Assembly (NCBI RefSeq): GCF_024979255.1
Contig: NZ_JANLCN010000003.1
Location: forward strand, 1-64,000
DNA from: Herbiconiux moechotypicola
Lineage (GTDB): Bacteria; Actinomycetota; Actinomycetes; Actinomycetales; Microbacteriaceae
DNA length: 64,000 nucleotides
Reading direction: 5' to 3'
Position numbers and translations under genes: made by a program. Shown piece by piece: positions 1 to 64,000 of this stretch; position 1 is the stretch's first letter; each line of letters starts with the position of its first letter. Under the pieces are notes generated by a model. The model worked only from the letters and a program-made list of their open reading frames with translations, searched no databases and was not told the origin of the DNA.

Positions 1-103
1 GCTGGGGCGGTGGGCAGGAGGCGCTGGGCGGTGGGGGCGGGGGGGTCGAGCGTGGGGGGCGGGGGGCGGTCGAGCGTGGGGTGGGGCGTGAGGCGGTGGG
101 GCG
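1..103. repeat. G-rich non-coding tract with short direct repeat
   Basis: No gene is visible here. The plus strand is made of runs of 3-7 guanines, dense enough between about 32 and 69 to form a four-tract G-quadruplex. The 14-mer GGTCGAGCGTGGGG occurs twice (44-57 and 68-81). It lies just downstream of the minus-strand lacI-type gene ending at 104, so it could affect 3'-end formation, but no classical terminator is seen. Quadruplex formation is inference. Confidence 0.4.
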
Positions 104-1159
104 CTACTGGGGGTGCGCGGGTGGGGCGACGGATGCGCGGGGTACGAGGCGCACGCCGAGTTCGCGTCGTTCGGTGGGGCCCTTCTCCCCCGCCAGGCGG
201 CGGAAGAGGAGATCGGCGGCCACGCGGGCGAGTTCGTCGAGGTCGCGGTCGATGTGGGTGGGGGCGGGGGTCCAGAGGTCGTCGAAGGCCTGGCGGTCGA
301 CCACGGCGATCGAGACCTGGTCGGGGATGCGGACGCCCCGTTCGAGGCAGGCGCGGTAGGCGCCGCCCGCCATCGGGGCCGAGGAGACGAACACCGCCGT
401 GGGCGGGCTCGGAGTGGAGAGGAGAGCGTGCATCGAGGCGTGGCCGCCGTCGGGGCGGTCGGTGGAGCGGGCGATGTGGGCGTCGTCGACGCGGAGCCCG
501 GCGGTGCGGGCGCCGTCGAGGAATCCGGCGAGGCGTTCTCTCGCCTGGGAGGTGTCGAGCCGGCCGGTCACGACGCCGACGCGGCGGTGTCCGGCGGCGG
601 CGAAGTGCTCGGCGACGAGGCGTCCGCTCGCGTGGTGGTCGGAGACGACCGCGTCGGCGGCGGGGGCGTGCGGGCCGTCCAGCGACTCCCCCACCTCGCC
701 GTCGAGCTGCACCACGGCGATGCCGGCGGCGGCGAGACGGGCGACGACCGGGTCGTCGATGCTCCACGGGATGACGATCGCACCGTCGACCCGACCGCGG
801 AGCTTCTCGACGAGGTCGTCGGCGGGGCCTCCGCCGTGGGGGCTCTCGCCGCTGAACAGGGCGACGGTGTAGTCGTGGGCGCGGGCGGCACGCTCGGCCG
901 CCTGCACGATCGTGACGGTGAAGGTGCTCGCGACGTTGGGCACGACGAGGGCCACGACACCGCTGCGCCCGAGCCGGAGCGTGCGGGCGGCGTCGTTGCG
1001 TCGGTAGCCGAGGCGGGCGACGGCGTCGTCGATCGCATCGGCGCTGCGCACGCGCTGCCCCGAGAGGTGCCGCGACACCGACGCGATCGACACCCCGGCG
1101 AGCGCCGCCACGTCGAACACCGTCGGATCACGCCGCGACCTCTCCCCCGCGCTATCCAC
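104..1159 (-). CDS. LacI/GalR-family transcriptional repressor
   Basis: DNA-binding repressor with a C-terminal periplasmic-binding-protein-like effector domain. The N-terminus carries a typical LacI helix-turn-helix and hinge (VAALAGVSIASVSRHLSG, followed by the LGYRRNDAARTL stretch), and the core starts at GVVALVVPNVASTF. I prefer the GTG start at 1159, because AAGGAG lies 5 nt upstream of it. An in-frame ATG at 1177 has only a weak ribosome site and would add six residues. The gene is divergent from the monooxygenase at 1414, and a perfect 20-bp palindrome sits in the intergenic region, so it very likely controls that gene and the aldo-keto reductase. The effector is unknown; by family it is usually a sugar or small metabolite. 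About 351 aa, normal for the family. Confidence 0.9.
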   Translation of the reverse strand: MDSAGERSRRDPTVFDVAALAGVSIASVSRHLSGQRVRSADAIDDAVARLGYRRNDAARTLRLGRSGVVALVVPNVASTFTVTIVQAAERAARAHDYTVALFSGESPHGGGPADDLVEKLRGRVDGAIVIPWSIDDPVVARLAAAGIAVVQLDGEVGESLDGPHAPAADAVVSDHHASGRLVAEHFAAAGHRRVGVVTGRLDTSQARERLAGFLDGARTAGLRVDDAHIARSTDRPDGGHASMHALLSTPSPPTAVFVSSAPMAGGAYRACLERGVRIPDQVSIAVVDRQAFDDLWTPAPTHIDRDLDELARVAADLLFRRLAGEKGPTERRELGVRLVPRASVAPPAHPQ

Positions 1160-1350
1160 GCCCGCTCCTTCCCGCATCCGTCACCCACCACCTTCGCCCC
1201 ACTCACGCCGCATCCCGCTTCACCCGCGCATCCGACAGCCCACGCGTCCGCCAGTCCGCCCATCCCGCGCACCCGCGCATCCGCACCTCTCACCCGTGAC
1301 ACGAAGGATACGCGGTCGATACGCATCCGAAACACGGGCACGCCAGACTC

Positions 1351-1370
1351 AACTGTAAAGCTTTACAGTT
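1351..1370. promoter_or_regulatory. Perfect 20-bp palindrome, probable LacI-family operator
   Basis: AACTGTAAAGCTTTACAGTT is its own reverse complement over all 20 bases. Its core resembles LacI/GalR operators in form (TGTAAA, central GC, TTTACA). It is one of the few AT-rich stretches in this part of the window, 44 bp upstream of the monooxygenase start at 1414 and about 190 bp from the divergent lacI-type start. The palindrome is observed; which repressor binds it is inferred from position. Confidence 0.75.
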
Positions 1371-1413
1371 CCCCGCGCATCCGCACCGCCACCCTCGACG
1401 CGAAAGGCCCCCG

Positions 1414-2727
1414 ATGCCCGTCAAGAAGTTCCATCTCGGCTGGTTCGCCCAGTACCGTGTGCCCGTCTGGTACCGCGGCAGCGACCCCTGGGCCGGCAAC
1501 GTCGGCCGCCAGTGGCAGGACGGCACCTTCCTCATCGACATGGCCCGCATCCTCGACCGCGCCTGCTTCGACTTCATGATCCTCGAAGACTCCTCGAAGG
1601 TGCCCGACGCCATGGGCGGCAGCTTCGAGGCCGACCTGCGTCAGGGCCGCTTCGCCCCGAAGCACGACCCCATCCCCCTCGTGCCGCTGCTCGCGCAGGC
1701 CACGAAGAACATCGGCTTCCTCGCCACCATGTCGACCACCTTCTACCCGCCCTACATCCTCGCCCGGCTCATGTCGACGCTCGACCACGTCACCCACGGC
1801 CGCGCCGGCTGGAACATCGTCACCTCCTCCGGAGACGCCGCCGCCCAGAACTTCAACCTCGACAGGCTCTTCGAGCACGACCTGCGCTACGACATCGCCG
1901 ACGAGTTCACCGAGGTCGTCACCGACCTCTGGAAGTCGTGGGAACCGGATGCGCTGGTCGCCGACCAGGCCAGCGGCACCTACGTCGACCACACGAAGGT
2001 GCACGAGATCAACCACCGCGGCGAGTTCTTCAAGGTGAAGGGACCGCTCAACACGCTGCCGTCGCCGCAGCACATCCCGGTGCTCTCGCAGGCCGGCGCG
2101 TCGTCTCGCGGCATGGAGTTCGCGGCGCGGCACGCGGAGGTCATCCTCGCGCCGGTCACGACGATCGCCGGGATGAAGGCGTTCCGCGACTCGATCCACG
2201 AGCGCATGACGGCCTACGGCCGGGCGCCGGAGCAGTGCAAGATCATGTACCTCGTCGAGCCGATCCTCGGCGTGAGCGAGGCGGATGCGCGCGAGCGGCG
2301 CGAGGCGCGCGACCACCCCTCCGACTACGAGCTCGAGGATTCGCTCGACATCATGAGCGCCCACTCCGAGATCGACTTCTCGAAGTTCGACCTCGACGCG
2401 CCCCTGCCGCCCGGGCTCACCACGAACGGGCACCAGTCCGGGCTCGCCGGGTATTACCAGATGGGCTCGACCGTGCGCGAGATCGCGACGAAGCACCTGC
2501 AGCGGGCGATCGTCGAGGAGCTCGTCGGCACGCCGCAGACCGTGGCGACGCGGATGGGCGAGATCATCGACGAGGTCGGCGGCGACGGGTTCCTCATCGC
2601 GCAGGCGATGACGCGCACGTACATCACCGAGATCGCCGACGGGCTGGTGCCCGCGCTGCAGGAGCAGGGGCGGGTGCGGACGCGGTACTCGTACGAGCAC
2701 TTTCGCGACAACCTGATGGAGTTCTGA
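1414..2727 (+). CDS. NtaA/DmoA-family FMN-dependent monooxygenase (paralogue 1)
   Basis: Bacterial-luciferase-like (LLM) class oxygenase, 437 aa, which with a separate flavin reductase uses FMNH2 and O2. The family contains nitrilotriacetate, dimethylsulfide and dibenzothiophene-sulfone monooxygenases. Family hallmarks are clear: KFHLGWF at the N-terminus, MILEDSSKVPDA, TMSTTFYPPYILARLMSTL, DHVTHGRAGWNIVTSSGD and a C-terminal RTRYSYEHFRDNLMEF tail. It has two close paralogues in this window (11109 and 15408). The start is ATG with GAAAGG upstream. The stop overlaps the next gene by one base (TGATG), so the two are translationally coupled. No flavin reductase gene is in the window. The substrate cannot be read from sequence. 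Confidence 0.92.
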   Translation: MPVKKFHLGWFAQYRVPVWYRGSDPWAGNVGRQWQDGTFLIDMARILDRACFDFMILEDSSKVPDAMGGSFEADLRQGRFAPKHDPIPLVPLLAQATKNIGFLATMSTTFYPPYILARLMSTLDHVTHGRAGWNIVTSSGDAAAQNFNLDRLFEHDLRYDIADEFTEVVTDLWKSWEPDALVADQASGTYVDHTKVHEINHRGEFFKVKGPLNTLPSPQHIPVLSQAGASSRGMEFAARHAEVILAPVTTIAGMKAFRDSIHERMTAYGRAPEQCKIMYLVEPILGVSEADARERREARDHPSDYELEDSLDIMSAHSEIDFSKFDLDAPLPPGLTTNGHQSGLAGYYQMGSTVREIATKHLQRAIVEELVGTPQTVATRMGEIIDEVGGDGFLIAQAMTRTYITEIADGLVPALQEQGRVRTRYSYEHFRDNLMEF

Positions 2728-3632
2728 TGGCGGGGTCTGCATCCGTCGCCGATAGCGGCTTCGCGTTTCCTTCCTTCCCGATCGGGTTCGGTGTCTTCCC
2801 GCTCACCGGCGAGGCGCGGCCCGGATACGACGAGTCACTGACCGTCATCCACGCGGCGCTCGACGCCGGTGTGCGTTTTCTCGACACGGCCGACTCGTAT
2901 CAGCCGGTGGGCGGCGAGGTCGGGTTCGGCGAGACGCTGGTGGTGGATGCGCTCCGCAGCTGGCGGGGCGGTGATCCGTCGGAGGTCGTCGTCGGCACCA
3001 AGGGCAGCCGCATCCTGCTGCCGAACGGCGAGCGGGTGAGCAACGGCGACCCTGCGTATCTTCGCGCGGCGTGCCGGGCGTCGCTCGCGCGGCTGGCGCC
3101 ACGCTCGGGCGCGCTCGACCTCTACCAGTTGCACCGGCCCGACCCGGCCGTGCCGTACGAGGACTCGCTCGGGGCGCTCGCTGAGCTGTACGACCAGGGG
3201 CTCGTGCGAGCGGTCGGGATCTCGAACGCGAACCCGGCCCAGATCGCAGTGGCTGTGGAGACGCTCGGACGCCGACTCGTGTCGGTGCAGAACCAGTTCG
3301 GGCCGGGGTTCCTGTCGTCGGAGCCGGAGCTCGAGCTGTGCGCATCGCTCGGGCTCGCGTTTTTGCCGTGGTCGGCGTTCGGCGGGGCCGACCCCGAGGT
3401 GGCACTGCCGGTCACGTTCCCCGTGCTGGGCGAGATCGCGGCAGCCCACGGGGTGTCGTGGTACCGGGTGGTGGTGGCGTGGATGCTCGCGAAGCCGGGT
3501 CGCGTGCTGCCGATCCCGGGCGCCCGTCGAGTGGAGAGCATCGTCGACACGATCGCCGGCGCTTCCCTCGAGTTGAGCCCCGACGAACTCGCCCGCATCG
3601 AGTCCGCCCTCCACCCGGAGCGCACCGCCTAA
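2727..3632 (+). CDS. Aldo/keto reductase family protein
   Basis: TIM-barrel NADPH-dependent oxidoreductase of 301 aa. The catalytic tetrad of the family is present: Asp53 and Tyr58 in FLDTADSYQP, Lys92 in GTKGS, His136 in QLHRPD. The cofactor-binding C-terminal part is recognisable in VLPIPGARRVESI. The ATG start overlaps the stop of the preceding monooxygenase by one nucleotide, so the two form a coupled pair under the palindromic operator at 1351. It probably reduces a carbonyl product released by that oxygenase; this is inferred only from the pairing. Confidence 0.9.
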   Translation: MAGSASVADSGFAFPSFPIGFGVFPLTGEARPGYDESLTVIHAALDAGVRFLDTADSYQPVGGEVGFGETLVVDALRSWRGGDPSEVVVGTKGSRILLPNGERVSNGDPAYLRAACRASLARLAPRSGALDLYQLHRPDPAVPYEDSLGALAELYDQGLVRAVGISNANPAQIAVAVETLGRRLVSVQNQFGPGFLSSEPELELCASLGLAFLPWSAFGGADPEVALPVTFPVLGEIAAAHGVSWYRVVVAWMLAKPGRVLPIPGARRVESIVDTIAGASLELSPDELARIESALHPERTA

Positions 3633-3740
3633 GGCGCCTAAGGCGGTCACTGCTCCTGCACAGCACCAGACCGTCGCGAAGGTCTCGACAGTTCACCCAC
3701 CCGCAATGGGTGGCGCACCAGTTGGTGACCAGCCTGGAGC

Positions 3741-4625
3741 ATGCTACTTGAGCTGGTGGAGCGTCTGGGTGGCGTCGCTCCTGTGCACGAACTCCGAAAC
3801 CAAGGCGTCACCGAACGACAACTCGCGACCGCCATAGACCGAGGTGAGTTGATTCGGCCGCGGCGCGGTTGGGTCGCACACCCCACGGCCGATCCCAGAT
3901 TGGTCGCGGCCATGCGAGTCGGAGGAGTGCTGACGTGCACGAGTCTGCTGCGTCGACATGGGCTGTGGGTGCGGGACGACGGACGGTTGCATGTCAGAGT
4001 GCCGGCCACGCAGTCGCGGCTGGCCTCACCCGCCCACCGCGAGCGGCCACTCTCGCCCCACCATGCCGTGTGCATCCACCGGCCGGAATGGGCTCCCACC
4101 CGACTGGCGGCTCGTGACGACATCGTGGTCGCACTTGCGGTCGCGACCTGTTGTCAGCCGCCGATCGATGCGATCGCCACCCTGGACTCCGCGCTGAACC
4201 AAGGTCTGGTCAGCCGCGCCGATTTGGCCGTGGCGCTGGCTCCGCTGCCGGCGAAGTACCGCCGGCTGGGCGACCTGACCGACGGCACCGCACAGTCGGG
4301 GCTGGAGACGAAGGCGCGGGTGTCGTTGCGAACGCGCAACATTCGTGTGCGCACTCAGGTCTGGATCGCGGAAGCGGGTCGCGTCGACACCGTCATCGGC
4401 GACTGCCTGGTGCTCGAGCTCGATGGGTATGCGTTCCACTCCGGCAGGCGGGAGTTCGAGGAGGACCGCAGGCGTGACCTCGCGCTCACGCGAGCCGGAT
4501 TCCGGGTGGTGCGGTTGAGCTACGACCAGGTCATGAACGACTGGGAAGCCTGCGAGGAGGTGATTCTGGGTCTGGTGAGAGCCCGGAAGCACCTGTGGCC
4601 GCGGCGGAGCGTAGGTTCTGCATAG
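3741..4625 (+). CDS. AbiEi-like / DUF559-like protein (winged helix plus Vsr-like nuclease fold)
   Basis: A 294-aa protein with two parts. Residues 1 to about 60 form an AbiEi antitoxin-type winged-helix domain (LGGVAPVHELRNQGVTERQL, then RGWVAHP). The C-terminal 90 residues resemble the DUF559/very-short-patch-repair endonuclease fold, with LELDGYAFHSGRREFEEDRRRD-type acidic and basic residues followed by GFRVVRLSYDQV. Such proteins are common and often multicopy in actinobacteria. An AbiEii-type toxin partner is not present next to it, so a working type IV toxin-antitoxin pair is not supported. The 108-bp upstream gap holds a small hairpin (3697-3713) but no clear promoter. The last codons lie inside a long inverted repeat. 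Confidence 0.75.
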   Translation: MLLELVERLGGVAPVHELRNQGVTERQLATAIDRGELIRPRRGWVAHPTADPRLVAAMRVGGVLTCTSLLRRHGLWVRDDGRLHVRVPATQSRLASPAHRERPLSPHHAVCIHRPEWAPTRLAARDDIVVALAVATCCQPPIDAIATLDSALNQGLVSRADLAVALAPLPAKYRRLGDLTDGTAQSGLETKARVSLRTRNIRVRTQVWIAEAGRVDTVIGDCLVLELDGYAFHSGRREFEEDRRRDLALTRAGFRVVRLSYDQVMNDWEACEEVILGLVRARKHLWPRRSVGSA

Positions 4626-4685
4626 GAATTCGAGGGGGCATCGACACTATGCACATGCCACCCCGGAATCCTATGCAGAACCTAC
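4611..4685. terminator. 75-bp imperfect palindrome covering both ends of a convergent gene pair
   Basis: The arms GTAGGTTCTGCATAGGA (4611-4627) and its exact complement (4669-4685) give 17 perfect pairs. Pairing continues inward to about 31 bp with four mismatches and a 13-nt loop. The left arm holds the last codons of the gene ending at 4625 and the right arm holds those of the minus-strand gene ending at 4671, so both proteins end in Val-Gly-Ser-Ala. There is no U-tract on either side. A bidirectional terminator or mRNA-stabilising stem is the simplest reading. Its GTTC...GAAT...GAACC layout resembles the intergenic hairpins at 20071 and 38332. Confidence 0.7.
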
Positions 4686-5897
4686 GGCCGGATGGGGGCC
4701 GGGGTGGGTGGGGCCGGGGCGGCGGCCCCAGGGGAGGCCGGCCAGGAGGCCGAGGCCGGCGGCGCCGAGTTGGCTGAGGCCGATGAAGACGAGCAGGCCG
4801 CTGCCGCCGGCGGCCGCGCCGAGCGCGCCGCCGACGAGGGCGCCCGCGGCGCTGGTGGCGCGCAGACTCATCGCCGTGGTGAACACCTGGGTGCGCAGGG
4901 CCTCGGGGGTGTACGCCGAGCGCACGATGATGGTGGAGGTCGTCATGGGCCCGTTGAGCAGCCCGCACGCGAACATCACCACGAAGGTCAGCGTCGGGTC
5001 GTCGGTGAACCCCAGCAGCACGAACGCGAGACCCGACACCACGAGGCTGAGGTAGAGGATGCGCGACGCGTACCGCAACCCGATCGGCCTCACCGCGACG
5101 ATCACACTCCCGAGCACGCCTCCGAGCGCGTGCGCCACGAGCAGCAGCCCGCCCTCCTCGGCGGCACGCCCCCACTCGAAGGCGAGGAGCGTGACGGCCA
5201 GTGGCAGCACCGCGTCTTTGCCGAAGGAGGCGAGCGAGCTGGCGACGGTGGTTCCGCGCAACTGGGGCACCCGGGTGAGCACGACGAGCCCCGTCCAGAC
5301 GTCACGCACCCGGAAAGGCGGCAGGATGCGCGGCCCCCGCATCGGGATCGACAGTAGCGCGATGAACGCCCACGCGGGCAGCGCGATCACCGCCGCCGCG
5401 ACCACCGCCCAGAACGGGCCCCAGAGCGCCGCGGTGAAGGTGGCCACCAACGGCCCGATGATGGCCGACACGCTGTAGGTGCCCACGTCGACCGCGTAGC
5501 CGCGGGCGAGCTTCTCAGCCGGCACCACGCTGACCACCAGCGGCGTCATCGCCCCTTCGAACAGCGGCGTGGCGCACCCGGTGATGAAGGCGAAGAGCAG
5601 CGCGAGCGGCCACAGCCCCGCACCCAGCGTGAGCGCCACCGCCGTGAGGCTCGCCGCGAACACCGGTGGCGCGGCGAGGTAGAGCCGTTTCGGCCGGGTG
5701 GCCCGGTCGACGATCATGCCGAGCAGCGGCCCCAGCACGAGCGACGGCAGCACCGTGAACGCCGTCACGGCACCGGCCACGAGCGGATCCCCCGTGGTCG
5801 CCACAGCGAGCAGCGTGATCGCGAGCGCCGACGCCCGCGCCGCCAGCCTCCCCGACGCCGCTGCCGCCGCGTAGAGCGCGAGACCCCCGCGCCTCAC
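4671..5897 (-). CDS. MFS transporter
   Basis: Integral membrane protein of about 408 aa with some 10-12 hydrophobic segments and the typical loop-2/3 motif of major-facilitator exporters (GMIVDRATRPKRLYL). The overall look is of an antibiotic/efflux MFS of the enterobactin-exporter (EntS-like) group. The substrate is not predictable. The start is GTG at 5897 without a good ribosome site, 46 bp after the aldehyde dehydrogenase stop, so the exact N-terminus is uncertain. It is the last gene of the minus-strand series beginning with the ThDP enzyme at 10822, suggesting possible export of an intermediate. Its last four residues are encoded in the palindrome at 4611-4685. Confidence 0.85.
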   Translation of the reverse strand: MRRGGLALYAAAAASGRLAARASALAITLLAVATTGDPLVAGAVTAFTVLPSLVLGPLLGMIVDRATRPKRLYLAAPPVFAASLTAVALTLGAGLWPLALLFAFITGCATPLFEGAMTPLVVSVVPAEKLARGYAVDVGTYSVSAIIGPLVATFTAALWGPFWAVVAAAVIALPAWAFIALLSIPMRGPRILPPFRVRDVWTGLVVLTRVPQLRGTTVASSLASFGKDAVLPLAVTLLAFEWGRAAEEGGLLLVAHALGGVLGSVIVAVRPIGLRYASRILYLSLVVSGLAFVLLGFTDDPTLTFVVMFACGLLNGPMTTSTIIVRSAYTPEALRTQVFTTAMSLRATSAAGALVGGALGAAAGGSGLLVFIGLSQLGAAGLGLLAGLPWGRRPGPTHPGPHPAVGSA

Positions 5898-5943
5898 GAC
5901 GTCGGGCGAGCGCGGGCGCTGGCACCACCGCGGCGCCTCGCGC

Positions 5944-7368
5944 TCACAGGCACAGCGTCTTCGTGGTGAGGAACTCCCGCAGCCCGAACTCCCCCGCCTC
6001 GCGCCCGTGCCCCGACTGCTTGAAGCCGCCGAACGGCGCCCCCTCGGGCTCGTCGCCGCCGTTCACGTGCACGATGCCGCTCCGGATGCGCCGTGCCACC
6101 CGTGTCGCCGTCGCCGTGTCGCTCGACCACACCCCCGCGGCCAGCCCGTAGTCGGTGCCGTTCGCCACGGCCACCGCCTCCTCTTCGGAGTCGACCGGGA
6201 TGATGACGAGCACCGGCCCGAAGATCTCCTCCTGCGCGATCGTCATCGACGGCGCCACGTCGCTGAACACGGTGGGCGCCACGTAGTACCCACGCGAAAG
6301 ACCCGCAGGCGCACCGCCACCACCCACGAGCAGCCGCGCCCCCTCGCGCGATCCGGTCTCGATGTACCCCCGCACCCGGTCGCGCTGCACCGACGACACG
6401 AGCGGCCCGATGCGCACCGCCGGGTCGCGCGGGTCGCCCACCGTCCACGTCGACACCGTCTCCTCGACCGTGCGCTCCACCTCCCCGAGCCGGTGCCGCG
6501 GCACGATCATGCGCGTGAGCGCGCTGCAGGTCTGCCCGGCGTTCGGGAAGCAGCTCGCCACCCCACGCGTGACCGCCGCCGCCATCTGCAGCTCGTCGAG
6601 GTCGTCGAGCAGCAGGTTCGGCGACTTGCCGCCGAGCTCCATCGCCGTGGCCTTCACGGTCGCCGCGGCCAGCTCCGAGATGCGCCGCCCCGCCCGGGTC
6701 GACCCCGTGAACGACACCATGTCGACGAGCGGATGCGCGACCAGCGCCTCCCCCGCCTCGACGCCGTAGCCCGTGACGAGGTTGAACACCCCGGCCGGCA
6801 GTCCCACCTCGTGCACCGCCTCGGCGAGCACGAAGGCGTTGAGCGGGGTGACCTCGCTCGGCTTCAGAACGACTGTGCACCCCGCGGTGAGCGCCGCGGC
6901 GACCTTGTCGGCCGTCTGCAGCAGCGGGTAGTTCCACGGCGTGATCGCCGCGACGACGCCGACGGGCTCCTGCACCACGATCGACCCCCCCAGGAGCGTC
7001 TCGGGCTCGAGCGCGGCCGCGAGCGACGGCATGGCGAGGAACTTGTCGATCGCCGCCCCCACCTGCACCCCGCGGGTCGCCGCGGTGGTGCTGCCGAGCT
7101 CCGACTGGATGACCCGCTCCAACTCCGCGCGGCGAGCGTCGAGCGCCCGCCCCACCGCGGCCACGAGCGCGGCCCGCGCTGCCATCGGCACCGCGCGCCA
7201 CTCCTCCGCGGCCGCCGCGGCAGCTGCCACGGCCAGCTCCACCTCCGCGGCCCCGGCCTGCGGCACGGTCGCGATCACGCTCTCCGTGACGGGGTCGACC
7301 ACCTCGATCTCCGGCAGAGCGGTCTCCACCCACTCCCCGCCGATGTACAACGACGACAGCCGCTCCAT
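5944..7368 (-). CDS. NAD(P)-dependent aldehyde dehydrogenase
   Basis: Aldehyde dehydrogenase superfamily enzyme, 474 aa, oxidising an aldehyde to the acid. Landmarks in order: the Asn of AITPWNYPLLQ, TGSTRAGRRI, the general-base Glu in ELGGKSPNLLL, the catalytic Cys in NAGQTCSALTR, and the cofactor-binding Glu in EEIFGPVL. The ATG start shares one base with the stop of the upstream ATP-binding subunit gene, so it is coupled to an amino-acid importer. Together with the ThDP-dependent enzyme upstream it would convert a 2-keto acid via its decarboxylated aldehyde to a carboxylate; that scheme is inferred from gene order. Confidence 0.93.
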   Translation of the reverse strand: MERLSSLYIGGEWVETALPEIEVVDPVTESVIATVPQAGAAEVELAVAAAAAAAEEWRAVPMAARAALVAAVGRALDARRAELERVIQSELGSTTAATRGVQVGAAIDKFLAMPSLAAALEPETLLGGSIVVQEPVGVVAAITPWNYPLLQTADKVAAALTAGCTVVLKPSEVTPLNAFVLAEAVHEVGLPAGVFNLVTGYGVEAGEALVAHPLVDMVSFTGSTRAGRRISELAAATVKATAMELGGKSPNLLLDDLDELQMAAAVTRGVASCFPNAGQTCSALTRMIVPRHRLGEVERTVEETVSTWTVGDPRDPAVRIGPLVSSVQRDRVRGYIETGSREGARLLVGGGGAPAGLSRGYYVAPTVFSDVAPSMTIAQEEIFGPVLVIIPVDSEEEAVAVANGTDYGLAAGVWSSDTATATRVARRIRSGIVHVNGGDEPEGAPFGGFKQSGHGREAGEFGLREFLTTKTLCL

Positions 7369-8210
7369 CAGGCCGCCTTCCCCGACGAGAACACCCGCGA
7401 CACGAAGTTGATCGTGCGCTCCTCCTTCGGGTTCATCAGCACCTCGGAGGGGTGGCCGCTCTCCACGATCCGCCCGCCGTCCATGAACACCACCCGGCTG
7501 GCCACGTCATGGGCGAAGGTGAGCTCGTGCGTCACCACCACCATCGTCATGCCCTCGGCCGCGATGTCGCGCATCACCTGGAGCACCTCGCCCACGAGCT
7601 CGGGGTCGAGCGCCGAGGTGGGCTCGTCGAACAGCATCACCGACGGCCGCATGGCGAGCGCGCGGGCGATCGCCACCCGCTGCTGCTGCCCACCGCTGAG
7701 GTTGCGCGCGAAGGCGTCTTTGCGGTCGATCATGCCGACCCGCTCGAGCTGCAGCAGGGCCTCGTCGCGGGCGGCCTGCTTCGACAGTCCCTTGAGGGTG
7801 CGCGGCGCCACCATCACGTTCTCGATGGCCGACATGTGCGGAAAGAGGTTGAACCGCTGGAACACCATCCCGATCTGCATGCGCTGCCGCTGCACGTGCT
7901 TCTGCTTCGCCGTCATGAGCCGCCCGAAGCGGTTGCGCTCGAAGCCGATGACGTCGTGGTCGAGCTCGATGTGCCCGAGGTCGGGCGACTCGAGGTTGTT
8001 CATGCAGCGCAGCAGCGTGCTCTTGCCGGAGCCGGAGGGCCCGATGATGCACGTGGTCTCGCCCGCGTGGCACTGCAGGCTGATGCCCTTCAGCACCTCC
8101 AGGCTGCCGTAGCTCTTGTGCACCTGGCGCACCTCGATGGTGCCCGGGTTCTGCACCTCGAATCCGGCAGAACCGGCCGAACCGGACTTAGGAAGCCGTG
8201 GAATCGCCAT
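7368..8210 (-). CDS. Polar amino-acid ABC transporter ATP-binding protein
   Basis: GlnQ/HisP-type ATPase, 280 aa, energising an amino-acid importer at the inner face of the membrane. Walker A is GPSGSGKST, the signature is [15 protein letters not shown], and Walker B with D-loop is [14 protein letters not shown]; the switch His is in VVTHEL. A 23-residue extension precedes the ABC domain. A ribosome site (GGAGG) stands 4 nt before the ATG at 8210, inside the 3' end of the permease gene. Its matching binding protein is encoded across the divergent region at 12504. The substrate is a polar amino acid or analogue by family. Confidence 0.93.
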
Positions 8211-9141
8211 GGCGCCTCCTCAGGAGAGAGTGGATGATGCGGTCGGAGAGCTTCTGCACCGGACCGGTCTTGCGGGTGAGCGAGCGGCCGTAGTGGCGCT
8301 CGAGGTAGTACTGGCCCACGCTCATCACCGAGGTGCACACGAGGTACCAGAAGGCCACGACGAGCAGGATCTCCATGACCCGCCCGTTGACGAAGTAGAG
8401 GGACTGCGCCCGGTTCACGATCTCGGGGTAGGACACCAGCGACGCCAGCGACGAGGTCTTGAGCAGACCGATCGCCGAGTTGCCGAGGTTCGGCAGCACC
8501 GCCGGCATGGCCTGCGGCAGGATGACGATGCGCATGGTGCGCCAGCGCGAGAACCCGAGCGCCGACCCGGCCTCGGTCTGCCCGTGGTCGACCGAGAGGA
8601 TGCCGCCGCGGATGACCTCGGCGAGATAGGCCCCCTCGTTGATCGACAGGCCCACGATCGCGGTCATCATCGGCGTCATGATCGCCACCGTCGACACCAC
8701 CCCGAACCCGGGGAACCAGATCGACGGCAGGATGAGCGCGAGGTTGAACCACAGCAACAGCTGCACCAGCAACGGCGTGCCGCGGAAGATCCACACGTAC
8801 ACCCACGCGATCCCCGCGAGCACCTTGTTCTCGGAGAGCCTCATCGTGCCGAAGACCACACCGAGCACGAGGCCGATCACGAACGACAGCACCGTGATGA
8901 TGATGGTCTTGCTCAGCCCCTCGAGGATGAGCGGGTTGAACACGTAGCTGAAGGTGACGGGCCAGTCGATCTTCGCGTTGGCGAAGGTCACCACCACGAA
9001 GCCGGCCACAACCACCGCGATCGCGCCGAGCACCCACTGCATGGGCTGGGGGCGCGAGTGCAGGGTGGAGGGCTCGCCCTTCTCCACCTGTTCGAGCCAG
9101 GCGTCATGCTCCTTCTGCGACGTCTCGGTCGGTGTGGCCAT
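8188..9141 (-). CDS. Polar amino-acid ABC transporter permease
   Basis: Membrane subunit of the HisMQ/GlnP type, 317 aa. A cytoplasmic N-terminus of about 45 residues precedes the membrane segments ([35 protein letters not shown]). The conserved coupling loop that contacts the ATPase reads [26 protein letters not shown]. It overlaps the ATPase gene by 23 bp and starts 31 bp after the ThDP-enzyme stop with a GAGGAG ribosome site. Only one permease gene is present, so the transporter probably contains a homodimer. Confidence 0.93.
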
Positions 9142-9172
9142 CGGGTGTCTCCTCGATACTCGGTGGTGCAGG

Positions 9173-10822
9173 TCACAGCACGGCGGACTGCCGCGCGACG
9201 ATCACGGTGGGCACGGTGCCCGGATGCACCAGGCTGTCGGCGACCGCCTCGACGAGCGAAGCGATCGAACCCGCCTCTCGCGCCTCGCATCCGAGGGCCC
9301 GGGCGAGCAGCGCCAGGTCGGGCACGTGCAGGTCGACACCGAGCGACGGGATGTCCCGGCTCACCATCTGGTCGCGGATCTCGCCGTACCCGCCGTTGTC
9401 GAGCACCACCACCGTGAACCCCAGCCCCTGCTCCACCGCGGTGACGAGCTCCTGCACCGAGAACAGGAACGCCCCGTCTCCGAGCAGCGCCAGCACCGGC
9501 CGGCCGGGGTTGCCGAGCGAGGCCCCCACGGCGGCGGGCACCGCATAGCCGAGCGTGGCGAACCCGTTGGGGTAGAGGAAGCTCCGGGCCGCCCCCTGCA
9601 GCAGCAGCGGTGCGGTTCCGCGGTACGACACCTGCGAGCTGTCGCCGCACACGATCGTGTCGGGCGCCAGCGCAGCGGCCAGGGCATCGTGCAGAGGCAC
9701 CCACGACGACGCGCTCCCGCGCACCAGGTCCCGGATGCGCGCGGCGCGGTCCAGAGCGTCGGGATGCGCGACGGCGTCGGCCGGCCCCGCGACCGCGAGC
9801 GCCTCCACCAACTGGGCGAGCACCCGGTCCGCGTGCCCGAGCAGCGCCACCGTCGGCGCCACCGGTTTCGCGAGCTGGGCCACCGAGATGTCGACCCGCA
9901 CCACTGCGGAGAGCTCGGAGAACACGTCGGGGTCGACGTCGGTCTCGGCCAGCTCGCTCCCCACCACGAGCACCACGTCGGCCTCGGCGAGAGCCTCGGC
10001 CGCGTAGGGCACCGCCACCCCGCCCGAGAGCGGGTGCGTCTCGGCCAGCGCGGCCTTCCCCGTGGTCGTCGTGACGACGGGTGCCCCCAGCAGCTCGGCG
10101 AGCGCGGCGAGGCCCACGCCCGCATCCACCGCTCCCCCGCCCGCGAGCACAAGCGGGCGCTCGGCGGCCCGGAGCACCGCGGCGGCCCGCGCCACGGCAT
10201 CGGTGTCGGCGCTCACAATCCCCGGGAGCACGGAGGCCTCGGCCGCCACCGCGATGGTGCGCGACTCGAGCACGTCGATGGGGATCTCGAGGTGCACCGG
10301 CCGGGGCCGCGACACGCTCCACTCGGCGAACGTGCGCGCGATCTCGGCCACCGCCTGCTCGGCGCTGTGGCACCGCACGCTGCGCGCGACGACGGCGTCG
10401 ACGGCGGCGCGCTGGTCTTTCACCTCGTGCAGCCAGCCGATGTCGGCGCGCTCGAGTCCGGTCGCCGGCCCGGGCGAGAGCACGAGCACCGGGATCGAGT
10501 CGGCGTAGGCCGTGCCGAGCGCGGCGAGCGCGTTGAGGAGGCCCGGGCCGCTGGTCGTGATGACGACCCCGGGCCGGCCGGTGCTGCGGGCGTAGGCATC
10601 GGCCGCGTAGCCCGCCCCCTGCTCGTGGCGCGGCGTGACGTGGTGGATGCCGGAGCCCTCCGCGCCGCCGCGCAGCCCTCGGTAGAGCTCGAGGTTGTGC
10701 GTGCCGGGGATGCCGAAGACGTGCGTCACGCCGTGGGCGGCGAGGGCGCGCACGATCGCTTCGCCGACGCTCTCGGTGAGGAGTCCGGAGAGCTCGGCCG
10801 GTTCGTGATTGACGAGTGCCAC
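9173..10822 (-). CDS. ThDP-dependent acetolactate-synthase-like enzyme (possible 2-keto acid decarboxylase)
   Basis: Thiamine-diphosphate enzyme of about 549 aa with the three-domain layout of the acetolactate synthase/benzoylformate decarboxylase superfamily. The activating Glu is in RHEQGAGYAADAYAR (about residue 67), and the ThDP/Mg motif runs from GDGAF to LDNGGYGE. I chose the GTG start at 10822, which has GGGGTGG upstream, over the longer TTG start at 10864. Its N-terminal part (FGIPGTHNLELYRGL, HVTPRHEQGA) looks to me like 5-guanidino-2-oxopentanoate decarboxylase (AruI) rather than biosynthetic IlvB. With the amino-acid importer and aldehyde dehydrogenase downstream this would fit breakdown of a transaminated amino acid. 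No transaminase gene is adjacent. Confidence 0.8.
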   Translation of the reverse strand: MALVNHEPAELSGLLTESVGEAIVRALAAHGVTHVFGIPGTHNLELYRGLRGGAEGSGIHHVTPRHEQGAGYAADAYARSTGRPGVVITTSGPGLLNALAALGTAYADSIPVLVLSPGPATGLERADIGWLHEVKDQRAAVDAVVARSVRCHSAEQAVAEIARTFAEWSVSRPRPVHLEIPIDVLESRTIAVAAEASVLPGIVSADTDAVARAAAVLRAAERPLVLAGGGAVDAGVGLAALAELLGAPVVTTTTGKAALAETHPLSGGVAVPYAAEALAEADVVLVVGSELAETDVDPDVFSELSAVVRVDISVAQLAKPVAPTVALLGHADRVLAQLVEALAVAGPADAVAHPDALDRAARIRDLVRGSASSWVPLHDALAAALAPDTIVCGDSSQVSYRGTAPLLLQGAARSFLYPNGFATLGYAVPAAVGASLGNPGRPVLALLGDGAFLFSVQELVTAVEQGLGFTVVVLDNGGYGEIRDQMVSRDIPSLGVDLHVPDLALLARALGCEAREAGSIASLVEAVADSLVHPGTVPTVIVARQSAVL

Positions 10823-10860
10823 GGTGCTATTCCACCCCGCGACTGTTTCGACCAGGGCAC

Positions 10861-11000
10861 GCAATCGTTACCACTGTGTTTCGAATTTCACGCCCAAGAG
10901 CGGCTCAGCGCACGCCGCACTCACGAAACCGCCTCCTACAAAGACAAGAGGTAACACCCCCGGATTTCCGGGCGATTACGCATGTCAACACTGTGTTACG
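10861..11000. promoter_or_regulatory. Control region between ThDP enzyme and monooxygenase 2: paired repeats
   Basis: Three signals are seen in this divergent spacer. GCAATCGTTA at 10861-10870 shares AACGATTGC (reverse strand) with sites upstream of other genes of this region. CACTGTGTTTCG (10872-10883) and CACTGTGTTACG (10989-11000) form a direct repeat; the second copy includes the odd palindrome AACACTGTGTT (10987-10997). GTAACAC (10951-10957) pairs with GTGTTAC (10993-10999) around a small CCCGGA-TT-TCCGGG hairpin (10959-10972). Probably binding sites for one or two regulators; which ones is unknown. Confidence 0.5.
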
Positions 11001-11032
11001 AGCCCTCGGATGCTGTTGCAGGCGATTTGCCA

Positions 11033-11054
11033 CGCGTAGTACAAACGTTTACGC
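11033..11054 (+). promoter_or_regulatory. Candidate LacI-type operator upstream of monooxygenase 2
   Basis: The segment with core TAGTACAAACGTTTACG, centred on the palindrome AAACGTTT, ends 54 bp before the ATG at 11109. Seventeen of 22 positions match the segment upstream of the paralogous monooxygenase at 15408 (16757-16778, read towards that gene), in the same orientation and at a similar distance. The match is observed. Binding by the LacI-type protein at 14390 is inference. Confidence 0.55.
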
Positions 11055-11108
11055 AAGTACGGCAGAAATGTGGCTCCGGCCACGCGAGGCGACCGGGAGG
11101 TCATCGAG

Positions 11109-12413
11109 ATGGGATCCAAACCGTTCCACCTGGGCTGGTTCACGAACTACGCCACTCCGGTGTGGCAGGGCCCGTGGTCGGGCAACGAGACCACGTCGTG
11201 GATGGACGGCGAGTTCTACGTCGACATGGCCAAGTCGATGGAGCGGGCCGGCTTCGACTTCATCATGCTCGAGGACTCCGAGATCGTGCCCGACGCCTAC
11301 GGGGAGTCGATGGTGAAGGCCCTGAAGTACAACATGAGCGCCCCCAAGCTCGACCCCGTGCTGCTGCTGCCGGCCATCGCCCGCGAGACCGACAAGCTCG
11401 GCCTCGTCGCCACCATGACCACGAGCTTCTACCCGCCCTTCATCCTCGCCCGGTCGATGCAGACCCTCGACCACATGACGCACGGCCGGGTGGGCTGGAA
11501 CATCGTCACCTCGAGCGAGGACCGCGCGGCCCAGAACTTCGGCCTCGACAAGCTCTACGAGCACGACGAGCGCTACGAGCGCGCCGAGGAGTTCACCGAC
11601 CTGGTGGGCGAGCTCTGGAACTCGTGGAAGCCGGATGCGCTGGTCGCCGACTACGAGACCGGCACCTACACCGACGGCGACAAGGTGGAGGTCATCGACT
11701 TCAAGGGCACCTATTACTCCAGCCGCGGGCCCCTCAACGTGCCGCCCGGGCCGCAGGGCCGCCCGGTCATCTGCCAGGCCGGCTCCTCGGAGCGCGGACG
11801 CGAGTTCGCCGCCAAGTACGCCGAGATCATCCTCGCCGTGCCCACGGGCCTCGAGCGCCAGAAGCAGTTCCGCGACGACATCCGGGCCCGCATGGAGCGC
11901 ATCGGTCGCGACCCCGACAGCTGCAAGATCCTCTTCATCGCCGAGCCCGTGCTGGGCTCCACCCAGGCCGAGGCCGAGGCGGTGTGGGAGAAGATGAACG
12001 AGCCCACCGACGCCAACGTCGAGCGCGGCCTGATCGGCATGAGCACGGTGACCGACATCGACTTCTCGAAGTTCCCCCTCGACGAGCCGCTGCCCAAAGA
12101 CCTCACCACCAACGGCCACCAGTCGAGCCTGAAGAACTTCTACACCTACGGCGAGACCCTCCGCGACGTGGCCATGACCTGGCTCTACCACTACGCCGAC
12201 AAGAGCCTCGTGGGCACCCCCGACAAGGTCGCCGAGCGCATGGAGGAGATGATGGACTACGTGGGAGGAGACGGTTTCCTCATGCACGGCCCCATGTCGC
12301 GCCGCTACATCAGCGAGGTCTGCGACGGGCTCGTCCCCGCGCTCCAGCGCCGCGGGCTCACGCGCACCTCCTACACGCACGACACACTGCGCGAGAACCT
12401 CCTCGCCTTCTGA
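11109..12413 (+). CDS. NtaA/DmoA-family FMN-dependent monooxygenase (paralogue 2)
   Basis: Second LLM-class flavin monooxygenase of the window, 434 aa, expected to need reduced FMN from an external reductase. It shares with the other two KPFHLGWF, IMLEDSEIVPDAYG, TMTTSFYPPFILARSMQTL, DHMTHGRVGWNIVTSSEDRAAQNFG and the tail RTSYTHDTLRENLLAF. The ATG at 11109 is preferred over an in-frame start at 11070, because GGGAGG lies 8 nt upstream of it. It leads a plus-strand set with an amino-acid binding lipoprotein and an MDR-type dehydrogenase, so its substrate may be imported by the adjacent ABC system. The chemistry (C-N, C-S or other hydroxylation) cannot be told from sequence. Confidence 0.92.
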   Translation: MGSKPFHLGWFTNYATPVWQGPWSGNETTSWMDGEFYVDMAKSMERAGFDFIMLEDSEIVPDAYGESMVKALKYNMSAPKLDPVLLLPAIARETDKLGLVATMTTSFYPPFILARSMQTLDHMTHGRVGWNIVTSSEDRAAQNFGLDKLYEHDERYERAEEFTDLVGELWNSWKPDALVADYETGTYTDGDKVEVIDFKGTYYSSRGPLNVPPGPQGRPVICQAGSSERGREFAAKYAEIILAVPTGLERQKQFRDDIRARMERIGRDPDSCKILFIAEPVLGSTQAEAEAVWEKMNEPTDANVERGLIGMSTVTDIDFSKFPLDEPLPKDLTTNGHQSSLKNFYTYGETLRDVAMTWLYHYADKSLVGTPDKVAERMEEMMDYVGGDGFLMHGPMSRRYISEVCDGLVPALQRRGLTRTSYTHDTLRENLLAF

Positions 12414-12503
12414 GCCGCACCACCCGGAAGCACCACCGCACCACCTGTTCCACCAGCACCAGCCGCACCGATCATCCCGACAACCAAGCGACAGGAATCT
12501 GGA

Positions 12504-13430
12504 ATGCCCACCTCTCACATCACCCGCGCCGGCCGCAGCCGCCGGCTGCTCGCGCCGCTCGCCCTCACCGCCGTCACCGCGATCGCCCTCGCGGGCTGCG
12601 CCAGCGGCAGCTCGGCCGAGACCACGGCCACGCCCGACGCCGAGCTCAGCGAGCTCGCCGCCCAGCTGCCCCAGTCGATCCTCGACAAGGGCAAGATCGA
12701 CGACCTCGTGCAGACGCCGGCGGCGCCGTTCGAGTTCGTCGACGAGTCGACCGGTGAGCTCACCGGCATCGACATCGACCTCACCAACCGCATCTCCGAG
12801 GTGATCGGGTTCCCGATCGAGATCACCCAGGTGAGCGACTTCGCCAACCTCATCCCGGGTGTGCAGAGCGGCCGGGCCGACATGGTGATGTCGGGCACGC
12901 TCGACAAGCTCGAGCGTCAGGACGTGGTCGACATCGTCGACTACTTCACCACCGGCACCGTCTTCATGAAGCTCGCCTCCAACAGCGACATCAACGGCTA
13001 CGAGGACCTCTGCGGGCAGACCGTCGTGACCGCCAGCGGCACCGACTACCCGAGCCAGACGCAGGCGATCTCGGAGGAGTACTGCGGCGACCCGAACAGC
13101 ATCCAGATCCTCACCACCTCGTCGGGCTTCGGCGACTACGTGAACCAGCTGGAGCTCGGCCGCGCGGTGGCCCTCGTCAACGGCTCCGACTTCAGCGCCT
13201 ACGAGGCCGCCGAGAACTACCCCGACGAGCTCGAGGTGGTGGGCGACCCCGTCATCAACCCGGGTGTCTACGGCGTTCTCGTGAACAAGGATCTGCCGGA
13301 GCTCCGCGACGTCATCCAGCAGGCGCTCACCATCATGATCGAGGACGGCAGCTACCAGGAGATCCTCGAGAAGTGGGGTCAGGGAGCGGCCGCAGTCGAC
13401 GAGATCACCATCAACTCCGCCACCCAGTAG
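12504..13430 (+). CDS. Amino-acid ABC transporter substrate-binding lipoprotein
   Basis: Periplasmic-binding-protein-like lipoprotein, 308 aa. The signal peptide has twin Arg residues and a hydrophobic core (LLAPLALTAVTAIALAGC) ending in a lipobox LAGC, so Cys33 is the expected lipidated residue. The mature part has the SBP_bac_3 layout (FEFVDESTGELTGIDIDLTNRI, GRADMVMSG, VVTASGTDY). It is the missing third component of the importer encoded on the other strand at 7368-9141. It follows the monooxygenase by 90 bp, which suggests that transporter and oxygenase act on the same compound or its derivative. Confidence 0.92.
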   Translation: MPTSHITRAGRSRRLLAPLALTAVTAIALAGCASGSSAETTATPDAELSELAAQLPQSILDKGKIDDLVQTPAAPFEFVDESTGELTGIDIDLTNRISEVIGFPIEITQVSDFANLIPGVQSGRADMVMSGTLDKLERQDVVDIVDYFTTGTVFMKLASNSDINGYEDLCGQTVVTASGTDYPSQTQAISEEYCGDPNSIQILTTSSGFGDYVNQLELGRAVALVNGSDFSAYEAAENYPDELEVVGDPVINPGVYGVLVNKDLPELRDVIQQALTIMIEDGSYQEILEKWGQGAAAVDEITINSATQ

Positions 13431-13440
13431 CCTCGAGATC

Positions 13441-14340
13441 ATGACCGGAATCCTTCTTCGCACCGAGATCTCGTCCATCTGCGGCTCAGACCTGCACGGT
13501 CTCCGCGCCGGTCACGAGGCGGGTTCGAACCTGGAGGAGCTCGGTCACGAGTCGGTCGGGGTCGTCGTGAAGAGCGACGACCCCGGCTTCACCCCCGGCC
13601 AGCGCGTGCTCCACGCGCCGGTCGTGGAGGACGGCCGCACCTTCGCCCCCTTCCAGCGCGCCCGCCCCGGCTTTCTCGTGGCGGTGCCCGAGGGCCTCGA
13701 CGCCGAGCGCGCGGTGTTCGGGCAGCAGCTGGGCACCGTGCTGTGGTCGCTCACGCACTACCTGCCGACCGGCGCCGTGCCGACGACCGCGTTCATCGCG
13801 GGAGCGGGGCCGGCCGGCCTGCTCTTCCTCCAGGTTCTCCGCGGCCTCGGCGCCGAGCTCGTCGTGGTGAGCGAGCCCGTCGAGTGGCGGCGGGAACTCG
13901 CGGCCCGGTTCGGCGCGGTCACCACCACGCCCGAGGAGGCGGACGGGCTCGTCGCCTCGCTCACCGACGGGCGCGGGGTCGCCCTGGCCGTCGACGCCTC
14001 CGGGGCCGCCGTCGCCCGCGCCCAGTGCGTGCAGCTGGCCGCGCAGGAGGGCGTGGTGGGCTTCTTCGGCATCCCCAACGACGACGAGATGCGCTTCGAC
14101 CTCGACCTCTCGGCCGCCTTCGGCAAGAACCTCACGCTCTCCACCGTGCAGGGCGCCCAGTTCGAACCCGGGCTCACCTCGTTCAGCCGCGCCCTCGAGA
14201 TGATCGCCGACGGCAGCATCGACGTCGACTCCCTCATCAGCCACCGGCTCACCCTCGACCAGGTCGGCTACGCCTTCGACATCGCGGCACGCATCGCCGA
14301 CGGCGCCGTGAAGGTGCTCGTCGACGTGCGGGACGCCTGA
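13441..14340 (+). CDS. MDR-superfamily (zinc-type) dehydrogenase, N-terminally short
   Basis: Medium-chain dehydrogenase/reductase of 299 aa. It keeps the catalytic-zinc start ICGSDLHG and LGHES, and a Rossmann part beginning IAGAGPAGLLFLQVLRGLGAE. The usual 25-30 residues before the first catalytic Cys are missing, and the four-Cys structural-zinc loop is absent. It starts only 10 bp after the binding-protein stop, leaving no room for a longer N-terminus without overlap. It may be a naturally shortened variant or a decayed domain. Likely role: alcohol/ketone interconversion in the same pathway as the oxygenase; the substrate is unknown. Confidence 0.8.
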   Translation: MTGILLRTEISSICGSDLHGLRAGHEAGSNLEELGHESVGVVVKSDDPGFTPGQRVLHAPVVEDGRTFAPFQRARPGFLVAVPEGLDAERAVFGQQLGTVLWSLTHYLPTGAVPTTAFIAGAGPAGLLFLQVLRGLGAELVVVSEPVEWRRELAARFGAVTTTPEEADGLVASLTDGRGVALAVDASGAAVARAQCVQLAAQEGVVGFFGIPNDDEMRFDLDLSAAFGKNLTLSTVQGAQFEPGLTSFSRALEMIADGSIDVDSLISHRLTLDQVGYAFDIAARIADGAVKVLVDVRDA

Positions 14341-14377
14341 CCGCCGCCGGCCGCCCCGCGCCGCCCGGCCCAGCCAG

Positions 14378-14389
14378 TATCATTCAACC
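14378..14389 (+). promoter_or_regulatory. -10 element TATCAT six bases before a GTG start (leaderless promoter)
   Basis: TATCAT (14378-14383) matches the actinobacterial TANNNT -10 element and is followed by exactly six bases before the GTG at 14390. There is no Shine-Dalgarno sequence, so transcription probably starts at the initiation codon. No convincing -35 is visible. Confidence 0.55.
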
Positions 14390-15391
14390 GTGACAGTCGA
14401 CCTCCGCGCCGTCGCAGAGGCGAGCGGCGTCTCGATCAGCACGGTGTCGCGTGCGCTCAGCGGCTCGCCCCGGGTGAGCCCCACCACCCGCCAGCGCGTG
14501 GAGAAGATCGCGGCGAGCCTCGGCTACCGGCCCAACGTGGTCGCGCGCGGGCTCCGCACCCGGCAGTCGAACCTCATCGGCCTGGTCATCCCCAACCTCG
14601 TGAGCTTCACCTTCGTACAGCTGTTCTCCGACCTGCAGCGCGGCTTCCGCGAGCACGGCTACGAGATCGTGCTGAGCGTCACGAACAGCGACCCCGAGCA
14701 GGAGCTCGCCTCGTTCCAGACCCTGCGCGGTCACCAGGTCGACGGCGTCGTGGTGATCGGCTCCTACGAGGTGAGCACGGAGTACCTGCGCACCACCGGG
14801 CTGCCCGCCGTGCACCTCTTCCGCCCGCCGGAGCGGCCGGCCGGCGACTGCATCACCATCGACGACGTGGAGAGCACCCGCAGCTCCATCAGGCTGCTGG
14901 CCGAGAAGGGCCACCGCCGCATCGCGTTCATCAACGGCCGCGACCCGGAGACCATGGACGGCTACCGCGTCGCCCTGGCCGAGGCGGGCATCCCGTTCGA
15001 CGACGAGCTCGTGCACGTGGGCGGCTACAACACCGACACGGGCATCGCCGGGGTCGACAAGGTGCTCGCCCTCGACGACCCGCCCACCGCCGTCTACTTC
15101 GGCTGCTACGAGACCTGGCTGAGCGGCATCCCGCGCCTGCAGGAGCTCGGGCGCACCGTCGGCGACGACGTGTCGATCGTGTGCCGCGACGACGCCCCCA
15201 TGCTGCGCTGGTGGCGCCCCTCCATCACCGTCACCGACGTGGAGGTGGGCCGCATCGCCGGGCTCGCCATCTCACGGCTGCTCGACGCGATCTCGGTGCG
15301 CACCGCGGGCGGGCGCACCGAGAGCGGTCGCTACCAGGTGAGCGCGAAGCTCATCGAGCGCGACTCCGTCGTCGAGCTCAGCGCATCCTGA
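14390..15391 (+). CDS. LacI/GalR-family transcriptional regulator
   Basis: A 333-aa regulator with an N-terminal LacI helix-turn-helix (VAEASGVSISTVSRALSG, residues about 6-24), hinge region GLRTRQSNLIGLVIP, and a periplasmic-binding-protein-like effector domain. The GTG start has no ribosome site but sits six bases after a TATCAT -10 box, so the mRNA is probably leaderless. It stands between monooxygenases 2 and 3 and is the best candidate to bind the LacI-like sites near 10861, 11033, 16757 and 16850. The ligand is not known. Confidence 0.92.
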   Translation: MTVDLRAVAEASGVSISTVSRALSGSPRVSPTTRQRVEKIAASLGYRPNVVARGLRTRQSNLIGLVIPNLVSFTFVQLFSDLQRGFREHGYEIVLSVTNSDPEQELASFQTLRGHQVDGVVVIGSYEVSTEYLRTTGLPAVHLFRPPERPAGDCITIDDVESTRSSIRLLAEKGHRRIAFINGRDPETMDGYRVALAEAGIPFDDELVHVGGYNTDTGIAGVDKVLALDDPPTAVYFGCYETWLSGIPRLQELGRTVGDDVSIVCRDDAPMLRWWRPSITVTDVEVGRIAGLAISRLLDAISVRTAGGRTESGRYQVSAKLIERDSVVELSAS

Positions 15392-15407
15392 CTCAGCACA
15401 TCCCGAC

Positions 15408-16715
15408 TCAGAACTCCATCAGGTTGTCGCGGAACAGCTCGTGCGTGTACGACGTGCGCGTGAGCCCCCGCCGCTGCAGCTCCGGAACCAGCGCGTCGGT
15501 GATGTCGGCGATGTAGCTCCGGGTGAGCACCGTCGTCTCGATGAGGAACCCGTCGCCCCCGATCTCGTCCATCGCCGCCTCCATCGCATCCGCCACCTGC
15601 TCGGGCGTGCCCACGAAGTCCTCGTTGATGTAGTGGTGCCACCAGGTCTCGGCGATCTCCCGCACCGTGTCGCCCATGTGGTAGAGGCTCTTGAGGCTCG
15701 TCTGGTGCGCGTTTGTGGAGAGTTCGGGCAGCGGCGCGTCGAGGTCGAGGGTGGAGAAGTCGATCTCGGTGTGCGCGCTCAGCCACGACAGCGAGCAGTG
15801 CAGCTGGTACTCGTCGAGGGTGTACCGCACCTTCTTCTTCACCTGCGCCTCCTCCGCCGTGCGGCCGATGATGGGCTCGGTGATGAAGAGCACCTTGCAG
15901 GTGTCGGGGTCGCGGCCGAAGAACTTCATGCGGGCGCGGATGTCGTCGCGGTACTCCTTCATCGCCTCCACGCCCTGCGAGGCGCAGAGGATGAACTCCG
16001 AGTACTTCGCCGCGAAGTCGCGCCCCGCGTTCGACCCGCCGGCCTGCCCGAACACCGGCATGCCCTGCGGCGACGGCAGCGTGGTGAGCGGCCCGCGGCT
16101 CTTGAACCAGCGCCCCTCGAAGTCGATGGTGTGCACCTTGTCGGGGTCGACGTACTGGCCGGTCTCGCGGTCCATCAGCAGCGCATCCGGTTCCCAGCTG
16201 TGCCAGAGCTCGCGCACCAGCCGCACGTACTCGTCGGCCATCTCGTAGCGCAGATCGTGCTCGATGAGCTTGTCCATGCCGTAGTTCTTGGCCGCCAGGT
16301 CGCCGGATGAGGTCACCATGTTCCAGCCCACGCGGCCGTGGGTGAGGTGGTCGAGCGTCGACATGAGGCGCGCCAGGATGTAGGGCGGGTAGAAACTGGT
16401 CGACATGGTGCCCACCACGCCGATGTGCTTCGTGGCGGCGGCGAGGATGCCGAGCAGCGGGATGGGGTCGTGCTTGGGGGCGAAGTTGCCGTAGGCGAGG
16501 TCCCACTTCGTGCTGCCCTGATAGGTGTTGGGCACCTTCGTGGAGTCCTCGAGCATCATGAGGTCGAAGCCTGCCCGTTCGAGGCTCTGCAGCATGTCGA
16601 TGTGGAAGGAGCCGTCCATCCACTCGGCGCCGTTGTTGCCGGAGTAGACGTCGTTCCAGTACGGGGTGTTGAAGCTGAGGAACCAGCCGAGGTGGAAGCG
16701 GCGATCCTGGACCAT
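15408..16715 (-). CDS. NtaA/DmoA-family FMN-dependent monooxygenase (paralogue 3)
   Basis: Third LLM-class flavin monooxygenase, 435 aa. Shared blocks: RRFHLGWFLSFNTPYW, MMLEDSTKVPNTYQGS, TMSTSFYPPYILARLMSTL, DHLTHGRVGWNMVTSSGDLAAKNYG, and the tail RTSYTHELFRDNLMEF. The ATG at 16715 has AGAGG upstream. It is divergent from an MFS transporter at 16838, and the 122-bp spacer holds sites resembling those in front of paralogue 2. It converges with the LacI gene with only 16 bp between the stops and no hairpin there. Three paralogues within 15 kb suggest related substrates or successive steps. Confidence 0.92.
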   Translation of the reverse strand: MVQDRRFHLGWFLSFNTPYWNDVYSGNNGAEWMDGSFHIDMLQSLERAGFDLMMLEDSTKVPNTYQGSTKWDLAYGNFAPKHDPIPLLGILAAATKHIGVVGTMSTSFYPPYILARLMSTLDHLTHGRVGWNMVTSSGDLAAKNYGMDKLIEHDLRYEMADEYVRLVRELWHSWEPDALLMDRETGQYVDPDKVHTIDFEGRWFKSRGPLTTLPSPQGMPVFGQAGGSNAGRDFAAKYSEFILCASQGVEAMKEYRDDIRARMKFFGRDPDTCKVLFITEPIIGRTAEEAQVKKKVRYTLDEYQLHCSLSWLSAHTEIDFSTLDLDAPLPELSTNAHQTSLKSLYHMGDTVREIAETWWHHYINEDFVGTPEQVADAMEAAMDEIGGDGFLIETTVLTRSYIADITDALVPELQRRGLTRTSYTHELFRDNLMEF

Positions 16716-16756
16716 GAGACCTCTTTCGCGAAACCGGGGTGGGTGAGCGGATGCTC

Positions 16757-16786
16757 GTGCAATCGTTTGTAGTACACGAACGTTTC
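16757..16786 (-). promoter_or_regulatory. Candidate LacI-type operator upstream of monooxygenase 3
   Basis: Read towards the gene, the core is GTACTACAAACGATTGCAC, matching 17 of 22 positions of the site at 11033-11054. A second palindromic core, GAACGTTTC (16778-16786), lies directly upstream. Distance to the ATG at 16715 is about 42 bp, similar to the 54 bp at paralogue 2. Regulation by the LacI-type protein at 14390 is inferred. Confidence 0.55.
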
Positions 16787-16825
16787 AGGCGGATGAACGC
16801 GGGGGTGGGTTCGGAAATATGCTGG

Positions 16826-16837
16826 TAATGTCAGGTC
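16826..16837 (+). promoter_or_regulatory. -10 element TAATGT six bases before a GTG start (leaderless promoter)
   Basis: TAATGT (16826-16831) followed by CAGGTC and the GTG at 16838. The spacing places the transcription start at the initiation codon. No useful Shine-Dalgarno sequence precedes the gene. Confidence 0.5.
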
Positions 16838-18109
16838 GTGATGGGGAGCCAAACGATTGCGCGACGGCGCGTGGAGAGCGGTGCCGACCTGCGCACCATG
16901 CTCGCCTGCGCCGTCGTCATGTTCGCCTCGGTGGGCATCGGCTTCTACGGCATCTCGGTGGTGATCGACCTGCTCATCGAGTCGGCGGGCGTGGCGCTCG
17001 GCGTGGTGAGCATCGGCACGAGCGCGTTCCTGCTGGCCGGATGCGTGGCCAACCCCCTGGTCTCGGTGGCGATGCAGAGATTCGGCACCCGGCGCACGAT
17101 CGCGCTCGGCGGCGTGGTGACGGTGGGCGGGCTCGCGCTCGTGACGGTGTCGTCGCTGCCGGCCGTGCTCATCGCGGCGTTCGTGCTCATCGGCGCCGGT
17201 GCCGCGGCCTGCTCGTTCCTCCCCGTCTCCACCACCCTCGTCGCGCTCCCCCACCGCACGCGCTCGCTCGGCATGACCATCGGGTACTCGGGCGGCACCC
17301 TCGGCGGGATCGTGCTCGCCCCCGGCATGATCGCGGTCGCGGAGGCCGCGGGGTTCGTGCCGTCGGTTTTGGCGGCGGCCGGGGTGCTGCTCGTGGTCGT
17401 AGTGCCGAGCGCACTGTGGGCGCTGCCGCCCGCGCCCGTCGGCGCGCCCGTCGTGCCGCTCACCGCGGGGCCGGCCGAGATCGCGAGCGAGCTCTCGGCC
17501 GAGGCGGTGTCACCCGCGCCACCCCCCGCATCCGGTGCTCTCGACCTGCGGGCGGCGCTGCGCGCATCCTCGTTCTGGTGGCTGCTCGTGGCGCTCTCGC
17601 TCATCGGTGCCACGGTCACCGCGGTGCAGCTGCAGATCCTCACCATCGCGCGGTTCGCCGAGATCCCGGATGCGGCGGTGGTCACCGTGGTCGTCGCCGC
17701 GTCGGTGGCGGTGGCGCGGTTCGCGGGGGTGGCGGCGCTGCGGGTGCTCAGCACGAAGGCGCTCTCGGTGCTCGCGTGCGGGGTGCAGGCGGCCGCGTTC
17801 GTGGTGCTGGCGCTCGCCCGAGACACCACGGGCATCGTGGTCGGCGCGGTGCTCGTGGGGGTGAGCGTGGGGGTGTCGGTGCTGCTGTCGCCGCTCATCA
17901 CGGTCGACGTGGTGGGCACGGCGCACTTCGCGCGGGTGTACGGGGTGATCCTCGCGGTGACCGGGCTCGTGAACGCGGGGGCGCCGCTCGTGATGACGGC
18001 GCTGTACCGGCCCGACAGCGGGTACCTCGTGCCGCTCGTGGTGTTCGCCGGGCTGAGCGCGGCGGCGGCGGGGGCGTTCGCGCTGGTGCGGCTGCGCCCC
18101 GGTTCGTAG
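16838..18109 (+). CDS. MFS transporter
   Basis: A 423-aa membrane protein with about 12 hydrophobic segments in two halves separated by a charged, Pro/Ala-rich loop around residues 200-235. It resembles MFS uptake or efflux permeases of the monocarboxylate-type group. GTG at 16838 is chosen because a -10 box stands six bases upstream; ATG one codon later is equally possible. A copy of GCAATCGTTTG (reverse strand, 16850-16860) lies at codons 5-8, where a bound repressor could block elongation. It is divergent from monooxygenase 3, so it may import that enzyme's substrate or export its product. Confidence 0.87.
   Translation: MMGSQTIARRRVESGADLRTMLACAVVMFASVGIGFYGISVVIDLLIESAGVALGVVSIGTSAFLLAGCVANPLVSVAMQRFGTRRTIALGGVVTVGGLALVTVSSLPAVLIAAFVLIGAGAAACSFLPVSTTLVALPHRTRSLGMTIGYSGGTLGGIVLAPGMIAVAEAAGFVPSVLAAAGVLLVVVVPSALWALPPAPVGAPVVPLTAGPAEIASELSAEAVSPAPPPASGALDLRAALRASSFWWLLVALSLIGATVTAVQLQILTIARFAEIPDAAVVTVVVAASVAVARFAGVAALRVLSTKALSVLACGVQAAAFVVLALARDTTGIVVGAVLVGVSVGVSVLLSPLITVDVVGTAHFARVYGVILAVTGLVNAGAPLVMTALYRPDSGYLVPLVVFAGLSAAAAGAFALVRLRPGS
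16850..16860. promoter_or_regulatory. Inverted copy of the GCAATCGTTTG motif inside the 5' end of the MFS gene
   Basis: The exact 11-mer GCAATCGTTTG is found at 16759-16769 on the plus strand and again here on the minus strand, flanking the divergent promoter region symmetrically. Its position just downstream of the predicted transcription start suits a repressor site; function is inferred. Confidence 0.45.
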
Positions 18110-18164
18110 CGCACCCGGCTCAGCCAGTGGACAAGGCGCGCGCCCGAGCACCACACTGTCACTG

Positions 18165-20051
18165 ATGACCACCAACCTCACGATCATCCAGCGCTCGCCC
18201 GACCCCGAAGAGTCGGGCACGAGCACGCAGCGGCGCGCCACGATCGCCGACCGCATCCGGGAGATGGGTCAGAACCGCATCGGGGCACTGCTGCTCCTGC
18301 TCGCCACGATCGTCGCCATCCTCTGGGCCAACATCTCCACGCACTCCTACGAGGCGCTGTGGGAAACGCACATCACCGTGGGGGTGCAGGACTTCCAGCT
18401 CGACTTCACCCTGCACGCCCTCGTCAACGACGCGCTCATGGCGCTGTTCTTCTTCACGGTGGGGCTCGAGGTGCGGCGCGAGTTCGCCATCGGCGAGCTC
18501 ACCAGCTGGTCGCGGGCGGTCATCCCGGTGATCGCCGCCGTCGCGGGGCTCGGGGTGCCGGCGCTGCTGTTCCTGCTCATCGCCTCGGGCACCGGGCAGG
18601 AGCACGCGTGGGGCGTGGTCATCTCCACCGACACGGCGTTCCTCGTGGGGGCGCTCGCGCTCGTGGGGCCGAAGGCGCCTGGGCGGCTGCGGGTGTTTTT
18701 GCTCGCGCTCGCCGTGGTCGACGACATCGGGGCGCTGTCGATCATCGCACTCGCCTACACCGAGAACTTCAACCCGATGCCGCTCGTCATCGCGGCTCTC
18801 GGGCTCGCCGGCATCTTCTTCACCCGTTACCTGCGCGGCGGGCGGGGGCCGGTGTACGCGACCCTCTCCATCATCGTGTGGCTGGCGTTCCTGGCGTCGG
18901 GCGTGCATCCGACCCTCGCCGGTGTCGCGATCGCGCTGCTCGTGCCGGTGTACCGCCCCAACCGGCGCGACGTCGAGCACGCGCTCGACCTCGCCCGCAC
19001 CTTCCGGCAGTCGCCCAACACCGAGTACGCGCGGGCGGCGGCGAACAGCCTGCGCGAGTCGATCTCCATCAACGAGCGGCTCCAGACCGCATACGCGCCC
19101 TACGTGGCCTACGTCATCCTGCCCTTGTTCGCGCTGGCGAACGCGGGGGTCGTCATCGACGGCGACATCCTCTCGGCCGCCTTCGTGTCACCGCTGTGCT
19201 GGGCCATCGTCGTGGGGCTCGTGGCGGGCAAGTTCATCGGCGTGTTCGGCGCGAGCGCCGTGATGAAGCTGTTCCGGCTCGGCGAGTTCGGGGCGGGGCT
19301 CACGCTCGACCGCATCGCGGGCGGGGCGGCGCTGTGCGGCATGGGGTTCACCATCGCGCTGTTCATCGTCGACATCGCGATCGACGACCCCGAGGTGCAG
19401 AACGAGGCGCGCGTGGCGGTGCTGGCCGCATCCGTCATCGCCTTCGTGTTCGCCACCGTCATCTTCAGGCTCTCGGATGCGCGGCGCGGGCCAGAAGACA
19501 GCGGCCGGCTCGTGCGCCCGGTCGACCCGCGGCGCGACCACATCTACGGCGACCCGGATGCGCCGCTGACGCTGCTGGAGTACGGCGACTTCCAGTGCGG
19601 GTTCTGCCTCAAGGCCACGGGGTCGGTGGGCGAGGTGCGGGAGGTGCTCGGCGACTCGGTGCGCTACGTGTGGCGGCACGCGCCGCTCACGCGCTACCAC
19701 CCCAACGCGCAGGCGGCGGCCGAGGCGTCGGAGGCGGCGGCCAGGCAGGGCAAGTTCTTCGAGTACGAGCGGAGCCTGTTCGCCGACCAGGAGAACCAGA
19801 TGCCGACCGACATCCTGGCGCGGGCGCGCGCACTCGGGCTCGACATGCGGCGCTTCGAAGAAGACCTCAGTTCGCCCGAGGTGGCGGCGCGCGTGCGCGA
19901 CGACATGCTCGACGCCGAGGCGATGGACATCACGGCGGTGCCGACGTTCTTCATCAACGGGCGGCGGCACACGGGGCCGTACGACGCGCAGTCGCTCATC
20001 CGCGCGCTGCAGGCGCCCGTGCCGGGCACCTCGGCGCCCGTCGCGCGCTGA
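18165..20051 (+). CDS. nhaA: Na+/H+ antiporter NhaA with C-terminal DsbA/thioredoxin-fold domain
   Basis: A 628-aa fusion. Residues about 30-440 are NhaA, a membrane antiporter exporting Na+ for H+: HALVNDALMALFFFTVGLEVRREF, the paired Asp of LAVVDDIGALSIIALAY, and GAALCGMGFTIALFI. After RRDHIYGDPDAPLTLLEYGDFQ a DsbA-like domain follows with a CGFC redox motif (about residues 478-481) and the cis-Pro loop DITAVPTFFINGRRH. NhaA-thioredoxin fusions are known in actinobacteria. The domain would lie outside the membrane if the C-terminus is exported; topology was not computed. The gene stands alone and ends before an intergenic hairpin. Confidence 0.93.
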   Translation: MTTNLTIIQRSPDPEESGTSTQRRATIADRIREMGQNRIGALLLLLATIVAILWANISTHSYEALWETHITVGVQDFQLDFTLHALVNDALMALFFFTVGLEVRREFAIGELTSWSRAVIPVIAAVAGLGVPALLFLLIASGTGQEHAWGVVISTDTAFLVGALALVGPKAPGRLRVFLLALAVVDDIGALSIIALAYTENFNPMPLVIAALGLAGIFFTRYLRGGRGPVYATLSIIVWLAFLASGVHPTLAGVAIALLVPVYRPNRRDVEHALDLARTFRQSPNTEYARAAANSLRESISINERLQTAYAPYVAYVILPLFALANAGVVIDGDILSAAFVSPLCWAIVVGLVAGKFIGVFGASAVMKLFRLGEFGAGLTLDRIAGGAALCGMGFTIALFIVDIAIDDPEVQNEARVAVLAASVIAFVFATVIFRLSDARRGPEDSGRLVRPVDPRRDHIYGDPDAPLTLLEYGDFQCGFCLKATGSVGEVREVLGDSVRYVWRHAPLTRYHPNAQAAAEASEAAARQGKFFEYERSLFADQENQMPTDILARARALGLDMRRFEEDLSSPEVAARVRDDMLDAEAMDITAVPTFFINGRRHTGPYDAQSLIRALQAPVPGTSAPVAR

Positions 20052-20070
20052 CCCGTCGCTGCGAGAGGGG

Positions 20071-20149
20071 GCGGTTCCTTCGCGCAAGAATCCCGCACAC
20101 CGAGCCGACATGGGCGGCGGATGCGCGCATCCTTGCGTCAGCGAACCGC
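20071..20149. repeat. Intergenic palindromic element (hairpin family member C)
   Basis: GCGGTTC (20071-20077) pairs with GAACCGC (20143-20149) and CGCAAG (20083-20088) with CTTGCG (20132-20137), separated by a symmetrical 5x5 internal loop. The top of the stem contains the palindrome GGATGCGCGCATCC. It lies between the convergent nhaA and GNAT genes and has no U-tract. It aligns without gaps over 74 positions to the element at 38332, with identical CGAGCCG and CGGATGCGCG blocks and paired changes in the stem. Confidence 0.6.
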
Positions 20150-20182
20150 TGGCGGCGTTGAGGCCGTGGTGGCGCGCGCGTT

Positions 20183-20752
20183 CTACGGTGCGGGCGCCGG
20201 GCGGGTGAGGCAGGTGAGCTGGGGGCGCTCCTCCCAGGAGGGTGACGGGAGGAAGCCCGCGCGTTCGTAGGCGCGGAGGGCGTCGGTGCGCCAGGCCCAG
20301 ACCGAGAGCCGGAGCGCCTTCTCGGGCGCACCGGCCGCCGCCGCCTCGAGGAGCGCGCGGCCGAGGCCCGACGCGCGGTGGACCGGCTCGACCCACAGCC
20401 GCTTGAGCTCGACCTCGTCGGGAGTCGGGCCGGCGGTGGGGCCGGCGGCGGGGCCCGAGGCGGGCACGGCGATCAGGATGCCCGCGGCCTCGGCGGGTGC
20501 CGGCCCCGCCTCGGCGTCCGGCAGGTGCACGGCGTCGACGGCGGGTGGGAACGCGAGATACACGGCGGCGCCGGCGGTGGCGGTGGCGGGGTCGTCGACC
20601 TCTCGCTGGTAGCGGGCGGGGAGCATCCCGTCTCCCGGGTCCGTCGCGAGTCCGCGATCGACCTTCTCCCGCTCCGTCTGCCGCAGGTACGCCTCGAGCA
20701 GCCGGGACACCGCCGCCGCATCCTCCGGGAACACCGCCCGCCGCACACTCAT
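20183..20752 (-). CDS. GNAT-family N-acetyltransferase
   Basis: Acetyl-CoA-dependent acyltransferase of about 189 aa. Motif A is ELKRLWVEPVHRASGLGRALLEAA, with the R-x-x-G-x-G pyrophosphate loop, and the C-terminal AYERAGFLPS matches the GNAT motif B region. Between them is a Gly/Pro/Ala-rich insertion (ASGPAAGPTAGPTPDE). The ATG at 20752 follows GGAGGG with no spacer. The GTG two codons later (20746) has six bases of spacing and may be the real start. Substrate unknown. It is a single gene between a hairpin element and a repeat-rich spacer. Confidence 0.85.
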   Translation of the reverse strand: MSVRRAVFPEDAAAVSRLLEAYLRQTEREKVDRGLATDPGDGMLPARYQREVDDPATATAGAAVYLAFPPAVDAVHLPDAEAGPAPAEAAGILIAVPASGPAAGPTAGPTPDEVELKRLWVEPVHRASGLGRALLEAAAAGAPEKALRLSVWAWRTDALRAYERAGFLPSPSWEERPQLTCLTRPAPAP

Positions 20753-20799
20753 CCCTCCATCCTCGCCCACCGCACCTCGCCGCGCGCACCGCCGATCGG

Positions 20800-20935
20800 C
20801 CGCTCGGCACCCGGCCTCCCGAACCTCCCACCCCGCAGCGCGCACCGCGCATCCCGAACCTCCCACCCGGCACCGCGCACTCCGCATCCCGGTCGTCCCC
20901 ACCGCGCACCGCGCATCCCAAACCTCCCACCCGGC
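20800..20935. repeat. Degenerate direct repeats in a 210-bp spacer
   Basis: Two 32-bp copies with one mismatch lie at 20840-20871 and 20904-20935; each starts GCGCACCGCGCATCCC and ends AACCTCCCACCCGGC. A third, partial copy stands at about 20807-20836. The spacer between the GNAT gene and the aldolase-SDR gene contains nothing else recognisable. Units are built around the CGCATCC heptamer common throughout the window. Confidence 0.6.
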
Positions 20936-20962
20936 GGCGGGCAGAACGGTGGGAGCTGCAGG

Positions 20963-23029
20963 TCAGAGGACGCGGTCGTTGCCGCCGTCGACGGTGAGGA
21001 CGGTGCCGGTGGTGGCGCGGAGGGCGGGTGAGACGACGGCGAGGACGGTCTGGGCGACGTCGCGGCTGGTGACCTCGAGGCCGAGCAGGTTGCGGGTCTT
21101 GTACTGCTCGACGGTCAGTCCGTAGCTGGCGGCGCGTTCGGCGAGGAGCTCGGGGGTCCAGATGCCGGTGTCGAACACGGCGTCGGGCTGCACGAGGTTC
21201 ACGCGGATGCCGTCGGTCGCCCACTCCAGGGCCGCCACCCGGGCCAGCTGCGCGGCGGCGGCCTTCGAGGCCGAGTAGGCCGCAGCTCCCGGGCCGGGGG
21301 CGGGCACGTTCTTCGACGAGACGAGCACGAAGCGTCCGCCGCGCGGCGCGAGAGCGAGAAACGGATGCGTCGCCCGCAGGCACTCGAGCACCGCCGAGGT
21401 GTTGACGTGCAGACTGCGTTCCCATGCGGCCGTGCTCACGTTCTGCACGGGAGTCGGCGGAGCGAAGACCCCGGCGGCCGCCACGACCACGTCGATGCCG
21501 CCGAAACGGCGCGCCGCCGCGTCGACCGCTGCGGCGAGCACCGCGGGATCGCCCGCGTCGCCCTGCACGCCGGCCCAGGCCGCTCCCCCGAACGCGTCGA
21601 CGACGCCCGGCGAGAGATCGACCCCCACCACGGCCGCGCCCGAGGCGAGCAGCGTCTCCGCGATCGCGCGCCCGATGCCCGAGGCGGCACCCGTGACGAG
21701 TGCGACCTCGCCCTGCAGGAGCGGGGCCGAACCGGCCGAGCGGATGCGCGCCTGCTCCAGCTCCCAGTACTCGATGTCGAACGAGAGGTCCTCGTCGAGC
21801 GAGCCGTAGCGGCCTACCGAGTCGGCGGCCTCGACGACGGCGATGGTGTGGAGATAGAGCTCTTCGGCGATGCGGGCGTCTTTCACGCTGCGGCCTGCGG
21901 TGAGGAGGCCGAGCTCGGGGTCGAGCACCACGCGGGGGGCGGGATCGAGGAGTTCGAGCTCGGCGCCGGCGCGGTCGCGGTGCTGTTCGACGTAGGCGCG
22001 GTAGCGGTCGGCGTACGCCTCGACGTCGCGGCCGACGAGCGGCGCGCGCTTCGTGCGGATGAGGTGCTCGGGCGTGATCGTGCCCCGCGACGAGGCCTCC
22101 GCCACGTCGGGCCGCCGCGCGAAGGCGGCACCTCGCGCGGCCTCGCTCTGCGCGACGATCATCGGCCGCCCCGCCGCCGCACTCAGCGCTGCGCGCACCT
22201 CCGCGAGTTCGACGGCCGAGCCGCGCGGCGCCTCCGCGGTGTGATGGGTGGGGGTGGGGATCGGCGCATCCGCGGTGGAGGGGGAAGGAGGGGCGGACGC
22301 GGCGGGGGTGGGGTCCGGGGCGGCGGTGGCGGCTGCCGCGGCAGCAGCCGTGCCGAGGAGGTCGGCACCGTGGGCCGGTCCGAAGGAGGCGGCGGCGCGG
22401 CGCACGAGCTCGTGGTGGCGGGCCAGCGCCCGGGCGGAGTCGTCGTCGAAGGTGAAGAGGCCGTGGTTCATGAGCACGAGGGCGTCGACCTGGCCCGAGA
22501 CCACCTCCGGGATGCGCGCGACGGCCCGCGCGAGATCGAACCCGGGCTTCACGTACTCGAGCACCGCGACGCCCTCGCCGAGCACCTCGCGCACGCGGGA
22601 GGGCCCGTGGCCGGTCTCGGTGAGCGCCACGATCGCATCCGAGTGACTGTGCAGCACCACCCGGCGAGGGATGACCGCGTGCAGGATCGCCTCGATCGAC
22701 GCCGTCGGCGCGGTGGCGGAGAGCGAAGCCTGCCGCAGCTCGTTCACCATCGCGGTGTCGGTCAAGGCGGGCAGCGCCGCGAGCTCGAGCAGGCGGGCCC
22801 GGCGCAACGGCGCGAAACCGGCCGCCTCGATGGTGCCGAGGTCCCAGCCGCTGCCCTTCACCCACACCACGTCGACGGAGGCGCCGGTGACGTCGGTCTC
22901 GACCGTCTTCACCGAGGTGTTTCCTCCGCCGTGCAGCACGTAGGCGGGGTCGCCGCCGAGCTCGCGCGAGGCGCGCACGATCTCGTCGAGCGCGGAGACG
23001 GGCGCAGCCGCAGCCGCTCCCCCGCTCAC
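20963..23029 (-). CDS. Bifunctional class II aldolase / short-chain dehydrogenase (RhaE/RhaD-SDR type)
   Basis: A 688-aa fusion like the rhamnulose-1-phosphate aldolase/lactaldehyde dehydrogenase proteins of rhizobia and Bacillus. The N-terminal half is a class II (metal) aldolase with VLHSHSDAIVAL (HxH zinc ligands) and the third His in LVLMNHGLFTF. A low-complexity Ala/Pro insertion (about residues 225-275) interrupts it. The C-terminal SDR begins at about residue 430 with VALVTGAASGIGRAIAE and has the catalytic AYSASKAAA. Expected reactions are retro-aldol cleavage to dihydroxyacetone phosphate plus an aldehyde, then oxidation of the aldehyde. The GTG start overlaps the kinase stop (GTGA). 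No rhamnose isomerase gene is present, so the substrate may not be rhamnose. Confidence 0.88.
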   Translation of the reverse strand: MSGGAAAAAPVSALDEIVRASRELGGDPAYVLHGGGNTSVKTVETDVTGASVDVVWVKGSGWDLGTIEAAGFAPLRRARLLELAALPALTDTAMVNELRQASLSATAPTASIEAILHAVIPRRVVLHSHSDAIVALTETGHGPSRVREVLGEGVAVLEYVKPGFDLARAVARIPEVVSGQVDALVLMNHGLFTFDDDSARALARHHELVRRAAASFGPAHGADLLGTAAAAAAATAAPDPTPAASAPPSPSTADAPIPTPTHHTAEAPRGSAVELAEVRAALSAAAGRPMIVAQSEAARGAAFARRPDVAEASSRGTITPEHLIRTKRAPLVGRDVEAYADRYRAYVEQHRDRAGAELELLDPAPRVVLDPELGLLTAGRSVKDARIAEELYLHTIAVVEAADSVGRYGSLDEDLSFDIEYWELEQARIRSAGSAPLLQGEVALVTGAASGIGRAIAETLLASGAAVVGVDLSPGVVDAFGGAAWAGVQGDAGDPAVLAAAVDAAARRFGGIDVVVAAAGVFAPPTPVQNVSTAAWERSLHVNTSAVLECLRATHPFLALAPRGGRFVLVSSKNVPAPGPGAAAYSASKAAAAQLARVAALEWATDGIRVNLVQPDAVFDTGIWTPELLAERAASYGLTVEQYKTRNLLGLEVTSRDVAQTVLAVVSPALRATTGTVLTVDGGNDRVL

Positions 23030-24522
23030 GACGCCGCCGCCGTCCACACCGAGTCCAGCGCCGCCAGCGCCGCGTCGAACCGCCGGTTCTGCGTGAGGTA
23101 CGACAGCCGGTCCGTCCCCGGCCGCACCACGAGCGCCGGGTCGGGGTCGGAGATCCACCGCGACACGTCGAGCCCCGCCGCCCCCGCCGCGAGCGACGCC
23201 ACACCCCGCGCACCGAGCTCGGTGCCGAGCTGCCGGCGCACCGGGTGGCCGATCACGTCGGCGAACATCTGGGCCCACACCGGGTTCTTCGCGCCGCCGC
23301 CCGCGAGCGTCCACGGCGCATCCGTCACCGCCGCCGTGCTCTGCAGCTTCTCGAGCTGCACCCGGTGGTACTGCGTGATGCCCTCCGCCACGGCCCGCGC
23401 GAACTCGCGGTAGCCGTGGTGCGCCTGGGCGCCGATGAAGGTGCCCGAGGCGCCGAGGTGGTCGGGCGCACCGTTGATGAACGGGAGGAACAGCAGGCCG
23501 TCGGCGCCCGCGGGCACTGTCGACGCGGCGTGCAGCAGATCGCGCGGCGACAGACCGTCGATCGAGGTCGACGACATCATCGACGCGAACCACTCGATGC
23601 TCGCCGCCGAGGTGGGCGCCACCTCCTGGGCGAGCATGTAGCGCGGGTCGGGCAGCAGCGCGTTGAGCGTGACACGGGGCGGTGCGGCGTCGGCCGGCAC
23701 CACGACCGAGTTGATGGCCCAGGTGCCCACGATGATCGTGACATCCGAGGGGTTCGTGCTGCCCGCGCCCAGCGGGCTCGCCACGCAGTCCATGCACCCG
23801 GCGACCACCGGGATGCCGAGCGGCAGACCCGTGGACGAGGCTGCCGAAGCGGTCACCGCGCCCACCACGTCGCCCGAGGCGCTGAGCGGCGGGAACTTCT
23901 CGCGCAGCGCACGCGAGAGCCCGAGGTTGTCGAGCGTGCTCGGCGCGTAGCTGCGGTGCTCGAGGTCGACCAGGCCGCAGGCCGAGGCGTCGGAGAGGTC
24001 GGCGCTCGGCGCACCCGTGAGGTTCGTGGTGATCCAGTCCTTGCACGAGAGCACCCAGGTGGCGCGGTCGACCGACTCGGGCTCGTTCTGCGCGAGCCAG
24101 GCGAGCAGCACGGCGGGCTGACCGGCCCACGGCATCGATCCCGTGACCCGGTGCTCGCGCGCGATCGTCGCCGCGTCGAGCCGCGCCACGATGCTCTCGG
24201 CCCGGTTGTCGTTCGAGGCGATCGCGGCCCGCACGGGCCGGAGGTCGTCGTCGACGAGGTAGAGCCCGTTGCCGTGCCCGGTCGCGCCGACCGCCGACGG
24301 CACGTAGCCGCGCGCGGCCAGCCCCGCCGTGAGCTCGCGCAGCACCTGCGCCACCACCCGCCACAGGGCGGCCATGTCGATCTCCTGGCGCCCGCCGCGC
24401 GAGGCCTCGCGCGGGTTGGGCATCGCCACCGTGAGGATCTCGCTGCCGTCGGTGCCGAACGCGGCCGCCTTGGCCGAGGTCAGCCCCACATCGATCCCGA
24501 TGAAGCACTCGTTCGTCGTCAT
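23026..24522 (-). CDS. FGGY-family carbohydrate/polyol kinase
   Basis: Sugar kinase of 498 aa with both FGGY domains. Phosphate-1 motif is FIGIDVGLTSAKAAAFG; the second-domain landmarks are GTWAINSVVV, APTSAASIEWF, LLFLPFINGAPDHLGASGTF and TLAGGGAKNPVWAQMFADVIG. By eye it is nearer to the LyxK (L-xylulose kinase) and EryA (erythritol kinase) branch than to RhaB or LsrK. It sits 53 bp after the GlpD-type dehydrogenase and overlaps the aldolase gene by 4 bp. Likely phosphorylates the imported sugar or sugar alcohol; the exact substrate is unknown. Confidence 0.9.
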   Translation of the reverse strand: MTTNECFIGIDVGLTSAKAAAFGTDGSEILTVAMPNPREASRGGRQEIDMAALWRVVAQVLRELTAGLAARGYVPSAVGATGHGNGLYLVDDDLRPVRAAIASNDNRAESIVARLDAATIAREHRVTGSMPWAGQPAVLLAWLAQNEPESVDRATWVLSCKDWITTNLTGAPSADLSDASACGLVDLEHRSYAPSTLDNLGLSRALREKFPPLSASGDVVGAVTASAASSTGLPLGIPVVAGCMDCVASPLGAGSTNPSDVTIIVGTWAINSVVVPADAAPPRVTLNALLPDPRYMLAQEVAPTSAASIEWFASMMSSTSIDGLSPRDLLHAASTVPAGADGLLFLPFINGAPDHLGASGTFIGAQAHHGYREFARAVAEGITQYHRVQLEKLQSTAAVTDAPWTLAGGGAKNPVWAQMFADVIGHPVRRQLGTELGARGVASLAAGAAGLDVSRWISDPDPALVVRPGTDRLSYLTQNRRFDAALAALDSVWTAAAS

Positions 24523-24575
24523 TGTCGATCCGCTCTTCGCGGCCGCGGCCGCGCTTTCGTCTTCGTTCTACTTCG

Positions 24576-26222
24576 CTACTTCGTCGTATCGGGCAGGATG
24601 CGCGCCGCGCGCGGCCGGAATCGCCTCGCCGATCGAGAATATCGGGCGAGCTCCTCGTCGGCGTAGTCGCGCGACCACCCCGCGTGGCTCACGCACACCT
24701 CCGCCACCGCCGGCGCCGCGGAGAGCCCCACGTCGCCGTTCACCCCGATGGCCGTGCGCCGCAGGATGACGTCGTCGAGCGTGAGCGCGCCCTCCGCCTC
24801 GATCGCGTGCACCACCTCGGCGGCGATCGCCCCCGTCTCGCGGTCGACGACCGCCGTCAGCGCGGGGTCGGCCACGGCGAGCGCCTGCACCTGCTCGGCG
24901 ATCGCCCCGTAGGTGTCGACGAGCCGGGTGGCCGCGGCGGTGCCGAGCGGCGAGCTCCGGATGAACGCGAGACGGTACGCGTCCCAGTCGCCCTCCGGCG
25001 CTCCCGGCAACGGCTCGTGCTTCGTGGGCGACGAGGTGTCGCCGCGGCCGAGCCGCTTCACCAGCAGCGAGCCCATCTGCTCTCCGAGGGCCCGGTGCGT
25101 CGTGAGCTTGCCACCCACGATCGTGACGAGCCCCGCATCCGCCCCCTCGTGCTGCACGAAAGTGTGCTCTCGCGTGACGGACGCCGGGTCGTCGACGTCG
25201 CCCACGTAGGGCAGCGGGCGCACGCCGGAGTACGACCAGAGCACGTCGTCGGGGGTGAGCCCGGCCTGCGGAATGAGACCGTTCACCGCCTCGAACAGGT
25301 AGTCGACCTCGTCGTCGTCGGTGACGATCTCCTCGATGTCGCCGTCGTAGGGCAGGTCTGTGGTGCCCAGCATGTAGCGGCCAGCCCAGGGCAGGATGAA
25401 CATCGGCCGGGTGTCCTTGGCCTCGAAGAAGATGCAGGTGTCGGGCGCGCCCGGGAAGGCGTCGACCACGAGGTGGCTGCCCTTCGTGGGCCCGATGCGG
25501 CGCTTGTGGTCGTCGGCGAACGTCAGCACGGCGTCGACCCAGGGCCCGGCGGCGTTGACGACGACGGAGGCGCGGAGCTCCCGCTCCCGCCCGTCGCGAT
25601 CCTCGAAGCGCACCCCGCTCACCCGGCCGCCGTCGCGCAGCAGACCGGTGACGGGGGTGTGCGTGAACACCGCTCCGCCATGCTGCTGCACGCTGATGGC
25701 CAGCTCCACCATGAGGCGCTCGGTGAGCTCGACGTTGGAGTCGTGGAAGAGCCCGCCCCAGCGCAGCCCGGCCTCTTCGAGCGAGGGCCAGCGCCTGCGC
25801 AGCCCGCCGCGGAACACGATGCGGTTGTAGGGCAGCTGCTTCGGCTTCGGGAAGGAGAGCACGTCGTGCAGGATGAGGCCGCAGGCGAGCATCCAGCCCG
25901 GCCGGCTCTGCGACTTCGAGAACGGGATGAGCATCGGGTAGTGCTTCACGAGGTGCGGCGCGAACTCGAGCAGCCGGTTGCGCTCGTGGATCGACTCGTA
26001 GACGAGCTTGAGCTGGAAGCGCTCGAGGTACTTGAGCCCCCCGTGCACGAGGCGGGTGGAGATGCTCGAGGTGCGGGAGCCGAGGTCGTCGCGGTCGAAG
26101 AGGGCGACCGAGAGGCCGCGCGAGGCGGCCTCCCTGGCCACGGCGAGGCCGTTGATGCCGGCGCCGATGACGACCACGTCGACGGGGTCGAGCTCCGCGT
26201 GGTCGGTGGTGAGCAGTGCCAT
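24576..26222 (-). CDS. GlpD/EryB-type FAD-dependent polyol-phosphate dehydrogenase
   Basis: FAD-dependent glycerol-3-phosphate dehydrogenase family member, 548 aa. The dinucleotide-binding motif is VVVIGAGINGLAVAREAASRG (residues about 15-35), followed by SSISTRLVHGGLKYLERF, VVNAAGPWVDAV, and the substrate-pocket region WSYSGVRPLPYVGD with VTIVGGKLTTHRALGEQ. Because it lies in one operon with a kinase and aldolases, a phosphorylated sugar alcohol is a more likely substrate than glycerol-3-phosphate, as for EryB. Starts 4 bp after the LsrF-like gene. Electrons would go to quinone at the membrane by family analogy. Confidence 0.9.
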   Translation of the reverse strand: MALLTTDHAELDPVDVVVIGAGINGLAVAREAASRGLSVALFDRDDLGSRTSSISTRLVHGGLKYLERFQLKLVYESIHERNRLLEFAPHLVKHYPMLIPFSKSQSRPGWMLACGLILHDVLSFPKPKQLPYNRIVFRGGLRRRWPSLEEAGLRWGGLFHDSNVELTERLMVELAISVQQHGGAVFTHTPVTGLLRDGGRVSGVRFEDRDGRERELRASVVVNAAGPWVDAVLTFADDHKRRIGPTKGSHLVVDAFPGAPDTCIFFEAKDTRPMFILPWAGRYMLGTTDLPYDGDIEEIVTDDDEVDYLFEAVNGLIPQAGLTPDDVLWSYSGVRPLPYVGDVDDPASVTREHTFVQHEGADAGLVTIVGGKLTTHRALGEQMGSLLVKRLGRGDTSSPTKHEPLPGAPEGDWDAYRLAFIRSSPLGTAAATRLVDTYGAIAEQVQALAVADPALTAVVDRETGAIAAEVVHAIEAEGALTLDDVILRRTAIGVNGDVGLSAAPAVAEVCVSHAGWSRDYADEELARYSRSARRFRPRAARILPDTTK

Positions 26223-26226
26223 CGGG

Positions 26227-27156
26227 TCAGACTCCGGCGGGCTCGAGGGCGGAGGCCGAGGCGGAGGCCGGCGCGCTGCTGCTCGCCGCGAGGTCGAGGA
26301 ACTGCTCGTAGGCCTCGGCCGCGGTGAACCCGTCGTGCACCACGGAGCGCACGGCCGTGATCATGGCGAGCGGGCTCTCCGACTGGAAGATGTTGCGGCC
26401 CATGTCGACGCCCGCGGCACCCTGGTCGATGGCCTTGTAGGCGACCTCGAGGGCCTCCTTCTCGGGCACCTTCTTGCCGCCGGCGATGATGATGGGCACC
26501 GGGCACGAGGCGGTCACCGTCTCGAAGCCCTCCTCGACGAAGTAGGTCTTCACGAACTGCGCGCCGAGCTCGGCCGGGATGCGCGTGGCGAGCCTGAAGT
26601 AACGGGCGTCGCGCACCATCTCGCGCCCGACGGCGGTGACCGCGAGCACCGGGATGCCGGCCGCCTGCCCCTGGTCGACGAGCGTGGACATGTTCGCCAC
26701 CGACCGGGTCTCGTGCTCGCCGCCGATGAACACCTGGATGGCGAGCGCCGAGGCGTCGAGCCGCACGGCCTCGTCGATGCTGAGGGTGAGCTGCTCGTCG
26801 GAGAGCTCCTTGAGCACCGAGGGGCCGCCGCTCGCGCGGAGCACGATGCCGGCGGGGTTCGAGGCCGGGATGGTGGTGCGCAGCGCGCCGCGGGTGAGCA
26901 TGAGCGCGTCGGCCGAGGGCGCCAGCGGCAGGATGGAGCGGTCGAGGCGCTCCAGGCCCGAGGTGGGGCCCTGGAAGTAGCCGTGGTCGAAGGCCAGCAT
27001 CACCGTCTTGCCGGTGTCGGGGCGGAAGATGCGCGAGAGCCTGCTGCGCATGCCCCAGTCCTGGCCGCCGAGGCCCTTGAGGTGGAAGCCGCCGTTCGCT
27101 CCGGCGCTCGAGCCGGTGAAGTCGGATGCTTCGCGCAGGTCGTCGAGATCAGGCAT
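26227..27156 (-). CDS. LsrF-like class I aldolase/thiolase
   Basis: A 309-aa protein strongly resembling E. coli LsrF (3-hydroxy-5-phosphonooxypentane-2,4-dione thiolase of autoinducer-2 breakdown). Shared stretches include [79 protein letters not shown] and [12 protein letters not shown]; the Schiff-base Lys is expected in the AQFVKTYF block. The ATG at 27156 has GAAGGAG upstream and overlaps the permease stop by 8 bp. The C-terminus carries an Ala/Ser-rich tail. No LsrG or LsrK orthologue is present, so it may act on a different phosphorylated ketose. Confidence 0.9.
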
Positions 27157-28210
27157 GGGTGTTCTCCTTCGTGAGGGCGGGGGTGTCCGCGGGGGTGGGA
27201 GTCGCGGCCGGTTCACGGCGCAGACTCGAGAGGAAGCGGGAGAGGGTGGAGCGGCCGGTCTTGGTGACCCGGCTCGAGATGACGATCACGACCACGACGA
27301 GCAGGCCCTTGAGCACGTTCTGCGCGCCGAGGTTCCAGCCCACGAGGTTGAGCAGGCTCGACAGCAGCACGAAGAACACCGCGCCGGTCCAGAGCCCCGC
27401 CACGACGGGGCGCCCGCCGGCGATGAGCGTGCCGCCGAGCACCACGACCGCGATCGAGTCGAGCAGGTAGGAGTCGCCGAGCACGGTGCTGGGCGAGATG
27501 TAGGCCGCGAGGAGGCCTCCGGCGAGACCGGCGAAGGCGCCGGAGAGCAGGTAGGTGGTCACGATGGTGGAGGTGACCCGCAGTCCCGCCTTGCGGGCGG
27601 CGAGCGTGCTCTGGCCGATGGCGGCCACCGAGAGGCCGTACATCGTGCGCTTGAGGGCGAGCGCGATGAGCACGGTGAGCACCGCGACGAGGATGGCGGT
27701 GACCGGGATGCCGAACACGCGGGCGTTCACGAAGCCGCGCAGCGCCGCATCCGCCCCCGCCCGGTTGGCGTCGGCGAGCAGCAGGGTGGCGCTGGCCACC
27801 ACGAGGCTCGTGGCGAGCGTGGCGATGATCGGCGGCACGCGCAGCAGCATGATCGCGATCACGCTCAAGAGGGCTGCCGCGACGCCGGCGAGCACGGCGG
27901 CCGCGAGCCCGGCGAGCGGTCCGGCCAGGGCGCCGACGGCCACCGACACGTACGACGCCATGGAGACGATCGCGCCCACCGACACGTCGATGTTGCCGGG
28001 GCCGAGCGAGATGACGAGCATCTGGCCGATCGACACGAGCACGAGGTAGGGCGCGAGCGAGAGCGCCTGCAGCACCGGGCCGCCGGGGTTGCCGCCGCCC
28101 ACGGCGATGATGCAGAGCCAGACGCCCAGGACGCCGATGAGCGACCAGCCCCAGGCGGGCCAGGTGAACCGGGATGCGGTCTTCGTCTTGGTCGCGTTCA
28201 GCGCGTTCAT
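27149..28210 (-). CDS. CUT2-family sugar ABC transporter permease (RbsC/LsrD-like)
   Basis: Integral membrane permease of 353 aa, BPD_transp_2 family, with about 8-10 hydrophobic segments. The conserved block [29 protein letters not shown] corresponds to the diagnostic GxIDLSVG motif, here GNIDVSVG. The C-terminus has a Pro/Thr-rich cytoplasmic tail. Start ATG overlaps the stop of the other permease gene (ATGA at 28207-28210). The two permeases probably form a heterodimer, as LsrC-LsrD do. Confidence 0.92.
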
Positions 28211-29199
28211 CGCACGAACCTCTCCGTGATGACACGGCCCGCCAGCACGGCGAGCACGATGAGCCCCTGCGCCGCCGACTGGAGGCTCGAGGACAGGTTG
28301 ATGAGGCCGAGCAGCACGGTGATGAGGCTGAGCGTCACCACACCGAAGGCCGTGCCGACCGGGAACGACTGGCCGCCCTTGAAGTTGCCGCCGCCGAGGA
28401 TCACCGCGGCGATCGTCATGAGCGTGTAGTTGCCGGCCGAGTTCACGTCTCCCGACTGGGTCTGCGAGGCCAGCACGAGGCCGGCGAGCACGGCCAGCAC
28501 CGCGGCGGCGGCGTAGGTGAGCACGCGGGTGCGGCTGAGCGACCAGCCCGCCCGCGACAGGGTGGGCGAGCTGGAGCCGAGGGCGCGCATCCGGGTGCCG
28601 AACCGCGTGCGCTTGGCCAGGAACCAGGCCACCAGGGTGATGGCGACGATCCACACCACGGGCGCGGGGATCCAGTCGGGGCGCCAGGCGCTCAGCTGCG
28701 CGAGCCACTCGGGCGTCTGGCCGCCGGGTGTCGGGAGCAGCTGCAGGCCGAGGCCGAGCCACACGAACGACATGCCGAGCGTGGCGATGATGGAGGGCAC
28801 GTTGCGCTTCTGCACGAGGAGGCCGAGCAGGGCGTAGGCGCCCACGATCGCGAGCAGGGCGAGCACGCCGAGCAGCGGATCGGTGGTGAGCATGGTCGCC
28901 GCGATGACGGTGACCAGGCCCACCAGCTGCCCGATGCCGAGGTCGATGTCGCCGACCGACATGATGAGCATCTGCGCCTGGGCCGCGAGCAGCAGCGGCA
29001 CCGCGGCCGTGAGCATGAGGGTGAGGCCGTAGACCGAGAGGATGCCCGGCTGGTTGGCGACCGCGATGACGAAGATCACGATCATCGCCACGAGCGAGAG
29101 GGCGCCCGGGGCGGAGTGCTTCGCGCCGATGGTGGCGCGGGAGCGGAAGGTGGGGACGGAGGAGCGGCCGGATGCGCGGGGCGCGGTGAGGGTGGTCAC
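28207..29199 (-). CDS. CUT2-family sugar ABC transporter permease (LsrC-like)
   Basis: Second permease of the importer, 330 aa. The BPD_transp_2 motif appears as MLIMSVGDIDLGIGQLVGL, followed by NVPSIIATLGMSFVWLGLGL and AAVILGGGNFKGGQSFPVGT near the C-terminus. The GTG start overlaps the ATPase stop as GTGA (29196-29199), so I extended the protein only to that codon. Coupled translation along the operon supports equal production of the subunits. Confidence 0.92.
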   Translation of the reverse strand: MTTLTAPRASGRSSVPTFRSRATIGAKHSAPGALSLVAMIVIFVIAVANQPGILSVYGLTLMLTAAVPLLLAAQAQMLIMSVGDIDLGIGQLVGLVTVIAATMLTTDPLLGVLALLAIVGAYALLGLLVQKRNVPSIIATLGMSFVWLGLGLQLLPTPGGQTPEWLAQLSAWRPDWIPAPVVWIVAITLVAWFLAKRTRFGTRMRALGSSSPTLSRAGWSLSRTRVLTYAAAAVLAVLAGLVLASQTQSGDVNSAGNYTLMTIAAVILGGGNFKGGQSFPVGTAFGVVTLSLITVLLGLINLSSSLQSAAQGLIVLAVLAGRVITERFVR

Positions 29200-30770
29200 G
29201 CGGCGGCCCCCGCATCCTTCGTGGTCGCATCCCGCGCATCCCGCGCATCCTGATGCTCGTCGAACGACTCGGCGATCACGCGCTCCTCGCTGATCTCGTC
29301 GCCCACGAGCTCCGAGACGATCCGTCCGGCGCGGAAGACGTAGACGCGGTCGCAATGCGCGACCTCCTTGTTCTCGGTGGAGTACCAGACGATGCAGCGG
29401 CCCTGGGCGGCCTCGGCCTTCATGAGGGTGTAGAGCTCGTCTTTCGTGGCCACGTCGACGCCGCGGAAGGGGTCGTTCAGCAGCACCAGCGGCGCATCCG
29501 TCGCGAAGGCGCGCGCGATCAGCACCTTCTGCTGGTTGCCGCCGCTGAGGCTCGTGATGGGGGCGGAGGCGCCGCCCTTGATCGAGAGGGTGCCCACCCA
29601 GCGGTCGGCGAGGGTGCGGCGCGCCTTCAGCGAGACGAAGCCGGCGCGGGCCAACTGCCTGGCCGCCGCCACCGCGAGGTTGTCGGCCACGGTCCAGAGC
29701 GCGAACACGCCGCTGGTCTGCCGGTCGCCGGGCACGTAGGCGCGCCGCCGCGGCACCGTGATGCGGCGCGAGAGGCCGTTGAACCAGAGGCGGTCGAGCA
29801 GCTCGTCCTGCCCCTGGCCAGCGAGGCCGGCGAGACCGACGATCTCGCCCGCCTTCGCCTCGAACGGGAGCGAGGCCCCGGCGAGCGACGCGGTGGCGAC
29901 GGTCTCCCCCGCCGCCGGCCGCTCGCCGGAACCCGCCACGGCATCCCCCACCACAGGGACGTCGTGCACGCGCGGGCTGTCCCCCCGCACGTCTCCACCC
30001 ATTGCCACGAGGAGGTCGTCCTCGGTGACATCGCCCGCATCCGCCGTCAGCACGGTCGCGCCGTCTTTCAGCACCGAGATGCGGTCGGAGTGCTCGAGCA
30101 CCTCGTTCATGCGGTGCGAGATGAGCAGGATGCTCACCCCCCGGGCCGCGAGCACGTGCAGGTGCGCATACATCTGCCGCATGGCGTCCACGCCGAGCGA
30201 CTCGGTCGGCTCGTCGAGGATGAGCAGCCGCGGTTCGTCGCTGCACAGGGCCCGCGAGATCTCCACCACCTGCCGCTCGGCCATGCTGAGCTCGCCCACG
30301 TAGCGGGAGAGCTCGATGCCGTGGCCGGGGAACACGGTGTCGAGCACCTCGGCGATGCGGCGCTCGGCCTGGGCCCGCCAGCGCAGCGGCCGCAGGCGGC
30401 GCGCGTCGCTGAGGGAGGCATTCTCGGCCACCGTGAGGTCGGGGGCGAGGGAGAGCTCCTGGTAGGCCATGCGCACGTCGCCGGGCCGGGCCGATGTGGC
30501 CGCGGTGGCCGCCCCGTCTCCGTCGAACTCGACCGTGCCCGAGGTGGGCTGCTCGATGCCGGTGAGGATGCGCATGAGGGTGCTCTTGCCGGCCCCGTTG
30601 TGCCCGACGAGTCCGTGGATCTCGCCCGCCGCCACGTCGAGGTCGACGCCGCGGAGGGCCCTGGTGACCCCGTACTCCTTCACGATGCCCCGCACGCGGA
30701 TGCGGGAGGGGGCGCCGTGCGGTGCCCCGGACGACGCGGGTGGTGGTGCCAGTGTCGTGACCTGGGTCAT
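29196..30770 (-). CDS. CUT2-family sugar ABC transporter ATP-binding protein (two NBDs)
   Basis: Tandem ATPase of 524 aa, RbsA/LsrA/XylG type. NBD1 has Walker A GHNGAGKST, signature LSMAERQVVEISRAL and Walker B LLILDEPTESLG. NBD2 has the degenerate P-loop GLAGQGQDEL expected for the family, signature LSGGNQQKV, but an unusual Walker B LVLLNDPFRGVDV. There the usual Asp-Glu pair is Asn-Asp, so this site probably hydrolyses poorly or not at all. The switch region STEN replaces the His loop. A charged Asp/Ala tail ends the protein. Preceded by the binding-protein gene with a 64-bp gap. Confidence 0.92.
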   Translation of the reverse strand: MTQVTTLAPPPASSGAPHGAPSRIRVRGIVKEYGVTRALRGVDLDVAAGEIHGLVGHNGAGKSTLMRILTGIEQPTSGTVEFDGDGAATAATSARPGDVRMAYQELSLAPDLTVAENASLSDARRLRPLRWRAQAERRIAEVLDTVFPGHGIELSRYVGELSMAERQVVEISRALCSDEPRLLILDEPTESLGVDAMRQMYAHLHVLAARGVSILLISHRMNEVLEHSDRISVLKDGATVLTADAGDVTEDDLLVAMGGDVRGDSPRVHDVPVVGDAVAGSGERPAAGETVATASLAGASLPFEAKAGEIVGLAGLAGQGQDELLDRLWFNGLSRRITVPRRRAYVPGDRQTSGVFALWTVADNLAVAAARQLARAGFVSLKARRTLADRWVGTLSIKGGASAPITSLSGGNQQKVLIARAFATDAPLVLLNDPFRGVDVATKDELYTLMKAEAAQGRCIVWYSTENKEVAHCDRVYVFRAGRIVSELVGDEISEERVIAESFDEHQDARDARDATTKDAGAAA

Positions 30771-30834
30771 GAGTGCTCCTTCGGACTCGTCGGGCTGGGT
30801 GGGTGGGGTGAGTGCTCGGTCGCTCGGGTCGCCG

Positions 30835-31977
30835 CTAGAGCGCGGGCGCCGGGGCGTCCTCGCCGTTCGCGATGGCCTCGAGGGCGGCGTCGACGCTGGC
30901 CTCGTCCCAGGCGAGCGCGGCGTACTCGTCGGCGCCGAGGTCGGCGTAGTTCGCCAGCTGGTCCTGACCGATCTGGATGAGCGGCAGCACGACCTCGTTC
31001 GGCACCTCCTCGCCGGCGGCGATCTTGGTGGCGATGTAGAGGGCGGCCACGGCCTGGCCGGGGTCGGTGAGGGCGGCGAAGGAGCCGTTCTCGATGCCGC
31101 TGTCCTGCCAGAACTTCAGCGACTTGCCGTCGGTGTCGAACACCACGACCGGAACGTCTCGACCGGCCGACTCGAAGGCCTGCACCACGCCCATCCCGCC
31201 GATGCAGCCGGGAACGGCGGCGATGTCGGGCAGCGAGCCGAGCACGCCCACGAGCTCCTTCTGGGCGGTGCTGGAGTCGCAGAAGCCGTTGATCTCGGCC
31301 GAGACGGTCACGTCGGGGTAGTCCTCGAGGATCTCGAGCTGGCGGTTGTAGAACTCCTCCTCGGGCTGCGAGCCCACGACACCGCGGTTGATGACGATGT
31401 TGCCGGTGCCGCCGATGGCCTCCAGCGCCGGCACGATGCTCACCTCGCCCCAGGTGGCGTAGTCGTTGCGCACCACGGTGCCGCACGAGGTCTCCATGTC
31501 GGCGTCGAGGATGATGACGGTGATGTCGGCGGAGCAGGCCTCCTCGATCACGGGCTTCAGCGCGGTCGACGAGGCCGGGATGACCATGAGCACGTCGGGG
31601 TTCTGCAGGATGAGCGAACGGATCTGCGAGGCCTGCTCGGTGGCGCTGTTCTCACCGGGGGCGTTGACCACGGAGTAGTCGGAGACGACGCCCTCCTGCT
31701 TGAGGGCCTCGGCGGTCTCCTCGAACTTGTTGATGAGGGTGAGGCGCCAGCCGTTCACGAAGCCGTTGCTGAGGGCCACCGAGAGGCCTTCGCCGGTGCC
31801 GGCGCCCGAGGTGCTGCCGGCGTCGGCGCTGCCCGAGCCGGCGCAGCCGGTGAGCACGAGGGCGGTGGCCGCCACGGCGCCGGTGGCCAGGAGACGGAGC
31901 TTCGTGGCGGGGGTGCGGGATGCTGCGGTGCGGGGCTGTGCTGCTGTACGGGATTGGGGGGTGCGGGGGAACTTCAT
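30835..31977 (-). CDS. CUT2-type sugar ABC transporter substrate-binding lipoprotein
   Basis: First gene of the operon, 380 aa. The signal peptide is long and basic, ending in LVLTGC, so Cys is lipidated. The mature protein has the ribose-binding-protein-like fold: GLSVALSNGFVNGWRLTLIN, then NPDVLMVIPASSTALKPVIEEA, ITVIILDADM, and VVVFDTDGKSLKF in the hinge/ligand zone. The ribosome site GGAGG lies upstream of the ATG at 31977. Ligand not predictable; family members bind pentoses, hexoses, polyols and AI-2. Expression is probably controlled by the GntR-type regulator encoded opposite. Confidence 0.92.
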   Translation of the reverse strand: MKFPRTPQSRTAAQPRTAASRTPATKLRLLATGAVAATALVLTGCAGSGSADAGSTSGAGTGEGLSVALSNGFVNGWRLTLINKFEETAEALKQEGVVSDYSVVNAPGENSATEQASQIRSLILQNPDVLMVIPASSTALKPVIEEACSADITVIILDADMETSCGTVVRNDYATWGEVSIVPALEAIGGTGNIVINRGVVGSQPEEEFYNRQLEILEDYPDVTVSAEINGFCDSSTAQKELVGVLGSLPDIAAVPGCIGGMGVVQAFESAGRDVPVVVFDTDGKSLKFWQDSGIENGSFAALTDPGQAVAALYIATKIAAGEEVPNEVVLPLIQIGQDQLANYADLGADEYAALAWDEASVDAALEAIANGEDAPAPAL

Positions 31978-32050
31978 CGTCTGCCTCCAGGTGCGCGTCG
32001 TTGCGATGCGGAACGAGCGGGTCTTGTCCGTTCCAACTCGTCATTACTGA

Positions 32051-32093
32051 CTTGTAGTGACAAGACTGTACGGAGTATGTTCGAGGTTGTCAA
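32051..32093 (-). promoter_or_regulatory. Promoter of the polyol/sugar operon with a CTTGT-N4-ACAAG operator at the start site
   Basis: On the minus strand TTGACA (-35, 32093-32088) is followed by exactly 17 bp and TACAGT (-10, 32070-32065). Immediately after it comes the inverted repeat CTTGTCACTACAAG (32064-32051), covering the expected transcription start. The arms CTTGT/ACAAG around four bases match the shape of GntR/HutC-type operators such as that of trehalose repressor TreR. It lies between the operon and its divergent GntR gene. Spacing and palindrome are observed; binding is inferred. Confidence 0.75.
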
Positions 32094-32140
32094 CACAGCC
32101 GTCGACATCGATGTCGGCGTAGTCTTCGAGCGGAGCAGCC

Positions 32141-32890
32141 ATGACCATCGACAGCGAACGCGCCACCCTCGACCGCGACGCGGTCGAGCCCTTGTGGTCG
32201 CAACTCGCGGGCCTGCTGCGCACCGCCATCACCGCGGGCGAGCTGCGGCCCGACCAGGCGCTGCCCTCCGAGGCCGAGCTCATGGGCCGCTTCGGCATCT
32301 CGCGCACCGTCGTGCGGGAGGCGCTGGCCGAGCTCGTGCGCACCGGGATGATCTACAAGGTGCGGGCCAAGGGATCGTTCGTCTCACCCCCGAGCCGCGA
32401 CCTGCGCTTCGTCGGTTCGTCGGCGGGGTCGGCCGCCGATCTCACGGCCAGCGGGCGCACGGTCGTCACGCGCATCCTGAACCAGGAGGTCATCGCGGCC
32501 GACGCGCGAGCCGCCGAGGCGCTCGACATCGACCCCGGCGACGAGGTGACGCGGCTGCGACGGCTGCGGATCGTCGACGGGTCGCCGTGGTTGCTGGTCG
32601 ACACGCTCATCCCACGCGCGGTGGCCCCGGGGCTGGATCGCGCGAATCTCGAGAACCGGTCGCTCTACGAATACCTGCGGCGCACCCACGGCATCGTGGC
32701 GGGGGCGGCCGACCGGTGGCTGCAGGCCGTCATCCCCGACAGGGAGTCGGCCGCACTGCTGTCGCTGCCCGCCGGCGCACCCGCCCTGCACATCGAGTCG
32801 ATCGCCTACGACCAGGACTCCCGCCCCTTCGAGTTCTACCGCGGCCTCCACCGCAGCGACGAGTCCCGCTTCTACGTCGGCATCCGCTAG
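32141..32890 (+). CDS. GntR-family (HutC/UTRA) transcriptional regulator
   Basis: A 249-aa regulator with an N-terminal GntR winged helix (PLWSQLAGLLRTAITAGELRP, then LPSEAELMGRFGISRTVVREAL, and GMIYKVRAKGSFVSPP) and a C-terminal UTRA ligand-binding domain (DEVTRLRRLRIVDGSPWLLVDTLIP ... ALHIESIAYDQDSRPFEFYRGLHRSD). HutC-type members usually sense a phosphorylated sugar or pathway intermediate. It is divergent from the ABC/kinase/aldolase operon, and an operator-like repeat lies at that operon's start site. The effector is likely a phosphorylated product of the FGGY kinase, by inference. Confidence 0.93.
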   Translation: MTIDSERATLDRDAVEPLWSQLAGLLRTAITAGELRPDQALPSEAELMGRFGISRTVVREALAELVRTGMIYKVRAKGSFVSPPSRDLRFVGSSAGSAADLTASGRTVVTRILNQEVIAADARAAEALDIDPGDEVTRLRRLRIVDGSPWLLVDTLIPRAVAPGLDRANLENRSLYEYLRRTHGIVAGAADRWLQAVIPDRESAALLSLPAGAPALHIESIAYDQDSRPFEFYRGLHRSDESRFYVGIR

Positions 32891-32960
32891 CCGCCCTCCC
32901 CCGGCCCGCTCATCCCGCGCGCCTGCTCACCCCGCGCATCCCGCCCCGTCCACGCACGTA

Positions 32961-33045
32961 CGCGTCGATTTCGCCACGCCAGACGACGGGTGGCGTTGTA
33001 GACGGCGAGGATCGCTGCTCGCGTGGCGAAGTGCGCAACGCCGGC
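32961..33045. repeat. Intergenic palindromic element (hairpin family member A)
   Basis: TTCGCCACGC (32970-32979) is complementary to GCGTGGCGAA (33021-33030), leaving a 41-nt top. The distance from CGCCACG to CGTGGCG is 50 bases, the same as in the element at 38332, and GACG, TAGACG and GGAT blocks recur in similar order. It stands in the 258-bp spacer between the GntR and membrane-protein genes. Weaker family member than those at 20071 and 38332. Confidence 0.45.
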
Positions 33046-33136
33046 GAGCAGGCGGGTCGGGCGCAGGGCGGTGCGGGGTGGGGTGAGGGAGGGGGTGAAC
33101 GCGGGGCGGGCGGTGACGGGCGGGCGGGGCGGGCGA

Positions 33137-33148
33137 TATCGTCGGGGC
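33137..33148 (+). promoter_or_regulatory. -10 element TATCGT six bases before an ATG (leaderless promoter)
   Basis: TATCGT (33137-33142), six bases, then ATG at 33149. GTGACG at 33113-33118 could serve as -35 with an 18-bp spacer. No Shine-Dalgarno sequence precedes the ATG. Confidence 0.5.
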
Positions 33149-33577
33149 ATGGGGATGCGTGAGGCGGGGCGCGGGGTGCGGGTGTCGTTGCAGGTGGTGG
33201 GGTGGTTCAACCTCGTGTCGGCGCTGGCGGGGATGATCGGGCTGTCGTTCGCGGGTGGGATGGGGATTCCGCTGGAGTGGATCGAGGGGAGCGTGTTCGA
33301 CTCGTACTTCTGGCCGGGCATCATCCTCGGGGTGGTCGTGGGCGGCACGCAGGCGCTCGCGCTGGTGGCACAGTACCGGCGGTTCGCGCTCGCGTGGGGG
33401 CTGCACGCCGCGGCCGGGCTCGTGATGATGACGTGGATCTTCGTGGAGATCGCGATCATGCTGGTGTGGTCGCCGCTGCACGGCATCTACTTCGTGACCG
33501 GGCTCGTGCAGACGACGCTCGCGGTGCTGGCGCTGGGGGCGTGGCCGGTGCCGTTCTTCGGGCGGCGGCCGAGATGA
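33149..33577 (+). CDS. Small membrane protein, function unknown
   Basis: A 142-aa protein with four predicted hydrophobic segments (LQVVGWFNLVSALAGMIGLSF, YFWPGIILGVVVGGTQALALV, WGLHAAAGLVMMTWIFVEIAI, FVTGLVQTTLAVLALGAW). No family is recognised with confidence; it resembles uncharacterised actinobacterial four-helix membrane proteins. ATG at 33149 is chosen because of the -10 box six bases upstream; a longer in-frame extension exists but is GC-rich and unlike protein. The stop overlaps the next start as ATGA, coupling it to the acetyltransferase. Confidence 0.75.
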   Translation: MGMREAGRGVRVSLQVVGWFNLVSALAGMIGLSFAGGMGIPLEWIEGSVFDSYFWPGIILGVVVGGTQALALVAQYRRFALAWGLHAAAGLVMMTWIFVEIAIMLVWSPLHGIYFVTGLVQTTLAVLALGAWPVPFFGRRPR

Positions 33578-34215
33578 GCGAGCGGGCAGGCGACGCCGCC
33601 ACGCAGGCGGGCGACGCCGAGCAGGCCCGCCGCCGCGAGGTGCTCGACCGCATCGCGCGCGGTCTTGTCTACAGCGAGAGCGAGGCGGCGTTCCAGGCGC
33701 CGCAGCGCCGCACCGACCTCGTGTTCGAGTACAACCACACACCTCCCTCGCACGAGGCCGAACGCCGCGCGCTGCTGGAGGCGATCTTCGGCTCGGTCGG
33801 TGCGCGCACGGTGCTCACGCCGCCCTTCCACGCCGGGTTCGGCAGCAACACCCACCTCGGCGACGACTTCTTCGGCAACGCCAACCTCAGCTTCGTCGAC
33901 GACGTCGAGATCCGCATCGGTGACGGCGTGATGATCGCACCCAACGTGACGCTCACCACCACGGGGCACCCCGTGCATCCCGCCCGCCGTGTCGACTTCG
34001 CCCGCTTCTCGGAGCCGATCACGATCGAGGACAGGGTGTGGATCGGCAGCAACGCCGTCGTGCTGCCCGGCGTGCGCATCGGGTACGGCTCGGTGATCGG
34101 CGCGGGGAGCGTGGTGAGCCGAGACGTGCCGCCGATGGTGGTGGCGGTGGGAGTGCCGTGCCGCGTGGTGCGGGAGATCACGGAGGCCGACCGCGCGACG
34201 CGGGCGGGCGGGTGA
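33574..34215 (+). CDS. Sugar O-acetyltransferase (maltose/galactoside acetyltransferase family)
   Basis: Left-handed beta-helix acetyltransferase, 213 aa. The N-terminal Mac domain (GLVYSESEAAFQAPQRRTDLVFEYNHT) is followed by hexapeptide repeats. The catalytic His is in NVTLTTTGHPVHPARR, and the helix ends in WIGSNAVVLPGVRIGYGSVIGAGSVVSRDVPP. It transfers acetyl from acetyl-CoA to a sugar hydroxyl in the cytoplasm, generally as detoxification of non-metabolisable sugars. Start codon overlaps the preceding stop (ATGA), so it is probably co-transcribed with the membrane protein. Confidence 0.92.
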   Translation: MSERAGDAATQAGDAEQARRREVLDRIARGLVYSESEAAFQAPQRRTDLVFEYNHTPPSHEAERRALLEAIFGSVGARTVLTPPFHAGFGSNTHLGDDFFGNANLSFVDDVEIRIGDGVMIAPNVTLTTTGHPVHPARRVDFARFSEPITIEDRVWIGSNAVVLPGVRIGYGSVIGAGSVVSRDVPPMVVAVGVPCRVVREITEADRATRAGG

Positions 34216-34325
34216 GCGGTCCCGCGCATCCGGAGCCTGAAGGTCGATGACAGGGGTGTGTGCGACACTGGCGCGCGGGTGCCCGGAGTCGCCGGCCGCC
34301 CCCGAGGAGGCCAGGTGAGCGCACG

Positions 34326-37300
34326 GTGAACGCACTCGAGTCCGCATCGCGGGAGTGGCGCGCCGCGCTGATCGACGTGGGCGGCACCAACCGGCTGCTG
34401 CACTTCAGGGCGACGGGCACCACGCTCGATCTGGCGGGGGCTCAGGATGCGGCGCTCACGCGGCTGCTCGACGGCGGCTCGGTCACGCTCGCAGAGCTCT
34501 TCGACGACGAGGCGGCCCGAGTCGCCGCGGTGAAGGCCGTCGCGGGACTGGCCAAGAAGCAGCAGGAGGCGCTGGAGGAGTACGGCGTCTCGATCGCCTA
34601 CCTCGCGGCCGGACTGTGCAGCTGGGAGGGCGACGGGGCGCCGAGCGCCGCACCCGTTCTGCTGCGCGGCGTCGAGCTCGTGCGGCGACGAGGGGCGCGT
34701 GAGTCGTGGAGCCTGCGGGCGGCCGACGAGTTCCAGGTGAACCCGGTGCTGCTGCACGTGCTCAACTCCGACCGCGTGCGGGTCGACGACGACGAACTGC
34801 TCGCCGAGGCGGCGGCGACGGATGCGGGCGTGGCGTTCGAACGACTGGCCGCGGCGTGCGCCGACCTGCCCGGGTTCGCCGTCGCGCCGGCGCTCGTCGT
34901 TGGGGCGTTCAGCTACGCGAAGCAGCCGATGGTCGACGACGTCACCGACCTCGCGGCCCTGGCCGGCCACGACGTGGTCTCGGCGCTGGCCGGTGACCTC
35001 GCGGCGGCCGAGCGGGTGCGCGCATCCGGTGCCGACCGCGAGGAGAACGCGCCCGACTACGAGCCCGTCGAGACCGAATATCTGGTGCTCGACGCCGATG
35101 CGAGCCAGGCGTTCGTGGTCGACGCGGCGGTGTCGGGGCGGAGCCTCGTGGTGGAGGGGCCGCCCGGAACGGGCAAGAGCCAGACCATCGCGAACATCAT
35201 CGCGGCCTCGGTGGCGGCGGGGCGCAGCGTGCTGTTCGTGGCGCAGAAGCGCGCGGCGATCTCGGCGGTGCTCGACCGGCTCGACCGGGTGGAGCTCGGG
35301 CACCTGGTGCTCGATCTGTTCGCGGCGACGAACTCGCGGCGGTACGTGGCCGATCAGCTGCGGGGCGTGCTCGAACGGCAGGGCGGTGCGGTAGGTGCCG
35401 GTGCGGCGGGTGCAGGTGCGGCGGGCGACGAGGCGCGGGTCGACGAGCTGCACTACACGCTCACCAGGGCGCGCGACCTGCTCGTGCGCCACAAAGACGC
35501 GCTGCACTCCCCCACCCGCGCCTGGGGCACGAGCGCTGCCGAGATGATCGCGCTCTCCCTCGCCACCCCGTCCGAGGTGCAGAGCGACGCCCGCCTGCTC
35601 ACCTCGGAGCTGTCGGAGTGGGACGCCCTCGAACCCGCCCGCATCCGCACCGAGCTCACCGAGCTCACCCGCCTCGGGGCGCTCGACGCCGACTGGTTCA
35701 CACGACCGGGGTGGTCACCCGGCGCGCTCGGCTCGGAGGAGGCGCTGCGCACCGCGAACGACGCTCTGGCCGCGCTCGCGGCGGGTGTCGGGTCCGCGCA
35801 TCGGGCCCGGGTGGCGCTCGGCGGTGCCGAATCGCGGCTCGCGCCCACCACCTGGCCCGAGTTCGACACCGCGGTCGCGCTCTACAGCGAGAGCGACCGC
35901 CTTCTCGGGCTGGCTCCCGGCACCCTCGACCCGGCGACCGCGACCGGCACCGTGCGAGAGGCGTTGCTCACGACGAGTCGCGACTTCCGGTCGGAGACGG
36001 GCGAGCGGATGCGCGGCGCGGCCAAGCGGGCCGCCGTGCGGGCGGCGAAGGCGATGGTGGGGCGGCTGCCGCGGCGCGAGCGCGCGGCGGCACTGCGGGA
36101 TGCGCTCGAGCTGCGACAGCGCTGGGAAGCATCGGTGCCCGGCGCCGACGCGACCTTCCGGGCGCCCGAGGGCTGGCGCGACGCGGCGGCCGAGCTCGAG
36201 GCGACGCGGGGGCGGATCGCGGCGGTAGACGCGGCCCTGCAGGGGATGCACCTCGGCGAACTCCCGCTCGACTCCGTCGCCGACGCGCTGCGCGGACTCG
36301 CCGCCGACCAGCGACGAGCGGCATCGATGCCGCGGGCGCACCAGCAGCGCAGCCGCCTCGAAGCCCTCGGGCTGACTCCCCTGCTCGACGAGCTCGTGGG
36401 CCGCGACGACGTGTCGAACACCGATCCCGCCCGTGCCGCCCTCGTCTTCGACCGAGTGGTCTCCGCCTCGGTGCTCGACGAGGTGCTGCTCTACGACAGC
36501 CACCTCGCCGGCACCACCGGTGCCGAGCTCGCGGCGGCGACCGAGGTGTTCCGCCGCGACGACGTGGGGCACTTGGCCGCGAACGCCGCTCGCATCCGCC
36601 GTCTCGCCGCCGAGCGGCTCGCCTCCACTCTCGACGGGCGCCCCGACCAGCACTTGCGGCTCACCACCGAGACCACGCGCAAGAGCCGTTTCACCCCGGT
36701 GCGAAAGCTCATGACCGAGCTTCCCGAGGCGATGCTCGCGGCGAAGCCGGTGTGGGCGATGAGCCCCCTGCAGGTGTCGCGCCTGCTGCCGGCGCGGGCG
36801 GCGTTCGACCTCGTCGTGTTCGACGAGGCGAGCCAGGTGGCGCCGGCGGATGCGATCCCCGCCGTGCTGAGGGGCCGCCACCTCGTGGTGGCGGGCGACA
36901 GCCGGCAGCTGCCCCCGACGGAGTTCTTCACCAAGACCCTCGACGCCCCCGACGACGAGCTCGCCGCCGACGAGGATGCGACGCTGCCCACGGCGGTCGA
37001 TCCCACGGAGCGCGAGCCCGCCGACTCGCCCGCCGCAGCCGCCGTGCCCGATTCCGCATCCGTCGGCTCGCTCACGCGCGATGCGGAGAGCATCCTCTTC
37101 GCCATGGACCGCCTGCTCTCCGGCCGCTCGCGCAGATTGCTCTGGCACTACCGTTCCCGCGACGAGCGGCTCATCGCCGTGTCGAACGCCGAGGTCTACG
37201 ACGGCACGCTCACCACCTTCCCCGCGGCGGACACCCCCGACGCCGTGCGTCACGTGCTCGTGCCACCGAGCCCGGGCATCGGGGGCGGCACCAACAGCCC

Positions 37301-38156
37301 CGAGGGCGAGGTGGCCGCGGTCGTCGAGGCGGTGCGCGAGCACGCGCGTTCGCGCCCCGGTGAGTCGCTCGGTGTGATCGCGTTCGGGCTCAAGCACCAG
37401 CGGCGGCTCGAGTCGGCGCTGGCCGCCGCATTCGCCGCCAACCCTGCCCTCGAAGACGCGCTCGTCGACGACCACCCGGCCGAACCATTCTTCGTCAAGT
37501 CGATCGAGCGCGTGCAGGGCGACGAACGGGATGCGATCATCCTGTCCGTGGGATACGGAGTGTCGGCCGACGGGCGGCTCCGGCTGTTCTGGGGTCCGCT
37601 GCTGCAGCCCGGCGGCGAGCGCCGGCTCAACGTGGCGATCAGCCGCGCGCGGCGGCGCATGACCCTCGTGAGCAGCTTCGGCCCCGAGCTCATGGCCGAA
37701 GACGCGCACCCGAGCCGCGGCTACCGGCTGATGCGGCGGTTCCTCGTGTTCATGGCGTCCGCCGACTCTCCAGCCGTCGCCGATGCCGCTGTGCCGAGCG
37801 CGCACGTGCAACACGGTGCACACGGGCTCGACGCGTTCGAGCGGGATGTGCGCGACAGGCTGACCACGGCGGGCATCCCCCTCGACACCCGGGTCGGCGT
37901 CGGGTCGTACCGCATCGAGCTCGCGGCACGGCACCCGGAGGTTCCGGGGCGCCACGTGCTCGCGATCGAGACCGACGGCGGCGCGTACCGTTCAGGTCAC
38001 ACCGCCCGCGAGCGCGACCGCCTGCGCCAGGAACTGCTCGAACGCCGCGGCTGGTCGTTCCACCGCATCTGGAGCACCGACTGGTTCGCCGACCCCGACT
38101 CCCAGACCGCCGCCGCCCTCACCGCCTACCGCGCGGCCGTAGCCCGCGCCGACTGA
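34326..38156 (+). CDS. DUF4011 - superfamily 1 helicase - Vsr-like nuclease fusion
   Basis: A 1276-aa protein. N-terminal DUF4011-like segment: EWRAALIDVGGTNRLLHFR. SF1 helicase core: Walker A VEGPPGTGKSQTIANII (about residues 275-290), Walker B LVVFDEASQVAPADA, motif III VVAGDSRQLPPT, motif IV LLWHYRSRDERLI, motif V SIERVQGDERDAIILSVGYG and motif VI RRLNVAISRARRRM. The last 100 residues look like a Vsr/DUF559 nuclease (DAFERDVRDRL, LAIETDGGAYRSGHTARERDR, WSFHRIWSTDWF). The architecture matches single-gene candidate anti-phage proteins of the COG1112 group. GTG at 34326 is the first sensible start; GAGGAGG lies 15 nt upstream, beside a four-codon mini-ORF. Function untested. Confidence 0.85.
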   Translation: MNALESASREWRAALIDVGGTNRLLHFRATGTTLDLAGAQDAALTRLLDGGSVTLAELFDDEAARVAAVKAVAGLAKKQQEALEEYGVSIAYLAAGLCSWEGDGAPSAAPVLLRGVELVRRRGARESWSLRAADEFQVNPVLLHVLNSDRVRVDDDELLAEAAATDAGVAFERLAAACADLPGFAVAPALVVGAFSYAKQPMVDDVTDLAALAGHDVVSALAGDLAAAERVRASGADREENAPDYEPVETEYLVLDADASQAFVVDAAVSGRSLVVEGPPGTGKSQTIANIIAASVAAGRSVLFVAQKRAAISAVLDRLDRVELGHLVLDLFAATNSRRYVADQLRGVLERQGGAVGAGAAGAGAAGDEARVDELHYTLTRARDLLVRHKDALHSPTRAWGTSAAEMIALSLATPSEVQSDARLLTSELSEWDALEPARIRTELTELTRLGALDADWFTRPGWSPGALGSEEALRTANDALAALAAGVGSAHRARVALGGAESRLAPTTWPEFDTAVALYSESDRLLGLAPGTLDPATATGTVREALLTTSRDFRSETGERMRGAAKRAAVRAAKAMVGRLPRRERAAALRDALELRQRWEASVPGADATFRAPEGWRDAAAELEATRGRIAAVDAALQGMHLGELPLDSVADALRGLAADQRRAASMPRAHQQRSRLEALGLTPLLDELVGRDDVSNTDPARAALVFDRVVSASVLDEVLLYDSHLAGTTGAELAAATEVFRRDDVGHLAANAARIRRLAAERLASTLDGRPDQHLRLTTETTRKSRFTPVRKLMTELPEAMLAAKPVWAMSPLQVSRLLPARAAFDLVVFDEASQVAPADAIPAVLRGRHLVVAGDSRQLPPTEFFTKTLDAPDDELAADEDATLPTAVDPTEREPADSPAAAAVPDSASVGSLTRDAESILFAMDRLLSGRSRRLLWHYRSRDERLIAVSNAEVYDGTLTTFPAADTPDAVRHVLVPPSPGIGGGTNSPEGEVAAVVEAVREHARSRPGESLGVIAFGLKHQRRLESALAAAFAANPALEDALVDDHPAEPFFVKSIERVQGDERDAIILSVGYGVSADGRLRLFWGPLLQPGGERRLNVAISRARRRMTLVSSFGPELMAEDAHPSRGYRLMRRFLVFMASADSPAVADAAVPSAHVQHGAHGLDAFERDVRDRLTTAGIPLDTRVGVGSYRIELAARHPEVPGRHVLAIETDGGAYRSGHTARERDRLRQELLERRGWSFHRIWSTDWFADPDSQTAAALTAYRAAVARAD

Positions 38157-38193
38157 CCCGCCGCGCATCCCGCCCGGCCCGCGGATCCCCCGG

Positions 38194-38265
38194 CCCACGC
38201 ATCCCGCCCGGCCCACGCATCCCGCCCGGCCCACGCATCCCGCCCGGCCCACGCATCCCGCCCGC
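38194..38265. repeat. Four tandem copies of an 18-bp unit
   Basis: CCCACGCATCCCGCCCGG is repeated head-to-tail at 38194, 38212, 38230 and 38248, the last copy differing in its final bases. It is in the 326-bp gap 38157-38482 between the helicase and dgdA genes, which otherwise holds only the palindromic element at 38332 and no gene. The unit contains the CGCATCC heptamer. Probably replication slippage. Confidence 0.8.
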
Positions 38266-38331
38266 CGCGCCGACCTCCCCACGCGGAAACAGCCCGAACG
38301 GGCGGATGTCGATGCGCCCAGCCTGCACGAT

Positions 38332-38405
38332 GTTCACAACGCCACGAATGACGGGGATCGAGCCGCTATAGACGCCGGATGCGCGGATTCGTGGCGTTGC
38401 GAACC
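38332..38405. repeat. Intergenic palindromic element (hairpin family member B)
   Basis: The arm GTTC-A-CAACGCCACGAAT (38332-38349) is complementary to ATTCGTGGCGTTG-C-GAAC (38387-38404): 17 of 18 positions pair, with one A/C mismatch, around a 37-nt top. It lies between two convergent genes and has no U-tract. It aligns over 74 positions to the element at 20071 with paired changes in the stem, which points to a conserved folded structure. Confidence 0.65.
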
Positions 38406-38482
38406 ACGCGAGGCCACGCTCACCCCGGCTGACGCAGGCAGCCCTACCTGAGGTACGGGGCACAGAGTGGGGTGGGTGGGGG

Positions 38483-39868
<1,386 letters not shown>

Positions 39869-39899
39869 CCGGGCCGACCGGCACGCGTGAGCACCGGAG

Positions 39900-39912
39900 T
39901 ACTCTGACGATC
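39900..39912 (+). promoter_or_regulatory. -10 element TACTCT seven bases before an ATG (leaderless promoter)
   Basis: TACTCT (39900-39905), then seven bases and ATG at 39913, again without a ribosome site. It shares the 56-bp divergent spacer with the dgdA promoter. Confidence 0.45.
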
Positions 39913-40878
39913 ATGGCGGGCACAGCGCAGACGTGGGTGGCGACAGGCTTCGGTGGACTCGACGTGTTCGAGGAGCGCGAGCTCGACGTGCCCGACCCCG
40001 GCCCCGGCGAGGTGACGATCGCGGTGCGCGCCGCCGGCATGAACCCCGCCGACTACAAGCACGTCGCCCGCCGCGGCGACCCGGCCGCGCTGCCGATCGC
40101 GGTCGGCTACGAGATCTCGGGGGTCGTCACCGCGATCGGCCCCGACACCGTCATCGGCTCCGGCGCCGTCACCGTGGGCGACGAGGTGGTGGCGTTCCGC
40201 ATCAGCGGCGGCTACTCCTCCGCCCGCACGGTGCGCGCCTCCGACGTGTTCGCGAAGCCACCGACTCTGCCGTTCGACCAGGCCGCGGGTCTGCTGCTGG
40301 CCGGATGCACGGCCTCCGAGATGCTGCACGTCACGGCGGCGCGCGCCGGCGAGACGGTGCTCGTGCACGGCGCCTCGGGCGCGGTGGGCGTGAGCGTGCT
40401 GCAGCAGGCGGCTCTCGCGGGCGTGCGCGTGATCGGCACCGCCAGCGCGGCGAACGCCGAGGTGGTGCGCCGCTTCGGCGGAGTGGCGGTGGAGTACGGG
40501 GAAGGACTCGCCGACCGCGTGCGGGCCCTTGCCCCCGAGGGCATAGCGGCCGCGCTCGACTGCGTCGGTACCGATGAAGCGGTCGACGTGTCGCTCGAGC
40601 TCGTGCCCGACCCTGACCGCATCGTGACCATAGCCGCCATGGCCCGCGTCGCGGCGGCCCCTCCCGGCGACCCGGCCGCGCGCATCCGGGTGATCGCCGG
40701 TGCCATCCCCGCGAGCACCGCTTACCGCGACTCGGTGCGCGCGCACCTGCTCGACCTGGCCGGCCGCGGCGACCTCGTGGTGCCGATCGCCCGCACCTTC
40801 CCGCTCGGCGAAGCGCGCGAGGCGATGGCCCTCCTCAAGGAGCAGCACCCGGGCGGCAAGCTCATCCTGCTGCCCTGA
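39913..40878 (+). CDS. NADP-dependent quinone-oxidoreductase-like MDR protein
   Basis: Zinc-free medium-chain dehydrogenase/reductase of 321 aa, QOR/zeta-crystallin type. GroES-like N-terminus with VRAAGMNPADYKHVARRGD; the nucleotide-binding site is AGETVLVHGASGAVGVSVLQQA; the C-terminus ends VPIARTFPLGEAREAMALLKEQHPGGKLIL. Structural and catalytic zinc Cys residues are absent. It likely reduces quinones or enones with NADPH. Divergent from dgdA; whether the two are functionally linked is unknown. Its last codons lie in a bidirectional hairpin shared with the opposite gene. Confidence 0.9.
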   Translation: MAGTAQTWVATGFGGLDVFEERELDVPDPGPGEVTIAVRAAGMNPADYKHVARRGDPAALPIAVGYEISGVVTAIGPDTVIGSGAVTVGDEVVAFRISGGYSSARTVRASDVFAKPPTLPFDQAAGLLLAGCTASEMLHVTAARAGETVLVHGASGAVGVSVLQQAALAGVRVIGTASAANAEVVRRFGGVAVEYGEGLADRVRALAPEGIAAALDCVGTDEAVDVSLELVPDPDRIVTIAAMARVAAAPPGDPAARIRVIAGAIPASTAYRDSVRAHLLDLAGRGDLVVPIARTFPLGEAREAMALLKEQHPGGKLILLP

Positions 40879-40922
40879 GGGCGACATCCGGCGCCGGCAG
40901 CCGGCGCCCCGCCTCAGGGCAG
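40870..40922. terminator. Bidirectional hairpin overlapping both stop codons
   Basis: CTGCCCTGAGG (40870-40880) pairs perfectly with CCTCAGGGCAG (40912-40922), and inside it GGCGCCGG pairs with CCGGCGCC around CAG. Both convergent genes end Leu-Pro-stop inside the arms. No U-tract on either side. Probably a shared terminator or 3'-end protector. Confidence 0.7.
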
Positions 40923-41606
40923 CACGAACCCCGACGTCACGTACTCCGGCAGCGAGCAGCTCGCGTCGAGCCGCCCGAGCGACGCGACCCCGTCGGAGAT
41001 CGTCACCGTCGTCACCCCGCAGTTCGGGTACCCCGCCTCGATCCGCGCCCCCGGCACGAACGCCGGAATGAGCGTCTGCAACGCCGACCCGTGCGTCACC
41101 ACGAGCACGTCGCCCGAGTCGACCGCCGTGGTGATGATGCGCACGGCCGCGCGCATCCGCTCGGTCACCTGCGCGGCGGTCTCCGCCAGGCCCGACACGT
41201 CGCTCGCGGCGATGAGGTCGATGACCTCCTCCGGCCCGTTCGCGGTGAGCAGCGCCCAGTGGCCTTCTTCGCCGTAGCGGTAACCACGCGAGGCGAACAG
41301 AGGCTCCCACAATGACGGGTTGGACTGGCCCTCCCAGCCGCCGAAGTTCCACTCCCGCAGTTCGCGCAGCCACACCGGCTCGATCGACGGATGCGCGGCG
41401 AGCCCGCCGAGGGTGGTCGCCCGGGTGCGGGTGAGGTCGCTCGAGAAGGCGGCGACCAGCGGCACGTCGCGGAAGTGCTCGCCGAGCGCCTCGACCTGCT
41501 TGAGACCGCGCGGCGTGAGCGGGGCGTCGCACCAGCCCTGCAGCTGGTGCCGCACGTTGAAGAGGGTCTCGCCGTGCCGGACGAGGTGCAGTCGCAGTGC
41601 GCTCAC
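40914..41606 (-). CDS. Histidine phosphatase (phosphoglycerate mutase-like) family protein
   Basis: A 230-aa member of histidine phosphatase branch 1. The phospho-acceptor His11 is in LHLVRHGETLFN; the second catalytic His is in VLVVTHGSALQT; the substrate-entry region is REWNFGGWEG. Broad-specificity phosphatases of this kind hydrolyse sugar phosphates and related compounds. It starts 10 bp after the HPr gene and closes the beta-glucoside PTS operon, so a sugar-phosphate substrate is plausible. True glycolytic mutase activity is unlikely from length and motif context. Confidence 0.9.
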   Translation of the reverse strand: MSALRLHLVRHGETLFNVRHQLQGWCDAPLTPRGLKQVEALGEHFRDVPLVAAFSSDLTRTRATTLGGLAAHPSIEPVWLRELREWNFGGWEGQSNPSLWEPLFASRGYRYGEEGHWALLTANGPEEVIDLIAASDVSGLAETAAQVTERMRAAVRIITTAVDSGDVLVVTHGSALQTLIPAFVPGARIEAGYPNCGVTTVTISDGVASLGRLDASCSLPEYVTSGFVLP

Positions 41607-41616
41607 GGCGCCGCGC

Positions 41617-41886
41617 TCAGGCCGCGTCGAGGTCGCTGGTGAGCAGCGCCGCGAGCTCGTCGGCCACCGCGGCCTCGTTCTCGCCCGACACCTCGAGCGA
41701 CACCTCGTCGCCGTTGCCGATGCCGATCGACATGAGCGCGAGCAGGCTGGCGGCGTTGACCGACTTGCCCTTCGCGCTGATCTGCACGGTGTGGCCGGAG
41801 CCGGTGACGGCCTTGACGAACAGGGCGGCGGGGCGGGCGTGCAGCCCGGTGGCGGATCCGACGGTGGCGGTGCGGGTGGCGGTCAT
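41617..41886 (-). CDS. ptsH: Phosphocarrier protein HPr
   Basis: Small PTS phosphocarrier, 89 aa, which relays phosphate from enzyme I to IIA domains. The active-site His16 is in ATGLHARPAALFV. The second conserved region GKSVNAASLLALMSIGIGNG includes Ser47, equivalent to Ser46 of firmicute HPr. It lies 52 bp downstream of the antiterminator gene in a beta-glucoside operon. No enzyme I gene is in the window, so it must use one encoded elsewhere. It may be the general HPr or a pathway-specific copy. Confidence 0.93.
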   Translation of the reverse strand: MTATRTATVGSATGLHARPAALFVKAVTGSGHTVQISAKGKSVNAASLLALMSIGIGNGDEVSLEVSGENEAAVADELAALLTSDLDAA

Positions 41887-41938
41887 GCGGGAGGGGTGTC
41901 CTTTCGGGAACGGGATGGGGATCGGAAATGCACGGTCT

Positions 41939-42769
41939 TCAGCTCTCGAGCACCCGCGCCACGTGCAGCGCGAGGAACGCGATCTCCTCGTTCGGCAGCG
42001 TCTGCCCGTACTCCTTCTGCACCAGCGTACGCACCCGCTCGGCGGCCGCGATGGCCGCCGGGTAGCGCTCGCTGAGGCTGGTGAACAGGAAGTCGTCGCC
42101 GCTGGAGGCGAGCCGACCGTCGAAGAAGCGCCGGGCGAAGTACTGCAGGTGCGCCACGAAACGGGCGCCGTGCAGCTCGTCGTGGTGCAGCTGCACCCCG
42201 GTGGAATGGGTGACGATGGTGGCCACCTGGCTCACCAGCTGCACGATGCGCTGCGAGTCGACTCCGGCGTTGGCGGCGTCGGCGTTCACGAGGTGGAACG
42301 CGATGTTCGCGGCCTCCTCCTCGGGCAAGGCCACGGCGAGTCGCTCCCGGAGCAGCGCGACGGCGCGCTCCCCCACCGCGTACTGGCGCGGGTAGATGGT
42401 GCGCACCTCCCACGCCAGCCGGTTCACCGTCACCAGCCCCTTCCGCTGCCGCTCCACCGCGAAGTGCAGGTGGTCGGTGAGACTGAGGTAGACGTGCGGG
42501 TCGAGCGTGAGGCCGTCGGCCTCGGCGAGCGCCACGATCGCGCGGCTGAGCTCCACGTACTCGGCCGGGATCTGCGTGAGCAGCTCCACGAGGTTGCGTT
42601 GCTCGCCCTCGGGCAACGACACGAACACCTGGTTCGCGGCGTCGTGTTCCACCGTCTCGCCGGGCTTGCGCCCGTAGCCGATGCCCTTGCCGAGCACCAC
42701 GAGCTCGGCGCCGTTCTCGTCGACCGCCAGCACGACCGAGGAGTTGAGCACCTTCTTGATGGTCTGCAA
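41939..42769 (-). CDS. BglG/LicT-type transcriptional antiterminator
   Basis: RNA-binding antiterminator of about 276 aa. The N-terminal CAT domain (QTIKKVLNSSVVLAVDENGAELVVLGKGIGYG, shown here split in two: IKKVLNSSVVLAV and VVLGKGIGYGRKPGE) is followed by two PRD domains with conserved His residues (SLTDHLHFAVER and FLALHVARVLES). The TTG start at 42769 has AGGAG five bases upstream and gives the normal N-terminus. An in-frame ATG at 42799 overlaps the glucosidase stop and would add ten residues. PRD phosphorylation by the PTS would set its activity. Its target is the RAT/terminator leader at 46278-46347. Confidence 0.9.
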   Translation of the reverse strand: MQTIKKVLNSSVVLAVDENGAELVVLGKGIGYGRKPGETVEHDAANQVFVSLPEGEQRNLVELLTQIPAEYVELSRAIVALAEADGLTLDPHVYLSLTDHLHFAVERQRKGLVTVNRLAWEVRTIYPRQYAVGERAVALLRERLAVALPEEEAANIAFHLVNADAANAGVDSQRIVQLVSQVATIVTHSTGVQLHHDELHGARFVAHLQYFARRFFDGRLASSGDDFLFTSLSERYPAAIAAAERVRTLVQKEYGQTLPNEEIAFLALHVARVLES

Positions 42770-42795
42770 GGGTGTCTCCTCTCGCAGAGCGGTGA

Positions 42796-46390
<3,595 letters not shown>

Positions 46391-46405
46391 CTAGAGATGG
46401 TGGCC

Positions 46406-47419
46406 ATGACTTCTCACGACGACGGTCCGAGGCTCCGCTGGGGTGTGCTCGGAGCCGGCAAGATCGCCGCGGTGTTCGTGGCGGATGCGCTCTCGGCCGG
46501 CATCGACGTGGCCGCGGTGGGCGCCCGTGACGGCTCCAGGGCGGCCGCGTTCGCGGAGCGCTTCGGCATCCGCTCGACCTTCGGATCGTACGAGGAGCTC
46601 TGCGCCTCGCCCGAGGTGGACGTGATCTACGTGGCCACCCCGCAGGCCTTCCACGCCGAGCAGGCGCTGCTGGCGATCGCGGCCGGCAAGCACGTGCTGG
46701 TCGAGAAGGCGTTCACCACCGACGCGGCGTCGACCCGCCGCGTGCTCGAGGCGGCCAGGGCCGCCGGGGTGGTCGTGCTCGAGGCGATGTGGACGAGGTT
46801 CACGCCGACGATGCGCGAGGTGCGAACGCGGGTGGAGCGCGGCGATCTCGGTGCCCTCCGGGCGGTGCGGACGGCGCACCACCAGAAGCTCGACCTCTCC
46901 CCCACCGGCCGTCACGGCGACCCCGCACTCGCGGGCGGTGCGCTGCTCGACCTGGGCGTCTACGCCTTCGCCCTCGCGATCGACCTGCTCGGCGAGCCGG
47001 CCGAGGTGATCGCCCGCGGACGCCTCGACGGCGCCGGGGTCGACCTCGCGCTGTCGGTGCTGCTCGACTACCCGTCGCTCGGCGCCCAGGCGTCGCTGCA
47101 GGTGTCGATGGCGGGCCCCGGCCCCAACGACGCGACCATCCTCGGCGACGGCGGATGGATCCACCTCGACGCCCCCTACTTCACCTGGACGCCGTTCCAG
47201 CGCTACGACGCGTCACGCCCCAGCCGCCTCGTCGAGGAGTGGACTCCGACCGACTGCGGTGCTGAGGGGAGCCCATATTCCTCTCGCGGAATGCAGTTCC
47301 AGGCACTCGAACTCGAACGGTGCGTCGCCGCCGGCCTGCTCGAGAGCCCCCTCATGCCGCACACCCACACCCTCTCCGTGATGGCGGCCATGGACGCCGC
47401 CCGGGCCCAGCTCCGCTGA
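46406..47419 (+). CDS. Gfo/Idh/MocA family oxidoreductase
   Basis: NAD(P)-dependent sugar-type dehydrogenase, 337 aa. Rossmann motif WGVLGAGKIAAVFV, then VDVIYVATPQAFHAEQALLAIAAGKHVLVEKAFT (the Glu-Lys signature of the family) and a C-terminal beta-sheet domain with GGALLDLGVYAFALAIDLLG. Several start codons are possible between 46376 and 46406; I chose 46406 for the GGTGG just upstream. Divergent from the PTS operon. By family it oxidises or reduces a sugar, cyclitol or trans-dihydrodiol; substrate unknown. Confidence 0.9.
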   Translation: MTSHDDGPRLRWGVLGAGKIAAVFVADALSAGIDVAAVGARDGSRAAAFAERFGIRSTFGSYEELCASPEVDVIYVATPQAFHAEQALLAIAAGKHVLVEKAFTTDAASTRRVLEAARAAGVVVLEAMWTRFTPTMREVRTRVERGDLGALRAVRTAHHQKLDLSPTGRHGDPALAGGALLDLGVYAFALAIDLLGEPAEVIARGRLDGAGVDLALSVLLDYPSLGAQASLQVSMAGPGPNDATILGDGGWIHLDAPYFTWTPFQRYDASRPSRLVEEWTPTDCGAEGSPYSSRGMQFQALELERCVAAGLLESPLMPHTHTLSVMAAMDAARAQLR

Positions 47420-47444
47420 GCTCGGCACGCGCGTCGATCCTGCC

Positions 47445-47939
47445 TCAGACGAAGCTCACGCTGAGCGTCGCGGCGCCCATCTCCGGCACATTGCGTGGCG
47501 TCGCCGTGAAGGTGTAGGTGCCCGCACCGGCGGGGCGGAAAGGGCCGGGCTGAGGGGTGACGGTGATCGGCGCGCTCGACTGGCCCGCGAGGATCGAGGC
47601 CGTCCACTGGAAATCGATGAAGGTGGTGCTCCCCCCGGCGTAGGCCCAGGGTGCGGGCGCCTGATAGGTCGGCGCGATGGTGTTCGTCGTCGCGCCCGTG
47701 AATCGCACGATCACGTCGGCGTCGATGTCGGTGGAGTTCGGGTTGTAGATGGCGAGGTCGCTCGTCGTGTAGGGCGCTGAGCTCTACTGGTTCGGGATCG
47801 AGGCCGGCGTGAACACCAGCACCAGCGGCACCGGCCCCGTGCTCGCCGAAGCGCTCGGCGCCGCCACCGCGACAGCCACCACCGGCAGTGCCCACGCGCC
47901 CGCGGCGAGCACGCTCCGCCGCTCGATCTCCCCCGTCAT
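47445..47939 (-). pseudogene. Secreted Ig-like protein gene interrupted by an in-frame amber codon
   Basis: Reading from ATG 47939 gives MTGEIERRSVLAAGAWALPV and a continuing hydrophobic Ala/Val stretch ending APSASAS: a twin-arginine-like signal peptide. Codon 52 (47786-47784) is TAG, followed in the same frame by a protein-like reading to the TGA at 47445 (SDLAIYNPNSTDIDADVIV ... TYTFTATPRN ... ATLSVSFV), 164 codons in all. The downstream half has the look of a beta-sandwich surface domain. Single-base nonsense mutation, sequencing error, or rare readthrough are all possible. It is downstream of the operon ending at 48003 and converges with the Gfo/Idh gene. Confidence 0.7.
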
Positions 47940-48002
47940 GCGACGATGATGACAGAACACCCGCGGCCGGCAGAGTCCCCTCTTCGAGGGCCCGGGTGCG
48001 GC

Positions 48003-48779
48003 TCAGCGGCCGAGCCAGCCGCCGTCGACGGGGAGCACCGTGCCGGTGACGTAGGCGGCCGCGTCGCTGGCGAGGAACACGGCGGCGCCGGCGATGTCGG
48101 CGGGGCGGCCCCAGCGGCCGATCGGGATGCGCTCCAGGATCTGGCGTGATCGCACCGGGTCGGCGATCAAGCCCTCCGTCACCGCCGTGTCGATGTAGCC
48201 GGGCGCGATGGCGTTGACCGTCACGCCCCGCCCCGACCACTCGTTCGAGAGCGCCTTCGTGAGTCCCGACAGCCCCGACTTCGCGGCGGCGTAGCCCACC
48301 ACGTTCAGGCCGCCCTGAAAGCTCAGCATCGAGGCGGTGAACAGGATGCGGCCGTGAGCGCGATCGAGCATGCCCTCTCCCAGCGCCCTGGCGAGCAGGA
48401 ACTGCGCCGAGAGGTTGACCTCGAGCACCTCGTCCCAGTCGTCGTCGCTCTGCTCGAGCGCGGGCCGGCGCCGGAAGGCGCCCGCGTTGCCGAAGAACAC
48501 GTCGATCGGGGTGGCGCCGTCGCGGGTGAGCTCCGCGCCGAGCCGCTCCGTGGCGGTGCGGTCGGCGAGATCGCAGGCGTAGGAGGTGAACGAGCGCCCG
48601 GCCGCCGTGACGGCCGCCTCGAGCTGGAAGTGGTCGGCGGTGCGGCTCACCGCCACGATGTCGGCCCCGGCCTCGGCGAGCGCGCTCGCGACCGCCAGCC
48701 CGATGCCGCGGCGGGCGCCGGTGACCAGGGCGGTGCGGCCGGTGAGGTCGAACACCGACGACGAGAACGCCGCCATCAT
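48003..48779 (-). CDS. Short-chain dehydrogenase/reductase
   Basis: Classical SDR of 258 aa. Cofactor site TALVTGARRGIGLAVASAL, NNAG-equivalent FFGNAGAF, catalytic Ser in LFTASMLSF and Tyr/Lys in GYAAAKSGLSG, and the C-terminal AAAYVTGTVLPVDGGWLGR. It resembles gluconate 5-dehydrogenase/3-oxoacyl reductase-type enzymes. Start ATG overlaps the Tm-1-like gene stop (48776-48779). It is the last gene of the seven-gene operon beginning at 56432 and probably acts on a keto or hydroxy intermediate of a sugar-acid or cyclitol-like substrate (inference). Confidence 0.9.
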   Translation of the reverse strand: MMAAFSSSVFDLTGRTALVTGARRGIGLAVASALAEAGADIVAVSRTADHFQLEAAVTAAGRSFTSYACDLADRTATERLGAELTRDGATPIDVFFGNAGAFRRRPALEQSDDDWDEVLEVNLSAQFLLARALGEGMLDRAHGRILFTASMLSFQGGLNVVGYAAAKSGLSGLTKALSNEWSGRGVTVNAIAPGYIDTAVTEGLIADPVRSRQILERIPIGRWGRPADIAGAAVFLASDAAAYVTGTVLPVDGGWLGR

Positions 48780-50026
48780 CGGCGCACCGCCGCTTCGCGC
48801 GCCGAGGCCCTGGCCATCACGTCGAAGAACGTCTCCGCCACCAGCCCGGCGAACTCCTCGTCGTTGATGGCGAGCGGCGAGGTGCGGAACCCGACCCCGG
48901 CCGGGACCGCCACCTCGAGGCTGCGGGCGAGCGCCGCATCCGCCGCCGCGTCGGCGATCGGGCCGCCCGGCACGCCGATGAGCGACAGTCCGCCGAGTGG
49001 CACGATCACCTCGGTGGGCGCCGTCGCCCCGGCGAGGCGTGCGGAGACGAGGCGCCCGAGCTCGGCCATCTCGGGTTCGGTGAGCCGCACGAGCGTCGCC
49101 ACCGGGTTGTGCTTGTAGAGCGCCCGGTCGCGGTAGACGGCCGGCACCGTGTCGAGCGGACCCTGGTTGAAGAAGTCGCCCGCACCGGGCACCACGACGA
49201 GCGGCACCCCCGCCTGCGCCGCCACGGTCAGTCGCTCGGGCCCGGTGGCGTGGATGCCGTCGAACAGGGTGTTCGCAAGCTCCGAGAGCGTGAGGTCGAT
49301 GACCCCCGCGAGCATGCCCTCCCGCACCAGGTCCTCCATGGCCGGGCCGCCGACGCCGTTGGCGTGGAAGATGATCGGCTCGTACCCGCGCTCCTCGAGC
49401 ATCCGGCACAGCACCATGGCGCCGGGCGTGGTCTGCCCGAGCATGGTCACGCCCACCGAGGGCCGGTCGCTCGCGGGCGGGCGCCCTGCCCAGAGCACCA
49501 TGCCCGCCATCGCCGCGACGGCGTTGTCGAACACGCTGCGCGAGAGCGAGTTGATGCCCAGGATGTCGACGACCGAGTGCATCACGAGCACATCGCTCGA
49601 GCCCATGAACGGCCCGAACTCGCGCCGGCCCGAGGCGCTCGGCGACACGATGAGCTTCGGCGCCCCCACGGGCAGCGCCTGCATCGCCGCCGCGCCGAGC
49701 AGCCCGCCCTCCGCCCCGCCGAGGCACATCACCCCCACGATGCGCCCGTCGTCGTAGAGGGTGCGCACGAGCCGCACGAGCCCCTCCTGCATGAGCTCGA
49801 CCGCGGTACCGCGGCTGCCGGACTGCTGCACCTGCTCGAGCGTGTGGCCCGAGGCGGCCGCCACCTCGGAGCGCGTCACGTCGGCGCGCAGGGTGGGTGT
49901 GCCGAGGATGCCCGAGTCGATCACGATCGGCATGATGCCCGACTCGCGCAACCGCTCGGCCACGTAGCCGATCTCGGCGCTCTTGGTGTCGAGGGTGCCG
50001 ATGAGGGCGATGGTACGCGAGTTCAT
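48776..50026 (-). CDS. Tm-1-like ATP-binding domain protein (UPF0261)
   Basis: A 416-aa protein of the Tm-1/UPF0261 family. Landmarks: IALIGTLDTKSAEIGYVAERL at the N-terminus, MCLGGAEGGLLGAAAMQALPVGAPKLIVS, and GVTMLGQTTPGAM starting the C-terminal domain. The plant homologue Tm-1 binds ATP and an RNA-virus replicase, but the bacterial role is undefined. Bacterial members tend to be in catabolic operons. Usually a phosphoenolpyruvate-hydrolase-like TIM-barrel partner is fused or adjacent; none is seen here. Coupled on both sides by 4-bp overlaps (ATGA). Confidence 0.9.
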   Translation of the reverse strand: MNSRTIALIGTLDTKSAEIGYVAERLRESGIMPIVIDSGILGTPTLRADVTRSEVAAASGHTLEQVQQSGSRGTAVELMQEGLVRLVRTLYDDGRIVGVMCLGGAEGGLLGAAAMQALPVGAPKLIVSPSASGRREFGPFMGSSDVLVMHSVVDILGINSLSRSVFDNAVAAMAGMVLWAGRPPASDRPSVGVTMLGQTTPGAMVLCRMLEERGYEPIIFHANGVGGPAMEDLVREGMLAGVIDLTLSELANTLFDGIHATGPERLTVAAQAGVPLVVVPGAGDFFNQGPLDTVPAVYRDRALYKHNPVATLVRLTEPEMAELGRLVSARLAGATAPTEVIVPLGGLSLIGVPGGPIADAAADAALARSLEVAVPAGVGFRTSPLAINDEEFAGLVAETFFDVMARASAREAAVRR

Positions 50027-50865
50027 GGGTGCCGTCCTTCCGGCCGGGGCGAGCGCGCGAGGCTCTCCGCGCGCGCCAGCAGCGGGGTCGCCACCTCGAT
50101 CGGGTAGCCCGCCGCCCGGTAGCGCTCCACCACGCTGGTGGGCAGGTTGTCGTCGGTGATGACCGCCGCCAGCTCGTCGCGGTGCGCGGTGGTGACGAAG
50201 GCACCGGTGTCGAACTTCGTGGAGTCCACGAGCGCCACCAGCCGGTCGGAGCGCGGGATGAGCGCCTTGGTCACCTCGGCCACCTCGCGCTGGGTGGTCA
50301 TGAGACCGCCCTTCTCGTGGATGCCCGCCGCCGACACGAACGCGGTGTTGAGCGACACCCCTTCGAGGAACTCGGCCGTCCAGCGGCCTGTGAGCGCCCG
50401 GAGCGACTGGTCGAGTTCGCCGGGGGTCACCACCACGTGGATGTACGGGGCGTGCAGCTGGAAGGCGATCGCGGGCGAGTTGGTCACCAGGGTGAGACCG
50501 CGGCTGGGCTCGAGCTCGAGTCGTTTCGCGAGCGCGAGGGCCGTGGTGGAGGAGTCGAGGAAGATCGTGGAGCCGTCGGAGATCTCGAGCATGGCGCGCT
50601 CGGCGATCGCCATCTTCTCCCTGGCCGCCTCGGCGCGCCGCAGACGGTACTCGTTCTGGATCTCGTGCCGCCCCACCACCGAGCTGCGCGCCCCGCCCCG
50701 CACCCGCTCCACGTCGGCCGTCACGACGAGGAAGTCGAGGTCGCGGTGGATGGTGACGGGCGACACGCCGTAGCTCTGGCTGAGGTCGCGCAGGCGCACG
50801 AAGCCCTCGCGCTCGATGCGCTCGCGGATCTCCTCACGGCGCTCCGACGTCTCCATGGCAGGCAT
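50023..50865 (-). CDS. DeoR/GlpR-family transcriptional regulator
   Basis: A 280-aa regulator with the N-terminal DeoR winged helix (REEIRERIEREGFVRLRDLSQ, then YGVSPVTIHRDLDFL) and the C-terminal DeoRC sugar-phosphate-sensing domain (SDGSTIFLDSSTTALALAKRL, LVTNSPAIA, VALVDSTKFDTGAF). Located inside the operon it probably controls, one base after the OYE-type gene stop. DeoR regulators usually respond to a phosphorylated sugar intermediate. The binding site should lie upstream of 56432 but was not identified. Confidence 0.93.
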   Translation of the reverse strand: MPAMETSERREEIRERIEREGFVRLRDLSQSYGVSPVTIHRDLDFLVVTADVERVRGGARSSVVGRHEIQNEYRLRRAEAAREKMAIAERAMLEISDGSTIFLDSSTTALALAKRLELEPSRGLTLVTNSPAIAFQLHAPYIHVVVTPGELDQSLRALTGRWTAEFLEGVSLNTAFVSAAGIHEKGGLMTTQREVAEVTKALIPRSDRLVALVDSTKFDTGAFVTTAHRDELAAVITDDNLPTSVVERYRAAGYPIEVATPLLARAESLARSPRPEGRHP

Positions 50866-50866
50866 C

Positions 50867-52840
50867 CTAGATCCTCGTCCCGGCCCAGAATCCGGACTGG
50901 GTGGCCTGGTAGAGCCGGCCGCCCTTCACCCGGGCGCCCACCTCGACCACCTCGACCGAGCCGGGGAGGCCGGCGAGCCACTCGAGGCCGGCCACCGGTT
51001 CGGGGTCGGCGACCCAGTCGGGGGCCCAGAGGGTCGTCGTGGAGGCCTCGACTGCGGCCGCACCGGCGTCCGCCACGATGCGCACGCCCGCCCTCTCGAG
51101 CAACTGCACGGTGTGCGCCGCCAGGATCGGGTTCATGTCGTAGCCCGCCGCGCGCTCACCGGTCACCACGGTCACCTGAGCACCCTGCTGGGCGGCATAG
51201 GCGGCTGCGTTGAGGGCGATCTCGTTCGCCCCCTGCACCAACACCTCACCCGAGAGAGGGCTCCCGGTGCGCATGACCTCGACGGCGTCGAGCGCCCCCG
51301 GCTCACCGGCGGCCGAGACCCGCGCCCCCGTCGCGACGACCACCACATCGGCGTCGACGAGGGCGGGGTGGTCGGCTCCGAGGGCGGCGCCCGTGTGCAC
51401 GCGCACCCCCACGTGCTCGAGCTCGCGCTCGAAGTAGGTGACGTAGGCCTCCATCTCGCGCTTCTTGTAGTCGGCGGCCGAGGCGGTGAGCACCTGGCCG
51501 CCGATGCGGTCTCGCGCCTCGAACAGCTGCACGTCGTGGCCGCGCAGCGCGGCGGCCCGCGCCGCCTCGGCCCCGGCCGGCCCGCCGCCGATCACCACCA
51601 CGCGCTTGCGCGTCGCGCCGAACTGGGGCCTCAGCAGGGCGTTGGCCTCGCGCTCGTAGCCGAGTTCGGGGTTCATGACGCAGTGCAGCCGCCAGCCTCC
51701 GAAGAGGAAGGTGCCCACGCACTCGTTGCAGCCGATGCAGCGGCGCGCCCGGTCGGACTCGCCGTTCTTGACCTTGAGGATGAGCTTCGCATCCGTGAGC
51801 TGAGTGCGGCCCATCGCCACGAAGTCCATCTCGCCGGCGGCCACCGAGTCGGCGGCGGCGTCGAGGATCCAGCCGAGCCGGCTGATGCCGACCACCGGCT
51901 TGCCGACGATCGCCTTCACCCGCGCGGCCAGCGGCAGCAGCTCGCCGGGCTCGCGACCCTGCATCATGAAGATGGAGTCCATGCTCTCGTAGGTGGCGGC
52001 GGTGACGTTGAAGACGTCGACGTAGGGCTCGATGAGCGTGCAGAACGCCAGGCCGTCGTCGGCCTCCATGCCGCCCTCCACCCGCTCTTCGAGGCTGATG
52101 CGGTAGCTGAGCGGGAAGTCGGGGCCGATCTCCTCGCGCACGGCCCGCACCACCTCGAGCGGGAAGCGGGCCCGGTTCTCGAACGATCCGCCGTACTCGT
52201 CGGTGCGGTGGTTGGCCTGCGGCGAGAGGAACTGGGTGAGCAGGTAGCCGTGCGAGCCGTGGATCTCGATCATGTCGAACCCGGCCATCACCGAGCGCCG
52301 CGCGGCGTCGCGGAACTGCTGCACCACCTCCGCGATCTGCTCGTGCGTCATCGCGTGGGGCTCGTCACCGATGGCGGTCGAAGTGATGGCCGACGGGGCG
52401 AGCGCGCCCACGCCGCCCTCGGTGTTGGCCGTGGAGCACTGCCGGCCGGCGTGGTGCAGTTGCGTGGCGATCATCGCGCCCTCGCGGTGCACCGCCTCGG
52501 TGAGGTCGCTCAGGCCGGCCACGAACAGGTCGTCGTCGATGCGCACCGGGTTGCCCGCCGCGCGGCCCCTGGCCCAGTCGACCGCGGTGTTCTCGAGGAT
52601 GATCATGGCCGCGCCGCCCTTGGCGCGCTCCACCAGGTAGTCGGTGAGCTTGTCGGAGACCTCGCCGAACTCCGACGAGAACTTGGAGTGCATCGGCGAC
52701 TGGATGAACCTGTTCTTGAGGGTGAGGCGGCCGATGCGCGCGGGCGTGTAGAGCACCTCGAGCGAGCTGCCGTCGCCACCGCCCGGCCCGCCGAGCACAC
52801 CCCGCGTGCCGGTGCTGCGATCCCGATCGATCAACGTCAT
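50867..52840 (-). CDS. OYE-type FMN/[4Fe-4S]/FAD NADH:flavin oxidoreductase
   Basis: A 657-aa flavoenzyme of the 2,4-dienoyl-CoA reductase/trimethylamine dehydrogenase architecture. The N-terminal TIM barrel (YTPARIGRLTLKNRFIQSPM, HHAGRQ, IHGSHGYLLTQFLSP) binds FMN. It is followed by the iron-sulphur motif CIGCNECVG...HCVMNP and a C-terminal FAD/NAD(P) domain (VVVIGGGPAGAEAARAAALRG). Likely reduces an enone or oxidises an amine/alcohol; the reaction is undefined. ATG at 52840 with AAGGAG upstream is preferred over a start 12 codons earlier. Adjacent to a Gfo/Idh dehydrogenase and DeoR in the same operon. Confidence 0.92.
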   Translation of the reverse strand: MTLIDRDRSTGTRGVLGGPGGGDGSSLEVLYTPARIGRLTLKNRFIQSPMHSKFSSEFGEVSDKLTDYLVERAKGGAAMIILENTAVDWARGRAAGNPVRIDDDLFVAGLSDLTEAVHREGAMIATQLHHAGRQCSTANTEGGVGALAPSAITSTAIGDEPHAMTHEQIAEVVQQFRDAARRSVMAGFDMIEIHGSHGYLLTQFLSPQANHRTDEYGGSFENRARFPLEVVRAVREEIGPDFPLSYRISLEERVEGGMEADDGLAFCTLIEPYVDVFNVTAATYESMDSIFMMQGREPGELLPLAARVKAIVGKPVVGISRLGWILDAAADSVAAGEMDFVAMGRTQLTDAKLILKVKNGESDRARRCIGCNECVGTFLFGGWRLHCVMNPELGYEREANALLRPQFGATRKRVVVIGGGPAGAEAARAAALRGHDVQLFEARDRIGGQVLTASAADYKKREMEAYVTYFERELEHVGVRVHTGAALGADHPALVDADVVVVATGARVSAAGEPGALDAVEVMRTGSPLSGEVLVQGANEIALNAAAYAAQQGAQVTVVTGERAAGYDMNPILAAHTVQLLERAGVRIVADAGAAAVEASTTTLWAPDWVADPEPVAGLEWLAGLPGSVEVVEVGARVKGGRLYQATQSGFWAGTRI

Positions 52841-52851
52841 GATCGTCTCCT

Positions 52852-53985
52852 TCACTCCGCCGGAACGGCGGTCCACTCGCGGGATTCGGCCGACTCCATC
52901 ACGGCCTCCTCGACGAGGGTCGACTTGAGGCCCTCACGGAAGGTGGTCTGCGGCCGCTCGGTCTCGCCGGCGACGGCGTGCACGAAGTCGGCCAGCTGGA
53001 TGACCTTGGTGTCGGCGTAGCCGATCTGGTAGCCGGCGATGGGCCAGAACCAGTCGCCCGAGGGATGCGGCGGGCCCGTGTAGATGGTGCGGAAGCCCTG
53101 CCGGTCGGCGGCATCCGACCCGTCGTAGAAGCGCAGTTCGCTGAGGTGCTCCCAGTCGAAGGAGAGCGACCCGGTGGAGCCGATCACCTCGAAGCCCGCG
53201 CCGGTCTTGTGGCCGGCGGCCGACCACGAGCACTCGATGTAGCCTGAGGCGCCGCTGGCGAAGTTCACCAGGAAGGAGGTGGCGTCGTCGACGTCGACGT
53301 CGCCCTCTCCCGAGCCGTCGAGCAGCTGGCGCTTCGCCACGAACTGCTGTTGCACACCCTGCACCTCGGTGATCTCGCCCGCCAGGAAGCGGGCGAAGTC
53401 GATGGCGTGGCTGCCCAGGTCGCCGAGCGCGCCCGAGCCCGCCTGCTCCTTCTTGAAGCGCCACACGAGCGGGGTCGACGGGTCGTTGAAGAACTCGCCC
53501 AGCCAGAACGCCTTCACGTGGCGCACCTCGCCGATGGCGCCCTCGTCGATGAGCTTCTTCGCCAGCTGCACCGCCGGTGCGAGTCGCCAGTTGAAGCCCA
53601 CCTGGTTCACCACGCCCGCCGCATCCGCCGCATCCGCCATCTCGCGCGCCTTCGCCGAGGTGAGCGCGAGCGGCTTCTCGCAGATGACGTGCTTGCCGGC
53701 CGCCACGGCCGCCATCACCACGTCGTAGTGCAGCACGTTCGGCACCAGGATGTCGACCACGTCGATCTCGGGGTCTTCGACCGCCGCGCGCCAGTCGGTG
53801 GAGGCGCGGTTGTAGCCGAACCGCTTCTGGCTCTCGGCGGCGAGCTCGTCGTTGATCTCGACGATGAGCTCGCGCACCGGGTAGAGCGGGGTGGGCCAGA
53901 CGTACATCGGGTAGGAGGCGAGGGCGATCGAGTGCGCCTTGCCCATGAAACCGCCGCCGATCACGGCGAACTTCAGATCACGCAT
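52852..53985 (-). CDS. Gfo/Idh/MocA family oxidoreductase
   Basis: A 377-aa NAD(P)-linked dehydrogenase. Rossmann site FAVIGGGFMGKAHSIALASY; the catalytic-lysine block AAGKHVICEKPLALT; NQVGFNWRLAPAVQLAKKLI and GDLGSHAIDFARFLAG typify sugar/cyclitol dehydrogenases such as inositol dehydrogenase. It lies third in the seven-gene operon, 18 bp after the creatininase-like gene. Probably oxidises or epimerises a sugar-like substrate together with the FAD oxidase and SDR of the operon; this is inference. Confidence 0.92.
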   Translation of the reverse strand: MRDLKFAVIGGGFMGKAHSIALASYPMYVWPTPLYPVRELIVEINDELAAESQKRFGYNRASTDWRAAVEDPEIDVVDILVPNVLHYDVVMAAVAAGKHVICEKPLALTSAKAREMADAADAAGVVNQVGFNWRLAPAVQLAKKLIDEGAIGEVRHVKAFWLGEFFNDPSTPLVWRFKKEQAGSGALGDLGSHAIDFARFLAGEITEVQGVQQQFVAKRQLLDGSGEGDVDVDDATSFLVNFASGASGYIECSWSAAGHKTGAGFEVIGSTGSLSFDWEHLSELRFYDGSDAADRQGFRTIYTGPPHPSGDWFWPIAGYQIGYADTKVIQLADFVHAVAGETERPQTTFREGLKSTLVEEAVMESAESREWTAVPAE

Positions 53986-54003
53986 GGTTCTGTGTCTCCT
54001 TCG

Positions 54004-54924
54004 TCACATCACACGGTCGATGAACTCGCGGAGGTGCACCGTGACGGGCACCTTCTCGAGCTCGAGGATGCCGCGGGCGACGTGCTCGCTCAGGCGGCGG
54101 AAGGCTTCGTGCCCCTTCTCGGCGGTCGCCCGCATCGGGTTGCCGATGATGCCGTTCTCCACGAACTCGTGGTGGTCCATCGGGAACGAGAAGTACTGGT
54201 AGCCCTCGAACTCGGCGTCGGGCATGCCGTCGTCCTTCGAGAACGACTTCGGCAGGAACTCGGGGATGTGCGCCCGGGTGTCGACGGCGCGCTCCATGCG
54301 TACCAGGTCGGCGTTCCAGGCGAGGTCCTGCGAGGTCTCGAGCTCGGAGGAGTGCCAGCCCGGGGTCTCCTCGGGCGGGTTCTCCATGAGGCCCTTGAGG
54401 ATGCCCTCGTAGCGCTCCATGTAGGGCTTCACGAACGAGATGAGCGCGCCGGTCTCGTAGCGCAGCTGCCGCAGCACCGGGTCGACGACCTTGATGTTCG
54501 AGCCGTGCCCGTTGATGAAGATGATGCGGTTGAAGCCGTGGTGGATGAGGCTGCGGGCCACGTCGTGCATCATCGCGAGCAGGGTGGAGCTGCGGAGCGT
54601 GATGGTGCCGCGGCCCTCGCCGGCGCCGTACATGTGCTGCGGCGAGTAGCCCGCCCAGATCGGCGGGGTGTGCAGCACGCCGATCTCCTCGGAGATGCGC
54701 TCCGAGATCTCGACCGCGGTGATGGTGTCGGTGGCCAGCGGCAGGTGGGGGCCGTGCTGCTCTGTGGAGGCCATCGGCACGAGCACCGTGTCCTTGGTGG
54801 TGAGGTACTCGCGGATGTCGACGTAGGACAGGTGCGAGAGGTTCCAGGAGCGGAACTTGGCGCGGAAGTCGTCGTCGCCCTCGGTGAGCCGGTTGATGAC
54901 CCGGGCGGGGTTGGGGTTCGTCAT
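54004..54924 (-). CDS. Creatininase-family metallohydrolase
   Basis: Amidase/lactonase-type metal-dependent hydrolase, 306 aa. Metal-binding and catalytic blocks: VLVPMASTEQHGPHLPLATDT (Glu and His ligands), IIFINGHGSNIK, and the Glu in WHSSELETSQDLAW. Known members open creatinine, 3-dehydro-scyllo-inosose (IolN) and mycofactocin-precursor peptide. Longer than creatininase itself by some 50 residues at the C-terminus. In an operon with Gfo/Idh, SDR and FAD oxidase, hydrolysis of a lactone or cyclic diketone in a cyclitol-like pathway is a reasonable guess. Confidence 0.88.
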   Translation of the reverse strand: MTNPNPARVINRLTEGDDDFRAKFRSWNLSHLSYVDIREYLTTKDTVLVPMASTEQHGPHLPLATDTITAVEISERISEEIGVLHTPPIWAGYSPQHMYGAGEGRGTITLRSSTLLAMMHDVARSLIHHGFNRIIFINGHGSNIKVVDPVLRQLRYETGALISFVKPYMERYEGILKGLMENPPEETPGWHSSELETSQDLAWNADLVRMERAVDTRAHIPEFLPKSFSKDDGMPDAEFEGYQYFSFPMDHHEFVENGIIGNPMRATAEKGHEAFRRLSEHVARGILELEKVPVTVHLREFIDRVM

Positions 54925-54950
54925 GGGTGCTGCACTGCCTTTCGTGTGGT

Positions 54951-56432
54951 CTAGACGCGGCCGATGGAGGGCGGGCCGAAGCCGAGTTTTCCGGGGTTCA
55001 TGATGCCGTCGGGGTCCCAGGCGGCTTTGAGGCCCTTCATCAGCTCGAATCCGGTGCCGTACTGGGTGCGCATGAAGCGGCCGAGCTTGAGGCCCACGCC
55101 GTGGTGCTCGTTGATGGTGCCGCCGTTCGCGATGGAGGCCTCCACGCCCACGTCCCACAGCCGGTCGTGCAGGGCGATGGCCTCCGCGGGGTCGGCCGGG
55201 GGCTCGTCGATGTAGAAGCGGTCGTAGATCATGGCGCCCCAGGGGAACCAGTGCGAGAAGTGGGCGGTGTAGCGGGCGCCCACGTCGCCGAACTGCGACT
55301 CGATCGCCTCCTTCTTGGCCCGGTAGATGCGCGGGATGTCGCGGAAGCGCGCGACCGTGTCGAAGGTGCCGTACATGAGAGGCGGCTGGGGCAGCTTGCC
55401 CTTGGCGTAGGGCTCGTATTTGCCCTCCCACCAGATGCGGCCCACGTCGGGCCCGAGCGAGGTGCCGCCGGCCGACTCCGCCACCGCGGTGATGGCCGCC
55501 GTCTCGTAGTCGACGAGCGCCTGGTCGCCGTCGCACATGACGACCATGAGGTTGCCGGTGAACGGCGTGCCCACCCAGTCCTTGAGCTTCACGCTGTCGG
55601 CGGTGTCGTAGAGCCGGATGACGCTCGGCCGGAGCCTCGACGTCATGATGCGGCGGCCCGCCTCCACCCCCGCGAAGACGTCGGGGAAGCTGAACGAGAG
55701 AAAGGCGCGCGCCTCGGGGAGCGGGTCGAGCCGCATCGAGAGCTCGGTGATGACGCCGAGCGTGCCCTCCGATCCCACGAAGGTCTGCAACAGGTCGGGC
55801 CCGGAGGCGTGGCTCGGCACCGGCAGGGTCTTCACGGTGCGGCCCGGGGGCACCACCGCCTCCACCTGCAGCACCATGTCCTCGGCCTTGCCGTACTTGG
55901 TCGACACCACGCCCGATCCGCGGGCGGCGACGTAGCCGCCGAGCGTCGCCCCGAGGTGGTACGAGCCCGGGTAGTGCGCGAGCGTGAGGCCCTTCTCGTT
56001 GAGCGTCTGCTCGAGCACCGGACCTTCGAGGCCGGCCTGAGCCGTCACCACGAGGCTCTCCTCGTCGAGGTCGACGATCGCGTTCAGCCGGCCCAGGTCG
56101 AGCGAGATGCCGCCGTAGGGGGCGAAGGTGCCGCCCTGGGTGCCCGATCCGCCCCCGCGGGTGATGACCGGCACCTTGTAGTCGCTCGCGATCTGCACCA
56201 CGCGCTCCACCTCGGCGGTGGAGCCCGGTCGCACCGCGAAGTCGGGTGCGGGCACCTCGAGCCCCTTGTACTGCAGGTACTTGCTCACCCACGACCAGTC
56301 GGCCGCCTGCTGCTGCAACTCCACGGGCTCGCGGCTGACGTGCTCGGCGCCGATCGCGGCGGCGAGCTCTCGCTCGATCTGACCGTGGAGGAATCCGGGG
56401 CCGCTGACCCCGTCTGGCCGGTTCTCGCCCAT
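54951..56432 (-). CDS. FAD-binding oxidase of the PCMH/glycolate-oxidase type
   Basis: A 493-aa FAD-linked oxidoreductase with a VAO/PCMH-type FAD domain (PVITRGGGSGTQGGTFAPYGG, LAHYPGSYHLGATLGGYVAARGSG) and a C-terminal FAD-oxidase domain (NGGTINEHHGVGLKLGRFM ... KAAWDPDGIMNPGKLGFG). Closest by eye to GlcD, D-lactate dehydrogenase and alkyl-DHAP-synthase-like proteins. Likely substrate a 2-hydroxy acid or sugar-acid. ATG at 56432 with GGAGGAG upstream; 26 bp before the creatininase start. First gene of the operon; a terminator separates it from the adh gene upstream. Confidence 0.9.
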   Translation of the reverse strand: MGENRPDGVSGPGFLHGQIERELAAAIGAEHVSREPVELQQQAADWSWVSKYLQYKGLEVPAPDFAVRPGSTAEVERVVQIASDYKVPVITRGGGSGTQGGTFAPYGGISLDLGRLNAIVDLDEESLVVTAQAGLEGPVLEQTLNEKGLTLAHYPGSYHLGATLGGYVAARGSGVVSTKYGKAEDMVLQVEAVVPPGRTVKTLPVPSHASGPDLLQTFVGSEGTLGVITELSMRLDPLPEARAFLSFSFPDVFAGVEAGRRIMTSRLRPSVIRLYDTADSVKLKDWVGTPFTGNLMVVMCDGDQALVDYETAAITAVAESAGGTSLGPDVGRIWWEGKYEPYAKGKLPQPPLMYGTFDTVARFRDIPRIYRAKKEAIESQFGDVGARYTAHFSHWFPWGAMIYDRFYIDEPPADPAEAIALHDRLWDVGVEASIANGGTINEHHGVGLKLGRFMRTQYGTGFELMKGLKAAWDPDGIMNPGKLGFGPPSIGRV

Positions 56433-56525
56433 GCCGTCTCCTCCGCTCGTGAGCCGCGCGGAGGGTGGATCACCGGCTCCGTCGCGGGTAAGAAGATGCA
56501 ATCACGAGCGCACGAATCTGTCGCG

Positions 56526-56565
56526 AAAATGAAAGAAACCCGCCGGAATCCGACGGGAATCTTTC
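56526..56565 (-). terminator. Intrinsic terminator downstream of the alcohol dehydrogenase gene
   Basis: Minus strand: GAAAGATTCCCGTCGG (56565-56550), loop ATT, CCGGCGGGTTTCTTTC (to 56531), then ATTTT. Fourteen of 16 positions pair, one as G/T. It separates the TetR-adh unit from the operon starting at 56432. Confidence 0.75.
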
Positions 56566-56601
56566 ACTGGACCATCACGACCGGTGCGGGTCGGGCTCGG
56601 T

Positions 56602-57696
56602 TCAACTGAGCCCGGAGGTGATGACGACCCGCGTGACGTCGGGCTCCTTGAGCGCCGCGTAGCCCTCGTTCACCCCGTCGAGCGCGATCTCGCGCGACAT
56701 GAGGTCGTCGAGCTCGAAGCGACCCTGCAGGTAGAGGTCGGCGTAGAGCGGGATGTCGTGCTTGGGCGTGGTGGAGCCCATGTAGACGCCCTGGATGCGC
56801 TTCTGCGCGCCGATCAGACCGATGGTGAGCAGAGGCAGCGTGGCCGAGGGGTCGATGATGCCGATGAGGTAGAGGCCGCCGCCGGGACGGATCATGTCGA
56901 GCCCCGACTGCGTGACCGCGGGGATGCCCACGAAATCGAACGCCGCATCCGCACCGCGCCCCGTGATGGCCAGCACCTCGGCGACGGCGTCGGCCTTCGT
57001 GGAGTTGATGACGTGGGTGGCCCCGAAGCGCTTCGCCTTCTCGAGCTTGTCGTCGGCCACGTCGACCGCGATGATCGTGGTCGCGCCCGCCACGACGGCG
57101 CCGTTGATGGCGTTCAGGCCCACGCCGCCGGCGCCGATGATGACGACCGAGTCGCCCGCCTGCGTGTTCGCGGTGTTGATGACCGCACCCGCCCCGGTCA
57201 CCACGCCGCAGCCCAGCAGGGCCGCCTGCGGGAACGGGATCGCGTCGTTCACCTTCACGAGCTGGTTCTCGTGGATGAGGGCCTGCTGGGCGAAGCCGCC
57301 CAGGCCGAACACCTGCTCGACCGGCTCGCCGCCCGCCGTCACGCGCGGCGCATCCGTCGCGTGCCGCAGGGTCTCCTCGGGGTGCTCGCACTGGAAGGTG
57401 CGACCGGTGAGACAGGCCTCGCACTTGCCGCAGGACTGCACCAGGCAGCCGACCACGTGGTCGCCCACGGCGAACTCGGTGACACCGGGGCCGACGGCGG
57501 CGACGACACCGGCGACCTCGTGCCCGAGCAGCATCGGCAGCGGGGTGCCCATGTCGTTGCGCGAGAAGGTGAGGTCGGTGTGGCAGAGCCCCGACGCCTT
57601 CACGTCGACGAGCACTTCGCGGCCGATCGGGGCGGCCAGCTCGACGTCTTCGGTGACGAAGCCGGCGCCGATCTCGCGCACCAGGGTGGCTTTCAT
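56602..57696 (-). CDS. Zinc-dependent alcohol dehydrogenase (class III/NDMA-type MDR)
   Basis: A 364-aa zinc MDR alcohol dehydrogenase. Catalytic zinc ligands in LCHTDLTF and GHEVAGVV; structural zinc Cys residues in SCGKCEACLTGRTFQC; NAD site GDSVVIIGAGGVGLNAINGA; tail LMSREIALDGVNEGYAAL. It resembles the Rxyl_3153/AdhD group, some of which keep NAD(H) tightly bound and work with mycofactocin or NDMA. It follows the tetR gene by 24 bp, so it is probably under that repressor. Substrate: a primary alcohol or aldehyde. Confidence 0.93.
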   Translation of the reverse strand: MKATLVREIGAGFVTEDVELAAPIGREVLVDVKASGLCHTDLTFSRNDMGTPLPMLLGHEVAGVVAAVGPGVTEFAVGDHVVGCLVQSCGKCEACLTGRTFQCEHPEETLRHATDAPRVTAGGEPVEQVFGLGGFAQQALIHENQLVKVNDAIPFPQAALLGCGVVTGAGAVINTANTQAGDSVVIIGAGGVGLNAINGAVVAGATTIIAVDVADDKLEKAKRFGATHVINSTKADAVAEVLAITGRGADAAFDFVGIPAVTQSGLDMIRPGGGLYLIGIIDPSATLPLLTIGLIGAQKRIQGVYMGSTTPKHDIPLYADLYLQGRFELDDLMSREIALDGVNEGYAALKEPDVTRVVITSGLS

Positions 57697-57720
57697 GGGT
57701 GTTCCTCTCTTCGGGTCGGT

Positions 57721-58326
57721 TCAGCGCACTCCGCTGAACCACGGTGGCAGCAGGCGGGTCAGGTGGTCGACCAGCTCTGCGTCGGCGAGGTCGATCTCGC
57801 CGGTGATCCACGCGTCGAGCAGCCCGTAGGCCGCGCCCGCGATGTAACGGGCCGTCGCCGTCACCTCGAGACCGGTGGGCAGCCCTGGCTGCCGGCCCAG
57901 CGCATCCTCGATCTCGGCGGCCATGGCGCGCACGTCGGCGAGGTAGGCCTCCTTCGACACGGGCAGGGCCGCCACCGCGGCGTAGAGCGCGCGGTTGTCG
58001 GCGAAATGGGCGACGAGCCTCTGCTGCGAGCTGAGCATGGCCTCGGCCGACCCGTGCGGATCGGCGGCGTAGAGCTCGGCGATGGTGTGGAAGGCGGTGC
58101 GGCGCAGGCTCGCCGCGAGGTCGTCGAGCCCGGCGTAGTGGGAGTAGAAGCTCGCGCGGCTCACGCCCGCCGTGCGCACGATGGCCGACACCGAGAGCTC
58201 GTCTCCCGCCGCGACGAGCTCGTGCACGGCGGCGAGGATGCCCGCCCGCGTGCGCACCACCCGGGGGTCGGAGGAGCGGTCGAGGGTCGATCGGATGCTC
58301 TCGTTGCCACCCTGCTCGACCGCCAC
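57721..58326 (-). CDS. TetR-family transcriptional repressor
   Basis: A 201-aa regulator. Helix-turn-helix residues about 35-60: ELSVSAIVRTAGVSRASFYSHY; the C-terminal ligand-binding domain is all-helical. The GTG start lies six bases after a TAGCAT -10 box with TGGACA as -35 at 17 bp, and a perfect 20-bp palindrome covers the -35, so it is very likely autorepressed. The downstream adh gene is the obvious regulated partner; the inducer may be that enzyme's substrate. Confidence 0.93.
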   Translation of the reverse strand: MAVEQGGNESIRSTLDRSSDPRVVRTRAGILAAVHELVAAGDELSVSAIVRTAGVSRASFYSHYAGLDDLAASLRRTAFHTIAELYAADPHGSAEAMLSSQQRLVAHFADNRALYAAVAALPVSKEAYLADVRAMAAEIEDALGRQPGLPTGLEVTATARYIAGAAYGLLDAWITGEIDLADAELVDHLTRLLPPWFSGVR

Positions 58327-58364
58327 GCTGCGATGCTACGCCTGTTCTGGACAGCTGTCCAGAA
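58327..58364 (-). promoter_or_regulatory. tetR promoter with perfect palindromic operator
   Basis: TTCTGGACAGCTGTCCAGAA (58345-58364) is a perfect 20-bp palindrome of typical TetR-operator shape. On the minus strand it contains the -35 TGGACA (58361-58356); 17 bp later comes TAGCAT (58338-58333), and six bases later the GTG start. Binding would block RNA polymerase directly. The mRNA is probably leaderless. Confidence 0.8.
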
Positions 58365-58435
58365 TCTTCGATTACGGACGAGTTGAGTCGTTCACAGTCA
58401 ACTTTCGGGAATAGGGATGCGCGCCCTGCGTTGAA

Positions 58436-58456
58436 CCTGAGCGTAAGGCACTCAAG
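58436..58456 (+). promoter_or_regulatory. HAIR-like box (HspR repressor site) upstream of clpC-type gene
   Basis: CCTGAGC, seven bases, ACTCAAG. The known HspR-associated inverted repeat is CTTGAGT-N7-ACTCAAG; the right half matches exactly and the left 5 of 7, with the correct spacing. It is 20 bp upstream of the GTG start, just before the ribosome site. HspR regulation is inferred from this match. Confidence 0.65.
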
Positions 58457-58475
58457 TTTCAACCCAGGAGGTCTC

Positions 58476-61127
<2,652 letters not shown>

Positions 61128-61161
61128 CGCAGACCATTGGTCTCGACGACCACCCAGGATG

Positions 61162-61201
61162 AGCGGCCTGGTACCGGAGTGCCGGTACCGGGCCGCTTTT
61201 T
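61162..61201 (+). terminator. Intrinsic terminator of the clpC-type gene
   Basis: AGCGGCCTGGTACCGG (61162-61177), loop AGTG, CCGGTACCGGGCCGCT, then T residues to 61201. Sixteen paired positions including one G/T wobble. It lies 34 bp after the stop codon. Confidence 0.9.
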
Positions 61202-61287
61202 CGCGACCGGGGGATGATTCGGGGCGCGTCGTGGTTGAGAAGGATGGAGTGATGAGGCGCACGGGGCGCCGGAGGAGGTTCGGGACC

Positions 61288-61671
61288 ATGTCGGACGTGT
61301 GGGTCGTGCTGAACGGCGACGGAGACGGCGAGAGCGCGAGCAGCGCATCGCGGGAGCTGGTGGAGCTGCTGCTCGCCCAGCGGCACCAGGTGGCCGTCAT
61401 CTCCCCCGACGTCGAGCCCTTCGCACTGCTGGTGAACCGCTACGCCGACGCGGTCGTGACGGCCGAGCTGCGCGAGCCCGACCTGCTCGCCCTCAACGAG
61501 GCGGTGTGGTCGATCGACGAGAACTTCGGGGCGGTCGATGTGATCGCGTTCGTCGGTCAGCCCGCCGACGCGGAGCGCGCCCGCCTGGCCACCGAGTTCT
61601 TCGCCGGCCGCTGGCCCGACGCCGACATCGTGGTGGCGCCCACACCTCTGCCGGCTGACTGCGGCCGCTGA
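61288..61671 (+). CDS. Conserved-looking protein of unknown function (127 aa)
   Basis: Not recognised. The sequence starts with a beta-strand and a glycine-rich turn (MSDVWVVLNGDGDGESASSA), a helix (SRELVELLLAQRHQVAVIS) and further alternating strands and helices (VDVIAFVGQPADAERARLATEFF). This is like half of a Rossmann-type SDR domain without the Tyr-x-x-x-Lys site. The ATG at 61288 has GGAGGAGG nine bases upstream, which decides the start over longer in-frame readings. Single gene after the clpC terminator, converging with the gene at 61688. Its last five sense codons and stop lie in or at a long hairpin. Confidence 0.7.
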   Translation: MSDVWVVLNGDGDGESASSASRELVELLLAQRHQVAVISPDVEPFALLVNRYADAVVTAELREPDLLALNEAVWSIDENFGAVDVIAFVGQPADAERARLATEFFAGRWPDADIVVAPTPLPADCGR

Positions 61672-61694
61672 CCACAGGCGGCCGCAGTCAGCCG
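61652..61694. terminator. Bidirectional hairpin overlapping both stop codons
   Basis: CGGCTGACTGCGGCCGC (61652-61668) is perfectly complementary to 61678-61694, a 17-bp stem with a 9-nt loop. The plus-strand gene stops at 61671 within the loop, and the minus-strand gene stops at 61688 inside the right arm. There is no U-tract. Likely shared transcription terminator or 3'-end stabiliser. Confidence 0.75.
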
Positions 61695-62653
61695 AGGGGC
61701 GAGCGCACCGTCTCCCGTCCCGACAGCGACCACTCGATCACGCGCACCTCGTGCACGTCGTCGACACCGCGCTCGGCGAGCCGCTCGGCCACGGCGACCG
61801 CGTTGGCACGCAGCCGCGCCGACATGCCCGACTGCACCTGCACGATCGGCACCACTGTCGGTGAGGCACCGGGCAACGGGGTCTCGGGCGGGAGCAGCCC
61901 CAGGGCCACCCGGGTGCGCACTGTCGCGGCGAGCGCCGCCACCGCATCCGGGTCGTGCTCGAGCCAGAGCCGCAGCATCCGCGCGTTCACGAGCGCGATG
62001 CCCGTCGACCACGGCACCTCGCTGGCCCGGCGCGGATGCACGTCGCCGATGAGCAGGTCGCCGGCCTCGTCGACGTAGAGCACGACCGCCTCCACCTTCA
62101 TCGGGTGCGGGAACGCTTCGATCGGAGACGGGTCGAAAGCCTCCTCGATGTCGGCCTTCAGACCCGCGAACACCCGCTTGCGCAGCGCGTCGTCGCGGAA
62201 CTGCGGGGCGAAGTCCTGCGCGATGCACCACCGCGTTCGCGTGCCCGGGTGGAACCGCGACGGTGCCATCGCGCCCATCGCCCCACGGCTCTCGGCCGCC
62301 CACGGCACCGCCTGGTCGAGGAAGAGTTCGAGCGCCTCATCCCACACCTCGCCGACGGGCCGCCAGCCCAGCCACGCCTCGTCGAAGCCGAACTCGCGCC
62401 GAAGGGCACGCAACGGATGCAGGCGCACGACACCCTGACGGAACTCCAGGTCGAGCAGCCGGTTGAGCCCCACGTGCAGCGTGGCGTGCTGCGAACCCGA
62501 TACCCAGTCGCGCCGGAAGTGCAGGTCGACCGGGTAGTCGCTGAAGGCGTACTCCACGAGCGGCCGCAGCGTGCCGCCGGGCAGGAACGCCTCGAACACG
62601 AGCGGGTCGAGCCGGGAGTCGAAGCGGAAGGCGAGATCGGCCGGCGCGCTCAT
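61688..62653 (-). CDS. Protein of unknown function (321 aa)
   Basis: Family not recognised. A soluble-looking protein without signal peptide or membrane segments. It is rich in aromatic residues in the N-terminal half (FEAFLPGGTLRPLVEYAFSDYPVDLHFRRDWV, which is followed by DEAWLGWRPVGEVWDEALELF). The C-terminal half alternates strands and helices (VEAVVLYVDEAGDLLIGDVHP, ALVNARMLRLWLEHDPDAVAAL, PTVVPIVQVQSGMSARLRANA). ATG at 62653 lies eight bases after TATACT (62667-62662), so it may be leaderless. Divergent from the 2OG oxygenase, with a 195-bp spacer in which no operator was recognised. Confidence 0.65.
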   Translation of the reverse strand: MSAPADLAFRFDSRLDPLVFEAFLPGGTLRPLVEYAFSDYPVDLHFRRDWVSGSQHATLHVGLNRLLDLEFRQGVVRLHPLRALRREFGFDEAWLGWRPVGEVWDEALELFLDQAVPWAAESRGAMGAMAPSRFHPGTRTRWCIAQDFAPQFRDDALRKRVFAGLKADIEEAFDPSPIEAFPHPMKVEAVVLYVDEAGDLLIGDVHPRRASEVPWSTGIALVNARMLRLWLEHDPDAVAALAATVRTRVALGLLPPETPLPGASPTVVPIVQVQSGMSARLRANAVAVAERLAERGVDDVHEVRVIEWSLSGRETVRSPLG

Positions 62654-62848
62654 ACGGCCCAAGTATAGGCAGGGGCGGGAGCGATTTTCGCAGGCCGATA
62701 CGGCCGTGAAATCTGCCCGAAACACGCGCACCGCACCATGGAGGCAGCACTTGGTTTTCCTGGAGCCTCGCGCGGTGTTCGCCGCCGAGTCAGAACAGCA
62801 GATCGTGAAGTGCCTCGTTCCGTTCACCCATGACTGGAGGAGGCATTC

Positions 62849-63889
62849 GTGTCTTTCGCTGTTCCCACCATCGACATCACGCCCTACGTGCAGGGCGGCT
62901 CGGCCGACGAGAAGGCCGCCGTGGCGCGCGCCGTCGACGAGGCCTGCCGCACCGTCGGCTTCATGCAGGTCACCGGCCACGGCATCCCCGACGAGGTGAT
63001 CGAGGGCCTCAAGGGCGCCATGGACGCGTTCTTCCTGCAGGAGCTCGACGCCAAGAAGGCCTACCAGACCCCGCCCGGCATCAACCGCGGCTATGCCCCG
63101 CCGAAGTCGGAGTCGCTCAGTCTCTCGCTCGGCGTGGAGTCGGCCTCGAAGATGAACGACTTCTTCGAGGCGTTCAACATCGGGCTCACCCGCGACCACT
63201 TCCCCGGCCACGACGTGGCCGAGGTGGAGTTCCAGGACAACGTGTGGCCCGACGTCGACGGCTTCGAGACGGATGTGACCACCTACTTCGACGAGGCCCG
63301 CCGCGTGGCGCGCACCCTGGCGGGCATCTTCCCCGACGCGCTCGGGCTGCCCTCGGACTACTTCGACGCCGGCCTGGTCACCGACACCGGCACCATGCGC
63401 ATGAACAACTACGCCCTCGCGCCCGGCCAGCTCATCGAGCTCGACGGCGATCTGCGCGGCATGGGCGAGCACACCGACTTCGGTGTGGTGACGGTGCTCT
63501 GGGCCGACCAGGTGAAGGGCCTCCAGGTGCTCGGCTCCGACGGCGGCTGGTACGACGCCTCCCCCGCCGACGGCGCCCTGCTGGTGAACCTCGGCGACGT
63601 GATGGGTCGCTGGACCAACGACCAGTGGATGTCGACGCTGCACCGCGTGAAGCCGCCGATCGTCGACGGCCAGATCGAGCGCCGCCGCAGCGCCGCCTAC
63701 TTCTTCTCAGCTGCGCCCGAGACCGTCATCGCGCCGATCCCCGAGATCCTGGCCGAGGGCGAGCATCCGCTCTACGACCCCATCACCGTCACCGAGCACA
63801 CCCAGGCCAAGCTCGCGGGCTCCCGCGGCGGCAAGCGCAACGACACCGTGCCCGGCGACGCCGCGCGCGTGCTCAGCTCGCACTACTGA
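62849..63889 (+). CDS. Isopenicillin-N-synthase-like 2-oxoglutarate/Fe(II) dioxygenase
   Basis: A 346-aa non-haem iron oxygenase. N-terminal DIOX_N region (VPTIDITPYVQGGSADEKAAV ... VGFMQVTGHGIPDEV) and C-terminal 2OG-FeII domain with iron ligands His/Asp in MGEHTDFGVVTVLW and distal His in STLHRVKPP, and the 2OG-binding Arg in ERRRSAAYFF. GTG start with GGAGGAGG upstream. Such enzymes hydroxylate or desaturate small molecules; the substrate is not predictable. An exported protein gene begins 40 bp downstream in the same direction, possibly its uptake partner. Confidence 0.92.
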   Translation: MSFAVPTIDITPYVQGGSADEKAAVARAVDEACRTVGFMQVTGHGIPDEVIEGLKGAMDAFFLQELDAKKAYQTPPGINRGYAPPKSESLSLSLGVESASKMNDFFEAFNIGLTRDHFPGHDVAEVEFQDNVWPDVDGFETDVTTYFDEARRVARTLAGIFPDALGLPSDYFDAGLVTDTGTMRMNNYALAPGQLIELDGDLRGMGEHTDFGVVTVLWADQVKGLQVLGSDGGWYDASPADGALLVNLGDVMGRWTNDQWMSTLHRVKPPIVDGQIERRRSAAYFFSAAPETVIAPIPEILAEGEHPLYDPITVTEHTQAKLAGSRGGKRNDTVPGDAARVLSSHY

Positions 63890-63929
63890 TCCCCCTTCCC
63901 CCACCCCTCCCACAGCAAGGAGCACACCC

Positions 63930-64000
63930 ATGCCCAGATTCACCCTCCCCCGCACGGCCGTGGCCGGCGGCGTCGCCGTCATCGCGGTCGCCGCCCTGGC
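63930..64000 (+). CDS. Exported protein, N-terminal fragment (cut by window end)
   Basis: Only 23 codons are visible: MPRFTLPRTAVAGGVAVIAV then AALA. This is a typical signal-peptide start (basic n-region, hydrophobic core). AAGGAG lies seven bases before the ATG. A substrate-binding lipoprotein is the commonest gene of this look in such a place, but nothing beyond the signal sequence can be seen. Confidence 0.6.
   Translation, partial: MPRFTLPRTAVAGGVAVIAVAAL

Follow-up and report, generated by a model that had tools for sequence, protein, structure and literature searches.

A rare DUF4011-helicase-nuclease gene of Herbiconiux moechotypicola as a candidate single-gene defence with an altered nuclease active site

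A gene of Herbiconiux moechotypicola, located within the 64,000-nucleotide stretch of DNA analysed here (the window), encodes a DUF4011 domain, a superfamily 1 (SF1) helicase and a Vsr-like nuclease in a single chain. On balance, its sequence and relatives favour an accessory, horizontally moving single-gene defence of the PDC-S37 type, which would act against phages and/or other mobile DNA. A close ortholog in another genus resides on an integrative island, and the helicase motifs of the window protein are intact. Two residues of its nuclease active site are replaced, and a family-wide paralog in the same genome has lost the catalytic motifs of both enzymatic domains.

Reading frame and domain architecture

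The gene occupies positions 34326..38156 of the forward strand as an intact open reading frame of 1276 amino acids, with a GTG start, a TGA stop at 38154-38156 and zero internal stops. The frame is already open from 34260, upstream of the GTG at 34326, and homology sets in at that codon, where the residues VNALESASREW align with the DUF4011 start of homologs. The GC content by codon position (0.77/0.53/0.91) resembles that of adjoining genes, and a foreign base composition was rejected on this ground. Directly downstream, an 18-bp tandem array (CGCATCCCGCCCGGCCCA, 5.7 copies) extends over window positions 38164-38264. For the 9-mer CGCATCCCG, the window contains 21 occurrences where 2.9 are expected, a count that 0 of 100 shuffles reached.

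Four Pfam matches, all exceeding their curated cut-offs and far beyond chance, define the architecture. The preliminary description of this DNA, made from its letters, had recognised a DUF4011-like N-terminus and a full set of SF1 helicase motifs, and both assignments hold. The DUF4011 domain (PF13195, E 8.9e-13) spans residues 15-146 (34368..34763, forward strand, as are all features below), and AAA_11 (E 2e-16) accompanies AAA_12 (PF13087, E 3e-9), the second RecA-like lobe at residues 993-1116 (37302..37673), which contains motifs V and VI. Each of the SF1 motifs I, II, III, V and VI was examined in an alignment and is intact, in the Upf1-like form of COG1112. These include the Walker A sequence GPPGTGKS (residues 278-285, 35157..35180) and the Walker B or motif II sequence FDEASQ (residues 832-837, 36819..36836), as well as GDSRQLPPT, VQGDERDA and RRLNVAISRAR (from residue 1099). 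The solved helicases nearest by sequence are SMUBP2, DNA2 and UPF1. The region of residues 1-255, which holds the DUF4011 domain, gave a moderate predicted model (pLDDT 77), and a fold search with this model returned a best Z score of 2.9, with no trustworthy match.

An altered active site in the nuclease domain

The C-terminal domain, MTES_1575 (residues 1171-1262, 37836..38111; E 1.9e-28), scores 98.8 bits against a Pfam cut-off of 38.2. Its structure was predicted alone with 8 homologs (pLDDT 86.7), and the model superposes on the catalytic domain of I-Bth0305I (3r3p; Z 12.9, rmsd 2.8 over 96 residues), a putative endonuclease from Neisseria (3hrl; Z 12.5) and Vsr (1cw0; Z 10.6, rmsd 4.2 over 110 residues; and 1vsr; Z 9.6, rmsd 2.7 over 98 residues). 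The predicted fold as well as the sequence therefore supports a Vsr-like domain of the EDxHD type. The earlier suggestion of a Vsr/DUF559-like nuclease with a Glu-x-Asp-Gly region is likewise borne out by the sequence AIETDG at residues 1213-1218.

The same description had assumed a working nuclease and missed two changes in the active site that place this assumption in doubt. When 17 close homologs are aligned with the window protein, their nuclease residues follow the consensus ...(R)ID(F/L/V)...xE(x)DG..YH... In the window protein, RIDxA is replaced by RIELA, with Glu for Asp at E1198 (GAG, 37917..37919), and YHS by YRS (in YRSG), with Arg for His at R1222 (CGT, 37989..37991). The Asp of RID is invariant in 17 of the 17 homologs, all of them classed as active, and the His is replaced in two only (Arg in L074 and Ala in L076). 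Both residues are kept in the nearest relatives, namely the ortholog in genome G186 and two Micrococcus proteins. The window protein thus lacks the conserved Asp and His of the Vsr/EDxHD active site, positions that we take to correspond to metal- or water-handling residues in these families. Given this conservation among the 17 close homologs, complete for the Asp and nearly complete for the His, cutting by the window nuclease is doubtful. With the frame otherwise intact, the altered residues may mean that the nuclease has changed in function or that the gene has begun to decay.

Classification against known systems

When the protein was searched with defence-system profiles, as the preliminary description had suggested, the top PADLOC model was PDC-S37 (777 bits, E 1e-233), a placement made by bit score. 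The match spans most of the protein in three stretches, the best at residues 617-1274; the scores for Hhe, MkoA and MkoC are 389, 93 and 59 bits, respectively, and relatives of the window protein reach 797-908 bits against PDC-S37. The earlier remark that DUF4011-helicase-Vsr fusions have been listed as candidates is correct, PDC-S37 being a single-gene candidate in PADLOC. The order DUF4011, SF1 helicase, Vsr-like nuclease is the same in the relatives scanned. The PDC-S37 model is 1550 long, and the window protein, which differs from this kind in the Asp-to-Glu and His-to-Arg replacements of its nuclease, stops right after that domain, like the two Micrococcus homologs. It lacks the C-terminal tail of about 90 amino acids present in the G186 and Dactylosporangium homologs. 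Displacement of this tail into another downstream frame was rejected, as a search gave no match and the Micrococcus homologs end at the same point. The neighbouring genes differ among the window, G186, Micrococcus, Nakamurella and Dactylosporangium loci, in keeping with a single-gene system, and inspection of these five loci revealed no common partner gene.

The window protein shares a homologous helicase-Vsr core with Hhe (NCBIfam NF042953; PADLOC Hhe) and with MTES_1575 of Microbacterium testaceum, the giant HEPN-transglutaminase-SF1-Vsr-wHTH protein that gives the nuclease domain its name. Giant proteins of this kind have been proposed as modification-independent, DNA-targeting defence proteins (PMC3710099). 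The window protein is about 500-700 amino acids shorter than either, yields no Pfam match to HEPN at E<=10 and none to transglutaminase or the DUF3320 wHTH, and scores 493.9 bits against the curated Hhe cut-off of 2000. The anti-phage protein ProA (NCBIfam NF058533, model length 1903) matches over the common core with 729.2 bits, half of its curated cut-off of 1500. Since the Hhe and ProA scores lie below their cut-offs and the HEPN, transglutaminase and DUF3320 domains are missing, the protein is, by sequence, best filed as a shorter member of the PDC-S37 kind, previously catalogued as a single-gene candidate.

A parallel with Mokosh had also been drawn. It stands for the SF1 helicase, whose lobes are alike and which accounts for the 93-bit MkoA score, and for nothing beyond: only the motor region matches MkoA and MkoC, Pfam detects no PLD domain in the window protein, and no neighbouring gene matches a Mokosh model. 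Membership in Mokosh or Hhe was rejected on domains and cut-offs. Relative to the Vsr and I-Bth0305I (EDxHD) nucleases, the window domain has a similar fold but is fused to a helicase, with the conserved Asp and His replaced. NCBI names two relatives of the window protein anti-phage proteins; a search of the available literature on PDC-S37, ProA and DUF4011 returned no functional work, and no phage or plasmid assay for PDC-S37.

Sporadic distribution and an integrative island

A close ortholog occurs in 1 of 16 congeners, namely the genome of the window itself, and in 2 of 200 genomes and 2 of 85 genera of the family, the second being G186. Across the phylum, 7 of 396 genomes, including that of the window, contain a match at E<=1e-100. 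The housekeeping-like distribution that the preliminary description had set against a defence role was therefore not seen for this gene, and the pattern favours an accessory, mobile one. The G186 ortholog is 51-55% identical to the window protein. The nearest homologs from named genomes are those of Micrococcus sp. (50-58%) and of Dactylosporangium and Nakamurella, the latter two with segment identities of about 38-51%. A tree built on the helicase-nuclease half unites the window and G186 proteins with those of Micrococcus, a member of a different family, in a single clade (100/100), a grouping that fits lateral movement without proving it. A phage search returned one phage record, unannotated and matching half of the query at 33.5% identity, and one viral contig; plasmid relatives are all partial and below 60% identity. 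Dactylosporangium species have common neighbours around their homolog, which looks vertically stable at its locus. In Dactylosporangium roseum and another actinomycete MAG, the DUF4011 gene has at a distance of about 5 kb or less a gene for a RecQ-like DEAD helicase whose tail resembles a phosphoribosyltransferase (L031:17593-19683, L037:18377-20491). A third, giant class of this helicase-nuclease family, with open frames of up to about 2100 amino acids, is present in several congeners (L018-L023, L027); the one member that was read through, L018, also seems to have altered nuclease residues (RVDLS...AVLLDGDSW).

The G186 ortholog (L065:8056-12132) lies within an island of about 9.0 kb (L065:5863-14885) that encodes a tyrosine integrase (L065:13386-14699; PF00589/PF02899). 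The island is bounded by 24-bp direct repeats, GATCARACCCCGAAGTACAGCTCG, near L065 positions 5863 and 14862, which are a duplication of the 3' end of glnA, the neighbouring gene for glutamine synthetase. The sister species G131, G603 and G062 each have one uninterrupted copy of this site, without the island. The integrase, the direct repeats and the empty sites in three sister species provide direct evidence that genes of this kind travel on integrative elements. Two further ORFs on the island encode 500 (6168-7670) and 415 (12129-13376) amino acids and have no match in Pfam or PADLOC.

The window copy is situated in a sugar-use region, with a GntR-type regulator, a maltose-acetyltransferase-like protein, a class III aminotransferase and an oxidoreductase. 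No integrase was found within the window, and no repeat pair resembling attachment sites around the gene. None of its neighbours has a credible PADLOC defence match, those to the neighbouring sugar ABC ATPase being generic, which agrees with the initial observation that the gene is not in a defence island. In a search of the window from 15 kb onward, most of the sequence up to about 39.9 kb was unconserved in most congeners, and syntenic matches appeared at 39.9-46.3 kb and 58.4-61.1 kb. A precise empty site could not be defined for the window copy, as the acetyltransferase and aminotransferase genes that flank it are themselves missing from most congeners.

A catalytically degenerate paralog in the family core

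The same genome encodes a second DUF4011-helicase-nuclease protein (G000:C29:86769-90539, equivalent to L064:7770-11540) that is about 31% identical to the window protein, similar in length and matching in layout, and that scores 313 bits against PDC-S37. This paralog is present in 196 of the 200 family genomes, some as small as 0.9-1.4 Mb, and in 85 of 85 genera. The Walker A sequence is LPGTGGT, not GPPGTGKS, in 30 of 30 aligned members (L084-L113), and motif II is VDAGA, not FDEAS, in the members whose sequences were printed. Motifs III, V and VI are degenerate as well, as are the nuclease residues; across the helicase, the Walker A Lys, DEAS, QLPP and QGDE are all lost. Despite the lost motifs, pairwise identity is about 65% or more. 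Of 43 loci examined, some of which come from the same genome, 41 have mscL no more than 1.5 kb away. The paralogs form a separate clade on a long branch in the tree of the helicase-nuclease half. Judged by these residues, the paralog is a conserved, catalytically dead family-core pseudo-enzyme of a defence-type family. It is thus this mscL-adjacent protein, and not the window gene, that has the housekeeping distribution.

These two classes tentatively suggest that one protein family is both mobile and domesticated within a single bacterial family, although we would hold this only as a possible reading. The dead paralog beside mscL would have a non-enzymatic core function, such as acting as a scaffold, sensing nucleic acids or neutralising active members, and the rare mobile copies, such as that of the window, which keep the motor would defend, possibly without nuclease chemistry.

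Proposed function and alternatives

In the defence mechanism that we propose, the DUF4011 N-terminus and a helical insert between motifs Ia and II would serve in recognition or regulation. The Upf1/SMUBP2-like SF1 motor may load onto a feature of invading DNA, such as an end, a fork or single-stranded DNA, and then translocate with ATP, and the C-terminal Vsr/EDxHD domain would nick or cut the DNA brought to it. The Asp-to-Glu and His-to-Arg replacements probably weaken or abolish cutting in the window copy, which may therefore be mainly a translocating or displacing helicase, or be beginning to decay. The PDC-S37 match and the sporadic distribution support the original reading of the gene as a defence candidate, although for the window copy a working nuclease is in doubt, and the altered residues speak against a classical cutting role. 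Also counted against defence are the lack of an integrase, attachment repeats or a defence neighbour at the window and the stable locus in Dactylosporangium.

That same locus, together with the metabolic neighbourhood of the window gene, would suit a DNA-repair or replication-restart enzyme, whose motor would remove structures or R-loops and whose nuclease would trim DNA that is mismatched or branched. The proximity of the helicase to SMUBP2, DNA2 and UPF1, and a nuclease fold known from the Vsr repair enzyme as well as from other proteins, point the same way. Such a role is nonetheless unlikely for a gene that is missing in 15 of 16 congeners and in 198 of 200 genomes of the family, and whose G186 ortholog rides an integrase island. 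Slightly less probable still is a defence gene that arrived intact, lost its nuclease chemistry and no longer functions in this strain. The two substitutions, absent from G186 and both Micrococcus proteins, favour decay, but the 1276-residue frame with all helicase motifs intact and the normal codon-position GC argue against it, and the His is lost in L074 and L076 as well. A gene that is cargo, serving the mobile element itself through its maintenance or by keeping out competing elements rather more than it defends the host, is improbable: the 9-kb G186 island does hold little besides the integrase and two ORFs without a Pfam match, but the window copy shows no element around it, and this role overlaps with defence, as defence genes commonly ride integrative islands.

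The PDC-S37 candidate becomes testable within one host family, which offers an island ortholog with an intact active site (G186), a variant with an altered nuclease (the window protein) and a pseudo-enzyme (the core paralog). The paralog is also a caution for defence surveys that rely on profiles, which could score a family-core pseudo-enzyme as a defence system throughout this bacterial family.
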